This document shows positions 1 through 64,000 of a stretch of DNA of 64,000 nucleotides, piece after piece. The stretch lies in contig NZ_BNJG01000001.1 in the NCBI RefSeq assembly GCF_016587375.1, positions 2,356,001-2,420,000 of the forward strand, given 5' to 3'. The notes beneath the pieces are model-generated. The model was not told the origin of the DNA and did no database searches. It was given only the letters and a program-made list of their open reading frames with translations. The stretch comes from Ktedonobacter robiniae. GTDB taxonomy: Bacteria > Chloroflexota > Ktedonobacteria > Ktedonobacterales > Ktedonobacteraceae. Made by a program: the position numbers and the translations under genes. Positions within the stretch are counted from its first letter, which is position 1, and each line of letters opens with the position of its first letter.

Positions 1-566
1 TGCCGAGCCTCGCCCTGTTGGCCGCTATTATCTTTATCAGCTTGCAGGTCATGGGCGCCTTCGCGCAAAAGCCCCAGGGCAACACGGGGCAATCGGGGAA
101 CCAACAGCAGGGAAATGCTCTAGTCGCTACCACCACACCAGCCAGTCAGGCCGCTACGGTCCCTACAACCGCGCCCACTGCTACCCCTACGACTGCCCCA
201 ACCTCAGCTCCAACGCCGATTCCTATACAGACCCCGGTACAGAAAGCGCACGCCGTTGTGCAGTCGTACTATGACCAGTTGAATCGGCGCGATTATCAAG
301 GTGCTTATAATCAATTGTCGCCCAATTTTCAAAACAGTTTATCTTATGATCGCTTCTCCAGCGGCTACTCTAAGGTGCACCACCAGGACATCACCTTCCT
401 GAGCGAGACATCCAATGGTGATGGGACCGTGACGGAAGCCGTTCATCTGGTGGTTCAAGAGGAGAATGATCAGGGTGTTGTCCAGACGCATGAGCAAAAC
501 TGGACGGGGATCATTGTTCAGCAGAGCGATGGAAGCTGGAAGATCGATAGCGCAAAATTTAGTTAA
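1..566 (+). CDS. Exported protein with NTF2-like C-terminal domain, 5' end cut by the window
   Basis: The reading frame is open to the left edge, so the start lies outside the window. The visible part begins with a hydrophobic stretch (LALLAAIIFISLQVMGAFA), which looks like the end of a signal peptide or a membrane anchor. A low-complexity Thr/Pro/Ala linker of about 45 residues follows. The last ~105 residues (from AHAVVQSYYDQLNRRDYQGA) resemble the small NTF2-like/DUF4878 domains of secreted proteins, with the usual helix-then-sheet pattern and an ending like DGSWKID. No catalytic residues are evident and the function is unknown. The stop codon lies inside a 32-bp-stem palindrome. Confidence 0.7.
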   Translation, partial: PSLALLAAIIFISLQVMGAFAQKPQGNTGQSGNQQQGNALVATTTPASQAATVPTTAPTATPTTAPTSAPTPIPIQTPVQKAHAVVQSYYDQLNRRDYQGAYNQLSPNFQNSLSYDRFSSGYSKVHHQDITFLSETSNGDGTVTEAVHLVVQEENDQGVVQTHEQNWTGIIVQQSDGSWKIDSAKFS

Positions 567-629
567 TCAGTAGTTGATGAAGTGGTGCCCCTGGCAGCCA
601 GGGGCACCACTTCATCAACTACTGATTAA
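563..629. terminator. Long perfect palindrome (32-bp stem, 3-nt loop)
   Basis: Perfect inverted repeat 563-594/598-629 with loop CAG. It includes the stop codon of the preceding gene. There is no U-tract. The inner part contains CCCCTGG, a motif shared with the palindromes near 9259, 19978 and 33661. Probably a terminator or 3'-end stabiliser. Confidence 0.7.
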
Positions 630-637
630 CGCTGGTT

Positions 638-661
638 GAGCGCCGCAAGCGCGAAAGCCAA
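638..661 (+). repeat. Dispersed GAGCGCCGCAAGCGCGAAA element
   Basis: A short GC-rich element ending in GCGCGAAAGCCAA. Close copies occur at 2619, 33351 and 43174, always just after a long palindrome. Here it also forms the left edge of a duplicated block that runs into the 5S rRNA promoter; the same block is seen at 33351. Confidence 0.6.
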
Positions 662-698
662 CGAATTTGATGATTTTTGAAAAGTCGCAAAAAAAGTG

Positions 699-727
699 TT
701 GACAAATCGCGAAGAGGATGGTATTAT
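699..727 (+). promoter_or_regulatory. Promoter of 5S rRNA copy 1
   Basis: TTGACA (699-704), 17-bp spacer, TATTAT (722-727): a near-consensus housekeeping sigma promoter about 40 bp upstream of the mature 5S sequence. Confidence 0.85.
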
Positions 728-767
728 GCACCATGTCAATCGGAACCGCTTGTATGCGCAGGCGAAC

Positions 768-879
768 CGGTGGTTATTGCGAAGAGGGTACACCCGTTCC
801 CATCCCGAACACGGTAGTTAAGCTCTTCAGCTCCAACGATACTTTGGGGGCAGCCCCACGGGAAAATAGGACACCGCCG
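768..879 (+). rRNA. rrf: 5S ribosomal RNA, copy 1
   Basis: Contains the universally conserved 5S core CCCATCCCGAACACGG followed by AGTTAAGCTC. The ends CGGTGG and CCGCCG pair to close helix I, which sets the boundaries at about 112 nt. No 16S or 23S gene is adjacent. The gene has its own promoter upstream and its own terminator downstream, so it is an independent transcription unit. Three further copies lie at 10755, 27654 and 33484. Confidence 0.95.
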
Positions 880-881
880 TT

Positions 882-912
882 TCGCCCGCTCACACGGGCG
901 GTTCTTTGTTTA
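882..912 (+). terminator. Intrinsic terminator of 5S copy 1
   Basis: Stem CGCCCG/CGGGCG around loop CTCACA, followed by a T-rich run (GTTCTTTGTTT). Confidence 0.75.
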
Positions 913-932
913 TATCGAACACGAGCAAACGC

Positions 933-1325
933 ATGGAAGAACTCAGTATTGGTGAAGTCGCCCGGCGCACCGGCCTGCGCACCTCGGCGATTCGTTACTA
1001 CGAAAGCATTAACCTTCTGCCGCCGCCGCGCAGGGTGAGCGGTCAGAGACGTTATGCGCCAGAGACGGTGCAAACACTGGAGTTCGTACAAACCGCCAGG
1101 CGTATTGGCTTCTCTCTTACAGAAATTCAATCTCTATTAGAGAAGCGACAGGGCGAAGTTCCCCTTGGGGCACACTGGCAGGGTCTGGTGCAGCGTAAAC
1201 TCATCGAGGTACAAAACGTTATTAATCAAGCTCAGACCATGCAGCACCTGCTGGTGCAGGGCGGCGGATGCAGCTGTACCACCCTCGAAGAATGCATCGA
1301 TTGCGTACTGGCAAACTGCCAATAA
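933..1325 (+). CDS. MerR family transcriptional regulator
   Basis: A 130-residue MerR regulator. The N-terminal winged helix reads LSIGEVARRTGLRTSAIRYY and is followed by the dimerisation coiled coil. The C-terminus is cysteine-rich (GGGCSC, then EECIDCVLANC). This is where SoxR-like members hold a 2Fe-2S cluster and metal sensors bind metal, so redox or metal sensing is likely, but the spacing is not exactly that of SoxR. ATG 933 is chosen because longer alternatives start inside the 5S terminator. The gene sits immediately behind 5S copy 1. Its target is unknown; no metal or redox gene is adjacent. Confidence 0.85.
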   Translation: MEELSIGEVARRTGLRTSAIRYYESINLLPPPRRVSGQRRYAPETVQTLEFVQTARRIGFSLTEIQSLLEKRQGEVPLGAHWQGLVQRKLIEVQNVINQAQTMQHLLVQGGGCSCTTLEECIDCVLANCQ

Positions 1326-1369
1326 GAAATATGCGTAGCGATGGCCCTGCTGAAAAATTGGGAAACGCG

Positions 1370-2080
1370 CTAAAGCTGGTCCTTACCGGTATGGGAAGCC
1401 TTCTCATGTGTTATGAGGCCCCGCTTCATGGCGACGGCGACAGCTGAGGCGCGCGAGTCGACCTGCAATTTAAAGTAGATGTTTGCCAGGTGTGTCTTGA
1501 CGGTTGGCTCACTGATACTCAGATAGGTAGCAATCTCCTTGTTACGCTGGCCATGTGCGACACAGGTCAGCACTTCTAGCTCGCGCTCCGTTAGATCCAC
1601 CCACTGCGCCTGTGCAGACGATCTCTCATCTACAGGTGTCGCCCCTTCTATTCGCTTAAGCAAACTCCGCACCAGGGCGTGCTGGAGGAGCGTCTCCTTG
1701 TGGACGCTCGCAGCCAGGGCCTGGAGGATGGTCATTCGACTGGCATGTAGCGGCAGGCACGTTGCCATGCCCGTTTGCAGACAGGCCAGGAGAAACTCTG
1801 GGTCATCGGCATGCATGGCGAGTCCCACAATCGCCAGGGCTGGCCACTCGCCGTGCATCATGCTGAGGGATTTGAGCGTCGCGCCCTGGTGAATATGCGT
1901 ATCAATGAGCAGGACCTGGGGTTGGAGTTCGCCTACAAGGCGCATTGTCTCAGGGAGCGATGTGGCGATGGCAAGCAGTTGAATATCCGGGCTACCGGCA
2001 AGCATAGTGCGCAGGCCTTCGCAGACAACCGGGTGTGCGCTGGCGATGAGCAGGCGCAATGGTTTGGAGGCGTCGTTCAT
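1370..2080 (-). CDS. NarL/LuxR-type response regulator
   Basis: 236 residues. Residues ~8-125 form a receiver-like domain; the phosphoacceptor candidate is the Asp in LLIDTHIHQG. Much of the acidic pocket is altered (ASAHPVV where DDH is usual), so phosphorylation is uncertain. The C-terminal ~65 residues are a clear LuxR helix-turn-helix (LTERELEVLTCVAHGQRNKE, then EPTVKTHLANI). ATG 2080 is preceded by AGAGGAAG. No histidine kinase is adjacent, so it is an orphan regulator; its target could include the divergent atpE. Confidence 0.85.
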   Translation of the reverse strand: MNDASKPLRLLIASAHPVVCEGLRTMLAGSPDIQLLAIATSLPETMRLVGELQPQVLLIDTHIHQGATLKSLSMMHGEWPALAIVGLAMHADDPEFLLACLQTGMATCLPLHASRMTILQALAASVHKETLLQHALVRSLLKRIEGATPVDERSSAQAQWVDLTERELEVLTCVAHGQRNKEIATYLSISEPTVKTHLANIYFKLQVDSRASAVAVAMKRGLITHEKASHTGKDQL

Positions 2081-2160
2081 CGTTCTTCCTCTGGTATGTA
2101 TTTAGCTTTATTACTTCTTTTGCATAGAATAGCAAAAATATAGCATGAAAACCAGGATAG

Positions 2161-2198
2161 ATGGATGAGATCCGTTTGGCTGAGAAGTAATCATCCAT
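2161..2198 (+). promoter_or_regulatory. Inverted repeat in the leader of atpE
   Basis: ATGGATGA (2161-2168) pairs with TCATCCAT (2191-2198) about 90 nt before the atpE start. Nearer the gene, AGGTG (near 2238) and CACCT (near 2270) could pair just before the Shine-Dalgarno AAGGAGG. A structured 5' leader is possible; no known riboswitch class is recognised. Confidence 0.3.
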
Positions 2199-2289
2199 TC
2201 GTACGATGTTGCCTGTCCGGTGAAGCCGCTACAATTGAGGTGTAAAGAGAAAAGAGATACATACAACTCACCTATAAGGAGGTAGGAGC

Positions 2290-2511
2290 ATGATGTGGCA
2301 AGCAATAGCCGCCGCCCTGGCGATTGGCCTGGGAGCAATTGGCGCGGGTATCGCCATGGGTTTAGCTAATGGGCGCGCTTATGAGGCGTTAGGGCGCAAC
2401 CCTGAGTCGGGAAGCACCGTACGCACAAACTTCATTCTAGGCCTGGTTTTCTCCGAAACGATTGCCATCTACGCCCTGGTCATGGGCTTGTTGATCCTCT
2501 TGCGCCAGTGA
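2290..2511 (+). CDS. atpE: F-type ATP synthase subunit c (orphan)
   Basis: 73 residues forming two membrane helices joined by a polar loop. Helix 1 carries the Gly repeat IGLGAIGAGIAMGLANG, the loop is GRNPE (RQP position) and helix 2 carries the ion-binding Glu in FSETIAIY. Length and pattern match the c-ring subunit that moves ions through F0. The helix-2 E-T-x-x-x-Y arrangement resembles sodium-type rings, but the helix-1 Gln of those rings is Met here, so proton coupling is more likely. A strong AAGGAGG lies before ATG 2290 (second ATG at 2293). None of the other atp genes is nearby, which is unusual. Confidence 0.9.
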   Translation: MMWQAIAAALAIGLGAIGAGIAMGLANGRAYEALGRNPESGSTVRTNFILGLVFSETIAIYALVMGLLILLRQ

Positions 2512-2530
2512 TAAAGAATCTCCTCTGGCT

Positions 2531-2563
2531 CTTGCCTCGGCTCGTTACGCTAACCTCAGGGGT
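2531..2563. repeat. Dispersed CCTCGGCTCGTTACGC element
   Basis: CTTGCCTCGGCTCGTTACGC followed by a CTCAGGGGTAAG-like tail. A very close copy is at 48277-48310, and partial or variant copies are at 32081 and 33266. Here it flanks the left arm of a long palindrome, with the GAGCGCC element at 2619 flanking the right arm. Confidence 0.55.
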
Positions 2564-2621
2564 AAGATGTGTATGTGGAAAACGGCTCTGCCGTTTTCCA
2601 CATACACATCTTACCCCTGAG
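2555..2621. terminator. Long perfect palindrome (32-bp stem, 3-nt loop)
   Basis: Arms 2555-2586 and 2590-2621, loop TCT, perfectly paired. It has the same 32+3+32 geometry as the element at 563-629 but unrelated sequence. It lies between atpE and the phosphatase gene. Confidence 0.7.
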
Positions 2622-2638
2622 CGCCATAGGCGCGAAAA
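2619..2638 (+). repeat. Dispersed GAGCGCC..GGCGCGAAA element
   Basis: GAGCGCCATAGGCGCGAAAA, a one- or two-base variant of the elements at 638, 33351 and 43174, immediately right of the palindrome. Confidence 0.5.
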
Positions 2639-2761
2639 AAGCAGGCAGGATAAAGAGTGCATATGCTACAATGTCAATATAATCAATATTGTAGCTATGA
2701 TGTAGGCTCGAGGGATAGTTCTCGCGAAGCTGTGCTAAAGAAAGAGGAGAAAACTTCTTTT

Positions 2762-3484
2762 ATGACCACCCAGCTCTATCTGATTCGTCATGGTGAAGCC
2801 ACAAGCCAGGTACACCAGTTTCTTCGCGATGATGGGCTTACCGAATTAGGCGTCAGGCAGGCCGAGCACCTGCGCGATAGATTGATTGCTACACGCGAGA
2901 TCCAGGCAGACGTTGTGATCGCCAGTACCCTTCCACGAGCCAGACAGACCGCCGAGATTATCGCCCCGGCCTTTGAGCTACCAATTATCTTTGATGATGA
3001 GGTGCAGGAAATGCTAGAAGGCGAAGCCCATGGCCTGACCTATGATGAATATCACGAGCGCTATGGTCCCGGTCCGGACTTTCTGCACCAGCCATTTAAA
3101 CCGATAGCGCCAGGTGGCGAGAACTGGCCCTCCTTTGCCCTGCGTGTCGCCACCGCTTTAGAGCGCATTACTCAAGAGCATGCCGGCAAGAGTATCGTCA
3201 TCGTCTGTCATGGCGGTGTTATCGATAATTCTTTCGCCTACTTCTTCCGCTATAGCACCTTTGCCATGCCGCCTGCCCATTTCTTTACCCAGAATACCTC
3301 CATTACTCAGTGGCGAGAGGATGAGCATAATGGAACCAGTTTCTGGCGCTTGATACGTTATAACGATAATATGCATGTGCGTGGCTTGGAGACGGATACA
3401 TTCATCCCCTGGGAACAGCTTCCCCTGCCAAAGAGAAAGCGCTACCAGGTCGACCAGCCCGACGAACCTGCCAGCGAACAATAA
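2762..3484 (+). CDS. Histidine phosphatase family protein (phosphoglycerate mutase-like)
   Basis: 240 residues. The family signature LIRHGEA is at residues 7-13 (catalytic His10 of RHG). The second catalytic His is in VIVCHGG, and Arg of STLPRARQTA completes the phosphate pocket. The enzyme removes or transfers phosphate through a phosphohistidine; the substrate cannot be told from sequence. ATG 2762 is preferred over upstream in-frame starts because AGAGGAG lies just before it and the family begins right there. Monocistronic, closed by a long palindrome. Confidence 0.85.
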   Translation: MTTQLYLIRHGEATSQVHQFLRDDGLTELGVRQAEHLRDRLIATREIQADVVIASTLPRARQTAEIIAPAFELPIIFDDEVQEMLEGEAHGLTYDEYHERYGPGPDFLHQPFKPIAPGGENWPSFALRVATALERITQEHAGKSIVIVCHGGVIDNSFAYFFRYSTFAMPPAHFFTQNTSITQWREDEHNGTSFWRLIRYNDNMHVRGLETDTFIPWEQLPLPKRKRYQVDQPDEPASEQ

Positions 3485-3487
3485 AAA

Positions 3488-3558
3488 ATAAGAGGTACAG
3501 AATGTTAGGATAGGACATGCCGCAGGCATGTCCTATCCTAACATTCTGTACCTCTTAT
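3488..3558. terminator. Long palindrome (34-bp stem, loop GCA)
   Basis: Arms 3488-3521 and 3525-3558 pair perfectly. It starts 3 bp after the phosphatase stop and serves the 3' ends of both convergent genes (phosphatase and mgtE). Confidence 0.7.
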
Positions 3559-3572
3559 AAAAAGGGAAAGAG

Positions 3573-5510
3573 CTATAGCGCGACGCGCTCGATTAGCATA
3601 ATGGTTACGGTCAGGAAGACTCCCAGGCTAATCACGGAGATCACAGGATCAAGTAGAGGCGCTGTGATTAAACTGCCACGCAGGCGCAGGCGCTGCAAGA
3701 GATTGGGCAGACCCAGGCCGCAGAAGTAGGCGATCAACTGTGTAAAGCCAAAGCCCAGCGCCGCCACCAGACTTAAGGCAACGGTATGGAAGAGCACGAA
3801 GGCCGCAATCCCAGCCAGGATACTCACGACAATGCCGCTAAAGGTGCCGATCAGCAACTCACGCAGAATCGTTTTCCACAGATCACGCCCGCGTGTGCTG
3901 CGCAGGTTCCAGCCTGCGATGCCCAGGGCCTGTGAGCTGGCACTCCCGCTTGTGAGCAGCAGCATCGGAACCAGGCAGAAGAGACCTCCAAGCGCCAGTG
4001 AGAGCCGATTATCGCTTACACTTCCTACGAGGCTAACGAGTGCGGTGGTATGTGCGAGCAGAGGGGCGAAGGCCTGAGCCAGGACCAGGGCCAGAACAAA
4101 GCCTGCAATCACATTGACAATAGGCCAGATTGTGCGCCGAGCGGCGGTTGACCAGGAGAAATTCTCCTCTTCTTCAGACTCCTCCACATCTGCGCCCACG
4201 ATATCGGAGAGGTCTTCAGCTTGCTCCTCGTGGATAACGTCGATGACGTCGTCGACCGTGACCAGTCCCACAAGGTGATCTTCCTCATCAACGACGGGCA
4301 CGCCGAGCAGGTCATACTTGGCGATGATCCGCGCCACCTCTTCCTGGTCGGTATCCACACGCACCTTGATGACGTCCGGGTCCTTCAGATCGGCGATGCG
4401 TGTCGTGGGTTCGGCGACAACCAGTTGCCGTAGCGAGACCACACCCTTTAGATGGTGCTGCTCATCGATGACATAAAGATAGTAAACCATCTCCAGGTGC
4501 TCTGAGTGCTGGCGCAGGTAGGTCAGCGCATCCTCGACCGTCGATGTCTCGGAGAGCGCCAGGTACTCAGGCGTCATAATACCGCCTGCCGTCTCGGCAT
4601 CATAGCGCAGGAGATCGCGAATGGGGCGCGACTCCTCAGTGGGCATGAGGTTGAGCAGGTGCTCGGCCTCAGCCGGAGCCATCTCGGCCAGGATATCGGC
4701 AGCATCATCGGGTGGGAGGCGCTCCAGGAGATCAGAGGCGCGCTCGGGATCCAGCTCGCTGATCAGCTCGCTCTGCAAGGGATACTCGACCTCGTTGAGG
4801 GTATCGGCGGCGGTCTCCATGTCCAGGCGCTCCAGCATGGCCCCGGCCTCTTCGACATCGAGCTGCTCCAGAATGTCGGCGATATCGGCGGGATGGAGAT
4901 CGATCAGTTTGTTATGACTCACGTTGAGCTGGAGCTTGGGGATAACGCCAACTGCCCCCACGGTTGCAGCGGTGGTACCTGCCAGGGCGAGCTGACCGGT
5001 GTGTGCGCCCACCACCTGAATGGGTTCAACATAATTCCAGGTAATGGTTCGCTCTGGCAACTGCAATGGAACGACGCGCCCGATGCGGTCAATTGTGGCT
5101 TGCAAGCCAAGGCGACGCAGCAGGCCACTCAGGCTAATATCCACACCAACCAGGCGCGCGGTGCGCTTAATCTGAGCCAGTTTAAGATCATTGACTTTAA
5201 CAACGCGGAAGCCCTGAGTATCTACAATCTGCTTATCAAGGATATCTCTTTTTAATAAAAGCTCTTCAGTATGTGGAATATAAGGTGTAATACCATCTTT
5301 ATTAACATTTAAGCGTACTTCTGGTCCCTCTACAGTAGCTACCTGGGACCAGGGAATCATCGTTTCTCCGTTGCCGCTGCGATGGACGACGAGCGCGGTC
5401 ACCACGGGAAAGGTCTCATCAAGGGAGACGCAGACATCGCGCACGCTACCCACGCGGCGATGGTCGTTATCGACAATGCTCCGGCGGAGCAGATCGCTCA
5501 AGAAAATCAT
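3573..5510 (-). CDS. mgtE: Magnesium transporter MgtE with N-terminal PRC-barrel region
   Basis: 645 residues from ATG 5510, longer than the usual ~450 because of a ~200-residue N-terminal part with two PRC-barrel-like segments (MIFLSDLLRRSIVDND; RRVGSVRDV). Next comes the MgtE N superhelix with repeated LLERLPPDDAADIL-type motifs, then two CBS domains (from MTPEYLALSE to the GLVTVDDVIDVI segment). The C-terminal membrane domain has about five helices. The cytosolic domains act as the Mg2+ sensor that closes the channel. In-frame starts further upstream exist, but ATG 5510 follows GGCGGTGATTTC and begins the PRC domain. A probable M-box lies upstream on the same strand, fitting Mg2+ control of expression. 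Confidence 0.92.
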   Translation of the reverse strand: MIFLSDLLRRSIVDNDHRRVGSVRDVCVSLDETFPVVTALVVHRSGNGETMIPWSQVATVEGPEVRLNVNKDGITPYIPHTEELLLKRDILDKQIVDTQGFRVVKVNDLKLAQIKRTARLVGVDISLSGLLRRLGLQATIDRIGRVVPLQLPERTITWNYVEPIQVVGAHTGQLALAGTTAATVGAVGVIPKLQLNVSHNKLIDLHPADIADILEQLDVEEAGAMLERLDMETAADTLNEVEYPLQSELISELDPERASDLLERLPPDDAADILAEMAPAEAEHLLNLMPTEESRPIRDLLRYDAETAGGIMTPEYLALSETSTVEDALTYLRQHSEHLEMVYYLYVIDEQHHLKGVVSLRQLVVAEPTTRIADLKDPDVIKVRVDTDQEEVARIIAKYDLLGVPVVDEEDHLVGLVTVDDVIDVIHEEQAEDLSDIVGADVEESEEEENFSWSTAARRTIWPIVNVIAGFVLALVLAQAFAPLLAHTTALVSLVGSVSDNRLSLALGGLFCLVPMLLLTSGSASSQALGIAGWNLRSTRGRDLWKTILRELLIGTFSGIVVSILAGIAAFVLFHTVALSLVAALGFGFTQLIAYFCGLGLPNLLQRLRLRGSLITAPLLDPVISVISLGVFLTVTIMLIERVAL

Positions 5511-5551
5511 GAAATCACCGCCTTTTTCAAGACTCAGTAGTGCGTATCCAC

Positions 5552-5560
5552 TTATCCACA
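5552..5560 (+). other. Single perfect DnaA box TTATCCACA
   Basis: An exact DnaA-box consensus in the mgtE 5' leader region. It is single, so it may be chance. Confidence 0.3.
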
Positions 5561-5954
5561 TTCTGTGCACATATGTGTATAAGTAGTTTGAATGTCCTTT
5601 GCAGTTGCTCGTTTGCGGTGGTAGATGCCCTGTTAAAGGAGCAAGGCGTACAGTGTTCCTAGTTCTCCTGTGGGCAGGAGGGTCACTGGAGACTGTGTAA
5701 TATTCTTCGGATAGCAAAGCCGAGCACAGGTTGGTCTGTCGGGAGCGGTATAAGCCTGTCGCGCGGACAGGTAGGACTAGCGATGCCTCTTTTGTAAGAG
5801 AACATCGTCAGAGACGCGCTCATAGACAGAGCAGAAAAGCCATAAGGGGGATGCTGCTGAGCAGCACAAGGACTTGCTGGCAAAGGCGGGATCGTCCTTA
5901 CTCGACATCTCTTGGGTCTGACTATAATGCTATATCATAGGGGGAAACTGGTGG

Positions 5955-6150
5955 ATGTCAGCTCATCGAGTAAGGGTATGGTGGTTATAGGTCAGGCAAG
6001 CGAGGTATTGGAAAGTGAGCCATCGCAACCACACCTGGCTACTCGATGAGGAGTAGAACTCTCCCATTGGCAGGCACAATTAGGCCTGCCACTAGTACTA
6101 TGACTAGAACTAGGGCCAGCGTCCATATCCCTCACCTCCTTTGCCCAGGC
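5955..6150 (-). promoter_or_regulatory. Probable M-box (ykoK) magnesium riboswitch upstream of mgtE
   Basis: Read on the minus strand, the segment has the M-box landmarks in order: AGGTGAGGGATATGGACGCT (near 6118-6137), then GCCAATGGGAGAG (near 6063-6075), then a 3' part with CTTGCC and CCATACCC. The mirror sequences CTCATCGAGTA and TACTCGATGAG (near 6042 and 5962) can close a helix. M-boxes sense Mg2+ and shut off Mg2+ transporters, and the downstream gene is mgtE. It differs from the classic form by an extra GGCAGGCC/GGCCTGCC hairpin and by lying about 440 nt from the start codon. The 5511-5955 stretch between aptamer and gene holds no convincing gene. The 6150-6515 stretch upstream is AT-rich and shows nothing clear. 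Confidence 0.65.
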
Positions 6151-6515
6151 AATTATGCGTATTTACTCCGGAGCGCCAGTAGTGGCGCTAGATCGGTAAC
6201 GAAGCGGAGCAATCGCATTGATTGTGGGTGTACGAAAAAATTTTTGGAAATTGTGAGATTTTTCTCTCTTCACTGAGTATAACATGTCCTTAAAGAGGTG
6301 ACAAGTTACTTAGTGTACATAGTACATATGTGCATGTTGCACATTATGCACATAACGAGAAGTATCACAATGATTCAATGTGGCTTAGACTGTGTTATGT
6401 GTCTTCTTGTACACGGGAGAAGGGTGCACAGGGTTTCACTGTCTGGTTGTAATAAGCAGGTTAATAATATCTCCTGGCGCGCCATGGCGCGTAGCCTCTG
6501 GTTGAGTGGCTGATT

Positions 6516-7304
6516 TTATCCCTGCGGTAGGAGAGGATAGATTGCATTCTTCAGTTGGGCGCAGATATCTTCCACTGGTTGTTTGGCGTCGATGACCCGA
6601 AACTCGTAGGGCTTGACCATGTGCTCGAACTGGGTGAGGAGCCGGGCCTGGTAGGTTATAAAGCTTTCATAGAGATCGGGACCCAGGCGCATATCCATCC
6701 CTGATTCCCAGTAATTGAAACCACCGCGCTGGAGCACGCGTGGAATCAGATCATCAATACCAATGTTGAGATAGAAAATGGCATCAGGCCTGAGGGCCAG
6801 GCTGTAAATAGAGCGTAGCCAATGAGGATTGGCGCCACGCACCATTGCACGAGCCATCAGTGTATAGATATAGCGGTCAATCAGAACAATAAAGCCAGCT
6901 CGTAGCGCGGGGAGAACCTGGTTCTCCAGGCGATCTACGAAATCGGTGGCGTAGAAGAGATGCATCGTGATTGGGCCAAGAGTATGTCCGGCCTTGGCCT
7001 GCCTGATACCATCGCCTGCGAGTGCCGAGCGCGTGAACTCGGTATCTGCTACTGCGTAGCCCAGGCTCTCCAGCCAGGGACGTAAGAGCCGAAGCTGTGT
7101 TGTGCGACCTACACCATCGGTACCTTCAATAACAATCAAGCGTCCTGGCAAAATTTCTTCACCAACCTGAATACCCAGGGTATCAATACCATAACAATCA
7201 GGGCGGGTCATAAATATGTGTTCCTCCTTAAACAGATCCACCAGCGTGGTTGAAGCCGAAATCCCTTTCGTGTCGCGGATGATTGGCTCAATGACGACAC
7301 TCAT
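6516..7304 (-). CDS. Thymidylate-kinase-like protein with altered Walker A (K to R)
   Basis: About 262 residues from ATG 7304. A ~50-residue N-terminal extension precedes a thymidylate-kinase fold: P-loop at residues 61-69 reads GTDGVGRTT, with Arg67 where the phosphate-binding Lys should be. The lid/DRY region is kept (LIDRYIYTLMARAM). It is a diverged paralogue of the gene just upstream, which has an intact P-loop. The two are almost certainly co-transcribed: the stop of the first and the AAGGAG of this one overlap. A TTG start at 7331 in the same frame is possible. With Lys replaced by Arg, kinase activity may be weak or lost; a regulatory or heterodimer role is conceivable but unproven. 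Confidence 0.75.
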   Translation of the reverse strand: MSVVIEPIIRDTKGISASTTLVDLFKEEHIFMTRPDCYGIDTLGIQVGEEILPGRLIVIEGTDGVGRTTQLRLLRPWLESLGYAVADTEFTRSALAGDGIRQAKAGHTLGPITMHLFYATDFVDRLENQVLPALRAGFIVLIDRYIYTLMARAMVRGANPHWLRSIYSLALRPDAIFYLNIGIDDLIPRVLQRGGFNYWESGMDMRLGPDLYESFITYQARLLTQFEHMVKPYEFRVIDAKQPVEDICAQLKNAIYPLLPQG

Positions 7305-7320
7305 GGATAGAAGTGACTCC

Positions 7321-8100
7321 TTACTTGACAATAATCTCGGAACGTCCAGTAGACTGTGAAGTCTGTTTCCAGGATGACCCTCCAGGCGTCGACTCTAGCG
7401 GGGCTGACCCTAAAGGAGGTAGCGGCATACTGATGCGGCGCACACCTTCAAGGCAAGGAAGGACGAGCTCGCGCATATGTCGCTGCTGCTCTTGAATGGA
7501 GAGCGTGGCATCCATCACGGTGAGGCCAAACTCCTTGATCATTGCCTCATATTCCTGGACCACGCGATGCTGAAAGAGTTTGAAGCTCTCATAGGGATCG
7601 GTGCTCAGTCCCAGGTCCATGCCCGCCTCATAGTACTTCAGATGTGGTCTCCCATTCATAATCCGGCGTAATGAGAGCGAGAGGGGCACGCGGTAGTAGA
7701 ACGCCAGGGTAGGTTGTACCGCGAAGCGATAGAGTTCCCGTACCCAGGTACGGTTCACTCCACGAGCCGCGTCGCGTGCAAAAGCTGTATAAATATAGCG
7801 GTCCGCAAGCACAATCGCGCCAGCCTTCAGTGGCGGGATAATGTCATGTTCGGTGCGATCCGCAAAATCCGTGGCATGAATCAGGCTAAACGTGGTCGGC
7901 GTGAGAATTTGCTTTTTCTTACCGCGCGAGGTTGTTTGTTTGACGAGCGGTGAGGAGTTCCACTCGCTAAAGAAGACACTATACCCCTGGCTGATCAGCC
8001 ACTGGCGGAGTAGCGCTATCTGGGTGCTCTTACCGGAGCCATCGATTCCCTCAACAACGAAGAGCTTACCAGGAAACTGATGTGACCCGTAGGTTTCCAT
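7321..8100 (-). CDS. Thymidylate kinase family protein
   Basis: 259 residues with a P-loop at 18-26 (GIDGSGKST) and the dTMP-kinase DRY signature (LADRYIYTAFARD), so it likely phosphorylates a nucleoside monophosphate such as dTMP. A poly-basic stretch (SRGKKKQ) sits where the substrate-lid sequence varies, and the C-terminus has a ~40-residue Pro/Gly/Ser tail not typical of Tmk. First gene of a two-gene unit with its diverged paralogue. Whether it is the cell's main tmk cannot be decided from this window. The ~460 bp upstream (8101-8558) hold no recognisable gene. Confidence 0.8.
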   Translation of the reverse strand: METYGSHQFPGKLFVVEGIDGSGKSTQIALLRQWLISQGYSVFFSEWNSSPLVKQTTSRGKKKQILTPTTFSLIHATDFADRTEHDIIPPLKAGAIVLADRYIYTAFARDAARGVNRTWVRELYRFAVQPTLAFYYRVPLSLSLRRIMNGRPHLKYYEAGMDLGLSTDPYESFKLFQHRVVQEYEAMIKEFGLTVMDATLSIQEQQRHMRELVLPCLEGVRRISMPLPPLGSAPLESTPGGSSWKQTSQSTGRSEIIVK

Positions 8101-8564
8101 ATAAAGTCCTTTTTGCGTAACAATGCATAGATATCGATCATATGCGATAACATATCCCTTGAGATTAGTACCACGAATAGAGAAGCCGACCTTTTATATA
8201 CGCTTGTATGTTGGGTTTGTTATGTATGTATAAACACGTATACAAAGGCATTATAGACACAAAATGAGAAAGGTATATCTGTCAACACCGATGTATGATA
8301 TGAAACGTCTAAGCCAGGAGTGTGGTAGAAATAGTATACCATGTATAGCAGGAGGTATGGGTATATGGAGCGGGCGCGAAGAGCCGAAGCTCTGGTGAGG
8401 CGAAAACTTTTGTGGTACGATGCAGTGCAGTAAAACATGTTGAAGAGCAATAGAGTAATGCATTGCCCTGTGACGAAACGTATTCCTACATATAGACAGT
8501 GTCTATGCAGTTGATAAGCCAGAAAAGATGAAGCGATATACGTAGCCTTAAAAGGATAATGTCT
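8101..8564. other. Intergenic region between divergent genes, no gene recognised
   Basis: AT-rich stretch between the kinase pair (left) and the hydrolase (right), presumably holding both promoters. A GC-rich patch near 8367-8405 (GGGCGCGAAGAGCC) is weakly like the dispersed GGCGCGAA elements. Small frames here overlap the hydrolase or lack a ribosome site. Confidence 0.3.
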
Positions 8565-9224
8565 ATGGTAAACCAGATTTTGCATATCAATATACAGACA
8601 CCCAGTGGGTATCTTGAAAGCATACTTAAGCCCGTAGATGATGGCCAGAAGCCAGCTTATGTCGGCATTGTCTGCCATCCTCATCCTCTATTTGGCGGCA
8701 CGATGCATAATAAAGTCGTTTTCAAAGTAGCACAAGTCATGCAGGCCAACAACATCCCTTCGCTCCGTTTCAATTTCCGTGGCGTTGGCCATAGCAGTGG
8801 GACATATGACGAGGGGCGCGGCGAGATGGATGACGTGCGCTATGCCCTCGATTTTATGAGCCGCAAGTATCCTGGCGTGCCAGTGATCCTGGCTGGTTTC
8901 TCGTTTGGTGCATTTGTTGGACTCAAGGTCGCAGCCATTGACGACCGTGTCCAGGCCATGATGGGCCTGGGCGTGCCCGCGCGCTGGTTCGGCGCTACCA
9001 ATCCCCTGGCCGGTTGTCATAAACCCAAGCTGTTTATCCATGGGACCAGGGATGACCAGGCGCCTTATGAGGCTGCGATGCAGTGGTTTGAGCAGGTGCC
9101 AGCCCCCAAACGCATCGTTACCGTGCAGGATGCCGACCACTTCTTCCAGGGCAGGTTAGAAGAGGTGCAGGCCATTATCGCAAATTTTGTCACCACCTTG
9201 CCCCAGCCCTCGCATAGCCTGTAA
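8565..9224 (+). CDS. Alpha/beta hydrolase
   Basis: 219 residues. The serine nucleophile elbow is GFSFGAF. The oxyanion/N-terminal motif HPHPLFGGTMHNKV is typical of the small dienelactone-hydrolase-like YsgA/COG2945 group. The acid is the Asp of HGTRDDQAP and the His is in DADHFFQG. It is a soluble esterase or hydrolase of unknown substrate. ATG 8565 is preferred over ATG 8559 because AAAGG at 8551 is about 9 nt from it. Monocistronic, ended by a palindrome. Confidence 0.85.
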   Translation: MVNQILHINIQTPSGYLESILKPVDDGQKPAYVGIVCHPHPLFGGTMHNKVVFKVAQVMQANNIPSLRFNFRGVGHSSGTYDEGRGEMDDVRYALDFMSRKYPGVPVILAGFSFGAFVGLKVAAIDDRVQAMMGLGVPARWFGATNPLAGCHKPKLFIHGTRDDQAPYEAAMQWFEQVPAPKRIVTVQDADHFFQGRLEEVQAIIANFVTTLPQPSHSL

Positions 9225-9230
9225 ACTATT

Positions 9231-9287
9231 GCTGGGAGAGCATGGACCCTGGCAGCCTCTGGTTGTCAGGGTCCATGCTCTCCCAGC
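9231..9287. terminator. Long palindrome (27-bp stem with two wobbles, loop TCT region)
   Basis: Arms meet near 9259. The inner arm contains ACCCTGGCAGCC, shared with other palindromes in the window. Confidence 0.65.
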
Positions 9288-9322
9288 GATTTTAATTTAT
9301 TTTCTTCAAGGAGTACATTACC

Positions 9323-9796
9323 ATGACACAGAACCAGACCGTATTTGAAGTGCACACCATTGCCGCAGAAGACACATATGTGTTGCGTCAGAGCGTCCTG
9401 CGTCCCATGCAATCCCTGGCCGAGTGCGCCTATCCTGAAGATCACGAGCCGGAAACGCTGCATGCAGGCTGTTATCGCGATGGTCAGCTAGTAGGCGTGG
9501 GAACAATTTTCCGCGAGAAGCGGGAGGGCAGCGAGACTCCAGACGGCTGGCGTGTGCGCGGCATGGCGGTAAGTCCAGAAGCGCGAGGGTCCGGCTGTGG
9601 CGGCTCCGTTCTAGAGGCACTGCTCGCGCACGCTGAGAAGCATAGCCCCCAGGGAGAAGCATTCGAGATCTGGTGTAATGGTCGCGTGAATGTAGAAGGC
9701 TTCTACCAGCGCTATGGCTTCCAGCGTGAAGGCGATATCTTCGACGTTCCTCCTATTGGTCTACATGCTGTGATGGTCAGGTATACCCAGCTTTAA
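9323..9796 (+). CDS. GNAT family N-acetyltransferase
   Basis: 157 residues. The acetyl-CoA pyrophosphate-binding motif A is VRGMAVSPEARGSGCGGSVL, and the family ending FYQRYGFQ follows. Catalyses transfer of an acetyl group from acetyl-CoA to an amine on an unknown substrate. ATG 9323 follows CAAGGAG with good spacing. It lies alone between palindromes and shows no operon partner. Confidence 0.85.
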   Translation: MTQNQTVFEVHTIAAEDTYVLRQSVLRPMQSLAECAYPEDHEPETLHAGCYRDGQLVGVGTIFREKREGSETPDGWRVRGMAVSPEARGSGCGGSVLEALLAHAEKHSPQGEAFEIWCNGRVNVEGFYQRYGFQREGDIFDVPPIGLHAVMVRYTQL

Positions 9797-9914
9797 GCTC
9801 CACAAATATATGTAAAAGCTGCACAAAATAGAAAATTTAGCATACAATAAGAATTGTGGGAAAGATGCCATGAATATATCGGATTGATAGGTGAGCGTAG
9901 GAGAGGCAGAGAGC

Positions 9915-10610
9915 ATGGAAGATATTGTGCGTATCGCGCTGATAGGTGATTACCGGGAAGACATGATTGCGCATCAGGTGATTCCCCAGGCCCTGGAGCG
10001 GGCGGCGCGCCCGTTGTCGCTATGCCTTGAGATACGCTGGCTGGCGACCTCCCAGGTACAGCATATGCGTTGGGAGGACCTAGCTAAATTCGATGGACTC
10101 TGGTGTGTTCCTGGCACAGCCTATGCGCAGCCTGAGGGAGTGTTGCGCGCGATTCGCCTGGCGCGAGAGCGCTGGCTCCCCTTTCTAGGTACCTGCCTGG
10201 GTTTCCACTACACACTTATCGAGTACGCCCGTCATGTCCTGAGCCTTCCCGAAGCAGATCACGCTGCTATCAAGCCTGATGCGGGCCTGCCCCTCATCGC
10301 TCCGCTCGCGCGCTTACATATGGATGGGCGTATTCTATTTCAGCCTGGTTCATCTATCAGTCGGATATATGGGGCATACGAAACCATTGAGCAGTATGGA
10401 AATTATGATTTTGGCCTGGATCCTCGTTGTCGCGACCTGCTTACCTATGATGATTTAGCCATCTGTGGGCTGGATAGAAGTGGTGCGGCGCAGGCTGTAG
10501 AGCTTCATGGGCATCCCTTCTTCTTTGCCACTCAGTATCAGCCAGAACTCCATGAAGTTCGCAACGAGATGCACCCCTTAATCAAGGCTTTTTTGCGTGC
10601 CGCAGCATAG
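9915..10610 (+). CDS. CTP-synthase-type class I glutamine amidotransferase homologue lacking the catalytic His
   Basis: 231 residues equal to the stand-alone GATase half of CTP synthase: IALIGDYRED at the start, then VPGTAYAQPEGVLRAIRLAR, then the nucleophile elbow LGTCLGFHY with Cys94. In active enzymes the triad continues with H-P-E in Q-F-H-P-E; here it reads TQYQPE, so the His is Gln. Glutaminase activity is therefore doubtful unless another residue substitutes. No synthetase partner is adjacent. ATG 9915 is chosen since GTG 9891 has no clear ribosome site. Three DnaA-like boxes follow the gene directly. Confidence 0.8.
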   Translation: MEDIVRIALIGDYREDMIAHQVIPQALERAARPLSLCLEIRWLATSQVQHMRWEDLAKFDGLWCVPGTAYAQPEGVLRAIRLARERWLPFLGTCLGFHYTLIEYARHVLSLPEADHAAIKPDAGLPLIAPLARLHMDGRILFQPGSSISRIYGAYETIEQYGNYDFGLDPRCRDLLTYDDLAICGLDRSGAAQAVELHGHPFFFATQYQPELHEVRNEMHPLIKAFLRAAA

Positions 10611-10613
10611 CAT

Positions 10614-10644
10614 GGTGGATAACTTGTGGATAACTTGTGGATAA
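10614..10644 (-). other. Tandem DnaA-box-like repeats, 11-bp spacing
   Basis: GTGGATAACTT is repeated in tandem: a near-match at 10614, then two perfect TGTGGATAA (TTATCCACA on the other strand) at 10625 and 10636. The 11-bp period puts all three on the same face of the helix. No dnaA, dnaN or AT-rich unwinding region is adjacent, so this is probably not an origin; a DnaA-titrating or regulatory site is possible. Confidence 0.5.
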
Positions 10645-10646
10645 CT

Positions 10647-10718
10647 AAATGGTAGGTTTAGCAACGGTGGATAGGTCAGGCTTGCCTGACCTATCCACCG
10701 TTGCTAAACCTACCATTT
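10647..10718. terminator. Long perfect palindrome (34-bp stem, 4-nt loop)
   Basis: Arms 10647-10680 and 10685-10718. It sits between the GATase-like gene and the convergent 5S copy 2, so it can end transcription from both sides. Confidence 0.7.
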
Positions 10719-10754
10719 CTCAAAACAAAGAACCACTTGTGTGAGCGGGCGAAA

Positions 10755-10866
10755 CGGCGGTGTCCTATTTTCCCGTGGGGCTGCCCCCAAAGTATCGTTG
10801 GAGCTGAAGAGCTTAACTACCGTGTTCGGGATGGGAACGGGTGTACCCTCTTCGCAATAACCACCG
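10755..10866 (-). rRNA. rrf: 5S ribosomal RNA, copy 2
   Basis: Identical in its core to copy 1, with the same helix-I ends (CGGTGG/CCGCCG). On the minus strand with its own promoter. Downstream, the terminator hairpin seen in copy 1 is weakened (CCGCT/AGTGG), but a 34-bp palindrome follows. Confidence 0.95.
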
Positions 10867-10906
10867 GTTCGCCTGCGCATACAAGCGGTTCCGATTGACA
10901 TGGCGC

Positions 10907-10935
10907 ATAATATCATGGTCTCTAAATATTGTCAA
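10907..10935 (-). promoter_or_regulatory. Promoter of 5S rRNA copy 2
   Basis: On the minus strand TTGACA (10930-10935), 17-bp spacer, TATTAT (10907-10912). Confidence 0.85.
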
Positions 10936-10938
10936 CAG

Positions 10939-10982
10939 TTTTGCGAGGCAATTTTTTTATTGCGCAAAAATTGCCTCGCAAG
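10939..10982. terminator. Hairpin TTGCGAGGCAATTTTT / AAAAATTGCCTCGCAA
   Basis: A 16-bp perfect stem with a 9-12 nt loop just upstream of the 5S copy 2 promoter. It may insulate the 5S unit from the stress-protein gene region on the right. The 10983-11150 stretch shows nothing further. Confidence 0.5.
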
Positions 10983-11167
10983 GTGACTTATTGTATCGGT
11001 GCGAGAGATATTTTGCAGCAGAGTTATTCACAAAAGGTAGAGTTTATGTGTCTCCCTTTTTGTTGCTCATCCGTGTACAAGTAAAGAAAAGCATACGTTG
11101 CTAAACTGATATATAGGCTTGCGAGCGCTTATAGCATGGCGCGAGTGATACGGAAGGAGGATATAAC

Positions 11168-11539
11168 GTGAGTACCTATCAAAATCCTAATCCGCAGCAG
11201 ACGCCGATTGTGGCTGGTGTCTTCCAGAGCGAGAACCAGGCCAAGGTGGCCGTGGATGAATTGCGCAAGCACAATTTCGCCCATGATCAAATTGGGGTGG
11301 CCATTCCTGAGAAGAGCCAGGTAGATAGCCTGTCACAAGATTTCATGAAATTGGGCGTGCCTCAGCAGAAGGCTTCGTACTACGAGAGCGAGTTCAATTC
11401 TGGCCATATCGTAGTCTCGGTGCGACCAGATGGGCGCGAGGGCGAGGCCGAGAATATTCTCCGCGATAGCGGTGGGTATGATCAGGGCGAGAAAAAAATG
11501 GGAGAAGAGCCTCCCATGGAAAACGAGGGAGAGCGCTAA
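11168..11539 (+). CDS. General stress protein 17M-like domain protein
   Basis: 123 residues. GVFQSENQAKVAVDELRKH, then a middle part with ESEFNSGHIVVSVRPDGRE, matches the small alpha/beta domain found in B. subtilis YflT/GSP17M and related heat or stress proteins. The biochemical role is unknown. Start is GTG 11168 behind a strong GGAAGGAGG. The C-terminal ~30 residues are acidic and probably disordered. Confidence 0.7.
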   Translation: MSTYQNPNPQQTPIVAGVFQSENQAKVAVDELRKHNFAHDQIGVAIPEKSQVDSLSQDFMKLGVPQQKASYYESEFNSGHIVVSVRPDGREGEAENILRDSGGYDQGEKKMGEEPPMENEGER

Positions 11540-11568
11540 GCCAGGCGTTTTTCAATAGCAGTATAGAG

Positions 11569-11610
11569 AGAAGAGGGGGCGCGTCCCTGCGGGATTGCGC
11601 CCCCTCTTCT
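11569..11610. terminator. Hairpin terminator after the stress-protein gene
   Basis: AGAAGAGGGGGCGC pairs with GCGCCCCCTCTTCT; the inner TCCC/GGGA pairs across a 3-nt loop. Confidence 0.65.
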
Positions 11611-11774
11611 GGTTTTGAATGCTCGGGCTTTGACTCTATTTTTTCATATGACACGTATAGTTACTAACGGTGGTGTGGAGGGCAAAGTGGGGCGAGAAAT
11701 AGGGTGGGAGGTGAGGGGCAAATTATGGCACAAGTCAATTATTAGTAGCGAGTGATGAAGGAAACACAGAAGGC

Positions 11775-12098
11775 ATGGCAAAGAAGCATGTACTGTCACC
11801 CGAACAACGTATCTATATCCCCCTGATTGCGATAGAGAGAGCGACCCAGAAGCATTCCTGGAGCCGTCTACCGGTTGCTATGGCATCTAAACCTGACCAA
11901 GCATGTGGCGAGGCGCGACGCATTGGCTATACTGGTCGCGAGGAACACGACCTGGCACTATATCGCTTAAAGATTAAGCCTGCTGGCTTGCCAACTGTAA
12001 CGCTACCGGGTATCTATATCATTGACAAGGGCATATTTCAAGACTATGAGGAATGGAAGGCGATCCAGGAGCCGAGCTTGGAGACCCCCGTTGAATAA
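11775..12098 (+). CDS. Hypothetical protein, 107 aa
   Basis: Not recognised. A small, soluble, mixed-charge protein (MAKKHVLSPEQRIYIPLIAI at the start) with no signal peptide, membrane helix or clear motif. GAAGGAAA lies before ATG 11775 and a T-tailed hairpin follows at 12192, which supports a real gene. It lies just before the phosphate operon but is separated from it by that terminator, so a link is not implied. Confidence 0.5.
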   Translation: MAKKHVLSPEQRIYIPLIAIERATQKHSWSRLPVAMASKPDQACGEARRIGYTGREEHDLALYRLKIKPAGLPTVTLPGIYIIDKGIFQDYEEWKAIQEPSLETPVE

Positions 12099-12191
12099 AC
12101 TATTTTTATATGGGTTGTGGATGAGTGAGAAGTTCTGAGTAGGTAACCTTTCGCGACTTAAAGTAAGGCAATGCGGATTTTTGGGCTTTTT

Positions 12192-12232
12192 AGCTCTGCT
12201 TTTCTCAGTGAGAGAGGCAGGGCTATTTTTCT
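12192..12232 (+). terminator. Intrinsic terminator with T-tract
   Basis: AGCTCTGC pairs with GCAGGGCT; the run ATTTTTCTT follows. One of the few classical terminators in the window. Confidence 0.7.
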
Positions 12233-12290
12233 TGCTCATTTGCTTAAAATAGCCTGTGGAGGGGATGCAACTGGTATTTTCCTGCTTGTG

Positions 12291-12361
12291 TTAAGCGAGT
12301 GTTAACCTATCCCTGGGGAAAGTTTAACGGTCTTTTAACCATTCCATAAAGCATAGTTAAT
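12291..12361 (+). promoter_or_regulatory. PhoB/PhoP-type Pho boxes upstream of pstS
   Basis: TTAA-containing units start at 12291 (TTAAGC), 12302 (TTAACC), 12324 (TTAACG), 12335 (TTAACC) and 12357 (TTAATT). All distances are multiples of 11 bp, the helical phasing of PhoB/PhoP direct repeats (TTAACA-like with 11-bp period). The site lies 130-200 bp before pstS, and a PhoB-like regulator ends the same operon. Confidence 0.75.
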
Positions 12362-12491
12362 TCTGCAATGATAACTTATGAGTGCGACAGAAAATAGGAT
12401 TTTAGGAATGGGTGAAGAGAATAGATTGAAGTTCTTCATCTTTTTCCAAAAAATAGGTTAAGTTATATCAACTTTATTTGTAGGAGATACT

Positions 12492-13433
12492 ATGTTGAAG
12501 AAATGGCGCGTTGCCCTCGTGCTTCTGGCCATCGTGGCGCTCTCAATGATTATCGCGGCTTGCGGTGGTGATACCGGTGATGCCGGCAGCAGCGCTACTA
12601 AGACGACTTCGACCCCTCAGACTTCCAGCGATAGTGCTTTCTCTTGTGTTTCTGGCTCCATCATTGCCAGTGGCTCGACGGCTCTGCAGCCTTACGTCGA
12701 CGCGGTTTCGAAGAAGTATACGGCGAAATGCTCCGGCGCTCAGATCGCTGTTCAGCCTGGTGGCAGTAAGAAGGGTCTCTCGGACGCCGAGGCTGGCACC
12801 TCGCAGATCGGTAACTCGGACGTTCCCGCTGATAGCACCCAGGGCGATCTTGTCGACCACCAGGTTGCCATCGTCATCTTCACGATGATCGTCAGCCCTG
12901 ACGTCACCGCGAAAGACCTCACCACTCAGCAGTTGACCGACATCTACACCGGTAAGGTGACCAACTGGAAACAAGTTGGTGGCGCCGACGAGCCCATCGT
13001 GGTTGTGAGCCGCCCCACCTCTTCTGGTACCCGCGCGACCTTCAAGAAGTTCGTCCTCAATGGTCAGAACGAGAGCCCTGCTCAGGCGAAGGCCCTGACT
13101 TCCGATAGTACCGGCACCGTAGTCCAGACCATTCAGCAGAACAAAGGTGCGATTGGTTATGCCGCCCTTGGTGCCGCGCAGACTGCTCAGAAGAGTGGCC
13201 AGGTCAATATTCTGACCATCGACGGCAAACAGCCAAACGCCGACAACGTGAAGAGCAATGCCTACAAGTTCTGGAACATCGAGCACATGTATACCAAGGG
13301 CGAGGCCACTGGCCTGAGCAAAGCCTTCTTGGACTACATGTTCAGCTCCGATGCCGACACGATTGCTGAGGGCCTGGCCTTCGTGAAGATCAAAGATGTC
13401 CCCCAGGACATTCGCGACACCCATAATAAATAA
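12492..13433 (+). CDS. pstS: Phosphate ABC transporter substrate-binding lipoprotein PstS
   Basis: 313 residues. Lipoprotein signal: a basic start, a hydrophobic stretch, then lipobox IIAAC with the lipid Cys near residue 24. A Ser/Thr-rich linker follows, then the PstS fold with phosphate-contacting motifs ASGSTALQPYV, GNSDVPAD and SRPTSSGTRATFKKFV. It captures phosphate outside the membrane for PstCA. ATG 12492 follows TAGGAGATACT. First gene of the pst operon; a hairpin separates it from pstC, which probably keeps PstS in excess. Confidence 0.95.
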   Translation: MLKKWRVALVLLAIVALSMIIAACGGDTGDAGSSATKTTSTPQTSSDSAFSCVSGSIIASGSTALQPYVDAVSKKYTAKCSGAQIAVQPGGSKKGLSDAEAGTSQIGNSDVPADSTQGDLVDHQVAIVIFTMIVSPDVTAKDLTTQQLTDIYTGKVTNWKQVGGADEPIVVVSRPTSSGTRATFKKFVLNGQNESPAQAKALTSDSTGTVVQTIQQNKGAIGYAALGAAQTAQKSGQVNILTIDGKQPNADNVKSNAYKFWNIEHMYTKGEATGLSKAFLDYMFSSDADTIAEGLAFVKIKDVPQDIRDTHNK

Positions 13434-13438
13434 GCTTT

Positions 13439-13485
13439 AGCCTGATGGTCGTCCTCTCCCCGAGTTGGGCGAGGACGATCTGGCT
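13439..13485 (+). terminator. Intercistronic hairpin between pstS and pstC
   Basis: AGCC..GGTCGTCCTC pairs with GAGGACGATC..GGCT. Likely an attenuator or mRNA-stabilising hairpin that lets pstS be expressed more than the permease genes. Confidence 0.6.
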
Positions 13486-13526
13486 TGTCAACCATGTTTG
13501 ACCCTGTTTCAGTAAGGAGGATAGGT

Positions 13527-14438
13527 GTGCAGAGAGCGCGAATGATGCGTATATCAGACCAGGTCGCGCGGATTGTCTTCCTCATCTGTGCCATTTTGGT
13601 TGTCGCTATTATCATCAGTGTGTTCTACTTTATTGGCTCCAAGGCATTCAAGGTCTTTTACCTGCCCGGTGGGTCAAGCGTTCAAGAGTTTTTCACAAGT
13701 ACGCACTGGGATCCGACAGCGGGTAATAGCGATAATCCGGCATACGGTGCCTGGGGATTGATTCTCGGTTCGATTATTATTACCCTGGCCTCCGTACTGA
13801 TTGCGACCCCCCTCTCGTTTGGGATGGCACTCTTCATGGCGGAAGTAACTCCTCGCTGGCTTTCACGCATACTCCAGCCTTTGCTGGAGGTTTTTACTGG
13901 TATGCCCTCGGTGGTCATTGGCTTTCTGGGCCTGACGGTTCTGGTGCCCTGGCTTGGAACCATCTCGCAGACGCTGGGCTATGGCTACGGCGCGGCGATC
14001 ATCGTCCTGGTGGTGATGATTATTCCGACCATCGTCAGCGTATCGATAGATGCCATTCGGGCTGTTCCATCCAGCGTGCGCGAGGCGAGCCTGGCTCTGG
14101 GGTCGTCTAAGTGGCAGACCATGTCGAAGGCAATTATTCCAGCGGCCTCCACGGGCCTGGCGACAGCGGTTGTGCTGGGCATGGCGCGTGCGATTGGTGA
14201 GACGCTGGCGGTGGCAATGGTCCTGGGTGGCCAATCGCTGCCTGACAAATTGTACAATCTGAAGGCACTTTTCTTTACGCCAACAACTAATATCACGCAG
14301 GCCATTCTTAGTGACTTTGGCGAAACCTCTGGTATCGCTCAGGACGCTTACTGGACCCTGGCCTTCCTGCTCCTGGTCATCTCTCTGGCCTTCATCTGTG
14401 TGAGCCGTTACCTGGCGAGTAGGAGTGTCTACAAATGA
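13527..14438 (+). CDS. pstC: Phosphate ABC transporter permease PstC
   Basis: 303 residues, six predicted membrane helices, with the ABC-permease EAA loop (SVREASLALGSSKWQTMSKA) that docks on PstB. PstC signatures include GMPSVVIGFLGL and MARAIGETLAVAMVLG. GTG 13527 is chosen because AAGGAGG ends 6 nt before it; in-frame ATG 13494 has no such site. The stop overlaps the start of pstA (ATGA), indicating coupled translation. Confidence 0.93.
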   Translation: MQRARMMRISDQVARIVFLICAILVVAIIISVFYFIGSKAFKVFYLPGGSSVQEFFTSTHWDPTAGNSDNPAYGAWGLILGSIIITLASVLIATPLSFGMALFMAEVTPRWLSRILQPLLEVFTGMPSVVIGFLGLTVLVPWLGTISQTLGYGYGAAIIVLVVMIIPTIVSVSIDAIRAVPSSVREASLALGSSKWQTMSKAIIPAASTGLATAVVLGMARAIGETLAVAMVLGGQSLPDKLYNLKALFFTPTTNITQAILSDFGETSGIAQDAYWTLAFLLLVISLAFICVSRYLASRSVYK

Positions 14439-15367
14439 GTATGCAAGCAATGGCGGGCAAGCAAGAAAAGCAAGCATCTGGACGAGTCGCGGAACTGACG
14501 CGAATTGCGCGCAGGCTACATGCAGGCAACCGAGTTGCCCTGAGCATACTCTGGGTTGTCGCTGCCTTGATCGCGCTCCTGTTTATCGCCATTATCGTCC
14601 TGCTGTTTGTTCAAGGCTTTAACTACCTGATGGATCCTGCTTTCTATTCGACCTCGGTGACCGGGGTGGGAATGCAGCTCTTCAGTACCTTCTATATCCT
14701 TATCCTTACCGAGATCCTACTCTTTCCCATTGCGCTGGGCGCGGCGATCTACACGGTTGAGTATGCCCCGCAGGGAAAACTGGTGGCGACGATCCGCTTC
14801 GCGGCCGAAACGCTGGCGGGTGTGCCATCGATTGTGCTGGGTCTGTTCGGCTTTGTCTTCTTCAGCGCGTTTCTGGGATTCCATATCAGCCGTATAAGTG
14901 GCGCTTTGACGTTGCTGTGCTTAAACTTCCCCCTGGCACTACGTCTCTTTGAGGATGCACTGATCTCGGTGCCACGCGAGTTGCGCGAGGGAAGCCTGGC
15001 CCTGGGTACGACGAAATGGACGACGATTCGCAAGGTGGTCTTGCCGTCCGCGATGCCTGGACTGATCACAGGCTTGATCTTGAGCGCGGGAAAAATCATT
15101 GGCGAGACTGCGGCCCTGGTCTTTACCATGGGCGTTACCCCAGCGAGTACCTTCTCGGCTGATCCCTTTATTCCTAGCGACACATTAACCATTCACCTGT
15201 GGTATATCAAGACCCAGGGTGCTGGCTCGATTCCTGGCTTGTCGGCGGCCGGTGCCTCGGCTATCTCGGCGGGATCGGCGGCACTCCTGATTATCGTCCT
15301 GTTGGTGATCAACCTGCTTGCCCGAGGGATTGGGCGCCTGATCCAGCGCCGGGTCATGGCAGTTTGA
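14435..15367 (+). CDS. pstA: Phosphate ABC transporter permease PstA
   Basis: 310 residues with six membrane helices. The EAA loop is VPRELREGSLALGTTKWTTI, and GVPSIVLGLFGFVFF and AGKIIGETAALVFT are PstA hallmarks. It forms the membrane channel with PstC. Starts inside the pstC stop codon (ATGA). The N-terminus is basic and cytosolic for about 45 residues before the first helix. Confidence 0.93.
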   Translation: MSMQAMAGKQEKQASGRVAELTRIARRLHAGNRVALSILWVVAALIALLFIAIIVLLFVQGFNYLMDPAFYSTSVTGVGMQLFSTFYILILTEILLFPIALGAAIYTVEYAPQGKLVATIRFAAETLAGVPSIVLGLFGFVFFSAFLGFHISRISGALTLLCLNFPLALRLFEDALISVPRELREGSLALGTTKWTTIRKVVLPSAMPGLITGLILSAGKIIGETAALVFTMGVTPASTFSADPFIPSDTLTIHLWYIKTQGAGSIPGLSAAGASAISAGSAALLIIVLLVINLLARGIGRLIQRRVMAV

Positions 15368-15433
15368 TGCATGTAGAGCGATTACAGTAACAAGCATGGC
15401 AATCCACTATGGAGCGCCTCTTGAAGAACAAGG

Positions 15434-15676
15434 GTGAAGCGATCTATGAACTCGATAGCAGCAAACTCTTCTCTCATCACAGAGAATGTGACTCTGCCCA
15501 AGGGGGCAAGCATTTTCTCACGCAAAGTAGCGCGCAGTGGCCACATCTCATATGAGGGGCGTCCATACTTTATCAGCAAAGCCCTGGCTGGCCGCTACAT
15601 TCGACTGGTCGTTATTGAGGATCGCCTGATTGTCGATGAGTCTATTCCCCTGCATAAGGAATATGAATTATCCTGA
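15434..15676 (+). CDS. Small protein resembling the C-terminal domain of Mu-type/IS transposases
   Basis: 80 residues inserted between pstA and pstB. The central part (GHISYEGRPYFISKALAGRY, then IRLVVIEDRLIV) resembles the small beta-barrel found at the C-terminus of many integrase-type transposases, and also as stand-alone proteins in Chloroflexota. No catalytic DDE part and no inverted repeats are near. Start could be GTG 15434 or ATG 15446. It may be a transposase remnant or a domesticated small nucleic-acid-binding domain; the operon is otherwise intact around it. Confidence 0.45.
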   Translation: MKRSMNSIAANSSLITENVTLPKGASIFSRKVARSGHISYEGRPYFISKALAGRYIRLVVIEDRLIVDESIPLHKEYELS

Positions 15677-15689
15677 GCAAGGCTTCCTG

Positions 15690-15714
15690 TTTGGGCACGC
15701 ATCGCGTGCCCAAA
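15690..15714 (+). terminator. Hairpin with T-rich tail before pstB
   Basis: TTTGGGCACGC, loop ATC, GCGTGCCCAAA, then AACTGTTTCTTTTTTC. A partial terminator inside the pst operon, or the end of the small ORF transcript. Confidence 0.6.
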
Positions 15715-15832
15715 AACTGTTTCTTTTTTCAGAAGCCATGAGCCAGGATCAGAAGATCGATGCGATTGAGGAACGTATCCCTTAAGCATAGTAGCGCAAT
15801 AGTGAAGAGCTGAAGCATCGAGAAGGAGAGAT

Positions 15833-16777
15833 GTGAACGTTATGACACCAGAGGAACAGCAGGTAAACTATGATCAGGGGCGGCAGGGAGGCACAAGGAC
15901 GAGGCAGCAAACATATGATCATGCCTGGAATGAGAATAATATGACAATTGAAAGTATACCAGAGGACCAGCAAGATCCTGGCAAAGTCACGGAGATCCGC
16001 CGCGAGCGTACTCTGAATCCAAACGCAGACTTTGCCATCAATGTAGAGCATCTCAATTTCTACTATGGCAAGAAGCAGGCCTTGTTTGATGTCTCGCTGC
16101 CACTGCGTAACCGCCAGGTGACGGCCTTGATTGGCCCCTCCGGTTGTGGTAAGTCGACCTTCCTGCGCACACTCAACCGTATGAATGACCTGATTCCTGG
16201 CACACGGACTGAGGGGCAGGCCCTCTTCGATAGCAACAACATCTACAACGCAAAAACAGATGTGGTACTGTTACGTCAGCGCATCGGCATGGTTTTCCAG
16301 AAGGCCAATCCCTTTCCCAAATCCATCTTTGAAAACGTAGCCTACGGCCTGCGCATTCAGGGCAAATCCAATCGCCATATCAAAGAGATGGTAGAGAAGA
16401 GCCTGCGCGGCGCGGCCTTGTGGGATGAAGTGAAGGACCGCCTGAATGCTTCGGCCCTGGGACTCTCCGGTGGGCAGCAGCAGCGCCTCTGTATCGCGCG
16501 TGCCCTCGCCGTCCAGCCAGAGGTGCTCTTGATGGACGAACCCTGTTCAGCGCTGGACCCCATCGCGACCCTTAAGATTGAGGAGCTTATCACCGAACTG
16601 GTGAAGGATTACACCATTGTAATCGTCACCCATAATATGCAGCAGGCGGCGCGTGTCTCTCACTTTACGGGCTTCTTCCTGAGTGGTAAGCTGATAGAGC
16701 AAGGGCCGACAAAAGACATTTTTGAGCGACCAACCCAGAAAGAGACTGAAGATTACATTAGTGGTCGCTTTGGTTGA
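15833..16777 (+). CDS. pstB: Phosphate ABC transporter ATP-binding protein PstB
   Basis: 314 residues: a ~65-residue polar N-terminal extension followed by a full ABC ATPase. Walker A is GPSGCGKST, the Q-loop is [16 protein letters not shown] (PstB-specific), the signature is [15 protein letters not shown], Walker B is [13 protein letters not shown] and the switch His is in [11 protein letters not shown]. It powers phosphate import through PstCA. GTG 15833 follows AAGGAGAG; ATG 15842 is an alternative. The extension is longer than in typical PstB (~250 residues). Confidence 0.93.
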
Positions 16778-16883
16778 TACCTGGAAGTTTTCCGCATACG
16801 ATGTATCTGTAGCGCAAAAATAGGTGTTTTAGGAAATTTGAGCGCGTGAGCGCTTACGCATAAAAAGCCGTTGGAGGTACTGC

Positions 16884-17618
16884 GTGGCACGCAAAATCCT
16901 GGTGGTGGATGACGAAGCGGTCCTGGCCGAGACTATCGCGTATAATCTGGAACAGGCCGGTTATCACGTCATCACCGCCGCTGATGGTAACAGCGCGTTG
17001 GACGCGGCGCGCAGTGAACGCCCAGACCTGATTGTGCTGGATATTATGTTGCCTGGCATGGATGGTCTGGAAGTGTGCCGCCAGTTGCGACGCGAAAATA
17101 AGACTGCGACGACTCCTATCCTCATGCTTACCGCCAGGGGCGACGAGATCGACAAGGTCGTGGGCCTGGAGGTTGGCGCCGACGACTATGTAACCAAACC
17201 CTTTGGGCGGCGTGAATTACTAGCTCGGGTGCGGGCTTTGATCAGGCGCTCCGATTATGTACCGGGGGGTGAGGGTGAGAACGGGGAAGAGCCTGAGCAG
17301 GAACGGCGCCCTGCCAATCGCGAGCTGGTTGTGGGTTCCTTACGCATCGACCTGGCGGGTCGGCGCGTCAATTGCCGAGGGCAGGATATCGAGCTTCAAC
17401 CCAAGCAGTTTGAGTTGCTGGCCTACCTGGTGCGCAATCGCGGCACGGTCCTGACACGCGACCAGTTGCTTCATAATGTCTGGGGCTATGACTATGTCGG
17501 CGACACACGTACTGTAGATGTGCATGTGCGCTGGCTACGCGAGAAACTCGAAGAGGATCCCGCCAATCCCAAGCTCATTCAGACGGTGCGTGGCGTCGGC
17601 TATGTGTTTAGATGGTAA
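16884..17618 (+). CDS. OmpR/PhoB-type response regulator
   Basis: 244 residues. The receiver domain has DDEAVLAE, phosphoacceptor Asp in LIVLDIMLPGMDG and Lys in VTKPFGRREL. A ~30-residue linker leads to the winged helix (IELQPKQFELLAYLVRNRG, then TRTVDVHVRWLREKL). Its place behind pstB, with Pho boxes before pstS, makes it the probable PhoB/PhoP. No PhoR kinase or PhoU is adjacent, which is unusual for this operon. Start GTG 16884 follows TTGGAGG. Confidence 0.88.
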   Translation: MARKILVVDDEAVLAETIAYNLEQAGYHVITAADGNSALDAARSERPDLIVLDIMLPGMDGLEVCRQLRRENKTATTPILMLTARGDEIDKVVGLEVGADDYVTKPFGRRELLARVRALIRRSDYVPGGEGENGEEPEQERRPANRELVVGSLRIDLAGRRVNCRGQDIELQPKQFELLAYLVRNRGTVLTRDQLLHNVWGYDYVGDTRTVDVHVRWLREKLEEDPANPKLIQTVRGVGYVFRW

Positions 17619-17682
17619 CAAGAAAGAGATAGAGATGATGCCGGGCGAATGCCCGGCATCATCTCTATCTCTTTCTTGTTAC
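17615..17682. terminator. Long perfect palindrome (32-bp stem, 4-nt loop)
   Basis: Arms 17615-17646 and 17651-17682. The response-regulator stop codon lies in the left arm, and the convergent ppk gene ends 20 bp beyond the right arm, so it probably ends transcripts from both strands. Confidence 0.75.
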
Positions 17683-17702
17683 TGACTCTGTATATAAGTT
17701 TT

Positions 17703-19865
17703 TTAGGCGGAGGAGGGGATGGCACTGATGGTTGTATCAGGACCTTCTTCCTCATCTGTGACCTCGAAGAGAGGGTGGGCGATAAACCAGCTCTGGCTAT
17801 CCATCACTGGCACATCAGGATCATCGTTTTGCACACGGTGATAGCAGCCATCCGCGTTAAGTTCATGCGCGTTGACATTGTCGGTCAGGACCGGGCATAA
17901 CATGTTCTCATAGAGCGCGTCGCGTATATAGCGATGCTCAATCGGGAAGAGTACTTCTACACGATTGTTGAGATTGCGTTGCATCAGGTCTGCGCTTCCA
18001 AGCAGAATCTCGGGGTTGCCGTTATTGCCAAAGTAGTAGACGCGGCTATGCTCAAGAAAACGCCCGACGAGGCTGCGCACACGAATATTTTCGCTGATAC
18101 CGGGTATGCCCGGGCGCAGGCAGCAGATGCCACGAATCACAAGATCGATCTCAACTCCGGCCCGCGAGGCTTTATAGAGCAGTGAGATGATTTCAGGATC
18201 GGTCAGCGAATTAAATTTGAAGATCAGGCGTCCATTGCCATGCTCCTCATGTAGCCTGATCTCGCGTTCAATGTGTTCGTTGAGGCCTCGTCGCAGCCCG
18301 ATGGGAGCCACAAGTAACTGACGGTAGTGCGCCTGGCGCGAATAGCCTGTCAGTGAGTTGAAGAGCAGCGTCACATCATCACAGATCTCCTGGTTGCTGG
18401 TGAGCAGGCCTAGGTCTTCATAAATGCGGGCCGTAGCGGCATTGTAGTTGCCTGTTCCCAGGTGGACATAGCGTCGCAGGCTCTTGCCCTCCTTGCGCAC
18501 CACCAGGGCAAGCTTGGAGTGGGTTTTCAAGCCTTTGAGTCCATAGACTACGTGTACCCCTGCCAGCTCCAGCTTACGCGCCCAGACAATGTTGTTCTCC
18601 TCGTCGAAGCGTGCTTTTAGTTCGACCAGCACTGCGACCTGTTTCCCATTCTCCGCCGCGCGCAGCAGGGCCTGCACAACAGGTGAGTTGGGTCCAACGC
18701 GATAGAGGGTCTGTTTAATTGTGAGCACATCGGGATCATCGGCGGCGGCATTAATAAAGTCGACGATGGTGCTAAAGCTGTCAAAGGGATGATGTAGCAA
18801 GACATCGTGATTCTTAATGGTAGTAAAGAGGTCGTATCCACGCCGCACAAAGCGGGGAACACGAGGAGTAAAGGGAGGATCCTTCAGTTCAGGACAATCC
18901 AGGTTTTGTAGCTCTATGACATCTCCCATTCCCAGCTGCCCGTCAATGACCGTCAAATCATCATGCGTAATCTCAAGATTATCGATCAACAAATGACGAA
19001 TGCGCTGAGGCATAGAGGGATTGACGGCCAGGTCGACGACGACGCCAAAGCGGCGATCACGCACCTCTTGCTCGATTGTTTCAAGCAGGTCGGAGGCGTC
19101 ATCCTCTTGTAGTTCAAGGTCTGCATCGCGTACCACGCGGAAGGGATAGGACTCCCATATATCGAAACCGGGGAAGAGTGTGCTCAGATGTGCGGCGATG
19201 AGCTGCTCTATCCAGACAAAGACCTGTTGTGTCTGCTCGTTGTCATTTTCCATGGAGCGTGCGACGGGGACCAGGCGTGGCAGAGATGGCGGAATTTTCA
19301 CACGCGCGAAGAGTTCCTTATTATGCAGGACATCTGTCAGGACCACGGCCAGGTTCAAGCTCAGGTTTGAGATATGTGGGAAAGGGTGTACAGAGTCGAC
19401 TGCGAGAGGGGTTAGAACCGGAAAGACTTCACGTTCAAAGTAGTCCCGTAGTTCGTTGCGTTGGAGCGCATCGAGTTGTTCATAATCGAGAATATGAATA
19501 TGCTGGTCTGCCAGGAGTGGAAGGAGATCATGTCGCCAGTACTGGCGGACCTCCTGTACCAGGGGGGCCAGTTGCCTGCGCACCGCTTCTAATTGTTGGG
19601 CGGCTGTACGACCGTCTGGACTGCGTGGCGCTGCGCGCGAAGCAATCTGATCTTTTAGACCAGCCAGGCGAATCATAATAAACTCATCCAGATTTGTCTC
19701 AAAAATGGATACAAATTTGACGCGCTCAAGCAGCGGGTGGCGTGGGTTTTTAGCTTCCTCAAAGACACGGCGATTAAACTCGATCCAGCTTAATTCGCGG
19801 TTGATATAAAGATCGGGCTGTATGGTGTCAGGTAAGCTAGAAGTCGATGAAGTTATTTGACTCAT
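17703..19865 (-). CDS. ppk: Polyphosphate kinase 1
   Basis: 720 residues, the usual Ppk1 length. Starts with the N domain (INRELSWIEFNRRVFEEA), then the head and two PLD-like catalytic domains. The autophosphorylated His is His449 in THSKLALVV and the second essential His is His606 in FLEHSRVYYF, matching H435 and H592 of the E. coli enzyme. The YVHLGTGNYNA motif is present. It reversibly makes polyphosphate from ATP. Convergent with the pst-response regulator operon, so phosphate uptake and storage genes are neighbours. Confidence 0.95.
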   Translation of the reverse strand: MSQITSSTSSLPDTIQPDLYINRELSWIEFNRRVFEEAKNPRHPLLERVKFVSIFETNLDEFIMIRLAGLKDQIASRAAPRSPDGRTAAQQLEAVRRQLAPLVQEVRQYWRHDLLPLLADQHIHILDYEQLDALQRNELRDYFEREVFPVLTPLAVDSVHPFPHISNLSLNLAVVLTDVLHNKELFARVKIPPSLPRLVPVARSMENDNEQTQQVFVWIEQLIAAHLSTLFPGFDIWESYPFRVVRDADLELQEDDASDLLETIEQEVRDRRFGVVVDLAVNPSMPQRIRHLLIDNLEITHDDLTVIDGQLGMGDVIELQNLDCPELKDPPFTPRVPRFVRRGYDLFTTIKNHDVLLHHPFDSFSTIVDFINAAADDPDVLTIKQTLYRVGPNSPVVQALLRAAENGKQVAVLVELKARFDEENNIVWARKLELAGVHVVYGLKGLKTHSKLALVVRKEGKSLRRYVHLGTGNYNAATARIYEDLGLLTSNQEICDDVTLLFNSLTGYSRQAHYRQLLVAPIGLRRGLNEHIEREIRLHEEHGNGRLIFKFNSLTDPEIISLLYKASRAGVEIDLVIRGICCLRPGIPGISENIRVRSLVGRFLEHSRVYYFGNNGNPEILLGSADLMQRNLNNRVEVLFPIEHRYIRDALYENMLCPVLTDNVNAHELNADGCYHRVQNDDPDVPVMDSQSWFIAHPLFEVTDEEEGPDTTISAIPSSA

Positions 19866-19947
19866 ACGTAATAGGTCCCAGCATTATCGTACAGCGTTTC
19901 TTTACCTTCATTGTATCATCCAGGTAAGCACGATGCAAAAAGGAAAG

Positions 19948-20009
19948 AGTAAGTGATATGGTGTCCCCCTGGTAGCGCAGGCTGCCAGGGGGACACCATA
20001 TCACTTACT
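19948..20009. terminator. Long palindrome (29-bp stem, 4-nt loop, one wobble)
   Basis: Lies in the otherwise empty 19866-20077 stretch between ppk and the tRNA genes. The inner arm contains CCCCCTGG..GCTGCC, shared with other palindromes. Confidence 0.65.
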
Positions 20010-20077
20010 TTACCAACATTGAGGCTCTCAAGTTTATCGCTTTATGTGGCCTGAAGGTATAAAATCTGGAAATTATC

Positions 20078-20107
20078 TTGACAGCAGGTATCTCACTGAT
20101 GTATTAT
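20078..20107 (+). promoter_or_regulatory. Promoter of the tRNA cluster
   Basis: TTGACA (20078-20083), 18-bp spacer, TATTAT (20102-20107), about 85 bp before tRNA-Leu. Confidence 0.7.
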
Positions 20108-20191
20108 CTCTCAAGTGAGATGACTAGCGTTGTGCTGGACGAAAGCATTGTCTGAGAGTATCAGCTCTGGCTAGACATGCGCATCAGTAGC

Positions 20192-20274
20192 GGGCGGTTG
20201 CTGAAATTGGTAGACAGGACAGACTTAGGATCTGTTGGTGATGAACCGTGAGAGTTCGAGTCTCTCACCGCCCA
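20192..20274 (+). tRNA. tRNA-Leu (anticodon UAG)
   Basis: Acceptor GGGCGGT/ACCGCCC, D arm with AATTGGTAGA, anticodon stem ACAGA/TCTGT around CTTAGGA (anticodon TAG), a long variable arm as expected for leucine, T stem GAGAG/CTCTC around TTCGAGT. The 3' CCA is not fully encoded. Confidence 0.95.
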
Positions 20275-20352
20275 CCGGAAACCGAAAGGTTGCCGAAAAG
20301 CTGGATACCCTGTTTAAGAATACAGCTAAACGTGTCCTTTTAAATGGCACTT

Positions 20353-20427
20353 GCGGGAGTGGCTCAGTGGTAGAGCGTCACCTTGCCAAGGTGAATGTCG
20401 CGGGTTCGAATCCCGTCTCCCGCTCCA
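20353..20427 (+). tRNA. tRNA-Gly (anticodon GCC), copy 1
   Basis: Acceptor GCGGGAG/CTCCCGC, anticodon loop TTGCCAA, T loop TTCGAAT, encoded CCA. Identical to the copy 299 bp downstream. Confidence 0.96.
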
Positions 20428-20651
20428 GGTGGTCTTGCACTAGAGTATCGTAGCGCTCTCTTGTCTACCTTGTTTGTTAGATAAGAGGTGCGAAGGCTGA
20501 CGGTGTGACAGGTGGAAGAAAAAAACGCTTTCGTTTGTTATACTGGACAGGAAGGAAAAACGATATGTATCGCAGTGGCCACGCTGAACTGTGGTGGTTG
20601 GAGTAAGCATCGCTATGATGCACACTGGTAGCTACCATGACAACCGAATAT

Positions 20652-20726
20652 GCGGGAGTGGCTCAGTGGTAGAGCGTCACCTTGCCAAGGTGAATGTCGC
20701 GGGTTCGAATCCCGTCTCCCGCTCCA
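20652..20726 (+). tRNA. tRNA-Gly (anticodon GCC), copy 2
   Basis: Identical 75-nt sequence to copy 1, including the encoded CCA; the sequences between and after the two copies differ, so only the gene itself is duplicated. Confidence 0.96.
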
Positions 20727-20737
20727 AATTCTTGAAG

Positions 20738-20770
20738 CAGAGGGCGACTGGTAACACGGTTAGCCCTCTG
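20738..20770 (+). terminator. Possible hairpin after the tRNA cluster
   Basis: CAGAGGGC pairs with GCCCTCTG; no clear T-run. The rest of 20771-21000 shows no gene. Confidence 0.4.
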
Positions 20771-20992
20771 TGGGCAAGTGCAGACAAAACCCACACAAGA
20801 CATACCATCATAACATCTGTTTTGAAGGATGCGATAAGCGAGACGAGATACTCTGTTGTGGGGTGGTCTAGAGGTGGGAGACAGCTGAGAGAGTACGGGG
20901 CATGGCCTATTCGCGCTGCAATCATGTGGGTCACCTTCGATATTGTGCCTCGAATATACCAACAATCCTATGTATTCTCCCAGGATAGGTAC

Positions 20993-21022
20993 TTCCCACA
21001 GCCTACTTACCCGCGATATAAT
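20993..21022 (+). promoter_or_regulatory. Possible promoter of tig
   Basis: A perfect TATAAT at 21017-21022 with a weak -35 (TTCCCA at 20993), about 80 bp before the tig start. Confidence 0.4.
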
Positions 21023-21103
21023 AAGACACTGTAGCTTTGAATTTTATTTCCGAACAAAGACTACGTACGCGATTTATGATAAAGAAAACCTGTTGGAGGA
21101 ACT

Positions 21104-22537
21104 GTGAAGGTCTCTGTTGAAAAGTTGCCAACCAGCGAGGCAGTACTGGAAGTAGATGTTACCTGGGATGAGATGGAAAAAGCCTCGGATAAGGCATATA
21201 AAAAGATTGTAAAGCAGGTAGATATACAGGGGTTCCGTCGAGGGAAAGCCCCTCGCTCAATGATTGAGCGCAGACTGGGCAAGGAATACATTTACCAGGA
21301 GGGCCTTGATGAGCTGATTTCCGAGGCCTATCGTGACACCCTTGTTGAGCATGAGATTGTTCCCATTACACAGCCGACGCTGGATGCGCCCTCTATCGAA
21401 ATGGGAGAGCCTTACCACTTTAAGATTACTGTTCCCATCGTTACTCCCGTTGAACTAGGCGATTACAAGTCTATCCAGATGGAGCGCGAGGAGGCCGATG
21501 TTACCTCTGAGGAGGTCGAGCAAGAGCTGGACACTCTGCGCCAGCGTTTGACCACCTGGAAAGAGGTTGAGCACGCCGCTGAGTATGATAACCGCGTGAC
21601 GATGGACCTCAAAGTGACCAGCGGTGAGCAGAAAGTCTCTGACCTGAAAGATAATCCCTTTGAGTTGACCCACGAGCGCGTTGGCCTCTTCTCGGGCATG
21701 GATGAGCATATCGTAGGCATGAATGCCGGCGAGGAGAAGAGCTTTACCACAACCATCCCCGCTGACTATGGCAACGAAAAGCTTGCTGGTCAGGAGGCGC
21801 AGTTTGAAGTCAAGCTGCATAAGGTTGAAGAGAAAGAGCTTCCTGAACTAAATGACGAGTTCGCTGAAAAGGTCAGTGATGGCCAGTATACCAGCCTGGA
21901 AGACCTGCGCAAGTTCTTGAGCGACAACATTCTGGAAAATAAGAAGCGTCGCATTCGTGAGGAACTGAGAGACAAGGCCCTGGATGCCGTCATTGAGCAG
22001 TCAAGCTTTACCCTGCATCCGTTGTTGATTGACGAGCAGGCAGAAGAGATGCTCCACCAGTTCTCGCATCTTCTGGAGCAGCAGAAGCTCTCGCTAGATC
22101 AGTACCTGATGATGATGCGCAAATCGCGTGAAGAGTATCTCAAAGAGCTGCGCCCCGACGCCGAGAAGAGCGTGAAGCGCCAGTTGGTACTGGATGCGAT
22201 TGCCAAGGCCGAGGACATTACGGTTTCGCCAGACGAGATTAAGATGCTTTTCGATCTCTATGATCAGAGTGGACAGCCACTTCAGCGCAGCAAAGAGCAG
22301 GCGGATGCGCTAGCCCGCAGCTTCCTGCGCGAGAAGACAACTGGTCGCCTGGTTGATATCGTTGCCGGACCCGATCCAGACGCGGCGGAAGGCACAGAGA
22401 GCGAAGAGAGTGCTATTGCGGCCGCGGCTGCTGCTGAGGAGATTGCGGCCGAGACTGATAATGAGAGTAGCAAGAGTGAGGCGTCTGCAACAGAAACATC
22501 TCTACCCGAGGACACCAAGGATCAGACCGTAGAGTAA
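21104..22537 (+). CDS. tig: Trigger factor
   Basis: 477 residues. The N-terminal ribosome-binding domain has the signature [18 protein letters not shown] (F-R-x-G-K). The central FKBP-type prolyl isomerase domain begins near residue 155 ([10 protein letters not shown], then [19 protein letters not shown]). The C-terminal chaperone helices follow. An additional ~50-residue Ala/Glu/Ser-rich acidic tail is at the end. It folds nascent chains at the ribosome exit. Start GTG 21104 follows TTGGAGGAACT. First of the tig-clpX-lon protein-quality set; clpP is missing from its usual place. Confidence 0.95.
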
Positions 22538-22587
22538 GCATATCGCTACCAGGTGCGAAGAAAGCACTAGTAGGAAAGGTAACAGAC

Positions 22588-23880
22588 GTGGCAAACTCGA
22601 AAAACATGCGCACAACATACCGTTGTTCATTTTGTGGCAAGAGTCAGGACCAGGTTCAGCGTTTAATCGCTGGGCCTGGCGGGGTCTACATCTGCGATGA
22701 GTGTATCGACCTGTGTCGAGAAATCATCGAAGAGGAGCAAGCCACTGTTGCCAAGCCTCGTGGTACGCAGACAGGGAAGATGCCCGCGCCCAAGAAGATC
22801 TATGAGCAGCTTAGCAATTATGTCATCGGTCAGGAACGTGCCAAGCGTGCCCTGGCGGTAGCGGTCTACAACCACTACAAGCGCATCGGTGTCGGCATGC
22901 AGATCGATGATGTCGAACTGGGCAAGAGTAATATTCTGCTGATTGGTCCAACTGGTAGTGGTAAGACCCTGCTGGCTCAGACGCTGGCAAAAGTCCTCGA
23001 TGTTCCCTTCTGTATCGCGGACGCAACCGCGTTGACGGAGGCTGGTTACGTCGGTGAGGATGTGGAGAATATCCTCCTCCGTTTGATCCAGACAGCTGAC
23101 TTCGATATCGCACGCGCTGAACGCGGCATTGTGTACATTGACGAGATCGATAAGATCGCGCGCAAATCGGATAACCCCTCGATTACGCGTGATGTCTCGG
23201 GCGAGGGCGTGCAGCAGGCGTTACTGAAGATTATCGAAGGTACGGTGGCCAATGTGCCTCCTCAGGGTGGGCGCAAGCATCCGCACCAGGATTTCATCCA
23301 GATCAATACTTCAAACATCCTCTTTATCTGTGGAGGTGCCTTTGAGGGCCTGGAGAAAATCGTGGAGCAGCGCCTTGGTAGCAATAAGATGATGGGTTTT
23401 AGCGGTGTCAAACCGGCTGGCGAGACTGCGGAGCAAGAGAAGGATCAACCGATTCTCACCAAGCTCAATCCAGATGACCTGCTCAAATTCGGCCTGATTC
23501 CCGAGTTTGTGGGACGCCTCCCCGTAAGTGTTTCGCTTGATCCATTGGATCAGGAGGCCCTGGTGCGCATTCTGACCGAGCCTAAGAACGCTATTGTAAA
23601 GCAGTATCAGAAGTTCTTACAGCTCGATCATGTGGACCTTGTCTTCACCAGTGATGCGCTAGAGGCGGCAGCCGAGCGAGCGCTGAAGCAGAAGACAGGT
23701 GCGCGCGGTCTGCGCTCGATTATCGAGGACGTCCTGCTGGATGTAATGTACGAAATTCCTTCTCGTGCCGACGTAAAGAAGGTGATCATAAACGGAGAGG
23801 TGATTACTTCCCGCCATAAGCCCTTGCTTGTGACGAGAACGGATCGCACCAATGCCTATTCTGAGAATGAGTCTGCCTAG
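22588..23880 (+). CDS. clpX: ATP-dependent Clp protease ATP-binding subunit ClpX
   Basis: 430 residues. N-terminal zinc-binding domain with CSFCGKS and CDECIDLC, then AAA+ with Walker A GPTGSGKT and Walker [11 protein letters not shown]. The ClpP-docking loop is near the [10 protein letters not shown] segment (the common form is IGF). It unfolds substrates for ClpP. Start GTG 22588 after GAAAGGTAACAGAC. Only 50 bp separate it from tig, so they are likely one operon. Its stop codon TAG forms the loop of an 11-bp palindrome. Confidence 0.95.
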
Positions 23881-23891
23881 GGCAGACTCAT
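23867..23891 (+). terminator. Small palindrome centred on the clpX stop codon
   Basis: ATGAGTCTGCC, loop TAG (the stop codon itself), GGCAGACTCAT. Confidence 0.5.
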
Positions 23892-24016
23892 CAACTTTTG
23901 TAGCCTAGCATGAGGGCAGAAATAAAGCGGTGCGATGCCCAGCGATCGTTCATTGGATTTGATGCAGTAGGTTTTTGTAGGTAGGTGACCGGTCAGGCTA
24001 GACAGGTGGGAAACCA

Positions 24017-26632
24017 ATGAGTGAACAGGAACGCCAGGAACATGTAGAGGAGATGTTGGAAAGTTATCCGCTTGTGGCGTTGAAGAATATAGTGGCCTTC
24101 CCCCATAATCGGCATGCGTTGGTCATTGCCCGCGAGAAGACAGTTCGTGCCGTTGAAGAAACTATGATGCGACCAGACCGCATGCTGGTCGCTGTGACAC
24201 AGCGTGATGCAGATATAGACGACCCCGAGTTCAAAGATATTTACCCCATCGGCACCCTGGCTGAGGTCTCCACTATGCATCGCCAGCAGGATGGCAGTAT
24301 GCAGGTGGTCATCCGTGGCATAAACCGGGTCAGCGTGAAAGAGTTTACCGAGACCGAGCCTTTTATGCGTGCGCAGGTTGAGGTGCACGATGATGTCCAG
24401 GCCACTGGCTCGCAGGCCGATGCTATGGTCCGCCACGCCATAGGTCTCTTTGAGCAGTATGCGCAGCTAAGCCGGCGCTTCTCAGTCGAGGATATCAATT
24501 CGATTGTGGCGCTCAAGACGGCTAGTCGCCTCTCTGATACCCTGGCGGCCCATATTGTCACTGATAGCCAGCATCAGCAGGATCTCCTGGAGACGTTAGA
24601 TCCCATGGAGCGCCTGGAGAAGATCTGCGTCCTGATTGGTAACGAGATTGAGATCCTGGAGCTGGAGACGACTATTCGCAGTCGTGTGCGCTCGCAGGTG
24701 GATCGTACCCAGAAGGAGTTCTACCTGCGCGAGCAATTGCGCGCCATCCAGGAAGAACTGGGGATGGATACCACCTCCGAGTCGGATGAACTGCGCAAGC
24801 GCCTGGCTGAGAAGAAGCTACCAGACGAGGTCACGACCAGAGTGCGCAAGGAGATCGACCGACTGGAGCGTATGCCCCAACAGTCGGCTGAGATCAGCGT
24901 GATTCGCGCCTATATCGATTGGTTGCTGGCCCTTCCCTGGAACGAGCGGAGCCAGGAGACCTTTGATATCGAGGCCACGCGACGCATCCTCGAAGATGAC
25001 CACTACGGCCTGGAGGGTATTAAAGAGCGCATCATCGAGTTCCTGGCTGTACGCCAGCTACGGCAGCAGCAGGCCAGTCGCGAAGGGCTTCCCAAGAGCG
25101 AGAGCCAGGGGCAGATTCTCTGTCTGATTGGCCCGCCAGGCGTGGGCAAGACCTCGCTGGGCTACTCCATAGCCAAGGCCCTGGGGCGCAAGTTCGCGCG
25201 TATCTCGCTTGGTGGCGTCCACGATGAGGCCGAGATTCGCGGTCATCGCCGCACCTACGTCGGCGCTCTGCCTGGCCGCATCATTCAGAGTATGAAGACG
25301 GTGGGTGTGCGTAATCCGGTCTTCTTGCTTGACGAGATCGATAAGCTCTCGGCGGAGCAGCGCGGAGATCCAAGCGCGGCCCTGTTGGAGGTGCTGGACC
25401 CTGCTCAGAACAAGACCTTCGTCGACCACTACCTGGAGATCCCCTTTGATCTCTCCGAGGTCTTCTTCATCTGTACCGGGAACGTAAAATATCAGATTCC
25501 CCGGCCCCTGGCCGACCGTATGGATATCATCGACCTGCCAGGCTATATGCTTGACGAGAAGGTGAATATCGGCACAAGGCACCTTTGGCCCAAGGTACTG
25601 AACGAGCATGGCCTGAGTCCTGAGCAGGTACGCATTCCTCAGCCTGCTATGCAGCATATTGTGACGGATTACACGCGCGAGGCAGGTGTGCGTAACCTGG
25701 AGCGCCAACTGGCCACAATCTGTCGTAAAGCCGCCCGGCGTGTGCTGGAGAAGCCGAATACACGTATTCGTCTGACGACGCATAACCTGGGGCAATACCT
25801 GGGCTTGCCGCGCTACGCGGACATGCAGTTGACGCACAAGCCACGCGTCGGCTCAGCGATGGGCCTGGGCGTGACCGAGAACGGCGGCGTTATGCTACCT
25901 GTTGAGGTCGTGACCATGGTTGGTAAGGGCGACCTGATGGTGACCGGTCAGCTTGGAGATGTAATGCGGGAGTCGGCCATGGCGGCGCTCTCCTATATCC
26001 GCACTCGCGCCGATATGTTGAAAATCGATCCCAACTTTCAGGATGCCACCGACCTGCATATCCACATGCCAGAGAACGCCATGCCCAAAGATGGACCCTC
26101 AGCAGGTATCACCATTGCCACAACCCTAGTGTCGGCATTGACTAGGCGCGCCGTACGTGGTGATATCGCCATGACCGGTGAAATCACCTTGCTGGGCGAT
26201 ATCCTGCCTATTGGAGGCCTGAAAGAGAAGGTCCTGGCGGCCCAGCAAGCCGGCATTACCCATATCATCGCCCCTGCTGAAAACAAAAAAGATCTCATCG
26301 AGATTCCCTCCCGTATTCGTCAGCGACTCCAGTTTACCCTGGTCGAGAATATGGACGAGGTAATTGAGATCGCCCTGCTACCACCTGAGGAGGAGGTAGA
26401 AGAGCAACCAGCAAATGGAGGCGAGATTGTACCCCTGCGCCTGGAAGAGCGCGATGGCCCGCTCGTTTCCGAGAGTCAGAAGCGCCCACGCATGAATAAA
26501 AGCGCGGCCATGGAGCAAGAGAAACGCGATGCCGAAGAGCCAGAGGAGCGTGAGCCATTTATCGTGCCCCACGAGACCCCCTCGCCCCTTTATCCCCAGG
26601 CGCGCTCCCACAAAGAGCAAGAAAAGCAATAA
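24017..26632 (+). CDS. lon: ATP-dependent protease La (Lon)
   Basis: 871 residues. The LAN substrate domain starts at ~residue 16 (YPLVALKNIVAFP), a coiled coil follows, then AAA+ with Walker A GPPGVGKTS and Walker B VFLLDEIDKL. The proteolytic domain has the Ser-Lys dyad Ser695 (PKDGPSAG) and Lys738 (GGLKEK), spaced 43 residues as in E. coli Lon. A ~75-residue charged tail beyond the protease domain is unusual. Degrades misfolded and regulatory proteins. ATG 24017 follows GGTGGGAAACCA. A palindrome with A/T-rich outer arms terminates it. Confidence 0.96.
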   Translation: MSEQERQEHVEEMLESYPLVALKNIVAFPHNRHALVIAREKTVRAVEETMMRPDRMLVAVTQRDADIDDPEFKDIYPIGTLAEVSTMHRQQDGSMQVVIRGINRVSVKEFTETEPFMRAQVEVHDDVQATGSQADAMVRHAIGLFEQYAQLSRRFSVEDINSIVALKTASRLSDTLAAHIVTDSQHQQDLLETLDPMERLEKICVLIGNEIEILELETTIRSRVRSQVDRTQKEFYLREQLRAIQEELGMDTTSESDELRKRLAEKKLPDEVTTRVRKEIDRLERMPQQSAEISVIRAYIDWLLALPWNERSQETFDIEATRRILEDDHYGLEGIKERIIEFLAVRQLRQQQASREGLPKSESQGQILCLIGPPGVGKTSLGYSIAKALGRKFARISLGGVHDEAEIRGHRRTYVGALPGRIIQSMKTVGVRNPVFLLDEIDKLSAEQRGDPSAALLEVLDPAQNKTFVDHYLEIPFDLSEVFFICTGNVKYQIPRPLADRMDIIDLPGYMLDEKVNIGTRHLWPKVLNEHGLSPEQVRIPQPAMQHIVTDYTREAGVRNLERQLATICRKAARRVLEKPNTRIRLTTHNLGQYLGLPRYADMQLTHKPRVGSAMGLGVTENGGVMLPVEVVTMVGKGDLMVTGQLGDVMRESAMAALSYIRTRADMLKIDPNFQDATDLHIHMPENAMPKDGPSAGITIATTLVSALTRRAVRGDIAMTGEITLLGDILPIGGLKEKVLAAQQAGITHIIAPAENKKDLIEIPSRIRQRLQFTLVENMDEVIEIALLPPEEEVEEQPANGGEIVPLRLEERDGPLVSESQKRPRMNKSAAMEQEKRDAEEPEEREPFIVPHETPSPLYPQARSHKEQEKQ

Positions 26633-26640
26633 AGGGGTAA

Positions 26641-26693
26641 TATAGACCACAAAAAAGAGGCCGATTGCATCGGCCTCTTTTTTGTGGTCTATA
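26641..26693. terminator. Palindromic terminator of lon (25-bp stem, loop TGC)
   Basis: The arms contain AAAAAAGAGG and CCTCTTTTTT, so read either way the stem has a T-run in its 3' arm. The rest of the gap to 26939 shows no gene. Confidence 0.75.
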
Positions 26694-26939
26694 AAAAACA
26701 ACAGCAAATAAGTAAACATAGAAGCGTTTACGTGGTAGAGAGAAATGAAAGCAAGGGAACGATTTGATAAATTTGGCAGGGAGACGTTTAGTTCTGTAGC
26801 GGGCAAACAGTTTGCTCCAAAAAGAATAGTCATTTATGCCTGTAGATGGTATAGTTAGAACAGTCAGGGATGTGCTACTAGAAGTGATGCTACCCCTGAA
26901 TGGATTTATAAAGATACTCAAAGAGAGGATGTGTCGTAC

Positions 26940-27542
26940 ATGAGTTACTACGATCCAAACCAGCAGCAGAACCCTCAATATGGCAGCGGGTATCCTCCTC
27001 AGCAGGGAGGCGATCCATACAGCGGGCAGCAGGGGCAGCCTAACCCCCAGCAGTATGAGCAGCAGCCGAACTACCAGCAGCCGGGTCAGGGCTATCAACA
27101 GCCAGGCCAGCAGGGCTACCAGCAGCCTTATGGTCAGCAGCCTGGATATGGCCAGCCTGGCTATGGTCAGCCCGGTGCTGGTGAGCCCATGTCGATCAAT
27201 ATGCAGCCGAACGTGGCGGCGGGCCTGGCCGTTATCTTTGGCTGGGTAAGTGGTCTGGTCTTCTTCCTCATTGAGAAGCAGAATCGCTTCGTCCGCTTCT
27301 ATGCAATGCAGTCAATCCTGTTCTCTGGTGCGATTACCGTTATCAACATCATTGTTAGCATCGCGAACGCATCTCTGCCAACCGCGCTTGGATTGGTCCT
27401 GAGTTGCGTGAGTGGTATCGTCTGGATTGCCTTCTTCGTAGGCTGGTTGATCACTTTGATCAACGCCTTCCAGGGCAAGTACTTCAAGCTGCCTGTGATT
27501 GGCGATCTCGCCGAGAAGTATGTCAACACTGGCTCATTCTAG
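26940..27542 (+). CDS. DUF4870-type membrane protein with QP/GY-rich N-terminus
   Basis: About 200 residues. The first ~85 are low-complexity Gln/Pro/Gly/Tyr repeats (YQQPGQ, GYGQP), probably a disordered cytosolic tail. The rest holds three membrane helices with AAGLAVIFGWVSGLVFFLIE, then NRFVRFYAMQS, the DUF4870/UPF0132 hallmark. The family is of unknown function. ATG 26940 is chosen over GTG 26931, which is too close to AGAGAGG. Confidence 0.8.
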   Translation: MSYYDPNQQQNPQYGSGYPPQQGGDPYSGQQGQPNPQQYEQQPNYQQPGQGYQQPGQQGYQQPYGQQPGYGQPGYGQPGAGEPMSINMQPNVAAGLAVIFGWVSGLVFFLIEKQNRFVRFYAMQSILFSGAITVINIIVSIANASLPTALGLVLSCVSGIVWIAFFVGWLITLINAFQGKYFKLPVIGDLAEKYVNTGSF

Positions 27543-27548
27543 AAATCC

Positions 27549-27613
27549 ATTCAGAAAAGAGCAAGAGGATGGGGTCGCCAATGGCGACCCCATCCTCTTG
27601 CTCTTTTCTGAAT
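27549..27613. terminator. Long perfect palindrome (31-bp stem, loop AAT)
   Basis: Arms 27549-27579 and 27583-27613. It starts 6 bp after the membrane-protein stop and faces 5S copy 3 on the other strand. Confidence 0.7.
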
Positions 27614-27653
27614 AAACAGAAATAAAAGAAACCGCCCATGTGAGCGGGTGAAA

Positions 27654-27765
27654 CGGCGGTGCCCTATTTTCCCGTGGGGCTGCCCCCAAAGTATCGTTGG
27701 AGCTGAAGAGCTTAACTACCGTGTTCGGGATGGGAACGGGTGTACCCTCTTCGCAATAACCACCG
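27654..27765 (-). rRNA. rrf: 5S ribosomal RNA, copy 3
   Basis: Same 112-nt sequence as the other copies, with helix-I ends CGGTGG/CCGCCG. Minus strand, own promoter. The downstream stem is CACCCG/TGGGCG followed by T-rich TTTCTTTT. Confidence 0.95.
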
Positions 27766-27805
27766 GTTCGCCTGCGCATACAAGCGGTTCCGATTGACAT
27801 GATGC

Positions 27806-27834
27806 ATAATACCATCCTCTTGGCGATTTGTCAA
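27806..27834 (-). promoter_or_regulatory. Promoter of 5S rRNA copy 3
   Basis: Minus strand: TTGACA (27829-27834), 17-bp spacer, TATTAT (27806-27811). Confidence 0.85.
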
Positions 27835-27861
27835 CGCTTTTTTGATGAGTTTTCAAAAAGT

Positions 27862-27929
27862 GGGTAAATTGATGTAAAAATGAAGGGCGGTGCGTCGGCA
27901 CCGCCCTTCATTTTTACATCAATTTACCC
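27862..27929. terminator. Long perfect palindrome (32-bp stem, 4-nt loop) at the purE stop
   Basis: Arms 27862-27893 and 27898-27929. The purE stop codon (27924-27926 on the minus strand) lies inside one arm. Confidence 0.75.
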
Positions 27930-28532
27930 TTTTATTTTCTCTTCGAGGGTTTCGTTTTGGCGGCGGACTTTGCCTTTGCGTTTCTCGGCGTAGGCCTGGA
28001 GGCGTTCGCGAATGGCGGGGTCACCGATGGCTACTTCTTTGGCGGCGTGGATGCCAGCGTTGACCGCGCCAGCATCGCCGATGGCCATGACGGCGACGGG
28101 AGCGCCCTCTGGCATCTGGACCATGGAGAGCAGGGCGTCTATGCCTTTGAGTGCCCCTAGGTCGCGTGGGACGCCAATGACTGGCAGGTCGGCGCGCAGG
28201 TCGGCGATGTTGCCTGGCAGGTGGGCCGCGCCGCCCGCGCAGGCGATGACGACCTGGATGGAGGCTGGGAGATTCTCAATATGCTGCACGGCGGCGCGCA
28301 GGTCACGGTGGACAGAGTTGATCTGTACCAGGCAGGGGATGCCAAACTCGTAGCGCAGGATATCGACGGCCTTCATCATCAAGGGCAGGTCGGAGTCGCT
28401 ACCCATGGTGACGAGGACTTTTGGCTCGCCCCGGGCGGAGTCTCCCACACCCTCGGTTGAGACCAGTACACCGTGCTCGTGGCCCAGATTCAGTGCTGCG
28501 CGCACGTTCTCGCCAGGTTGCTCTTGTTGCAT
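27924..28532 (-). CDS. purE: 5-(carboxyamino)imidazole ribonucleotide mutase PurE
   Basis: 202 residues; ~37 extra residues precede the catalytic core. Core motifs: TMGSDSDLPLM (substrate loop), NSVHRD (the SAHR position), GGAAHLPG and VIGVPRDLG. Converts N5-CAIR to CAIR in purine synthesis, next to purK, which makes N5-CAIR; this fits the bacterial two-step pathway. Starts 32 bp after the purK stop, so the two form one operon. Confidence 0.93.
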   Translation of the reverse strand: MQQEQPGENVRAALNLGHEHGVLVSTEGVGDSARGEPKVLVTMGSDSDLPLMMKAVDILRYEFGIPCLVQINSVHRDLRAAVQHIENLPASIQVVIACAGGAAHLPGNIADLRADLPVIGVPRDLGALKGIDALLSMVQMPEGAPVAVMAIGDAGAVNAGIHAAKEVAIGDPAIRERLQAYAEKRKGKVRRQNETLEEKIKG

Positions 28533-28564
28533 ATGTGGTTTCTCGCTTTTCTCAGATTATGTTT

Positions 28565-29728
28565 TTAGATAGTGAGGGCAGCTCTGACTTTGAGGGCTAG
28601 CTGGTAGACCTCGTCGAGGTTGTCGCCAACGACTGTTATATGCCCCATTTTGCGGTCAATACGAGTCTCGCGCTTGCCGTAGAGATGGACGAAGACGTGC
28701 TGGGGATCAAACTCCTGGCTCCAGTGAACTTCTGCTGGCCCATTGCGCTCGCCCAGGATGTTGATCATGACTGACGCGGGATAGCGCATGGTGGTTGTGC
28801 CGAGCGAGAGGTTGGTGATGGCGCGCAGGTGCTGCTCAAACTGGGAGGTGAGGCAGGCCTCGATGGTATAGTGCCCTGAGTTATGAGGGCGGGGTGCGAT
28901 CTCGTTTAGCCAGAGCTTGCCGGCCTTGTCCAGGAAGAGCTCGACGCCGAAGATACCAATGCCGTGCAGCTGGTCAATGGCCTGGTGCGCGATGGCCTCG
29001 GCCTCCTTGAGCAGGGTGGCATCAATGGAAGCGGGCGCCAGGACAGCCTGGCAGATATCGCGTTCATGGATCATCTCAACGACCGGATGCGCGGCGATCT
29101 CTCCGCGTGCATTGCGCGAGATCATCAGGCCCAGTTCTTTCTCCAGATCAATGCGTTGCTCAATATAGAGTTCGCGTCCCGCCAGGTGAGCCAGGGCGCT
29201 ATCAATATCCTCTGCGCTATTGATGCGCGCGTTGCCGCGTCCATCATAGGCATCTTTCTTCGCCTTGAGCACCAGGGGATAGCCCCATGTCTGGGCCAGC
29301 TCCTCAATATCGCTTCGCGAGGCTACGGAGCGGAAAGGGGCAACAGGGATACCGTGCGCGGCCAGGAACTCCTTCTGGCGGAATTTATCCTGAATTACGG
29401 CCAGAATCTGGGGTGAGGGATGAATGGTATGCCCCTCGTTCTGGAGTTGTTCAAGGGCCTCAGTGTTGATATGCTCGATTTCGTAGGTGAGGATATCACT
29501 GCGCTCGGCCAGCTTGCGTAGCGCCTGGGGATCTTTCAATCCTCCCTTGATCTGCTCGGCTACTACCGCTGCTGGTGCGTTGGGTGTAGGATCAAGTACC
29601 GTCAAGGCTTGATAGCCCATGGCCCGTCCAGCTTCACTGATCATCAGCCCGAGTTGACCACCACCGATAATACCAATATGTGTAGAGGCAACGATCTCGG
29701 CCTCTGTAGGATTCAATTGTACGTTCAC
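28565..29728 (-). CDS. purK: N5-carboxyaminoimidazole ribonucleotide synthase PurK
   Basis: 387 residues, ATP-grasp fold. The N-terminal GIIGGGQLGLM loop, VLKAKKDAYDGRGN in the ATP-grasp core, and LWLNEIAPRPHNSGHYTIEA close to the active site are PurK hallmarks. It makes N5-CAIR from AIR, ATP and bicarbonate. GTG 29728 is preferred over ATG 29758 because AAAGGAG lies 10 nt before it and inside the longer form. First gene of purK-purE. A small hairpin (GGCTTCGCC/GGCGAAGCC) lies just upstream. Confidence 0.92.
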   Translation of the reverse strand: MNVQLNPTEAEIVASTHIGIIGGGQLGLMISEAGRAMGYQALTVLDPTPNAPAAVVAEQIKGGLKDPQALRKLAERSDILTYEIEHINTEALEQLQNEGHTIHPSPQILAVIQDKFRQKEFLAAHGIPVAPFRSVASRSDIEELAQTWGYPLVLKAKKDAYDGRGNARINSAEDIDSALAHLAGRELYIEQRIDLEKELGLMISRNARGEIAAHPVVEMIHERDICQAVLAPASIDATLLKEAEAIAHQAIDQLHGIGIFGVELFLDKAGKLWLNEIAPRPHNSGHYTIEACLTSQFEQHLRAITNLSLGTTTMRYPASVMINILGERNGPAEVHWSQEFDPQHVFVHLYGKRETRIDRKMGHITVVGDNLDEVYQLALKVRAALTI

Positions 29729-29957
29729 TCGCCAGAATCTCCTTTGGCTTCGCCTCATATGGACGCGGCGAAGCCAGTCTTTTGCTGCTTAGCTTGTGCT
29801 ACACTCTCCATCACACCTTGCCAGGTATATTCTAAGAGGATATGTTCATTCTAAGCAACCATAGGATAACATGTCAAATAGAGTATGTGTGAGGTAGATG
29901 TGATAGAATGCACAGCGTTAGTTGTATATTCCAAGAAAAGAAGAGGACTTGTTGAGG

Positions 29958-30470
29958 ATGTCGCGTATTCCTCCTGATAATAAAATAGCCATCTCCATGG
30001 AGAATACTCCTGGTGGCGCGACGATGGAGTCACTCTTTCGCGTCATGGCACATCGGCCAGAGCTTATGCAGCCAGCGCTGCAACTGGTCGAAGCCGCGAT
30101 GCGCAGTGGCACCGTAGAGCCGCAGCTAAAAGAGCTGGTGGCGATTCGCGTCTCCCAGGTCAATCACTGTTCATATTGAATGGCTGCTCATACTGCCTTG
30201 GCAAGGCAGCTGGGTGTGAAGGAAGAGTTGCTCGATGCGCTCTACCATATTGATCGCCATCGCCACCTCTTTACGGGGCGCGAGCTGGTTGCGCTACACT
30301 ATGCGGAGGTCGTGACGACGAGCGCGCGCGATGTAAGCGAAGAGTTATGGGACGAGCTGCAAGAGTACTTTGACGATGGAGAGATTGTTGAGATTACGAC
30401 CGTTGTCGGCCTCTTCAACTTTTTTAATCGTTTCGCGGATGCATTGAAGATTAACCCACCACCAACATAA
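29958..30470 (+). CDS. AhpD/carboxymuconolactone decarboxylase-like selenoprotein candidate (CxxU)
   Basis: The frame runs 29958-30470 with a single in-frame TGA at 30177-30179 (codon 74). Reading through it gives a 170-residue AhpD-like protein. The motif VSQVNHCSY-TGA-MAAH matches the family consensus N-x-C-x-Y-C-x-x-x-H, so TGA falls exactly on the second, peroxidatic-site Cys of CxxC. The coding pattern and family similarity continue on both sides (KELVAIR before; ALARQLGVKEELLDAL after). A hairpin starts 13 nt after the TGA. Interpreted as Cys71-x-x-Sec74, a thiol oxidoreductase or peroxidase. ATG 29958 follows AGAGGA. Alternatives: a nonsense mutation or a sequencing error; ATG 30180 directly after the TGA could allow reinitiation. 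Confidence 0.7.
30187..30214 (+). promoter_or_regulatory. SECIS-like hairpin after the in-frame UGA
   Basis: Upper stem CTGCCTT (30193-30199) / AAGGCAG (30203-30209), 7 perfect pairs closing a GGC loop. Lower stem CTCA/TGGG across a small internal loop. The apical loop lies ~20 nt after the UGA and begins with G, as bacterial SECIS elements require. Chance formation inside coding DNA is possible. Confidence 0.6.
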
Positions 30471-30484
30471 GGAAAATAAGAGTT

Positions 30485-30730
30485 ATGGCGAATACAGAAG
30501 AGAAATACCAGGCGCTTTTGAAAGATCTGCAAGAGCTGGCGGTCTATTTGCATGGACGCGGCGATAAAACGCTGGCGCTCTCACAACAGTTTTCGGCCAA
30601 TGCACAGAAAGATCCAGGCAATCGCGACTTTGACCTTAACCAGTCGCGTATGCTGGATTATCAGCACCATATCTGGCACGAAATCGGCAACAAAGTTGAC
30701 CAGTTGCTCAAACTCTACGAACGTCAGTAA
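30485..30730 (+). CDS. Hypothetical protein, 81 aa
   Basis: Not recognised. Mostly helical, charged and soluble (YQALLKDLQELAVYLHGRGD). Starts 14 bp after the selenoprotein candidate behind AAGGAAAATAAG, so it is likely co-transcribed with it. A palindrome ends the unit. No cysteines, no membrane helix. Confidence 0.6.
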   Translation: MANTEEKYQALLKDLQELAVYLHGRGDKTLALSQQFSANAQKDPGNRDFDLNQSRMLDYQHHIWHEIGNKVDQLLKLYERQ

Positions 30731-30784
30731 GTAGCCGCGTACGCCAGTAGCGGGTTCGCCCGCTACTGGCGTACGCGGCTACTT
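30729..30784. terminator. Long perfect palindrome (26-bp stem, loop TTCG)
   Basis: Arms 30729-30754 and 30759-30784 around a UUCG-type loop. It overlaps the stop of the 81-aa gene and precedes the end of the convergent YtxH-like gene. Confidence 0.75.
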
Positions 30785-30799
30785 GTTGTTTGGCAAATG

Positions 30800-31051
30800 T
30801 TACAGGTTACCGGAGCGGGCCTGGGTGTAGCGGTCGGTCAGATCGTCTTTGGTGCGGCTGTAGAGCTGACGACCCTGGGTGAGAGCTTCCTGTGCGCGTG
30901 CGCGAATTTCCTCGCTAAAGTTCCCCGAGCGGAGCAAGACGCCTTGCTCGTTGAGCTGCGCGCGTGTCGCCTCGCCAGATTGTGGTGCGATGAGGAGACC
31001 AATACCAACACCGATTCCGAGTCCAAGCAAGAGTCCTAAGATAAACTTCAT
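30800..31051 (-). CDS. YtxH-like small membrane protein
   Basis: 83 residues: one N-terminal glycine-zipper-rich helix (FILGLLLGLGIGVGIGLLIA) followed by APQSGEATRAQL, the usual YtxH transition, and a hydrophilic helical tail. Stress-linked family of unknown mechanism. ATG 31051 follows GGAAAGAGGCG; longer in-frame starts up to 31210 lack this site. Confidence 0.75.
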   Translation of the reverse strand: MKFILGLLLGLGIGVGIGLLIAPQSGEATRAQLNEQGVLLRSGNFSEEIRARAQEALTQGRQLYSRTKDDLTDRYTQARSGNL

Positions 31052-31476
31052 CGCCTCTTTCCTTTCTTCCCTGCGATTGGCATATGCCAGCAAGTGATGC
31101 GTCTTCCAACGCCTGAATAGAGAAAATTCTGAGTTATATAAAAGCCTGTTTGATGACGATATAGGTTTGTGAGTATGAGCGGAATGCTTACTCGCGCCTA
31201 TAGTATACATAGTATATGCGTTGCATGAATGGATTGAGACGCATATACTACCCAGAATACCTATTGAGTCTCGCGGATATGGATAGTATCATAGCCAGGC
31301 TGCTACACCAATCCTGGCTACAGTAAAACATGGCTTGGAAGCATGTAAAGGGGACCTGGCAGTGACCGAACCCACAAGCAGCAGCGCACTACTCAGGTGC
31401 ATGTCGCTCGCCTGCCTCACCTCTATAGAAAGGTGTTAGATCTGGTCAAGGTGTCAGACCTGATCGATATGAATGG
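31052..31476. other. Intergenic region, no gene recognised
   Basis: Contains a 7-bp AGCCAGG/CCTGGCT inverted repeat (near 31294-31320) and AT-rich DNA. No ORF with a ribosome site and no known RNA family was recognised. Confidence 0.3.
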
Positions 31477-31878
31477 TTAGTGCCCCTGACCAGCTTTTTC
31501 GAGCAGCTCTTCTACTTTGTCGAGCAGGACCTGTAGCTCAAAGGGTTTGCGCAACAGGTAGACGCCGTTGTAGAGTTGAGTGTCACTCTCGATGAGCCGG
31601 GAGACCTCATCGGCCTCTAGTACGGCTGCTGTATATACGATAATGGGAATATCGCCAGTGACTGAGTCACTTTTGAGCTGCTTGAGAATATCCTGTCCGG
31701 AGATATCGCCCAATTTGAGATCAAGGATGAGAAGATCGGGCAACTGGCTTTTGACGCGTGCGACTGCGTCTCGGCCTTCTTGCAGGATCGAGACCTGGTA
31801 CTGCTCGTCCTCCAGGACGCGTCGCATCAGGTGTAGCAGCTCATTTCTGTCATCAACAACTAATATCCGTTTCGTCAC
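31477..31878 (-). CDS. Single-domain response regulator (CheY-like)
   Basis: 133 residues, only a receiver domain. Acidic pair VVDDR, phosphoacceptor Asp in LLILDLKLGD, Thr in IIVYTAA, Lys in LLRKPFEL; all key positions are present. Without an output domain it must act by protein contact. Start GTG 31878 follows GAAGAGAT. No kinase is adjacent. Confidence 0.85.
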   Translation of the reverse strand: MTKRILVVDDRNELLHLMRRVLEDEQYQVSILQEGRDAVARVKSQLPDLLILDLKLGDISGQDILKQLKSDSVTGDIPIIVYTAAVLEADEVSRLIESDTQLYNGVYLLRKPFELQVLLDKVEELLEKAGQGH

Positions 31879-32352
31879 ATCTCTTCAGTGCCATACACGA
31901 GCTAGGCCCGCTCAAGACACCGCCTCCTGCTAGCGCGAACGCACCCCTAATCCACTTCGTGTGTCTGTGAGGCACGGTTTTGCGTCTTATTGTTGTGCTA
32001 TAGCATTCTGCTTGTATTGTAGTGTACCATGTTTCTCTTATCTCAACAAGGCCGCAAGGCTGACCACTAGAGACTTCCAACCCTTGCCTTGGCTCGCTAC
32101 GCGAGCGCTCAGGCTCTCCTATTACATATCATACGTCAGAACCATGTCAGATAGAAACTGGTTAGGCTCAGCTGAATGGGTAATATCGTTACTTAACCAT
32201 AAAGAAGATGGTTAGTAATTGTTGTAATAGGGAAAAAATTTTACGCCTACATAGGTGAGATGTACCTTGTTGTATGTACGTTTGTTTGTGCGTTGAGATG
32301 CAGAATGAAGTTGTATTAGGGAGTGCGAACCGCGAAAAATAAAAAAAAAGAA
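31879..32352. other. Intergenic region with a dispersed repeat, no gene recognised
   Basis: Holds the repeat at 32081-32114 and otherwise AT-rich DNA up to the tRNA-Lys gene. Confidence 0.3.
32081..32114. repeat. Variant of the dispersed CCTCGGCTCGTTACGC element
   Basis: CCCTTGCCTTGGCTCGCTAC then GCGAGCGCTCAGGC; related to 2531 and 48277. Confidence 0.45.
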
Positions 32353-32424
32353 TGAGCGTGGTGGGGATCGAACCCACGGCAACCCGATTAAAAGTCGGAT
32401 ACTCTACCACTGAGTTACACGCTC
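32353..32424 (-). tRNA. tRNA-Lys (anticodon UUU)
   Basis: On the minus strand: acceptor GAGCGTG/CACGCTC, anticodon loop CTTTTAA, T loop TTCGATC, discriminator A, CCA not encoded. Confidence 0.95.
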
Positions 32425-32441
32425 ATTTCGAAGACAAGGCT

Positions 32442-32470
32442 ATTGTAGCGTATTTTTCTCAATCTGGCAA
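32442..32470 (-). promoter_or_regulatory. Promoter of tRNA-Lys
   Basis: Minus strand: TTGCCA (32465-32470), 17-bp spacer, TACAAT (32442-32447), 18 bp before the tRNA. Confidence 0.65.
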
Positions 32471-32716
32471 GGGGTCTTTGTGCTCAAAACCACGATTTTT
32501 TAGCAGACTTGCACCGAATTGATAAAGATCGAAGTGGCATGCTAATCGGAGGAGAAATATTCTCTGGGATCATACTCGCTTTAAGGTTTGCCAACGCCGA
32601 TACAATAGGATAATACTAAATCATCAGGGCGTTTATAGAATATATGCTACCTCCATTGCCTATGCTTCGTGCTTATATTGATGCATATAAGTGAAATAAA
32701 AGAAGGAGGTAACTAT

Positions 32717-33256
32717 ATGGAGAGACCTACGATCCCTCAAGGCGAGACGCCACAGAATCAGGGGCAACAACAGCAACAGGGAGAGACAAAGACGCTGGCC
32801 AGCATCGCCGTGCTGATACACAAGGGCGACAGTATTCTATTGAATAAGCGGGTCAATGTTCATGGAGCCGGAACCTGGGCGCCGATAGTGGGACATCCTG
32901 AGTTTGGCGAAGCATTTGAGGATTGTGCCATACGCGAAACAAAAGAAGAGACCGGCGTGACAATCAACAATGTCAAATTCCGTGTCGTTACCAACGACGT
33001 CTTCGAGAAGGAGCATAAGCACTACGCGACCATCTGGATGGAGGCAAAGTATGTTTCTGGAGAGCCACACGTGGGAGACGCCCATGAAGAATCAGAGGTA
33101 GGCTGGTTCACCTGGAATGCACTGCCAGAGCCACTCTTCCTGCCTTTGCAGCACCTGTTAGAGGGCAAGACCTATCCCTCACAAACAGTCAGCAAGGACC
33201 AGGTTGGCGAGGCCTTGCAGCCCCCGTCCATCCTTCACGACCCCCATGCCCAATAG
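32717..33256 (+). CDS. NUDIX hydrolase
   Basis: 179 residues. A Gln-rich N-terminal tail of ~30 residues precedes the NUDIX fold. The NUDIX box G-x5-E-x7-R-E-x2-E-E-x-G is complete (GHPEFGE, then IRETKEETGV) and binds the metal for cleaving a nucleoside-diphosphate-X bond; the substrate is unknown. ATG 32717 follows a very strong AAGGAGGT. Confidence 0.88.
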   Translation: MERPTIPQGETPQNQGQQQQQGETKTLASIAVLIHKGDSILLNKRVNVHGAGTWAPIVGHPEFGEAFEDCAIRETKEETGVTINNVKFRVVTNDVFEKEHKHYATIWMEAKYVSGEPHVGDAHEESEVGWFTWNALPEPLFLPLQHLLEGKTYPSQTVSKDQVGEALQPPSILHDPHAQ

Positions 33257-33289
33257 ACCTGCATTCCTCGGCTCGTTATCTTCTCTGAG

Positions 33290-33343
33290 AGAGTGAAGTG
33301 GCTATGTGGTGGGCATCCGCCCACCACATAGCCACTTCACTCT
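33290..33343. terminator. Long perfect palindrome (25-bp stem, loop ATCC)
   Basis: Arms 33290-33314 and 33319-33343. Flanked left by CCTCGGCTCGTTA (33266) and right by the GAGCGTCGCAGGCGCGAAA element, the same order as at 2531-2638. Confidence 0.7.
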
Positions 33344-33350
33344 ACTCCTT

Positions 33351-33374
33351 GAGCGTCGCAGGCGCGAAAGCCAA
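33351..33374 (+). repeat. Dispersed GAGCGTCGCAGGCGCGAAA element
   Basis: It begins a block that continues, with few changes, like 638-767 up to and through the 5S gene, indicating that the 5S unit was duplicated together with this element. Confidence 0.6.
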
Positions 33375-33414
33375 TGACTTTTTGATGACCTTTGAAAAGT
33401 CGCAAAAAAAAGCG

Positions 33415-33443
33415 TTGACAAATCGCCAAGAGGATGGTATTAT
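33415..33443 (+). promoter_or_regulatory. Promoter of 5S rRNA copy 4
   Basis: TTGACA (33415-33420), 17-bp spacer, TATTAT (33438-33443). Confidence 0.85.
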
Positions 33444-33483
33444 GCATCATGTCAATCGGAACCGCTTGTATGCGCAGGCGAAC

Positions 33484-33595
33484 CGGTGGTTATTGCGAAG
33501 AGGGTACACCCGTTCCCATCCCGAACACGGTAGTTAAGCTCTTCAGCTCCAACGATACTTTGGGGGCAGCCCCACGGGAAAATAGGACACCGCCG
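33484..33595 (+). rRNA. rrf: 5S ribosomal RNA, copy 4
   Basis: Same sequence and boundaries as the other copies. Downstream stem ACCCGC region/TGGGCGG then TTTCTTTTATTT, followed at once by a 34-bp palindrome. Confidence 0.95.
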
Positions 33596-33625
33596 TTTCA
33601 CCCGCTCACATGGGCGGTTTCTTTT

Positions 33626-33696
33626 ATTTCTAGCAGAGAGCATGATGGCCCTGGCAGCCTGCGGCTACCAGGGCCATCATGCTCTCTGCTAGAAAT
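33626..33696. terminator. Long palindrome (34-bp stem with one mismatch, loop TGC)
   Basis: Arms 33626-33659 and 33663-33696. The inner part has CCCTGGCAGCC/GGCTACCAGGG, shared with the palindromes at 563, 9231 and 19948. Confidence 0.7.
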
Positions 33697-33844
33697 TTTT
33701 TTGACAGAACCGGGGGTGAAGCCGGTTATTTTTTGAAAAAACAGTAAAAATATATCTTTACATCTTGACGCTAATACACCTGCAAGCCCTATAATCTGAG
33801 CAATAATTATGCAACCGAGCACTTTATTAACGAGGACGATACGT

Positions 33845-35065
33845 ATGATGCACCCCCCTTTGCTCTGCCAGACATGCGGCGCACCGAACGAACCTGCATA
33901 TACTCGTTGTGCCGCTTGTGGAACTCCTCTGGCAAGTGAGAAAGAGAAGATAGATATGCCAGATGTTACCACACCTGATGCTGGACACATCTGGCTATCC
34001 TCTCAGCCACAGGAGTATTTTCTATCAGGTGGCCTGCAGGTCCAGCCTATCCCAGTTTTGCCTCCGAAGCCTCCAACACGTATGAGCCGTCGCAAGCTTC
34101 TCACGCTGGTTGGAGCTGGAGTAATTTCCATAGCCTCATTTGTGGTGGCTCATTATGTGTTGCGAATTCCGCTGTAAATTATTTAGCCAATCTCCCTCCA
34201 GACAATGTGTTTACCCGTATGAGGCATGATGGTCCTGTGTATAGTGTTGCCTGGTTCACAAAAAATACTACAAAAGATACTACCACATATCTGGCCTCCG
34301 CTAGCGCCGATCAAACTGTACAAGTGATCGATATGGAATATGATCCTGATGTATATGGTAGTTCTCCTCCTGCCTCCTATATCTACCGGGGACATAAAGA
34401 CTCGGTCAACAGTGTGGCCTGGTCCCCTGATGGCACGCATTTGGCCTCTGCTTCCAGGAATGGCCTTGTGCGAATCACGAAACTCGTAGGGGGTCCCAGC
34501 AAGATAACGAGCTATTCTGAGTTTTCTGTGGTCGGTGGCGACGATGTTCTCACATATGCAGGCCATAAAGGATCGGTACATGCCGTGGCCTGGTCGCCCA
34601 ATGGGAGATATCTGGCTTCCGCATCCGCCGATATAACAGTTCAGGTTTGGGATGCGACCAATGGTAAGACCATTGTAAGATACCGGGAACATAGAAATGT
34701 AGTGACATGTGTGGCCTGGTCTCCTGATGGAACCCGTCTAGCATCTGCCTCTAGCGATGGCACAGTACAGGTCTGGAACGCGACCGATGGAAGTAGGATA
34801 CTTACCTATTCTGGTCATAAAGGTCCAGTGCAAGTCGTCGCCTGGTGGAAGACTCCTGGCCTCGGGTTCTGCTGATACAACTGTGCAGGTTTGGAATGCA
34901 GGAAATGGCAACCTGGCTTACACGTATCGGGGAGATACCGCGAAGGTGAATACTGTTGCATGGCCTGTTGGCTACAGAGTCAGTGGTCCAAATATATCTG
35001 GCGCTACTATCGCCTCTGGTTCTGATGATGGAACTGTGCTTGTTTGGGACGTTATAGGTCAATGA
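33845..35065 (+). pseudogene. Zinc-ribbon/TM/WD40 repeat protein, broken by two frameshifts
   Basis: Part 1 (from ATG 33845) has a zinc ribbon (CQTCGAPNEPAYTRCAACG), a linker, then a membrane helix (LLTLVGAGVISIASFVVAHY), and stops at 34177. From about 34150 the coding pattern jumps frame into WD40 repeats (HDGPVYSVAWF; GHKDSVNSVAWSPDGTHLAS). Near 34850 it jumps again: VVAW is followed by TGGAAGA where TGG-TCCCCTGAT-GGAAGA is expected, an apparent 8-bp deletion between TGG repeats. The last two blades follow in the new frame to 35065 (GSADTTVQVWN, GSDDGTVLVWD). Intact it would be a membrane-anchored extracytoplasmic beta-propeller of ~400 residues. Sequencing error cannot be excluded. Confidence 0.75.
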
Positions 35066-35158
35066 CGTCTGCTTCTACATACACGGTTCCTGGTACATCA
35101 GATATCACATTCTAAAAAAAGAGGAATAACAGAACATTTTCTGTTAGCAACAGAAATG

Positions 35159-35191
35159 GGGATGTTGGCAGCCACGAACTGCCAACATCCC
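35159..35191. terminator. Hairpin between the WD40 pseudogene and the RND gene
   Basis: GGGATGTTGGCAG pairs with CTGCCAACATCCC around a 7-nt loop. Confidence 0.6.
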
Positions 35192-35235
35192 TATACCAAC
35201 AGGCAGATTTTTCTTGTCCTGGCACAAACCTATTG

Positions 35236-38200
35236 CTAATTGGCCCTCAAGGGATGGCTGGGTGGCTGCTGGCCCATGATCCACTGTGGAGGGGGAAGCG
35301 CCTGCATGCGTGGCGGAGCCAGGATCGGCTGCATCTGGGGCTGCGGCACGGGCTTCCTGCGCTCTCGTATGCCTTCGGCGACCATGTAGAGCGCTGGCAC
35401 CAGGAGTAGGGTCAGCACTGTCGAAGAGGTCAGGCCACCAATGACCACGATGGAGAGCGACTTCGACATGACGGCACTGGAATCACTGAGACCCAGGGCC
35501 ATGGGGAGCAAGGCAAGAATCGTCGCGCTGGCAGTCATCAAGATGGGGCGCGCTCGCTCGCTACCGCCACGAATAACCGCGCTACGCGCGTCCAGGCCGC
35601 GCTCGCGATACTGATTTACGCGGTCGATCAAGACGATGGCATTGGTGACCACAATGCCGATAAGCATCAACAGGCCAATCAGCGAGGTCACGCTGAGCGT
35701 CGTATTGGTAAGCAGCATGAGCAGCACCGAGCCAGTAGCCGCGAAGGGAATGGAGACCAGCAGGATCAAGGGCTGGAGCAGGCTGCGTAATGTAATGGCC
35801 ATAATAAAGTAGACGATGCAGATGGCCGCAAGCATAGCGATGCCTAGCTTTAGGAAAGAATCGTCCTGGCGCTGTTTGACGCCACCGAAGTTATAAGAGG
35901 CTCCTCCAGGGAGCTTTAGCTTGCTGATACGGCTCTGGACATCCGCTCCGGTCGCGCCGACATCATTGCTGGTCACCTGTGCGCTGATGGTCGCGGTACG
36001 CGTCCCATCCAGGTGTGTAACCTGGACAGGTCCCAGCGTAGTGGTGATATCGGCCACATCACTGAGCCTGACGATGTTTCCGCCAGGGGTGGGAACCAGC
36101 TGATTTTGTAGCTGATCCACACTGGTGGCGGGCGCACCAAAGTGAATCTGTACATCCTGCTGGCTATCGCCCAGGGTAATGCGTGTGGCGCTCGTGCCAG
36201 TAAAGGTGGAGCGCAGGTACTGACCAACCTGGGACGGGGTCAGGCCATATTTCCCCGCCTTGTCTGGATCAATATGGACATCGACCAGGGGCGAGGCCGC
36301 AGAGAGATTACTCTTCACATTAGCCAGGTTGGGCGTATGCAAGACTGTGTCGAAAATTTGCCGGTTAGCCTCTTCCAGGGCCTGTTCATTGGGAGCCTGG
36401 ATATTGATCAGCAGGGTTGTGTCACTGGTACTATCGCTGTTGCTGAGAGTTATTTTGCTGTCAACCAGGTGCAGGCTATTGATGACCCGCTGCTGCAAAT
36501 CATTCTGGTCCGTGTCCTTATCGGTGACAACGTTGTAGACCGCGCTGTTGGGGGTGCTGGAGGAGAAGAAGCTACTCTGGGCAACTGTGACCTGGTAGGT
36601 CTGAATTTCTGGGAAGCGTGCCAGGATATCCTCGACCTTCTTGACTTCGCCCTGGGCCTTCTGGATACTGGTGCCAATCGGCAATTCCTGGTTGAGGCGG
36701 AAGTTATTCTGGCTTGAGCCATCCAGGAAGGTCGTATGCAGCGTAGGGATGAGCACAAAGGTGGCATCCAGGAGAACGATAGCCGCCAGGATGGTCAGGC
36801 CGCTATTGCGCTTCTTTGTGATCCAGGCCGCAATGGGAATATAACAGCGCTCAACTGAAGAGCCCTGAGGCCGCGAAGCGGGAACAAACTCAGGCTTAGG
36901 GACGCGCAGGAACCAGTAGGCCAGCACGGGTACGATAGTGAGCGCGATTAGCAACGAGGCCAGGAGCGCCACGGCTACCGTGATGGAGAAGGGGCGGAAG
37001 AGCATGCCGACCTCGCCATTGACGAAGCCAAGCGGGAGGAAGACCGCGACCGTGGTTAAGGTCGAAGCGGTAATGGCCGAGGAAACCTCGCGCACACCCG
37101 TGTAGACTGCGCTCCTCTTCTCTTCTCCCAGTTGCAAGTGGCGATAAATATTCTCCAGCACCACAATCGAGTCGTCAATGACGCGCCCAACTGCGATGGT
37201 TAGACCGCCCAGGGTCAGGATATTCAGGGTATAGTTTCCGATCCAGAGGGCGATCAGGGCCACGACAACCGAGAGCGGAATAGAGACTGCCGCCACCAGC
37301 GTCGAACGTAGTGAGAACAGCGAGACCAGGATCACCACGATGGCGAAGAGCGCTCCAAGCAAGCCTTCATGTATCAGGCCAGTCATTGACGACTCAATAA
37401 AGGGAGCCTGGTCAAAGACGGTCATGATCTTTGTGTTGTGCCCAAGCCTCTTCTCAAGATCGGCCAGGTGATTGTGGACGATGTGTGAGATTGTTAGGCT
37501 ATTGCCTGCGCTCGTCTTCGTGAGCGAGATGCCGACACTGGGCGCGCCATTGATGTGCGAGAGCGAGGTCTCGGGTTCGAGTCCCTGTTGTACATCGGCG
37601 ATATCGCTGAGTCTGATTGCCTGGCTGGCGGTCGCGAGATTACTGTCGGAGGAGGTCGCGCTGGCTGTGGCTCGCGAGGCACTGATCACCAGGTCTTTGA
37701 GATCTTGCAGAGAGTTGAAGGTATTGCCCACGCGAATCGGGCGTGAGAGGTCCTGATCGACTAGGCTACCCGCGGGTAGCGTGACATTATCGGCCTGTAG
37801 GGCGGCCTGGACCTGCTCAAAGGTCACGCCCGCGCCCTGCATCTTCTGTGGATCTAGGGTAATCGTGATGACACTTGCCCTGGCCCCTGTCAGCTCAACC
37901 CGAGCGACGTTGGGAATGTCCTGTAGATCTGGCACAACGATCTGTTTAAGGGCCTGGGCCAGGTCCTGTGGTGCCTGGGATGAGGAGACACCAAGCGAAA
38001 TAATGGGAATATCCGACGTACTGTACGACTGTAAAGTTGGCGTTGTACCCTTGGGCAACTGGGCCTGAACAGCGCTGAGACGCTGAGAGAGATCCTGGCG
38101 CGCCTGGGCGATGTTAGTTCCATAATCGTACGTGACGCTAATAATCGAACTGCCCTCGTTTGAAAGCGAGGTATATTGTTGCAGCCCTGGTGTGCCTTGA

Positions 38201-38415
38201 ATGCTCTGCTCTAGCGGATTGGTCACCTCTTTCTCAACAGCCGAGGGCGAGGCCCCGGCATAGGTGGTCACAATGGTAACGACTGGCAGGTCAATCGAGG
38301 GGTATAACTCCTGTTTGAGCTGCGGGATAAGTAAGCCACCAATGAGGAGCAAGACGATGGTGACAAGCGCCATCAGCCCTTTATTGGCGAGACTAAAACG
38401 CGAAAGCAATACCAT
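35236..38415 (-). CDS. RND family efflux transporter (AcrB/SwrC-like)
   Basis: 1059 residues with the duplicated RND layout: one helix (LMALVTIVLLLIGGLLIP), a large extracytoplasmic loop, five or six helices, a second loop and a final helix set. Proton-relay Asp pair in VGRVIDDSIVVLENI. LPLGFVNGEVGMLFRPFSIT and IGIVVTNAIVLIDRVNQ are classical HAE-type motifs. No membrane-fusion or outer-membrane partner is adjacent, so it is closer to the single-membrane SwrC type. Substrate unknown. ATG 38415 follows GGAGCGTACAT. Confidence 0.9.
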   Translation of the reverse strand: MVLLSRFSLANKGLMALVTIVLLLIGGLLIPQLKQELYPSIDLPVVTIVTTYAGASPSAVEKEVTNPLEQSIQGTPGLQQYTSLSNEGSSIISVTYDYGTNIAQARQDLSQRLSAVQAQLPKGTTPTLQSYSTSDIPIISLGVSSSQAPQDLAQALKQIVVPDLQDIPNVARVELTGARASVITITLDPQKMQGAGVTFEQVQAALQADNVTLPAGSLVDQDLSRPIRVGNTFNSLQDLKDLVISASRATASATSSDSNLATASQAIRLSDIADVQQGLEPETSLSHINGAPSVGISLTKTSAGNSLTISHIVHNHLADLEKRLGHNTKIMTVFDQAPFIESSMTGLIHEGLLGALFAIVVILVSLFSLRSTLVAAVSIPLSVVVALIALWIGNYTLNILTLGGLTIAVGRVIDDSIVVLENIYRHLQLGEEKRSAVYTGVREVSSAITASTLTTVAVFLPLGFVNGEVGMLFRPFSITVAVALLASLLIALTIVPVLAYWFLRVPKPEFVPASRPQGSSVERCYIPIAAWITKKRNSGLTILAAIVLLDATFVLIPTLHTTFLDGSSQNNFRLNQELPIGTSIQKAQGEVKKVEDILARFPEIQTYQVTVAQSSFFSSSTPNSAVYNVVTDKDTDQNDLQQRVINSLHLVDSKITLSNSDSTSDTTLLINIQAPNEQALEEANRQIFDTVLHTPNLANVKSNLSAASPLVDVHIDPDKAGKYGLTPSQVGQYLRSTFTGTSATRITLGDSQQDVQIHFGAPATSVDQLQNQLVPTPGGNIVRLSDVADITTTLGPVQVTHLDGTRTATISAQVTSNDVGATGADVQSRISKLKLPGGASYNFGGVKQRQDDSFLKLGIAMLAAICIVYFIMAITLRSLLQPLILLVSIPFAATGSVLLMLLTNTTLSVTSLIGLLMLIGIVVTNAIVLIDRVNQYRERGLDARSAVIRGGSERARPILMTASATILALLPMALGLSDSSAVMSKSLSIVVIGGLTSSTVLTLLLVPALYMVAEGIRERRKPVPQPQMQPILAPPRMQALPPPQWIMGQQPPSHPLRAN

Positions 38416-38613
38416 ATGTACGCTCCTGATGACAGCACATCTCTATGTACGTATCCAAATATGCGTGAGTTGTCGCTCTGCCTATTCTATGCGATTCTGT
38501 ATGGTATACATTGTACTCACGCAATTGGGAAAAGCTATCAACAACCTCCTAACCGGGCGTAATGTACCATGTGATTTCATTGTGTTTCTATGTGCACATG
38601 CTACAATAAGATT

Positions 38614-38685
38614 ATAGAAGTAAGGTATGTTTGCGTGCGATGTAGGCATTCGCTCACATCGCACGCAAACATACCTTACTTCTAT
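38614..38685. terminator. Long palindrome (~34-bp stem, one mismatch, 4-nt loop)
   Basis: It lies between the divergent RND gene and ruvB, not at a gene 3' end. This is one of the few palindromes not at a stop codon, and it may insulate the two promoters. Confidence 0.6.
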
Positions 38686-38691
38686 GCAATC

Positions 38692-38720
38692 TCGACGGGA
38701 GAAGTGGGATTTGGTATAAT
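38692..38720 (+). promoter_or_regulatory. Promoter of ruvB
   Basis: Extended -10 TGGTATAAT (TATAAT 38715-38720), weak -35 TCGACG (38692-38697) at 17 bp. Confidence 0.6.
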
Positions 38721-38766
38721 GAAGCGGTAGCGTTGTAGAACACTAGTTTCATAGCAGGAGTACGCC

Positions 38767-39801
38767 ATGAGCGACCGCCTCGTCTCGCCAAATATCAGCG
38801 ATGAGGAACAGATACTGGAAGGCAGCTTGCGACCGCGCCGTCTTGCTGAGTACATTGGTCAGGAGAAGATCAAGGAGAACCTGGGGATATTATTGGAGGC
38901 TGCACGCCGGCGCAATGAGCCTGTAGACCATGTCCTGCTCTATGGGCCGCCGGGATTGGGCAAGACAACGCTCTGTAATATCATTGCGGCCGAGATGGGC
39001 GTGAATTTGAAGACCACCGCTGGCCCCGCGATTGAGCACGCGGGCGACCTGGCTTCAATTCTGACCTCGCTGCAACCAGGCGAGGTGCTCTTTATCGATG
39101 AGGTGCATCGCCTGGCGCGTGCCGTGGAAGAGCGGCTCTACTCCGCCATGGAAGATTTCGCCCTGGACGTCGTCATTGGCAAAGGACCCAGCGCGCGCTC
39201 CCTACGCCTCTCACTGCCCCCCTTCACAGTGGTGGGAGCAACCACGCGCGTAGGATCATTGACGGCTCCCTTGCGTGACCGTTTTGGGGCTATTTATCGT
39301 ATGGAATATTACGATAATACTTCATTAGAGATGATTGTGCACCGGTCAGCGGGCATCTTAAAAGTACCCGCCGACGAAGGAGGCATCAAGGAGATTGCTG
39401 GGCGTGCACGTGGCACTCCCCGTATCGTCAACCGCCTGCTCAAGCGTGTGCGCGACTATGCGCAGGTACGCGCCGATGGTTTTATTACACGCGAGGTGGC
39501 CAATAGAGCGCTTGATGCTCTCGAAGTAGACGAGATTGGCCTGGACCAGACCGACCGCAATATGCTCACGACGATCATTCAAAAGTTCAATGGGGGACCT
39601 GTGGGCCTGGATACCCTGGCGGCGAGCACGAGTGAGGATTCGGAGACTATTGAAGACGTCTATGAGCCTTACCTGCTACAGCTAGGCTTTATTGCGCGTA
39701 CGCCGCGAGGGCGTGTCGCCATGCGCGCGGCCTATGAGCATCTTGGGTTGACCCCTCCGGGTGGAGAAAGTGGACCAAATTTGTGGACAGCAACACCGTA
39801 G
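38767..39801 (+). CDS. ruvB: Holliday junction branch-migration helicase RuvB
   Basis: 344 residues. Opening [18 protein letters not shown], Walker [10 protein letters not shown], Walker [10 protein letters not shown], sensor 1 GATTRVG and the C-terminal winged helix ending in TPRGR. The hexamer drives branch migration with RuvA. ATG 38767 follows GCAGGAGTACGCC. It overlaps queA by 19 bp; ruvB-queA pairing is common in bacteria. Confidence 0.96.
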
Positions 39802-40922
39802 AACAGAGAACACAACAGAGCCTACCTGATCTCAAGATCAGCGACTTTGATTATCATCTACCAAATGAACTAATCGCACAGACGCCGATTGAGCCGCGAG
39901 ACTCCTCGCGGCTACTCGTCGTGAAGCGCCAGGATGAGACGCTGGCACACCAGCACTTCCGCGACATTGACGGGTATCTTCAACCCGGGGATCTCCTGAT
40001 CGCCAACCAGAGCCGGGTTATCCCGGCTCGCCTGCTAGGCAAGCGTGCCGAGAGTGGTGGGGCCGTTGAGGTCCTGCTCCTGGCCGAGCGCCCAGACCTG
40101 GGACAGGACACCTGGGAGGCCCTGGTAAGGCCCGGAAGGCGCTTGCGCGAGGGCGCGCGCATCTTCTTTGGTGCTGAGACAGAGGAACAGGCACGCTTGA
40201 TTGGCGAGATCCTTGAGCGCACCGAGGCGGGAGGGCGCGTTGTACGCTTCCATGTGCCAGGTCGTTCCCAGAAGCGACAAAACGATCCCTATGCCCTGCT
40301 CGATGTGCGCCAGGCCATCGACGAGATTGGGAAGATGCCGCTCCCGCCCTACATCCATGAGACCCTGGATGATCCCGAGCGTTACCAGACGGTATACGCG
40401 CGCATTCGTGGTTCGGCCGCGGCTCCCACGGCAGGCTTGCACTTTACGCCCCAACTGCTGGAGCGCCTGCGCGCCAGGGGTGTGCGTACTGGCTTTGTAA
40501 CCCTGCATGTGGGCCTGGATACCTTCCGTCCCGTTGAGAGCGAGGATGTACGCGAGCATAAGATGCACAGCGAAGAGATCGAACTCGACGAGGCCACGGC
40601 CGCGCTGATCAACGAGACGCGGGCGCGCGGAGGGCGTGTAGTTGCCGTAGGCACAACTTCGGTACGCGTGCTGGAGAGTGTTGCCAGCCTGCATGAGGGG
40701 CGTATTGTGCCCTATAAGGGTCATACCCGCCTCTTTATTACTCCCGGCTATCGTTATCAGGCCGTCGATGCGCTCATCACCAATTTTCACCTGCCGCGCT
40801 CGACCCTACTGTTACTGGTCAGCGCCTTCATGACCAAGCCGCTAATGGAGCGAGCCTACCAGGAGGCCATCATCGAACGCTACCGCTTCTTTAGCTTCGG
40901 CGACGCTATGCTCATTCTCTAG
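39783..40922 (+). CDS. queA: S-adenosylmethionine:tRNA ribosyltransferase-isomerase QueA
   Basis: 379 residues. Signatures [19 protein letters not shown] near the start, [30 protein letters not shown] and [16 protein letters not shown]. Transfers the ribosyl part of SAM to preQ1 in tRNA on the way to queuosine. Start GTG 39783 overlaps the ruvB end, implying coupled translation. Terminated by a palindrome 4 bp after the stop. Confidence 0.95.
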
Positions 40923-40925
40923 AAA

Positions 40926-40977
40926 AAAGCAGGAAGAGGGGCCTCCCACGCGCGTGGGAGGCCCCTCTTCCTGCTTT
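40926..40977. terminator. Palindromic terminator (24-bp stem, loop GCGC)
   Basis: AAAGCAGGAAGAGGGG.. pairs with ..CCCCTCTTCCTGCTTT immediately after queA. Confidence 0.75.
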
Positions 40978-41109
40978 CCTGTCGGCCCTTATGTAGAAGA
41001 TTTAGGGAGAGAGAAGCAGGCGAAGAGACGTATATCATTTGGAGAGGGGGTGGTGGGGAAACGCGAAGAAGCAAAAAAATGTTGTTGCGAGAGAAGTAAA
41101 GGAGCAGGC

Positions 41110-43050
41110 ATGAGTGAATTGACCCCTGAGCTGATTGTTGACTTGCAAATTCCCCAGGATATTCAGATCTCCCCCGATGGCAAGCGTATCGCGTATACCC
41201 TGGGCGCACTATGTAAACGTGATGAGCACGCAGAGAGCGCGATCTGGCTTGCCACAACAGATGGCGCGGAGGCGCCCCGGCAATTTACCGCGGGCGGTGT
41301 GCAGGATAAAAGCCCGCAATGGGCGCCTGACGGTAACGCGCTGACCTTCCTCTCGGATCGCGCGGAGCGTGGAACTGCTCAACTTTACCTTATTTCCGCC
41401 AATGGTGGTGAAGCGCAGGCTTTGACGCCCAGGGAGAACAAGCGCGGCGTAGAGCGGTTCGCCTGGTCTCCTGGAGGCGGCCAGATCGCCTTTACCAGTG
41501 TTGATGAGCCAGATGAGGAAGATGAGCGCCGCGAGAAGGAGCGGGACGACGCCCAGGTATATGGAGAAAAGTGGCCCTATGCGCGCCTGCGCCTGCTCTC
41601 GCTGGCATCCAGGGAGGTCAGTACGCTGGTCGCGGGTGAGCGGCACGTGGCCAACTTCGCCTGGCATCCCCAGGGGCGGGAACTGGCCTATACGACCTGG
41701 AAGACACCCGAATTAAACTCATCCATGCAGGAGACTGCTATTGAACGCATTCCCCTTGCAGGTGGAGAGCCTCAGGTGGTCTGCCATTTTGCCTATGGCG
41801 CGTCGAATCTAACCTGGTCTGCCGATGGCGAGACCTTGCTCTTTACCTCTGCCACTGCACAGCAAGATCAATCTTCCACGGCGGTCTACGCCGTTCCTGC
41901 CAGTGGAGGCGAGCCAAAACGCCTCGCAGGCGGAGAGACCAACTGCATCTTCGAATTGCAACATTTACGCGAGGATGTGCTGGTAATCGTTGCCGAGGGA
42001 CTGGAGACGAAGCTCTGCAGTTTGCAGCCACAGAGCGGCGAATTGATCTCGCTCCTGCCTGACAGCAAGGCCGTGCGTGAAAGCGATATAAGCAGCGCTC
42101 ACGCGTGCGTACTGGCGGATGGCCGTACCGTCGTGGCCCTGACGCGTTCATCCGCGCAAGAAGCCTTTGAGATCTGGAGTGGCGTCGCCGAAGTGGGGAA
42201 AGCGGCTCAGGAGCTACGCCAGGTCACGCATCACCAGGAGCATTTCACCGGTTTTGCGCTGGGCGAGCAGGAGGCCTTTTACTGGACCGCACCCGATGGC
42301 TGGAAGATGGATGGCATCCTCATTCGTCCGCCAGAGACCTCCACGGATCAGCCTCTACCAACGATTGTGCTGGTCCATGGTGGTCCCTATGGTCGCTGGG
42401 ATCATGGGCTGCATCTGAGCTGGGGCAACTGGGCGCAATGGTTGGCAACGGCGGGCTATGCCATCCTGATGCCCAATCCACGTGGTGGCCTGGGTCATGG
42501 CGAGGAGTTCGCCGCCGCAGCCCGAGGCGATGTCGGAGGCGCCGATTTCCAGGATGTCATGTCGGCCCTGGACGCCGCGATTGAGCGTGGCATCGCCGAT
42601 CCAGAGCGCCTGGGTATTGGCGGCTGGAGCCAGGGCGGCTTTATGAGCGCCTGGGCTGTGACGCAGACTACCCGCTTTAAAGCCGCCATTATGGGCGCGG
42701 GCGTCAGCGATTGGGGGATGATGGTTGTTACCAGCGATCTGCCAGCCTTTGAGCAGGCGCTGGGCGAGACTTCACCCTGGGATGGTGTTGGCCCGCACCG
42801 GCATGCGCAGCTCAGCCCTATTTCATTCGCGCAACGGGTACAAACACCTGTGTTGATCCTGCATGGTGAGCGCGATGCACGCGTCCCCTTAAGCCAGGCT
42901 ATCGGCTTCCAGCGCGCGCTGCGCCATTATCAAACGCCTGTAGAAATGGTCGTATACCCCCGCGAGCCTCACGGTATTCGCGAGCGCGCCCACCAGCTTG
43001 ACCTGCTCCGCCGCGTGCGCGCCTGGTATGACCGCTGGCTTCGTGCATAG
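41110..43050 (+). CDS. S9 family (prolyl oligopeptidase-like) serine peptidase
   Basis: 646 residues. The N-terminal ~360 residues form a beta-propeller of TolB/WD-like blades (SPDGKRIAYTLG, WAPDGNALTFLSD). The C-terminal alpha/beta hydrolase has catalytic Ser in GGWSQGGFM, Asp in GERDARVP and His in EPHGIRE, as in acylaminoacyl peptidases. No signal peptide, so a cytosolic oligopeptidase. ATG 41110 follows AAAGGAGCAGGC; upstream in-frame starts run through the queA terminator. Confidence 0.92.
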   Translation: MSELTPELIVDLQIPQDIQISPDGKRIAYTLGALCKRDEHAESAIWLATTDGAEAPRQFTAGGVQDKSPQWAPDGNALTFLSDRAERGTAQLYLISANGGEAQALTPRENKRGVERFAWSPGGGQIAFTSVDEPDEEDERREKERDDAQVYGEKWPYARLRLLSLASREVSTLVAGERHVANFAWHPQGRELAYTTWKTPELNSSMQETAIERIPLAGGEPQVVCHFAYGASNLTWSADGETLLFTSATAQQDQSSTAVYAVPASGGEPKRLAGGETNCIFELQHLREDVLVIVAEGLETKLCSLQPQSGELISLLPDSKAVRESDISSAHACVLADGRTVVALTRSSAQEAFEIWSGVAEVGKAAQELRQVTHHQEHFTGFALGEQEAFYWTAPDGWKMDGILIRPPETSTDQPLPTIVLVHGGPYGRWDHGLHLSWGNWAQWLATAGYAILMPNPRGGLGHGEEFAAAARGDVGGADFQDVMSALDAAIERGIADPERLGIGGWSQGGFMSAWAVTQTTRFKAAIMGAGVSDWGMMVVTSDLPAFEQALGETSPWDGVGPHRHAQLSPISFAQRVQTPVLILHGERDARVPLSQAIGFQRALRHYQTPVEMVVYPREPHGIRERAHQLDLLRRVRAWYDRWLRA

Positions 43051-43085
43051 CCCATTAGATGGCCTATACAAGCCTCTTTTAAAAG

Positions 43086-43167
43086 TAGGAGATATTCTGC
43101 TTTTCAGAGTAATCAATAATGGTGTAGTGCTCGGGCGCCAGCCCGAGCACTACACCATTATCTCCTA
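43086..43167. terminator. Long palindrome interrupted in the left arm
   Basis: Inner stem 43117-43136/43141-43160 (20 bp, loop GCCA). The outer arms TAGGAGATA (43086) and TATCTCCTA (43159) would extend it, but ~22 bp separate the left pieces. It looks like a longer palindrome that received an insertion. Confidence 0.55.
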
Positions 43168-43173
43168 TCTTGC

Positions 43174-43196
43174 GAGCGCCGCAGGCGCGAAAATGG
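43174..43196 (+). repeat. Dispersed GAGCGCCGCAGGCGCGAAA element
   Basis: An almost exact copy of the elements at 638 and 33351, again just right of a palindrome. Confidence 0.55.
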
Positions 43197-43258
43197 CTTT
43201 CTAGCATATTGAAAAAGATGTAGAAATGTATTATGGTAAGTTGGAGGAGATAAAGCCT

Positions 43259-43810
43259 ATGCAAGAAATGCACCCGGTCATGCGCGTCGCGGTTGGCTCG
43301 CACAACCCGGTGAAGGTAGAGGCCGTGCGCCAGGCCTTTGAACGGGTATGGCCTGAACAGGCCTGGGAGGTGCAGGGAGTAGAGGTGCCATCTGGCGTTA
43401 GCAATCAGCCTATGAGTGACGAAGAAAGTATTCGGGGCGCGCGCAATCGTGCGAATGGGGCTATTTCTGCCCTGGACGCGGATTATGGCGTGGGCCTCGA
43501 AGGAGGAATGCAGCACACGGGCGACCAGTGGCTGGATTGTGGCTGGATCGCGGTTATAGATCGCCAGGAGCGCAGGGGCTTGGGTTCCACCATAAAGATG
43601 GTTGTGCCGGAGCGTATGGTAAAGATGATCCATGAGGGGCTGGAGTTGGGCGAGGTCATTGACATCGTCTTTGAGCGGCAGAACAGCAAACAGGCTGAGG
43701 GCCATTTCGGCCTGATGACGCGCAACGCCCTCACACGCACAAGTGGCTATGCCGATGGCGTGGTTGCGGCCCTGGCGCGTTTCGCGCAACCACATCTCTT
43801 CACGGAGTAG
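43259..43810 (+). CDS. DUF84-type inosine/xanthosine triphosphatase
   Basis: 183 residues. VAVGSHNPVKVEAVRQAFER at the start, VPSGVSNQPMSDEESIRGAR and GVGLEGGM are the family motifs of YjjX-like NTPases, which clear non-canonical purine nucleotides (ITP/XTP). ATG 43259 is chosen since TTGGAGGAG lies 8-10 nt before it. Monocistronic. Confidence 0.85.
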   Translation: MQEMHPVMRVAVGSHNPVKVEAVRQAFERVWPEQAWEVQGVEVPSGVSNQPMSDEESIRGARNRANGAISALDADYGVGLEGGMQHTGDQWLDCGWIAVIDRQERRGLGSTIKMVVPERMVKMIHEGLELGEVIDIVFERQNSKQAEGHFGLMTRNALTRTSGYADGVVAALARFAQPHLFTE

Positions 43811-43858
43811 TTCATGCTTGCATGGACCCTATAACTGGTAAACTCTATTTCAACAAGG

Positions 43859-44977
43859 ATGTATATTCGTATGCAGAGACGAGTGCTCGCAGGGCTGGGA
43901 GGAGCATGGTTGCTTCTCATTGCCTTGATCGCGGTATGTGCGCCCATGGGTAACGTGGCCTGGGCGTCCAATACGAAAATTGCCTCGTGGCCTCTCTATA
44001 CCCTGGGGAGGAGCGGTGAGAATATACGAGCCATTCAGTATTTGCTGAAGGACCAGGGGTATGGAGTCGATGTCGATGGAAACTATAGCCAGGAGACAGC
44101 CGACGCGGTAAAGAACTTACAGCATAAAGAGAGCCTGAGCGAGAATGGGCTGGTGGGCGCATTGACCTGGCCAAAGCTTATTAAGGCCACCAGCAGTGGC
44201 TCCCAGGGCTATACAGTGATGGCCTTGCAGCGCCAGCTCAATCAGGCCGGATTCCACCTAAACGTAGATGGCGTCTTTGGTAGCGACACGGAGAAGGCGG
44301 TGCGTGCCTATCAAAAGCAGGTGGGTCTTAGTGTCGATGGCGTGGCGGGGGTACGCACCTGGCAGTATCTCCTGGCCGCGACAGCCGCCGGGGAGAAGAA
44401 GAACGAGCCAGGGCGTCTACACATTGGTTCAACTACGCCGCCAACGCATAACAGTCCTTCCGCGACCAGTCCCACCAATCTTAGTTCCAATAGTAGCGCT
44501 CACGGTATCTTCGGCCTGGACCAGGTGCCAAGCGTTGATCCAGGCTTTATCGATAGCGTGCTGGCCTACTACAACTCGCCCGCGCGGGGAATGGGGCAGA
44601 CGATCTATGATGATGGTGTGCGCTACGGAATTGATCCTGCCTTTGCCCTGGCCTTTTTCGGCCATGAAAGCACCTATGGCCTGTATGGTGTTGCTCCAGT
44701 GACGCATAGCCTGGGTAATATCCGTTGTTCGGCTGGCTACGCCTGCGAGCAGACGCAGGGCAACGGCAGCTTTCGCAAGTATAGCTCCTGGGCCGAGGGT
44801 ATCGAGGATTGGTATCGCCTGATGCGCGAGGCGTACCTGGACCAGGGACACCTCTACACGGTCGCCCAGATCATCCCGGTCTACGCGCCCCAGGCCGATC
44901 ACAACAATGAGCGGCTCTATATCCAGTTTATCCAGGACAACGTCCTGGCCTGGCGCGATGGGCAGATCCTGCCATAG
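43859..44977 (+). CDS. Secreted peptidoglycan-binding glucosaminidase-like protein
   Basis: 372 residues. Signal peptide (AGLGGAWLLLIALIAVCAPM, cut near AWAS). Two PG_binding_1 repeats (YTLGRSGENIRAIQYLLKDQ; GSQGYTVMALQRQLNQAGF) each end in the D-G-N/V-F-G pattern. A Ser/Thr/Pro linker follows, then a lysozyme-like glucosaminidase domain with the catalytic Glu candidate in FFGHESTYG and NIRCSAG. Likely a cell-wall hydrolase acting outside the membrane. Ends 5 bp from the end of the convergent thioesterase gene. Confidence 0.85.
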   Translation: MYIRMQRRVLAGLGGAWLLLIALIAVCAPMGNVAWASNTKIASWPLYTLGRSGENIRAIQYLLKDQGYGVDVDGNYSQETADAVKNLQHKESLSENGLVGALTWPKLIKATSSGSQGYTVMALQRQLNQAGFHLNVDGVFGSDTEKAVRAYQKQVGLSVDGVAGVRTWQYLLAATAAGEKKNEPGRLHIGSTTPPTHNSPSATSPTNLSSNSSAHGIFGLDQVPSVDPGFIDSVLAYYNSPARGMGQTIYDDGVRYGIDPAFALAFFGHESTYGLYGVAPVTHSLGNIRCSAGYACEQTQGNGSFRKYSSWAEGIEDWYRLMREAYLDQGHLYTVAQIIPVYAPQADHNNERLYIQFIQDNVLAWRDGQILP

Positions 44978-44981
44978 GGCG

Positions 44982-45494
44982 TTATCGCAGGAGGATGCAG
45001 GTGGTGGTACCGTGAGCGTAAAGCTTGCCGCTTGCATCCGTGATGCGCCCCTCGGCGGTGGCGATGCGCCCCCCTCTATGGATAATCTTGCCTTCGGCGT
45101 ACACGAGGCCAGTCTGGCTACTGAGCGCGCGCAGGTAATTGACCTTGAGTTCAATGGTGGTGTAGCCCGTGCCCAGGGGAAGCACGGATTGGACGGCGCA
45201 GCCCATGCAGGAATCAAGCAGGGTCGCGGCGACGCCACCATGTACCGAGCCAATGGGATTATAGTGGAACTCCGCTGGCTCCAGGGTAAAGATGACGCGC
45301 CCCTCCTCAACCTCGGCGAGGCGCATGTTCATCAATTCCGCGATGGGTGGAGGCGGGATCACTCCGTTTTGTAGGGCCTGTAAATATGCTAGCCCGCTCA
45401 ACTGCTTGCCAAGCTCTGCACTGGCCTGTGGATCGGCCCAGGAAACATTTCGTGAGCGTACGGGTTGTTTCAGTGGTGTCTCTATCTCTTCCAT
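44982..45494 (-). CDS. PaaI-family hotdog thioesterase
   Basis: 170 residues. Hotdog fold with the catalytic loop YNPIGSVHGGVAATLLDSCM, where HGG precedes the fold's central helix and Asp is the probable catalytic residue. YTTIELKVNYLRAL follows. Hydrolyses an acyl-CoA, probably aryl- or short-chain; the substrate is unknown. ATG 45494 follows AGAGGGAATTT. Confidence 0.88.
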   Translation of the reverse strand: MEEIETPLKQPVRSRNVSWADPQASAELGKQLSGLAYLQALQNGVIPPPPIAELMNMRLAEVEEGRVIFTLEPAEFHYNPIGSVHGGVAATLLDSCMGCAVQSVLPLGTGYTTIELKVNYLRALSSQTGLVYAEGKIIHRGGRIATAEGRITDASGKLYAHGTTTCILLR

Positions 45495-45575
45495 AAATTC
45501 CCTCTTGCATACACAAATCCAGTTATCTGCTTCATCTTACCACGCCCAGGCACGTAAACGCGCATTGGAAGATTT

Positions 45576-45637
45576 GTAGGGTCCATGATTGCATGGATTT
45601 GCTTGCCCAGCAGAGCCCATGCAATCATGGACCCTAC
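45576..45637. terminator. Long palindrome (21-bp stem, larger loop) at the PP2C stop
   Basis: GTAGGGTCCATGATTGCATG.. pairs with ..CATGCAATCATGGACCCTAC. The PP2C stop codon (45634-45636, minus strand) is inside the right arm. Confidence 0.65.
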
Positions 45638-46461
45638 GAGGTAGCCTGTGGGGTTTCGCAGTCCCAGAGGAGGAGGGTGGCACTGTCGAGTCCGCCTTCC
45701 TCATGGACGCGGGTGAGGGCGTCGCGTGCTAGGGGGCGCAGGTCTAGAGGGCCTACCTGGCGTTTCTGGGTGAAGTGATCGTAGAGATACCACGGGTTTT
45801 CGAAGGGATGCTGGCCGAATTCGAGCAGGCCATCGGTGAGCATCAGGATGCGATTACGACCGGGACGTAGTTGGCGCGTGCCTGTGGCATAACAGGGGAT
45901 GGGAAGATCAAAAGTGTTGACGTGACCAACCCATTCAAAGAAACTGCGCCGGTTGAGGGCGAATTGCCCCAGCCTGGCCAGGTCGGGATGCAGCAAATAG
46001 ACGACGCAATCGCCGATGCAGAGCCACCAGAGAAATTGCTCCTTGCGTGCGCATACCAGGCAGGAGGCCTCTCCCTGGAGGCTGCGACAGCGCTTTACGA
46101 ACGCAGGTGCGCTCAATGCCTGGTGGACCTGTTGCTGTAGCGCGGGGAAGGCGGTCGCAGCTGGTTGTTGCATAAGGGAGTTGACGGTCTCTTGCATGTC
46201 GGCAAAGAGATTGACGAGCAGCTCGGTGCTCTGGGCGGTTGTATGTCCATCGATCAATGCAGCGAACTCCCAGGAGGAATCGCCCACGCAGCAGAGAAAG
46301 GCCCCATCCTCATTTTTGTGCGCGCCAGAAGATGTCCTACCTCCATAGCGGCCAATGGTGACATGGCCGCAGGTCGTGACATTAGGGGTATCCAGATACA
46401 TGGCCTCGCTACCGAGCCAGCGTAGCGACTCGACCTGTTTTTGAGCAAGAAGACGTTTCAC
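45634..46461 (-). CDS. PP2C-family protein phosphatase
   Basis: 275 residues. PPM motifs in order: KNEDGAF, ALIDGHT, IGDCVVYL, LMLTDGLLEFG and LDSATLLLWD, giving the metal-binding Asp set. Likely dephosphorylates Ser/Thr on partner proteins. Start GTG 46461 follows GGAGGAC. It lies 20 bp after the sensor kinase gene on the same strand, so the two form an operon and may work in one signalling path. Confidence 0.85.
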   Translation of the reverse strand: MKRLLAQKQVESLRWLGSEAMYLDTPNVTTCGHVTIGRYGGRTSSGAHKNEDGAFLCCVGDSSWEFAALIDGHTTAQSTELLVNLFADMQETVNSLMQQPAATAFPALQQQVHQALSAPAFVKRCRSLQGEASCLVCARKEQFLWWLCIGDCVVYLLHPDLARLGQFALNRRSFFEWVGHVNTFDLPIPCYATGTRQLRPGRNRILMLTDGLLEFGQHPFENPWYLYDHFTQKRQVGPLDLRPLARDALTRVHEEGGLDSATLLLWDCETPQATS

Positions 46462-46481
46462 AGTCTCTTAGTCCTCCACAT

Positions 46482-48071
46482 CTATTGTTGAGTGAGTAGC
46501 GGCAGGGAGAACCAGAATGTGGAACCTTGCCCTGGCTCGCTCTCGACACCGATAAGGCCGTTATGGAGTCCAATGATGGTCTGGCTGATATACAAGCCGA
46601 GGCCCAGGCCACCTCCCACGTGTTGCTCTGTCGTAGTGGGTTGGTGATGATCATTGCGTTCAATCTGATAGTAGCGCTTCCAGATACTCGCTTTCTGTTC
46701 CTGGCTCAGACCTGGCCCATGATCCTCGACCCAGACGCGCGCCTGGCTTGCCTGCTGCTCAATGCCAATGCTGATAGGCTCTACAGGGTCGGCATACTTG
46801 ATGGCATTATTGAGCAAATTGTATAGTACCTGCTCGATGCGATCTTTGTCGGCATGGATCCGCATATCGCCGAGATCCATGGGTATCTTGAGCAAAAATT
46901 TATGGCCTGGGAAGGAGCGCCGCTGATCTAACACTGTATCATGTACAATTGCCAGCAGGTCGCAGGTATCGGGATTGAGCACCAATTTATTGGCTTGGAT
47001 GCGAGTCGTATCTAGCAGGTCGCCAACCAGGCGGTTGAGTTGTTTGAGTTTGCCTAGCGAGCGCCCGACATGCGTATGGACATCATCGATGACGCTGTGA
47101 AGGTCTGTTGGCAGATTGTCTCGCTCCTCCAACAGGCGTTTAAAGCGCCGCTCGGCCAGTTGCAGGTTCCCATAAATAGCAGTGATAGGATTGCGTAGCT
47201 CGTGACTTGCCATGCTGATGAAGTCGTCTTTGCGGCGCTCCAGCTCTTTGCGCTCGCTGTTATCGATCACGAAGCCAATCCATTGACATGGTTCACGTTG
47301 GTAGAGGACCGCGCCCAGCAGAACGGGGATACGCGAGCCATCCTTGCGAATGTATTCCTTTTCGTAAGGTGCGCAGGAAATATGTTCAAGCATCTCGTGG
47401 AGCATGGCTTGATCCAACGCAGCATACTCCGGTGGTGTAATCTCGGCCCAGGCCAGTGGCTGTAGGGGGGGCTCTGCTTCTGTATAGCCGAATAATTCAA
47501 GGAGAGCAGTATTGCTATGAAGTATGTAGGTATCATCGGCGATGAAGAGGCCAATGATATTGGAGTTGAGGAGGAGTTCGAGGTGCTTACGTTCGCGAGC
47601 TGCCAGTTCCTTGGCGCGTTTCTGCTCGGTAATATCGTGGTAATAGACGGAGATTCCATACTCTCTCATCGGATAGACGTGGATCTCGTAGTATTTGCCG
47701 CTATAGAGTCCATCGGTCTCAAAATGAATAGGCTGCTGGGCCGCGACGGCCTCGCGGTAGCGCTGTTCTAAGACTGAGTTGCGCATACGCGGATACTCAT
47801 CCCAGACGCAGCGCCCCAGCAATTCCTCACGGGTGCGCCCACTGAAATTTTCGGTTTTGGTATTGATATAGGTGTAGCGCCATTGACTATCCAGATGGAA
47901 AAAGCAGTCAGACATGTTATCGAGGATCTGCGCAATATATTGCCCTGTCTGTTGCTGGCGCTGCTGGAAGGCCACCAGGTCTAATGTGGGAAGTGCCTGG
48001 CCGGTGTGTGGCTCGCTTATGCGTGCTTTAGTTGTTTCTGCATTTAAGTCTGATCGATCTTCAGTGTGCAT
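46482..48071 (-). CDS. PAS-domain sensor histidine kinase (cytosolic)
   Basis: 529 residues, no membrane helix. Two PAS domains (residues ~45-160, HLDSQWRYTYINTKTENFSG; ~175-290, IADDTYILHSNTALLELFGY). The HisKA helix has the phosphorylated His in SMASHELRNPITAIYGN. The ATPase has N box NLLNNAIKYA, G1 VEDHGPGLSQ and G2 GGGLGLGLY. It senses an unknown cytosolic signal. ATG 48071 is favoured over ATG 48113, which lacks a ribosome site. Co-transcribed with the PP2C gene; no response regulator is adjacent. Confidence 0.9.
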   Translation of the reverse strand: MHTEDRSDLNAETTKARISEPHTGQALPTLDLVAFQQRQQQTGQYIAQILDNMSDCFFHLDSQWRYTYINTKTENFSGRTREELLGRCVWDEYPRMRNSVLEQRYREAVAAQQPIHFETDGLYSGKYYEIHVYPMREYGISVYYHDITEQKRAKELAARERKHLELLLNSNIIGLFIADDTYILHSNTALLELFGYTEAEPPLQPLAWAEITPPEYAALDQAMLHEMLEHISCAPYEKEYIRKDGSRIPVLLGAVLYQREPCQWIGFVIDNSERKELERRKDDFISMASHELRNPITAIYGNLQLAERRFKRLLEERDNLPTDLHSVIDDVHTHVGRSLGKLKQLNRLVGDLLDTTRIQANKLVLNPDTCDLLAIVHDTVLDQRRSFPGHKFLLKIPMDLGDMRIHADKDRIEQVLYNLLNNAIKYADPVEPISIGIEQQASQARVWVEDHGPGLSQEQKASIWKRYYQIERNDHHQPTTTEQHVGGGLGLGLYISQTIIGLHNGLIGVESEPGQGSTFWFSLPLLTQQ

Positions 48072-48276
48072 GTATTGGTTTCCCCGCAACAATAAAAAAA
48101 GCGCGTCCATCATAGAAAAGAATATATAGACCTGGGGACGCTAGATACGTAGTAGGTGTACATGGACACACGCCAGGAGAATACATATGCCGCTACTACA
48201 TACATGGTAGCATAGCATAAGCGTCATGTACAGCGAAAAGGATATCTGGCCCAGGGTTTTCACTTCTCCTCTAACT

Positions 48277-48310
48277 CTTGCCTCGGTTCGTTACGCTCGC
48301 CTCGGGGTAA
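48277..48310. repeat. Dispersed CCTCGGTTCGTTACGC element
   Basis: CTTGCCTCGGTTCGTTACGC followed by CTCGCCTCGGGGTAA: the closest match to the element at 2531-2563. Downstream GGGCGCGAAGA (48318) recalls the partner element. The remaining 48072-48438 gap shows no gene. Confidence 0.5.
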
Positions 48311-48438
48311 GGGATGTGGGCGCGAAGATACTGGTATATACACGGGCTGTATAGCGCTTATGACTCACTCATGTCAAAATGTGATACATATACAAGTAGG
48401 AATTATTTATACCTCTTAACAAGCTAAGGAGTGTCCTG

Positions 48439-49704
48439 ATGTCACATTTTGAATCCTCTCCGTTGTCCTCGCAGAGTGCACAAGCTGTGGCTACAGTTGC
48501 CCTGGATAATAAGAAGCAGACAGACGTCAGTAGCGTCTGGTTGCGCATCCTGGTCGCTGTAAGCATGGGTATTTTGATCTCGATCCACTACACGAACTAT
48601 AGTCCCCTGGCGCCTGCTATGAAGACGGATCTTCACATCAATAGTGGCGAGGTAGGACTCTTCTCAACGCTGCTCTTTGTGGGCATGGCTTTGACCTATA
48701 TGGTGGGAGGCGTGCTGGCAGATCGCTTTGGCGCGAAGCCCGTGTTGCTGGCGTCCTGTGCTGTCTTGACGGTGGGGAGTCTCGCGCAGCCCCTGGTGCC
48801 GAATCTATTCTGGATGCTGGGTTGGCAGATCGTGATTGGTTTTGCTGCTGGTTGTGCCTTTCTGGCAGGCGCGAATGTGATTGCAGGCCTGGGCAGGTAC
48901 GCGACACTGGGGCAGGGTCTGTATGGCGGCTCCGTCCAGTTTGGGGCGGGTATTGGCCTGCTGGCTACGCCATTGCTCTTGCCTTATTTGGGCTGGCGTG
49001 GCTGCTTCTTTTTCTGGGGTGTGCTCAGTATAGCTGGGACGCTGGCATGGTTTCTTGTACGGGAGAAGCGCGAGACGCAGCAGGTGGGAGCGCTCCAGGT
49101 GGGAACGGCCCTGCGCTCGCCTTCACTCTGGCTACTGGGTCTCTCACACATGGGAACATTTAGCCTGGGAAACGCGATTGCGGCCACAATCACACTCTAC
49201 CTGACGCACGTCTATGGCCTCTCCCTGGTGGAGGCGGGCGTGATTGGCTCGCTTACGCCCATTATTGGGACGCTCTTTCGCCCTCTGGGAGGCTGGCTCC
49301 TGGCGCGTCATATGCTGCGCTCGATTACGCTGTTGCGCCTGGGGACGGCCATGGGTTGCCTGGGAGTCGCGCTCCTGGCCTGCCCTTTTCACTGGCCCTG
49401 GCTGGCTGCTGTCGGCCTGGGCTTGATTGGCATTGGTTCGACGGTTCCCTATGCCTCTGTTTTTAATAGCGCGGCCAACCTGCGTAGCGTGAAGAAAGGC
49501 CTGGCGCAAGGTTTTGTTAGCATGGTCTCCACGCCGCCAGTCATCATAGGGCCGCCCTTGATCGGCTTGATCTTTGATCGCACGAGCAGCTTTCTCTATG
49601 CCTATGGCTTAATCGTAGCCTTTGGCTGTATCGCGACAGGCGCGGCCTTTCTCGCGCGCTACGCGCTCAAACGTGAGTCGCTCCAGCCAGCCAGCGAAAT
49701 CTAA
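48439..49704 (+). CDS. MFS transporter
   Basis: 421 residues, 12 predicted helices. The loop 2-3 motif is GGVLADRFGAKPVLLAS, matching the MFS G-x-x-x-D-R-x-G-R/K pattern. The family position resembles nitrate/nitrite- or oxalate-type antiporters (NarK-like), but no nitrate-specific motif is certain. ATG 48439 follows TAAGGAG. Monocistronic, convergent with the sigma factor gene. Confidence 0.85.
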   Translation: MSHFESSPLSSQSAQAVATVALDNKKQTDVSSVWLRILVAVSMGILISIHYTNYSPLAPAMKTDLHINSGEVGLFSTLLFVGMALTYMVGGVLADRFGAKPVLLASCAVLTVGSLAQPLVPNLFWMLGWQIVIGFAAGCAFLAGANVIAGLGRYATLGQGLYGGSVQFGAGIGLLATPLLLPYLGWRGCFFFWGVLSIAGTLAWFLVREKRETQQVGALQVGTALRSPSLWLLGLSHMGTFSLGNAIAATITLYLTHVYGLSLVEAGVIGSLTPIIGTLFRPLGGWLLARHMLRSITLLRLGTAMGCLGVALLACPFHWPWLAAVGLGLIGIGSTVPYASVFNSAANLRSVKKGLAQGFVSMVSTPPVIIGPPLIGLIFDRTSSFLYAYGLIVAFGCIATGAAFLARYALKRESLQPASEI

Positions 49705-49831
49705 GTAGTTGCCCCAACCACTTGGAGGGTGCATGCTGGGATGGACTTGCCCGGCCCGCAGACCTCTGTTTTCCTGTAGTCGTGCTATGCCACATGATAT
49801 ATAGAAAGAGGATCATTGCAACTGGCGATAC

Positions 49832-50752
49832 TCAAAGCAGCTTCGTCTTGCTGTCGCTGGAGAGCTGTTTTTGCAAATAGGCCAGTTTCTCCGGGTTCAG
49901 CAGTGCATAGATCTCCTGAATACCCACAGCGCTCAGGGCCAGGCTGATGACTACGGCCAGGCTGCTCTCTTCCCAGAACAAGATGGCCGGGCTGCCATTG
50001 ATCTCGGCCAGCGTCACGGTCAGAGGCCGCTGATTTTTGCGCTCTCGACTTAGCCAGAAACACCAGAAACGCGCCACGGCTTGCTGGCCGTGGATAGGCT
50101 TGAGAATCGACTGCACTTTGCCGCCACCATCCGCCCAGGAGACGGCATCCTGAGCCAGAAGGCTGGTCAGAGCCGCCATGTCCCCGGCCTGACTGGCAGA
50201 AAGAAAACTGTGCAGAAGCTGGCGCTGGCGCTGGCGCTCCGGCTCGAAACGCGCGCGCTTGTCCTGCAAAGCCTGCCTGGCCCGATGAAAGATCTGGCGG
50301 CAATTGGCCGGACTTTTCTCCAGCATGCTGCTGATTTCGCTAAAGGGGTAATCAAAGACTTCATGCAAGAGAAAAACGGCGCGTTCTGGCGGGCTGAGAG
50401 CTTCTAGCAGGCGTAAAAAGGCCAGCGAAAGAGCTTCTTGTTGCTCAAGGCCTGCTAGTGGGAACCCTTCGTCCTCCAATGTAAGGATCGGTTCGGGCAG
50501 CCAGTCTCCAATATACTGTTCGCGGGCGACCCGAGCCGATTTCAGATAATCCAGCGCCAGACGGGTAATAATGGTGGTCAAATACGCTTTCAAGGAAACT
50601 ATCTCCTGGCTGGCACTCGCCTGATAGCGCAGATAGGCCTCCTGCACAAGATCCTCCGCGTCACTCGCGCTACCAGTCATTCGGTAGGCAATGGAAAAGA
50701 GCAGCACGCGGTAGTGCTCGAACTCTTCTCCCTGGTTCATGGATTCGTCCAT
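49832..50752 (-). CDS. ECF41-type RNA polymerase sigma factor with C-terminal SnoaL-like domain
   Basis: 306 residues. Sigma-2 (LLFSIAYRMTGSASDAEDLV, ending in LKAYLTTIITRLALDYLKSA) and sigma-4 (ERAVFLLHEVFDYPFSEISS) are followed by a ~110-residue NTF2/SnoaL-like domain. That domain carries the DGGGKV motif (WADGGGKVQS) typical of ECF41 factors, where the extension both activates and inhibits the factor in place of an anti-sigma. The divergent neighbour has an exact ECF41-type promoter. ATG 50752 follows GGAGAAGGAG. Confidence 0.92.
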   Translation of the reverse strand: MDESMNQGEEFEHYRVLLFSIAYRMTGSASDAEDLVQEAYLRYQASASQEIVSLKAYLTTIITRLALDYLKSARVAREQYIGDWLPEPILTLEDEGFPLAGLEQQEALSLAFLRLLEALSPPERAVFLLHEVFDYPFSEISSMLEKSPANCRQIFHRARQALQDKRARFEPERQRQRQLLHSFLSASQAGDMAALTSLLAQDAVSWADGGGKVQSILKPIHGQQAVARFWCFWLSRERKNQRPLTVTLAEINGSPAILFWEESSLAVVISLALSAVGIQEIYALLNPEKLAYLQKQLSSDSKTKLL

Positions 50753-50817
50753 CGCTCATATTTCTCCTTCTCCCCTCGTATTATAAGCCCATATCAGGAC
50801 AGAGAACAAACGAGGGG

Positions 50818-50844
50818 TGTCACATCTGCCCGTGCTCTCTCGTC
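50818..50844 (+). promoter_or_regulatory. ECF41-type promoter upstream of the NmrA-like gene
   Basis: TGTCACA (50818-50824), 16-bp spacer, CGTC (50841-50844), identical to the published ECF41 consensus, about 60 bp before the start of the divergent gene. Predicts that the adjacent sigma factor transcribes it. Confidence 0.85.
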
Positions 50845-50905
50845 TCCTGTACGAGTCTCTGAGAGATATTCAAAGTACAGAGAAACCAAAAGAGGAAATA
50901 AAGAT

Positions 50906-51718
50906 ATGCAACATATTCTGGTCACAGGCGGCACCGGTACGCTCGGTCGCCACTTCATCCCTCGACTACAGGACGCCGGCTGCAAGGTACGGGTATTAAG
51001 CCGTAGCAGCCACGAGAACAGAGAGGGTATCGAATTCGTGACCGGTGACCTGGCCACGGGCGAGGGTCTCGAAGCCGCCGTGGAGGGGGCCGAGGTCATC
51101 GTGCATTGCGCGGGCAGCAGCAAGGGAGACGAGGAGAAGGCCCTGAACCTGGTCCGGGCGGCAACGAAAGCCAGAGTGCGTCACCTGGTGTACATTTCAG
51201 TCGTTGGCGCCAACCAGGTCCCAGTCCAAAGCGGCATCGACCGCGCCATGTTCGGCTATTTCGCATCCAAGCGGGCCGCCGAGCACCTCGTGATCGACTC
51301 CGGTATACCCTGGACAATCCTGCGGGCCACCCAGTTCCACGACTTGCTCCTCACATTCGCACAGGCCCTGGCGAAGCTGCCCGTCGTGCCGGCTTTTGCG
51401 GGCTTCCGGTACCAGCCCGTCGATGCCGACGATGTAGCAGCCCGGCTTGTACAGCTTACCCTGAATGAGCCTGCTGGCCTGGTGCCTGACCTCGGTGGGC
51501 CGCGGGTGTATACCTTCGCCGATCTGCTGCGCTCCTATCTGCACGCCAATCACCAACGTCGGCTGATCATGCCGATTTGGTTGCCGGGTCAGGCTGCCCG
51601 CGCACACCGGGCTGGCGCCAACCTGACTCCCGACCACGCCGATGGTACCCGGACCTGGGAGGAGTTCCTGACCGACCGGGTGAGTTTGTTAAGTGAGACC
51701 AGTCCTAGCCTGCCTTAG
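50906..51718 (+). CDS. NmrA-like NAD(P)-binding protein, probable ECF41 target
   Basis: 270 residues. Rossmann nucleotide-binding loop ILVTGGTGTLGRHFIPRL at the N-terminus, then RVLSRSSHE, which points to NADP preference. The atypical SDR pattern has YFASKRAAEHLV in place of the YxxxK site. Probably a quinone-reductase-like or NmrA-type sensor/oxidoreductase; ECF41 genes are commonly paired with such oxidoreductases. ATG 50906 follows AAGAGGAAATAAAG. Base composition is GC-richer than its neighbours. Confidence 0.88.
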   Translation: MQHILVTGGTGTLGRHFIPRLQDAGCKVRVLSRSSHENREGIEFVTGDLATGEGLEAAVEGAEVIVHCAGSSKGDEEKALNLVRAATKARVRHLVYISVVGANQVPVQSGIDRAMFGYFASKRAAEHLVIDSGIPWTILRATQFHDLLLTFAQALAKLPVVPAFAGFRYQPVDADDVAARLVQLTLNEPAGLVPDLGGPRVYTFADLLRSYLHANHQRRLIMPIWLPGQAARAHRAGANLTPDHADGTRTWEEFLTDRVSLLSETSPSLP

Positions 51719-51756
51719 CGGCCGGAGAGGAGTTAATCTCCTTGCTATACACTCTC

Positions 51757-51801
51757 ATATGCTCTCTCATTGGGACAATCTCTCCCAATGAGAGAGCATA
51801 T
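51757..51801. terminator. Palindrome (19-bp stem) at the TetR stop
   Basis: ATATGCTCTCTCATTGGGA pairs with TCCCAATGAGAGAGCATAT; it shares its end with the TetR stop codon and lies between convergent genes. Confidence 0.65.
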
Positions 51802-52475
51802 CAATATGCTGCCCCATCAATAAACAAAGCATGATAGAGCATATATGTAATTGTGGAGACGATGGTATCAGGCTCTTGGAGTGAAACTTCTGCCAGTCGC
51901 CAGAACAACAAACTTACTACCCAGGCAAGTGACGTGACATCTACGTCCTTTCTCGCTCCTGGAGTTTGAAGCAACGTATGTAGCATGTGCTCGATTTGTT
52001 GCGCTGTCCACTGTTCAAGCTGTGCATGCAGTGCCCGCAATTCTCCATTGAGTGCTGTCGCCTCTCGCCATGCTCGATATGCTCCAACATAGGCCCAATC
52101 AATGAGTAGTCTTTGACGAACAGCCTGTTCGATAGCGCTACGGGCCTCAAGGGTATTGTCTGCTGTACACTGCTGAGAAAGATCTTCTACCCCATTCAGA
52201 AAGCTGTCCATAAGCACAAGGAGGAGTTGCTGCTTGGAGGCAAAGTGTTGATAGAAGCCTCCTACAGCTACTCCTGCTTGATGGGCAATCTCTTCAATGG
52301 TTGTGGCTTCATATCCTCGTTCCGCGAAGAGACTCAGAGCTGCCTGCAACAACGCATCTCGTTTTTGCTTACTCCTCTTTTGTTGTGGGAGTGGTGGAAA
52401 CTGCTGACCCGTCAACAAATTCGGACGCAGATTCGCCTCGCTCTTCTCTGTTGGATCCGAATGCACTTGACTCAC
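51801..52475 (-). CDS. TetR family transcriptional regulator
   Basis: 224 residues. N-terminal HTH: ALLQAALSLFAERGYEATTI, then GVAVGGFYQHFASKQQLL. The C-terminal ligand domain is helical. Start GTG 52475, which makes the gene overlap the preceding hydrolase gene by ~107 bp on the same strand. No later Met exists before the HTH, so the overlap seems real, and translation is probably coupled. It may repress its own operon. Confidence 0.85.
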   Translation of the reverse strand: MSQVHSDPTEKSEANLRPNLLTGQQFPPLPQQKRSKQKRDALLQAALSLFAERGYEATTIEEIAHQAGVAVGGFYQHFASKQQLLLVLMDSFLNGVEDLSQQCTADNTLEARSAIEQAVRQRLLIDWAYVGAYRAWREATALNGELRALHAQLEQWTAQQIEHMLHTLLQTPGARKDVDVTSLAWVVSLLFWRLAEVSLQEPDTIVSTITYMLYHALFIDGAAY

Positions 52476-53319
52476 CTACAAATTCAACAATTTTTTGAGC
52501 AAGGAGAACAGGTTGATCTTCTGGTACAAACGCACGTGATCGCGAGACAAATTCCAGCCTGGCATGAGGAAATGCCTGTTGAAGCCGCCTGGCATTGCGT
52601 GCCGAGAAGAAAAGATCGTTCTTGCCCCATAGAATTAACACAGGATGCTGGAAATGCTGAAAAGATTTCGCGGCTTCTATTGTATAACGGTTCGAGACCT
52701 GCTTTAGGAACTGGATAAGGTCGCGCCTGATCTCTCTATTTCCACTCCGGAGAGCCGAAAAATAGGCGTCAAGCGTCGCATCATCTGCGTGCCGAAGAGA
52801 AACAGTCGCCATAAGAACCCGTTGCGCGCGTTTCGTCTGCAACGCCCATGTGAGAAAGTCAGCGAAACGGGTTCCGAAGAGCCGCGCTCCAGAAGCAAAA
52901 GGCTTAAGAAGTGGCGGAAAAAAATCCTCAAAGGCATCGCAGTTCGTCAAAATCAGCCGCGTGATACGCTCAGGATGATTGACAATCGTCAACTGACACA
53001 TGGCGCCACCAGTATCATTTCCGACAAGTGTGACATTGTGTAGATCTAATGCCACTAAGAAGTCAGCAATGAGTTGAGCAATTCCTGATGGACTAAGGTC
53101 AGCATCAGCATGTAGAGGAACCGTCTGTGCTCCAAAAGGCAAATCCAGGGCAATACAACGAAACTGGCCCGAAAGAGCAGCAATTACATCGCGCCAGAGA
53201 GCACTATTGACCAGTAAGCCATGAATGAAGACAAGCGTTGGCCCTGTCCCCTCATCTCGATACCGTACAATACCTTGCGGTAGAGATACCTCGCCATTCG
53301 TATGTAATGAAGCAACCAT
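52369..53319 (-). CDS. Alpha/beta hydrolase (haloalkane-dehalogenase-like) with missing catalytic His
   Basis: 316 residues. Core: VFIHGLLVNSALWRDV, nucleophile elbow VGNDTGGAM with Asp as nucleophile (as in haloalkane dehalogenases and epoxide hydrolases), WGKNDLFFS for the acid. Where a catalytic His is expected (xHFVPEDQP) the sequence is RAFVPEDQP, so His is replaced by Ala; activity is uncertain. ATG 53319 follows GGAGGAGAAAG. The last ~35 residues overlap the TetR gene and are low in complexity, probably a late extension. Confidence 0.82.
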   Translation of the reverse strand: MVASLHTNGEVSLPQGIVRYRDEGTGPTLVFIHGLLVNSALWRDVIAALSGQFRCIALDLPFGAQTVPLHADADLSPSGIAQLIADFLVALDLHNVTLVGNDTGGAMCQLTIVNHPERITRLILTNCDAFEDFFPPLLKPFASGARLFGTRFADFLTWALQTKRAQRVLMATVSLRHADDATLDAYFSALRSGNREIRRDLIQFLKQVSNRYTIEAAKSFQHFQHPVLILWGKNDLFFSARNARRLQQAFPHARLEFVSRSRAFVPEDQPVLLAQKIVEFVGESSAFGSNREERGESASEFVDGSAVSTTPTTKEE

Positions 53320-53413
53320 AATATTCTTTCTCCTCCATGAATTTGAATACATATTCATGTTAGTGCAGAGAAAGAGCATAAGTCAAGGGGTATGTTTTTG
53401 CTAAGTGCAAAAT

Positions 53414-54961
53414 TTACCACTGCTTGAGTAGGGGTAAGAGGCGCCCATTATAGAACTCGGGGCGTGAGTAGCGGAACCAGCGCAGGGGGGCGAGGAGCGG
53501 CAGGGGGAGGCGGGCATCAAGGATCGCGTGATCCAACGCGGAGAAAGCCTCCTCATCCAGGTGCATCGCTCCCCAGGCCATGGTGAACCAGAAGAGCGCG
53601 CCCCAGTGCTGACTATCGAGATTATAGGCTCCAGCCAGTTCGCTGAGCGCGCGTTCGGGTTGCTCGCGTAGCAGGTGGGCCACGGCGCGGCACAGGCAGG
53701 CATGATAATCGGCTGGATTGCGGCTGGCGATCTCCTCCAGCGTTTCGGGGGAAATCGCTCCAGGGTAGTCATCCAGGCACATATCGAGCCAGGCTCCCAT
53801 CCAGGCGGGTTCGATGTACGTGCTATCCAATTCCCAGCTCTGGCGATAGTCTACGCGTGCCTGCATCAGGTTGCCCAGGCGCAGGTGTGCCTCGGCCCGC
53901 TGAGCGTATGCGCGGGCAAAATTTGGCTCATGGGAGAGGACGTAATTAAAATCTTGCAAGGCCTTGTGAGCCTCATTGAGGCGTAGATAGGTCGTGCCAC
54001 GCTGGAAGATGGCGAGCACATTTTCCTCATCATGCGTTATGCTGCGCTGGAAGTCCTGTAGTGCCTCATTATACATGCCCAGGGCGGCATAGGATGCCGC
54101 CCGGTCGGCGTACACAATATCGAGGTTAGGATTAAGCTCTAAGGCGTGCTGGAAGTCTTGCAGGGCACGCGTATGCTCATTGAGCGCGGCCAGGGTTAAC
54201 CCACGATTATAGTAGACTGTGGCCAGGGTTGGATCTAAGGCCAGGGCGCGGTTGAAGTCCGCAATAGCCTCCTGGTAACGTCGCTGTAGGCGATAGGCTT
54301 CGCCGCGATTATTGTAGGTAAAGGGCGTAGACGTGGAGAGCTTCAGGGCGCGATCATAATAGGGAAAAGCCTGTTCAGGGTGACCACTATCGGTGCAGGT
54401 CGCGCCAATACGATTGAGCAGGAGCACATCATCTGGGGCGAAATGCAGGGCCCGTTGAAAGTTTTCCAGCGCCTCATTATATTGTTGTTGGGCTGCATGC
54501 GCCTGGGCACGATTGGAGTAGGCTCCCAGGCGTCCCGCCTCCTCGGGATCAAAGGCGATGGCGCGATCCAGGTTGAGAATAGCCTGGGGAAAGGCTTCTA
54601 AGGCATAGTAGCTAATCGCGCGCCCGAGCAAGGCCTGTAAATCGTTATGCTCAAACGAGAGGGCCATGCTAAAATCATGGATTGCCTTGTGATAATCCTT
54701 TAATACATAGTAGATTAGCCCACGTTGATAGTAGGCTGAGGCATACTCGGGTTGCAGTGAGATAGCCTGATTAAGATCAGCCAGGGCATGTTGGGGATCG
54801 TTGAGACCACGATAGATGAGCGCGCGACTATGATAGTTCGCCGCCTCAGAGGGTTGAAGCTCGATGGCCTGCGTAAATTCGGTTAGGGCGCTTTGATAAT
54901 CGCCAGCCAGCGCGTATACTGTTCCGCGTTTCTGGTACTCAAGCGTATTGTCTGAGTCCAT
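53414..54961 (-). CDS. TPR repeat protein
   Basis: 515 residues made of about twelve tetratricopeptide repeats (e.g. ANYHSRALIYRGLNDPQHAL; TVYYNRGLTLAALNEHTRAL), a scaffold for protein-protein contacts. No signal peptide. The C-terminal ~50 residues (EEAFSALDHAILDARLPLPL, then RPEFYNGRLLPLL) are shared with the next upstream TPR gene. ATG 54961 follows TGAGGTAGG. Partner unknown. Confidence 0.82.
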   Translation of the reverse strand: MDSDNTLEYQKRGTVYALAGDYQSALTEFTQAIELQPSEAANYHSRALIYRGLNDPQHALADLNQAISLQPEYASAYYQRGLIYYVLKDYHKAIHDFSMALSFEHNDLQALLGRAISYYALEAFPQAILNLDRAIAFDPEEAGRLGAYSNRAQAHAAQQQYNEALENFQRALHFAPDDVLLLNRIGATCTDSGHPEQAFPYYDRALKLSTSTPFTYNNRGEAYRLQRRYQEAIADFNRALALDPTLATVYYNRGLTLAALNEHTRALQDFQHALELNPNLDIVYADRAASYAALGMYNEALQDFQRSITHDEENVLAIFQRGTTYLRLNEAHKALQDFNYVLSHEPNFARAYAQRAEAHLRLGNLMQARVDYRQSWELDSTYIEPAWMGAWLDMCLDDYPGAISPETLEEIASRNPADYHACLCRAVAHLLREQPERALSELAGAYNLDSQHWGALFWFTMAWGAMHLDEEAFSALDHAILDARLPLPLLAPLRWFRYSRPEFYNGRLLPLLKQW

Positions 54962-55102
54962 CAGAACCTACCTCATGCGGTAATGCTTAAGTTTTATCAT
55001 AGGTGATTATATACTTAATGTCAACCTCTATTGCCTTATACCGCTACTTTGTGAAAATATTGCTATTTATTTTATGCATTTTTAATATTGGTGTGTTTGT
55101 AT

Positions 55103-56305
55103 TTAATTGGTAGTGGGAGCTGGTAGCGAGGGGAGAGAGGAGAGGATCGGGAGCACATCCTGCTGGTAAAAGCCAGGGTTCAGGGGCGCGACAAGTTGAA
55201 GGGGGGTAAAAAGTATCAGAGGCAGAGAGCTTTCCAGGGCGATATCCAGTGCCGAGCGTGCCTCCTGGTCGTGCTGGAGAGAGGCGTAGACGATGCAGAG
55301 CCAGAGATGAATACTGCTGTTATTGGGGTCGAGAACTAGCGCCTGTTGGAGGGATGCGAGCGCTTCCTCTGGCTGCTGGCGCAGATAGAGGGCGATTGCG
55401 CAGCAGAGAAGCGAGAGTTCCGGGGCCGAGTTGAGGGTGGCGATCTGCTCCAGGCGGTCGGCCATGGCCTCGGTATTGAGTGCTGGTAGCTCAAGGCAGA
55501 ACTGAAGGGCCGTCAGCGAATAGTGAAAGCAGAGGCTCAGTGAATCGAGTGCGAGCGCCTGGCTGAGATCGTTCTGTGCCTGTGGCAACTGGTGCAGGGC
55601 CATGTGTACCAGGGCGCGCTGGTGGCTGGTTGCGGCATCACCTGGATCGAGTTGGAGCGCGTAGTTAAAGCAGGAGAGGGCCTGCTCAAAATCTTTTAGC
55701 TGATAATAGAAGATCCCTTGATATTTATACGTCGAGGCCTCGTCGGGTTGCAGGCGAATCAGCATATCGATATCCTGGAGCGCTAGCTTATAGTCGCGGC
55801 TGCGCAGGTGGAGCAGCGCCCGATGAAAGTAGATGGCCGTGACGCGTGGATTGAGCGCGAGAGCGGCACCGAAATCATTTAAGGCATTCTCCTCCTCGCG
55901 CACAGCACTATAGATAAGCCCCCGCGCATAATAAGCTGACACCAGGCGTGGATGCAGGTCGAGCGCCTCGCTAAAGTCCTCGATGGCCTCTCCGTGATCT
56001 TTGAGATTTGCATACTGCGTACCCCGCTCATAGTAAGCCCAGGCGAGGTGGGGATGGCCTTCAAGGACGTGATCCAGGTCCAGGATCGCGAGGCGGCAAT
56101 CCCCCTGCTGTCCATAGGCCCTGGCGCGCATTCCATAGAGCTGTGAGTGAAATAAAGGCAGGTGCAGGAGCCAGGATGTCAGGGCAATAAGCGCGGCAGT
56201 ATGGCGGCGTTTCGCGAGGTAGTGGAGCAAGAGGAAGAACACGAAATACAGACCCAGCAGGAGGAAAAGCAACACAAACACTATATTTAAGACAAAAATA
56301 TTCAT
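55103..56305 (-). CDS. Membrane-anchored TPR repeat protein
   Basis: 400 residues. One N-terminal membrane helix (IVFVLLFLLLGLYFVFFLLL), then about eight TPR units (HLAWAYYERGTQYANLKDHG; LVSAYYARGLIYSAVREEEN). Its C-terminal EARSALDIALESSLPLILFT then NPGFYQQDVLPIL mirrors the end of the neighbouring TPR protein, so the pair arose by duplication. ATG 56305 follows AAGGCCTGCGAT. Confidence 0.82.
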   Translation of the reverse strand: MNIFVLNIVFVLLFLLLGLYFVFFLLLHYLAKRRHTAALIALTSWLLHLPLFHSQLYGMRARAYGQQGDCRLAILDLDHVLEGHPHLAWAYYERGTQYANLKDHGEAIEDFSEALDLHPRLVSAYYARGLIYSAVREEENALNDFGAALALNPRVTAIYFHRALLHLRSRDYKLALQDIDMLIRLQPDEASTYKYQGIFYYQLKDFEQALSCFNYALQLDPGDAATSHQRALVHMALHQLPQAQNDLSQALALDSLSLCFHYSLTALQFCLELPALNTEAMADRLEQIATLNSAPELSLLCCAIALYLRQQPEEALASLQQALVLDPNNSSIHLWLCIVYASLQHDQEARSALDIALESSLPLILFTPLQLVAPLNPGFYQQDVLPILSSLPSLPAPTTN

Positions 56306-56432
56306 ATCGCAGGCCTTCCCGGCATGAAGAGAGAGATGCGTTGATGTAGAATAGGAAAGAGAGTATAAATATATGATATTGTTTTGTATTGCTTTTTGTC
56401 AATCTTTTGTAAGGATAAAAGATATCATTTGT

Positions 56433-56485
56433 GAGTAATGTATGGTGGTGATATGGCGCAGCCACATCACCACCATACATTACTC
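56433..56485. terminator. Palindrome (~25-bp stem, loop GCA) at the WYL gene stop
   Basis: GAGTAATGTATGGTGGTGAT pairs with ATCACCACCATACATTACTC; the stop codon of the WYL regulator is in the right arm. Confidence 0.7.
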
Positions 56486-57430
56486 GGCATTGCGTAGCAT
56501 AGCCCGTGCTTCTTCCGCGAGGCGCTGGCGCAAGGATGCCGGTTCGAGAACACGTACCTGGCGACCCCAGCTCAACAGCCATTGCAGGATATCGCGCTCA
56601 TGGCGCACGTGGAGGGTGACGAGCAGACCCTCAGCGGTCTTCTCGCTGGTGGTCATATAGTAATTGGGCGTCTCACGCAGCCAGCGTGCGACCTCGGCCG
56701 GGAAGAGCACGCGGACGACGATAGAGCGTGGGGCCTCACTAGGTGCAGGCGGGTTGGCAAGCTCGGCGGGGCGTTCAAATGTGTTGGGACACAATTGTAG
56801 CTCTTCCATGCGATCCAGGCGGAAGTGGCGTCTATCCTGGCGCAGGTGGCAGTAAGCGATCAGGTTCCAGATACCGTAGAGCGAGACCAGGCGATAGGGA
56901 TCGGCCTGACGCGGCGTTACGACATTCTGTCCACTTTCAGGGTTTGTGCGTTGGTGATAGGTGAAGCTGACGCGTCGGCGGTCGAGGATAGCGCGGCGCA
57001 GCAACTGCAGCTTACCCTGCTCCTCCAGGGAGCCGTGGGCATTGGATGTCACAAAAATAATATTGTCTTGTAGATAACCTACCTCTGCACGTAGCTCCTG
57101 TGGCAGGACGCTGCTGATCTTGCGCGCGGCGGCGAGCGCGGCCTCGCGATACTGCGCATCGAAATATTGCGCCATAAGATCGCTACCGAGCAGGAGCATC
57201 GTCGCCTCCGAGGTGGAAAAACTGAGTGGAGGCAGGAAATAGCCCTCCATCAACGAGTAGCCCAGGCCCGGAATCGAGACAACAGGCACACCGGATTCAC
57301 ACAGTGCCTGAATATCACGGTAAATCGTGCGCTTACTTGTCTCGAAGGTCCTGGCGAGATCCTCGGCCCGTTGACGGCCTTTGCCCTGTAACTCTAAGAC
57401 GATGGCCAGGAGGCGGTCAGTTCTATTCAT
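56480..57430 (-). CDS. WYL-domain transcriptional regulator (YafY-like)
   Basis: 316 residues from ATG 57430. HTH_11 N-terminus (NRTDRLLAIVLELQGKGRQR, TFETSKRTIYRDIQALCESG). The WYL region (VSLYGIWNLIAYCHLRQDRR) probably binds a ligand, and the C-terminal WCX part is present. It starts 31 bp after the DHA2 exporter on the same strand, so it likely regulates or is expressed with that exporter. Confidence 0.87.
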   Translation of the reverse strand: MNRTDRLLAIVLELQGKGRQRAEDLARTFETSKRTIYRDIQALCESGVPVVSIPGLGYSLMEGYFLPPLSFSTSEATMLLLGSDLMAQYFDAQYREAALAAARKISSVLPQELRAEVGYLQDNIIFVTSNAHGSLEEQGKLQLLRRAILDRRRVSFTYHQRTNPESGQNVVTPRQADPYRLVSLYGIWNLIAYCHLRQDRRHFRLDRMEELQLCPNTFERPAELANPPAPSEAPRSIVVRVLFPAEVARWLRETPNYYMTTSEKTAEGLLVTLHVRHERDILQWLLSWGRQVRVLEPASLRQRLAEEARAMLRNAE

Positions 57431-57461
57431 GTGGCGAATTATAACATATGCATCCGCCTTT

Positions 57462-58976
57462 CTACGCGCGTTTGGTGGAGCGGTCTTCTTTGCCTCGTAC
57501 CAGGGAGGCGAAGATGCCGAGGGCTGCGATACAGGCGCAGATGATAAAGGTCCACTGGAAGCTGTGTACAAAGGCCTGTTGCAGGGTCGTCAACTGCGCG
57601 TCATGCGGATGGCTTGTGCTGAGCAGTTGACCTGCTGCGGAGCCACCCAGCGCGCCGAAGATGGCGCCGGCGAGAGCGACACTAAAGCTCTGTCCCATCG
57701 TGCGTCCGGTGGCCAGGAAGCCCGACGCGAGACCCTGGCGATGGCGGGGAGCCGCCCCCAGCAGAGCGCTATTATTGGGTGACTGGAAGATGGCCTGTCC
57801 GACACCGACCACGATCAGGCGCCAGACGATATCAAAGATTGAGCTCTGGGTATTGAGCTGGCTGATGAGCACCAATCCCAGGCAGGCAATGGTCATACCA
57901 GTAGCGGCGAGCCAGCGCGAGCCAAAGCGGTCGGCAAGCGAGCCGCTGATGGGCGCGATGACCGCGATGGTCAATGGGAGGGGTGTCAGGAGTACGCCCG
58001 CCAGCTCGGTTGGAAATTTGCGCAGCTCCTCAAAGTAGAAGGGCAGCATAAAACTGACCGCGAACAGGGCCAGGAAGTTAAGTACCAGGCTAAGATTAGC
58101 CGACAAGAAGACGCGGTTGCGGAAGAGCGAGAAATCAATAATGGGGCTTGAGACGCGCTGCTCGACGAAAGGGAGGGCCGCGAGTGCGAGCACACCAAGG
58201 CCTATGAGTGCCAGGATCCAGGGCGAGGTCCAGCCAATTTCACCTCCAAAGGAGAGGCTTCCAGTTAGCGAGGCCATGCCGATGGCGAGTAGAAGCGCGC
58301 CCAGCGGATCAAAGCGTCCGGGATTGCGTTTATTTGCCTCTTTCAAAATGCGCAGGGTCGCGATAATGCCGATGATGCCAATAGGCACATTGACGTAAAA
58401 GATCCAGCGCCAGCTCAGGGTTGAGGTAATCAGGCCGCCCAGGGTCGGACCAACGCTGACACCCAGGGAGACCGTCACTGCGTTAAAGCCCAGGGCGCGC
58501 CCGCGCTCACTGACGGGAAAGGCGCTCGTCAGCAGGGCGGGACTGACGGCCATGATTAGTGCGCCGCCCAGGCCCTGAAAAGCGCGTGCGATGATGAGCG
58601 TAGTCAGGTTGGGCGCGGCGCCACAGATCGTCGAGCCAAGAGTAAAGACGATCAGACCAATGATCCAAACTATCTTTCGTCCCAACATGTCCGCCAGACG
58701 ACCAGCAGTCAACAGAATCGCGGCGGTCGCGACCAGGTAGGCGATAATAATCCATTCAACGGCACCATTGAGTGGAACCTGAAAGTACTGAGCGATGGCG
58801 GGCAGGCTGATATTGACAATCGAAGAGTCGAGGGTCGCCATAAAGACCCCTACCCCTACAATTGCGAGGACCGCCCATTTATTCGCGCCCTCCGGGTTAG
58901 AGGCGCTTGAAGGGACCGCTGTGACGGACTCAGAGTCATTGTGCTCGGTTGGTGAAAGCGAGTGTTGCTGTTTCAT
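57462..58976 (-). CDS. DHA2-family multidrug exporter (EmrB/QacA-like MFS)
   Basis: 504 residues, 14 predicted helices. Motif A is GRLADMLGRKIVWIIGL; the DHA2 motif near helix 1 is LDSSIVNISLPAIAQYF; motif C is AVSPALLTSAFPVSERGRAL with GFNAVTVSLGVSVGPTLGG. Likely a proton-driven drug exporter. Operon with the downstream WYL regulator. The ~280 bp upstream hold no gene. Confidence 0.9.
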   Translation of the reverse strand: MKQQHSLSPTEHNDSESVTAVPSSASNPEGANKWAVLAIVGVGVFMATLDSSIVNISLPAIAQYFQVPLNGAVEWIIIAYLVATAAILLTAGRLADMLGRKIVWIIGLIVFTLGSTICGAAPNLTTLIIARAFQGLGGALIMAVSPALLTSAFPVSERGRALGFNAVTVSLGVSVGPTLGGLITSTLSWRWIFYVNVPIGIIGIIATLRILKEANKRNPGRFDPLGALLLAIGMASLTGSLSFGGEIGWTSPWILALIGLGVLALAALPFVEQRVSSPIIDFSLFRNRVFLSANLSLVLNFLALFAVSFMLPFYFEELRKFPTELAGVLLTPLPLTIAVIAPISGSLADRFGSRWLAATGMTIACLGLVLISQLNTQSSIFDIVWRLIVVGVGQAIFQSPNNSALLGAAPRHRQGLASGFLATGRTMGQSFSVALAGAIFGALGGSAAGQLLSTSHPHDAQLTTLQQAFVHSFQWTFIICACIAALGIFASLVRGKEDRSTKRA

Positions 58977-59257
58977 AGTGTATCTATCATTTCATGCATG
59001 CAAGGGAGGGGCGAAAGGCGCTCCTCCATCTGGGGAGAGAGGCTTCTCCCAGTGGTCTTCTCTTTAAATCCGTGATTGCAACTACACGGAAGGTCAGCAC
59101 TAATAGCATGACACATTGCCATGTAAGAATGCAAAGTCACACTCAATCCCACTGGACCTTTCCTGTGCGTAACACGATGGAACAGCCACGCTTGTTGCAA
59201 GAATGACGCTTCCTCCGCTTAGAGCGTTGTGCGGCACCATTGAGCTATATGGGGGCC

Positions 59258-59320
59258 GACGCTGCTAAAGCACGCATCTACATATGCTCGTCATATATAG
59301 ATGCGTGCTTTAGCAGCGTC
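59258..59320. terminator. Long palindrome (~29-bp stem, one mismatch)
   Basis: GACGCTGCTAAAGCACGCAT.. pairs with ..ATGCGTGCTTTAGCAGCGTC at the end of the lysE-like gene. The remaining 58977-59257 stretch shows no gene. Confidence 0.65.
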
Positions 59321-59335
59321 GTTTAACAACCAGGG

Positions 59336-59959
59336 TCAACCATTCAGTAATGTGAGCATACTCCACAATAATTTGAGCGCAAAGAAGCCAAGGGCGAGGC
59401 CACAGATGAGATTAACGAGGCGGAAAAATGCTGGCGTGACGAAACGCCGTCCATAGGATATTAAGCTTGATATAAGGACAGACCATAATGATGCACTAAC
59501 AAGAAAGCCAGCAAAAAACACCATAACCTCTTTAAAATCAAGAGACATTTGTCTCGTTGCTATCAACGTGGGAAGAACGCTGAGCCAGAACACGACTGGG
59601 AATGGATTGGCTAGAGTGAGTGCTATACCCAGGATAAAATCTCCCTGCCCGTTCGCAGCTTTCTTCTCGCCTACACTTCCTTGATAGGCATCTTTGAGTG
59701 CCTGCCACATTAGCAGTAGCAAGAGCAGCACACCAGTAGCCCCCAAAAGCATGCGGGCGACCATGTTTTGTACGAGGAAGGCCGCGCCAATCAAGGCGAC
59801 GACAGCCCATAGGAGCAGCCCAAGTAATGCACCAAGTTGTAGCGACAAAGCTCCAAGAAAGCCACGCCGCCCCAGACCTCGTAAGAGCTGGGCAGTTATC
59901 GCACCGGGAGTAGCGAAGAGGGCAAGGCCCAGTCCAAATGCAGAGAAAAAGAGCGGCAC
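59336..59959 (-). CDS. LysE/RhtB-family transporter
   Basis: 207 residues, about six helices. N-terminal GLALFATPGAITAQLLRGLG recalls the LysE family opening (G-x-x-x-P-G-P), and LANPFPVVFWLSVLP carries the conserved N-P. Exports amino acids or related compounds. Start GTG 59959 behind AGAGGT. A structured leader lies just upstream. The nearby Lrp-type regulator (61068) fits the usual LysE/Lrp-like control. Confidence 0.8.
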   Translation of the reverse strand: MPLFFSAFGLGLALFATPGAITAQLLRGLGRRGFLGALSLQLGALLGLLLWAVVALIGAAFLVQNMVARMLLGATGVLLLLLLMWQALKDAYQGSVGEKKAANGQGDFILGIALTLANPFPVVFWLSVLPTLIATRQMSLDFKEVMVFFAGFLVSASLWSVLISSLISYGRRFVTPAFFRLVNLICGLALGFFALKLLWSMLTLLNG

Positions 59960-59964
59960 AATAA

Positions 59965-60040
59965 TACCTCTATTTTCAGGTAGACATTTCTCTCCTCGAA
60001 GAGATGAGCCACCTGGACTGGCACCTCCGAAGAGAGAAAT
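59965..60040 (-). promoter_or_regulatory. Structured leader of the lysE-like gene, possible riboswitch
   Basis: On the minus strand a 9-bp stem (ATTTCTCTC / GAGAGAAAT, 60040-60032 and 59994-59986) encloses a 37-nt core with GGAGGTGCCAGTCCAGGTGG. After it, TACCT can pair with AGGTA, hiding the ribosome site AGAGG. An aptamer plus ribosome-site sequestering arrangement is plausible. No known class is matched. Confidence 0.4.
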
Positions 60041-60061
60041 TGGTCTTTAAACTGGCAATAA

Positions 60062-60928
60062 CTACTTATATGCAGCTTGCAGAGGCAAAGCTACTTCCTC
60101 TGCCAGGCGATGGAGGAGATTTTGAGAATCGGGCACAGGCACATGATAGATAATATGTGTTACTCCAACCTCTATAAATGAGCGGGTCTCCTGAAATGCT
60201 GCCTTCAGATCAGAAGGGTCAACAGAGATATGCCTGGAATGTTCAATGCTTGCCGGATCGCGACCAATGGCCACACAATAATTCTCCAGTAGAATACTCT
60301 TCTGCTGATAGATCTCAGGAGACTCAACACTACAATCCCAGATGTCTGCATGCTGAGCAATAACTTTCAAGGTTTGCTCACCTTCACCGCCAATGACAAA
60401 GGGGGGAGATGGTTTTTGAAGAGGCTTGGGATCGCAAGGTGCCTCGCTCAACTGGTAGTAGCGACCCTCAAAGGTTGCTAGAGGCTCTAACCATAGTCGC
60501 CGGATCAGTTCACATGCCTCGCCTAAACGGCGAATGCGTTCTCCAGGTGGGGGAAGGGGAATGCCATAGGCATGATGTTGCTGCTCTGACCATCCTGTCC
60601 CAATGCCGAAATTCAGCCGACCGTGGGAAATGACATCAACCGTCGCGGCCATCTTCGCCAGAAGTGCTGGATGACGATAGGTGTTATCAGTGACCATGAC
60701 TCCAATCCGTAAACGCCGTGTCTGAGCTGCAAGTGCTGCAAGTAGGGTCCATGACTCCAGATAAGGGCCTGTTGGAGTACTGCCCAAGCCCATGAAATGA
60801 TCATTGATCCAGGCATGCTCAAAAATGGAAATGTTATCTGCCGCTTGCCAAACGTTCAGTAAGGCATCATGCGTTGCATGTCGTTGTGCCGTTTTAATAC
60901 CGAAGCTTAGTGGTCTTGATTTGTGCAT
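60062..60928 (-). CDS. LLM-class flavin-dependent (probably F420) oxidoreductase
   Basis: 288 residues. Luciferase-like TIM barrel: SIFEHAWINDHF near the start, RLRIGVMVTDNTYRHPALLA, then GRLNFGIGTGWSEQQHHAYG, with the G-x-G-x-G-W pattern typical of F420 enzymes. Reduces or oxidises an unknown substrate with F420 or FMN. ATG 60928 follows AAAGGGCAT. It is upstream of the lysE-like gene on the same strand and divergent from the Lrp-type gene. Confidence 0.85.
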   Translation of the reverse strand: MHKSRPLSFGIKTAQRHATHDALLNVWQAADNISIFEHAWINDHFMGLGSTPTGPYLESWTLLAALAAQTRRLRIGVMVTDNTYRHPALLAKMAATVDVISHGRLNFGIGTGWSEQQHHAYGIPLPPPGERIRRLGEACELIRRLWLEPLATFEGRYYQLSEAPCDPKPLQKPSPPFVIGGEGEQTLKVIAQHADIWDCSVESPEIYQQKSILLENYCVAIGRDPASIEHSRHISVDPSDLKAAFQETRSFIEVGVTHIIYHVPVPDSQNLLHRLAEEVALPLQAAYK

Positions 60929-61067
60929 ATGCCCTTTGCCTTCTCGCTAATAGTGAATGGATACATCAATTTGATGCGCCTAGTATATACTTCTCTTGTG
61001 CGAGAATACAGAAATAAAGGAAGCTATTTCTTTTGTTTGGCCTAATTTAAGAAGGGGAAACATCATA

Positions 61068-61568
61068 ATGTCTTTAGAATTTGAAAAGATACTGGATGAA
61101 ACAGGTTGGCGCTTGCTCTATGAATTGCAGCAGAATGCGCGCCTCTCTTACAAAGAACTGGGCCAGCGCGTTGGACTTTCTCTTCCATCGGTCGCTGAGC
61201 GAATGCGGAAGATGGAGGAAGCGGGCATTATTACCGGCTATCATGCAGAGGTCAATCTGACCAAATTAGGTTTGCCAATCCTCGCTATAATTCGCCTGGG
61301 AAGTTTTGTGGGAGAGAGTTGCGCACGTGTTGCTGCCCAAGCCAGCGAGATTCCTGAGGTTCTGGAATGTTATAAAGTGACAGGAGCTGACTGTGTCGTC
61401 GTTAAAGTGGCCGTTACCTCGATGCCTCACCTGGAGCAAGTCATTGAGCAACTCTCCCGCTTTAGCACAGCCTCTACCTCTCTTGTATTTTCTAAACCTT
61501 TAGAGAATCGGGTTATTACCCATGAATTGTTGGAGCGGGCAGAGGGTATACAGGATAACTCGTTGTAG
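61068..61568 (+). CDS. Lrp/AsnC family transcriptional regulator
   Basis: 166 residues. HTH: LDETGWRLLYELQQNARLSY, then LGQRVGLSLPSVAERMRKME. The C-terminal RAM domain (ILAIIRLG, then VLECYKVTGADCVVVKVAV) binds an amino-acid-type effector. Probable regulator of the divergent LLM/lysE-like genes. ATG 61068 follows AAGGGGAAAC. Confidence 0.88.
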   Translation: MSLEFEKILDETGWRLLYELQQNARLSYKELGQRVGLSLPSVAERMRKMEEAGIITGYHAEVNLTKLGLPILAIIRLGSFVGESCARVAAQASEIPEVLECYKVTGADCVVVKVAVTSMPHLEQVIEQLSRFSTASTSLVFSKPLENRVITHELLERAEGIQDNSL

Positions 61569-61598
61569 CTTCCTTATCAATAGACTCTATGCACGCGC

Positions 61599-62381
61599 TC
61601 ATAGATAAGTGCGAATGAAGAAGTAGATGGTGAGGAGAACGCCAACCACAATCACAAAGATGCGCACATAGCGTGGATCGATCTTGCGCGCATAGTACGC
61701 GCCTCCGTAGCCGCCCAGGATGGTGCCCACAATCATCAAAAGTGCCTGTGGCCAGAGCACCGCTCCCTTGAAAATAAAGAGGAAGGCCGCAGCCCCGTTG
61801 ATGACGACTGTCAGCAGTGTCTTGACGCCATTCATCTCGTGGATATTGTCCATGCCCATCAGGGCCAGCGTTGCCAGCATCAGAATGCCGATGCCACCGC
61901 CAAAGAAGCCACCATAGACGGCGATAACGAACTGAGCGATGGCGATTCCTATGAGCGTGGGGATACTGATGGCGGAGCTTCCTACCATGCGAGCCCGCAG
62001 GCGTGCGGTAAAGTAGGGGCTGGCGGCGAAGAGCACTGTTGCCAGCAGGAGGAGAAAGGGAAGCAGTTGCACAAAGGTATTCTGAGGTGTCCCGAGTAGT
62101 ACCAGCGCGCCAATAATGCCACCAACCAGGCTACTGATGAGCAGGATAATCAGGATCGCGGGCCGTTGGCGCCGAATCTCCTGCCAATAGGCACTGGTAC
62201 TGGCAATAGAGCCTGGCCAGAGCGCAAGCGTGTTTGTCGCGTTAGCCTGAATGGGAGGAAGACCAGTAAAGAGCAGCGCGGGAAAACAGAAGAAACTGCC
62301 TCCGCCCGCGACCGAATTGAGTGTACCACCTATAACAGCGGAGACAAACAGAACGATGATGTCAAGTAATGTTAAGTGCAT
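61599..62381 (-). CDS. TauE/SafE (DUF81) family permease
   Basis: 260 residues, about seven or eight helices. Repeated AVIGGTLNSVAGGGSFFCFP and GFFGGGIGILMLATLALMG motifs mark the family. Likely exports sulfite, sulfonates or similar anions. Ends 31 bp from the end of the Lrp gene (convergent). ATG 62381; ribosome site weak. Confidence 0.87.
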   Translation of the reverse strand: MHLTLLDIIVLFVSAVIGGTLNSVAGGGSFFCFPALLFTGLPPIQANATNTLALWPGSIASTSAYWQEIRRQRPAILIILLISSLVGGIIGALVLLGTPQNTFVQLLPFLLLLATVLFAASPYFTARLRARMVGSSAISIPTLIGIAIAQFVIAVYGGFFGGGIGILMLATLALMGMDNIHEMNGVKTLLTVVINGAAAFLFIFKGAVLWPQALLMIVGTILGGYGGAYYARKIDPRYVRIFVIVVGVLLTIYFFIRTYL

Positions 62382-62468
62382 AGCGAATGTCCCTATTCCA
62401 TAGTTATAAGATTTCTATTCTACTATATCACTTTAGCAGCTTTATTGCGTTGGGGATGCCTGCCCTGG

Positions 62469-62488
62469 CTCGCGCCTGCGGCGCGAAG
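62469..62488. repeat. GCGCCTGCGGCGCGAAG element
   Basis: CTCGCGCCTGCGGCGCGAAG, a variant of the GAGCGCCGCAGGCGCGAAA family, in the gap between the permease and the monooxygenase. Confidence 0.4.
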
Positions 62489-62571
62489 ATATGCATGAGC
62501 GTGAAAAAAACTCTCTTGAGAGACTATAATAGCATTAGAGGATAGCACAATAAAATTAGGAGAGATACAAA

Positions 62572-62865
62572 ATGTTTGTAGCTGTCAATAAGATTGCCGT
62601 TCCCGCCGAGCGTATGCAGGCCATGATGGAGGCTTTTGAGCGTGAGGCGCCCAGAATGAAGCACTTTAAGGGGTATCTGGGCATGGAGCTGTGGAAAGGC
62701 GAAGATAACACCGTGCTTGCCGTTTCCCGCTGGGAATCGAAAGAGGCGATGGAGGAATATACCAATCATCCAATGTTCAAAGAGCATCATGGTGGCGGGA
62801 GCACAGGTAGCGGCCAGGGTGAGCGCTCAAGCCTGGTCAGCCACTACGAAGCAAAAGTATTGTAA
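62572..62865 (+). CDS. Small ABM/heme-degrading monooxygenase-like protein
   Basis: 97 residues. The dimeric ferredoxin-like ABM fold has AVNKIAVPAERMQAMMEAFE and GYLGMELWKGEDN, then the typical S-x-W motif (VSRWESKEAMEEYTNHPMFK) with the His. Related to IsdG/HmoB-like heme oxygenases and antibiotic biosynthesis monooxygenases. The exact substrate is open. ATG 62572 follows AGGAGAGA. Confidence 0.82.
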   Translation: MFVAVNKIAVPAERMQAMMEAFEREAPRMKHFKGYLGMELWKGEDNTVLAVSRWESKEAMEEYTNHPMFKEHHGGGSTGSGQGERSSLVSHYEAKVL

Positions 62866-62925
62866 AGAGCTAAAAAGATGGTGGGACTGAGGCAAAGGCC
62901 TCAGTCCCACCATCTTTTTAGCTCT
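62866..62925. terminator. Long perfect palindrome (28-bp stem, 4-nt loop)
   Basis: Arms 62866-62893 and 62898-62925. It starts immediately after the monooxygenase stop and precedes the end of the convergent gene. Confidence 0.75.
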
Positions 62926-62937
62926 GATAGGTGATGG

Positions 62938-63417
62938 CTAGAAGGGGTGGCGGATGATGATGAAGATCACGATGATCAGCACCACGATGGCCAGCGTACC
63001 CAGCACGAAGAAGAGGGTCTGGCGCCCGAGCTTGACGCCGCCAATGGGCGCGGCGGACTTCAACCTGGCGCGCTCGGCTTCCAGGCGCTCTTTACGACGG
63101 TCGACACGATCCTGGCGCTTCTGGCGCATCTTTTTTAGGCGGTCATCTTCGCTCTCAGGGCCTGTACCCATCTGCTCCATACGTCGGCGCATGGTGCGGT
63201 TATAGCTCTCATATTCCTGTTGTTGTTTGGAAGCCTTGTTGTCGATTGGCTGGCGTGGCTGTGTTGATTTGGCCCCCTGTACAGCGGTTCCGCCGATCCG
63301 CGCGCTCCTGGTCGTCTTCCTGGATTTCTTGCCGCTGGTAGCGGTTGGTGGGGTGGGCGTGGTCGCGGGTTGGGCGGACACGCTCTCCTGCTTTGGGGCT
63401 TTGTTCTCTTTCGCCAT
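62938..63417 (-). CDS. Tail-anchored basic coiled-coil protein of unknown function
   Basis: 159 residues. A Lys/Thr/Pro-rich disordered start, a strongly charged helical centre (KKMRQKRQDRVDRRKERLEA) and one C-terminal membrane helix (FFVLGTLAIVVLIIVIFIII) ending in RHPF. The topology suggests a tail-anchored protein with a cytosolic basic coil. No known domain. ATG 63417 follows GGAGTTACATCGCC. Confidence 0.7.
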   Translation of the reverse strand: MAKENKAPKQESVSAQPATTPTPPTATSGKKSRKTTRSARIGGTAVQGAKSTQPRQPIDNKASKQQQEYESYNRTMRRRMEQMGTGPESEDDRLKKMRQKRQDRVDRRKERLEAERARLKSAAPIGGVKLGRQTLFFVLGTLAIVVLIIVIFIIIRHPF

Positions 63418-63540
63418 GGCGATGTAACTCCTTCAGTTAAGCCTCGATGTTTGCTTTTTGATGACCCATAAATGATCTATAGTATAATGTCGGCCCTGAT
63501 TATCTCTCATTCATGGCTCCTTGTTCAAGAGGGTAAGAGA

Positions 63541-64000
63541 TCAGGGTTTGGAGAACTGATAGAGCCAGCCTTTGGTCGCGTCAACTGCTAGCTCATAATC
63601 GTCAGCCATGTTCTGGCGGATATATGGGACTAAATGCCCAGTCAGTGCATGGCCATTTCTGATAGCTTCCAGATTTGTTCGAGCCTGCTTGGCGAATGCC
63701 GCCATAGCGGCGTAGGGATCGGTGAGCAGGGCTTGTAGGCTGGCCCAGAGCGCCCCCAGTTCGCCGCTGACCCTGTGCATCTCATCACTGGGTTCGAGGC
63801 GCCCCATAATTTCAATCATAGCAAAAAGCATATCTTCGTCAACCACACCCAGGTGTTCGGCCATCAGGAGTACGCGCAGGGCATGCGCGATGGTCTCATG
63901 TTGCATGGCGATATTGAGTTCGGCATCATGACGCATGCCCCGGTCATTGAGATTGGCCGAGCCAACGGTCGCCCAGTAGTCATCGATAATGGCGACCTTG
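63541..64000 (-). CDS. Phospholipase-D-like (HKD family) protein, C-terminal part; 5' end outside the window
   Basis: The frame is open to the right edge. The visible start reads KVAIIDDYWATVGSANLNDR, the second half of an HKD motif (K-x4-D, then the GSANLN sequence), followed by RHDAELNIAM as in cardiolipin-synthase-like PLD enzymes. About 130 residues of helical tail follow. The HKD His itself and the first half of the enzyme lie outside the window. Likely phospholipid or phosphodiester metabolism. Confidence 0.8.
   Translation of the reverse strand, partial: KVAIIDDYWATVGSANLNDRGMRHDAELNIAMQHETIAHALRVLLMAEHLGVVDEDMLFAMIEIMGRLEPSDEMHRVSGELGALWASLQALLTDPYAAMAAFAKQARTNLEAIRNGHALTGHLVPYIRQNMADDYELAVDATKGWLYQFSKP

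Follow-up and report, generated by a model that had tools for sequence, protein, structure and literature searches.

The gene at 29958-30470 of the window (the whole 64,000-nucleotide stretch of the Ktedonobacter robiniae genome that was analysed) is, with high probability, a real and whole selenoprotein gene in which the UGA at 30177 would be read as selenocysteine (Sec) at the active site of an AhpD-like protein. A candidate selenoprotein had been proposed here from the DNA letters alone, and the proposal was supported by the Sec machinery of the genome, by the alternation of TGA and Cys codons at the aligned column and by a covarying hairpin 3' of the TGA. The gene adds a firmly supported selenoprotein to the large soil bacteria of Chloroflexota, and standard-code gene calling would divide it at its active site. 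Features of the locus and of the Sec machinery are given in Table 1.

Table 1. Features of the selenoprotein locus (window positions) and Sec machinery genes (positions with prefix C1 or C2) in the K. robiniae genome.
Feature	Position	Strand	Remarks
AhpD-like selenoprotein gene	29958..30470	+	170 aa, Sec at position 74; translation with TGA = U
Cys71 codon TGT, first residue of CxxU	30168..30170	+	Invariant in 40 aligned relatives
UGA codon predicted to be read as selenocysteine (Sec74)	30177..30179	+	TGA 53/58, TGC/TGT 5/58 at aligned column
Bacterial SECIS hairpin, stem CTGCCTT/AAGGCAG, loop GGC	30193..30209	+	99.7% of 294 cells paired; 4/7 pairs compensatory
Putative operon partner, 81-aa predicted helical hairpin	30485..30730	+	Starts 14 nt after selenoprotein stop
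Terminator-like hairpin, 20 counted pairs	30733..30780	+	Pattern scan; T-tract weak
selA	C1:2332822-2334168		574 bits; ~52 kb from selenoprotein gene
selB	C1:2769774-2771759		334 bits (366 with C-terminal part)
selD	C2:1809024-1809950		386 bits
tRNA-Sec	C1:4193140-4193234		68 bits; ARAGORN anticodon tca

Conservation of the in-frame TGA

The frame opened with an ATG at 29958, carried a lone internal TGA at 30177-30179 and ended with a TAA stop at 30468-30470. The TGA occupied the second position of the CxxC motif (C71-S-Y-U74) in the context N-H-C-S-Y-U-M-A-A-H. Both coordinates and motif agreed with the original prediction, which had described a single TGA in an otherwise intact AhpD/carboxymuconolactone decarboxylase (CMD) frame at the second Cys of CxxC. 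The Pfam CMD profile PF02627 matched residues 34-98 with 57.5 bits (cut-off 23, E-value 1.4e-15), and this match spans the TGA, as expected from the earlier observation that the protein pattern runs on both sides of it. Alignment of 40 relatives showed that position 74 was as invariant as C71, and the start ATG and the MxRI.P N-terminus were kept among relatives. Purifying selection persisted 3' of the UGA with a dN of 0.096 and a dS of about 2.0, the latter near saturation, in comparison with the relative L021.

The gene was found in 43 of 47 Ktedonobacteria genomes, 42 with a single TGA and one (G018) with Cys (TGC). A comparison of homologues had been suggested in order to see whether Cys or UGA occurs at this column; all 58 relatives compared, a number which includes the window's own copy, had one or the other and no other codon. 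Of the 42 TGA genomes, 39 had selA and the other three were drafts with 76-84% completeness. Three of the four class genomes without the gene were also without selA, and the fourth was 58% complete. Outside the class, a sample of the phylum and one Gemmatimonadaceae contig showed both TGA and Cys forms. A total of 704 plasmid records were found among the relatives, all with less than 60% identity and of no informative value. In the tree of Cys and Sec forms, L068, the only gene of the class with Cys, was placed among Sec genes, with open forks and long branches meeting; its position fits a reversion from Sec to Cys, with no direction claimed. Overall, Sec was kept across the class almost without reversion to Cys.

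A second AhpD-type selenoprotein, which carries the motif GCEFU and shares about 31% identity with the window protein, was observed in other Ktedonobacteria (L088-L093). Its hairpin lies in a slightly different register and the protein matches the NCBIfam model NF053654 (358.5 bits for L089). This type of CEFU paralogue was not found in the host genome.

SECIS hairpin

A hairpin of 17 bases with a 7-bp stem and a G-first loop starts 13 nt after the TGA, and the element that had been read from the sequence was thus confirmed at 30193-30209. The loop G is 20 nt from the UGA and the hairpin conforms to the published bSECIS model (PMC13188914). In the lone window sequence, the hairpin is weak evidence and not exceptional. 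Its single-sequence fold z-score was only -0.64 against shuffles, and single-sequence folding was rejected as proof of a SECIS. In 8.4% of synonymous recodings of the downstream 20 codons, some acceptable hairpin with a G-first loop and 7 or more base pairs arose within the permitted range. The exact position of the hairpin is the unusual feature: only 8 of the 4608 encodings of T-A-L-A-R-Q gave a 7-bp stem there, a probability of approximately 1e-4 under the codon usage seen in three local genes.

Comparison among relatives showed that the pairing held throughout 42 distinct sequences (Table 1). The stem pairs with changes on both sides accounted for 34 cells compared to 9.9 in shuffles, and the covariation score was 0.334, a value reached by none of 500 shuffles, compared to 0.167 in shuffles. 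Shuffling does not remove relatedness, but the count of compensatory pairs and the slid controls, in which sliding the partner arm abolished the pairing, agreed with this result. As judged from these alignments, the comparative evidence for the SECIS hairpin is decisive and far beyond chance. The hairpin was absent at the SECIS place in all five Cys relatives. One of these (L086) has another G-first hairpin within the scanned range, so the presence of a hairpin anywhere would not discriminate between Sec and Cys forms.

The residue encoded by the 3' arm (Arg, Lys, Gly or Glu) tracked base pairing among relatives. Where the Ala codon was GCT instead of GCC, the partner codon was AAG (Lys) or GAG (Glu) and not AGG (Arg) or GGG (Gly), and where the Leu codon was CTG, the partner codon was GGG or GAG. 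The codon choice for Ala and Leu is therefore matched by the partner codon and the protein sequence follows the RNA pairing. All 18 relatives bearing Arg used AGG, which is rare in the three local genes (4% of Arg codons). The residue that tracks the stem illustrates cleanly how an RNA signal constrains a protein sequence. The Rfam model SECIS_1 (RF00031) gave no match in the genome and none in the control genomes either. A covariance model of the window SECIS matched only the 29958-30470 gene in the genome and was too specific for other selenoproteins.

Selenocysteine machinery of the genome

The host genome (10.7 Mb) belongs to the Ktedonobacter group, with K. racemifer and Ktedonobacter sp. 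SOSP1-85 as near-identical relatives. The original prediction had proposed a search for selA, selB, selD and tRNA-Sec, and all four were present (Table 1). In addition, a Sec-type formate dehydrogenase alpha subunit with the motif IUHSS and a bSECIS-like hairpin after its UGA was identified at C1:3956500-3961000; it is an independent user of the Sec machinery and serves as a positive control. A second formate dehydrogenase, at C2:2462500-2466500, has decayed; it contains several stops and changes of frame, and its IUHS motif is still visible. A pair of EF-Tu-like genes, identical in score and in frame length, was also observed (C1:2336325-2337206 and C1:2511584-2512465), one of them near selA.

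Alternative readings of the UGA

A lone stop in an intact frame resembles a young pseudogene or a base error, and the TGA might be a nonsense mutation or a miscalled TGC or TGT. However, the identical TGA was found in other genomes of the genus and class-wide in independent assemblies, which refutes both, and the purifying selection 3' of the TGA and the covariation of the hairpin also argue against them. Three observations had been named in advance as speaking against a selenoprotein, a genome without Sec machinery, reads with TGC or TGT at 30177 and relatives with random stops elsewhere in the gene, and none of them was borne out. A read error is excluded because genomes of the same genus carry the identical TGA, and the relatives had no other in-frame stops, which leaves practically no probability for mutation or error. 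The frame is also open under any code that reads TGA, and the UGA could be read as an ordinary amino acid, either by suppression or by reassignment to Trp. This is highly improbable. The genes of 27 of the 58 relatives end in TGA, so UGA is an ordinary stop in these genomes and has not been reassigned. Where the column lacks TGA it encodes Cys and in no case Trp, the hairpin goes with the TGA and the full Sec machinery is present.

The two halves might instead be used separately, as an N-terminal protein of 85 aa and a protein of 96 aa which starts from the ATG directly after the TGA. Both ORFs are in the mechanical ORF list, and an ATG follows the TGA here and in 26 of 42 distinct sequences, but the other 16 have different codons in this place (GAG, AAG, CTG and others). 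Separate use would place C71 and position 74, which belong to the same active site, in different proteins and leaves the alternation of TGA and Cys unexplained, and its probability is likewise put at very little. Insertion of selenocysteine at the UGA is the reading that is followed below.

Predicted structure and chemistry

The AlphaFold model of the window protein was all-helical with a pLDDT of 92.5. Foldseek showed that the nearest fold was PA0269/AhpD, with 36% structural-alignment identity and a TM-score of 0.92 by target length. The residues E59, C71, Y73, U74 and H78 were found at places aligned to the five-residue proton relay of PA0269 (Glu36, Cys48, Tyr50, Cys51 and His55; PMC3141380), as required of an AhpD catalytic site. 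Both Glu59 and His78 were lost in the relatives L078, L079, L084 and L088-L090, which keep CxxU; the exact relay is therefore not required family-wide, and a selenolate may perhaps need less help to ionise.

No AhpC orthologue over the family cut-off was found in the genome, where the best score was 57 bits against 272 and came from distant peroxiredoxins only, and none was found among the scanned neighbouring genes. The mycobacterial role as an AhpC adaptor is thus without its canonical partner in this genome, which favours a stand-alone thiol or peroxide oxidoreductase. At UGA 30177, selenocysteine would be inserted by SelB that carries Sec-tRNA-Sec and is docked on the hairpin (30193-30209), and the product would be an all-helical AhpD-fold enzyme of 170 residues. 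Sec74 would be the redox-active residue, paired with Cys71 as CxxU in a relay site formed by Glu59, Cys71, Tyr73, Sec74 and His78. In the most likely chemistry, its selenolate would attack a peroxide or another oxidised substrate, Cys71 would resolve the product by forming a selenylsulfide, and reduction of the selenylsulfide would fall to a thiol system of the cell. The predicted function is that of a Sec-dependent thiol or peroxide oxidoreductase.

Chemistry of the peroxidase type has about an even chance. A somewhat smaller, though real, chance is given to a selenoprotein that is not a peroxidase and whose CxxU reduces another substrate, such as a disulfide or an organohalide as in Bmp8. 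Bmp8 is an AhpD-fold debrominase, and Foldseek also gave its structures (6ohi/6ohj) with a TM-score of about 0.8 by query length. The lack of a canonical AhpC in the genome and the weak H2O2 reductase activity of PA0269 itself (PMC3141380) point in the same direction. On the other side, sequence and fold are nearest to PA0269 with the same relay residues, and the substrate cannot be told from sequence.

Downstream partner gene

At 34 selenoprotein loci, and likewise at the Cys locus L068, a homologue of the 81-aa downstream protein was encoded directly 3' of the gene. The partner was present in 40 class genomes, every one of which belongs to the 43 that bear the gene; the four genomes lacking the gene had no partner either. 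In several genomes (e.g. G036) the partner was distant or on another contig. The partner protein had no match in Pfam or NCBIfam. Its AlphaFold model (pLDDT 96.6) showed two long antiparallel helices, for which the fold search gave generic helical hairpins only and no match at E ≤ 0.001. The gene is probably an operon partner co-transcribed with the selenoprotein gene, and the 20-pair hairpin after it suggests a two-gene transcript.

Judging from this linkage, the partner protein may bind or scaffold the Sec enzyme. A bolder and tentative proposal, which we consider possible but rather less probable than its opposite, is that the two proteins make up an undescribed redox module of two components, passed down through almost all of the class Ktedonobacteria, with the helical-hairpin protein as obligate partner in the form of a scaffold, substrate-delivery or reductase-docking subunit. 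The conserved partner gene is a concrete lead on the role of AhpD-like selenoproteins. A perfect 226-nt inverted repeat was also observed in the window (27618-27843 and 33406-33631, arms 5.6 kb apart), and it flanks purE, purK, the selenoprotein unit and neighbouring genes.

Comparison with known AhpD-like proteins

AhpD-like CxxU selenoproteins are listed families (TIGR01926 / COG2128 / PF02627; PMC13188914, PMC2398784, PMC1794560). The window protein shares with them the AhpD/CMD fold, Sec at the second CxxC position and Cys homologues elsewhere, and the gene would be a class-wide addition to these published selenoproteins. It differs from the listed members in being near-universal in one class and in sharing a two-gene unit with the gene of a helical-hairpin protein. 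The searchable literature, the coverage of which is incomplete, yielded no paper that names an AhpD-like selenoprotein in Ktedonobacter. The window protein scored 79.9 bits with the peroxidase-related model TIGR01926, just below the cut-off of 81.8, while its relative L068 scored 95.2 bits. The best-scoring NCBIfam model was NF053654 (GroundWater_YciW, YciW-related (seleno)protein), with 91 bits against a cut-off of 310; the true members of that family here are the separate Ktedonobacterial CEFU paralogues such as L089.

PA0269 of Pseudomonas aeruginosa (PDB 2o4d, 2ijc and 7xw1), the nearest solved relative, shares the fold and the relay of Glu, Cys, Tyr, Cys and His, and has Cys where the window protein has Sec. 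Along the chain, its catalytic helices are positioned differently from those of Mycobacterium tuberculosis AhpD. The relay of the mycobacterial protein consists of Glu118, Cys130, His132, Cys133 and His137 (PMC3141380), and its spacing, E-x11-C-x2-C-x3-H, is that of the window protein. The two proteins are only about 10% identical, and Sec takes the place of the Cys133 equivalent.
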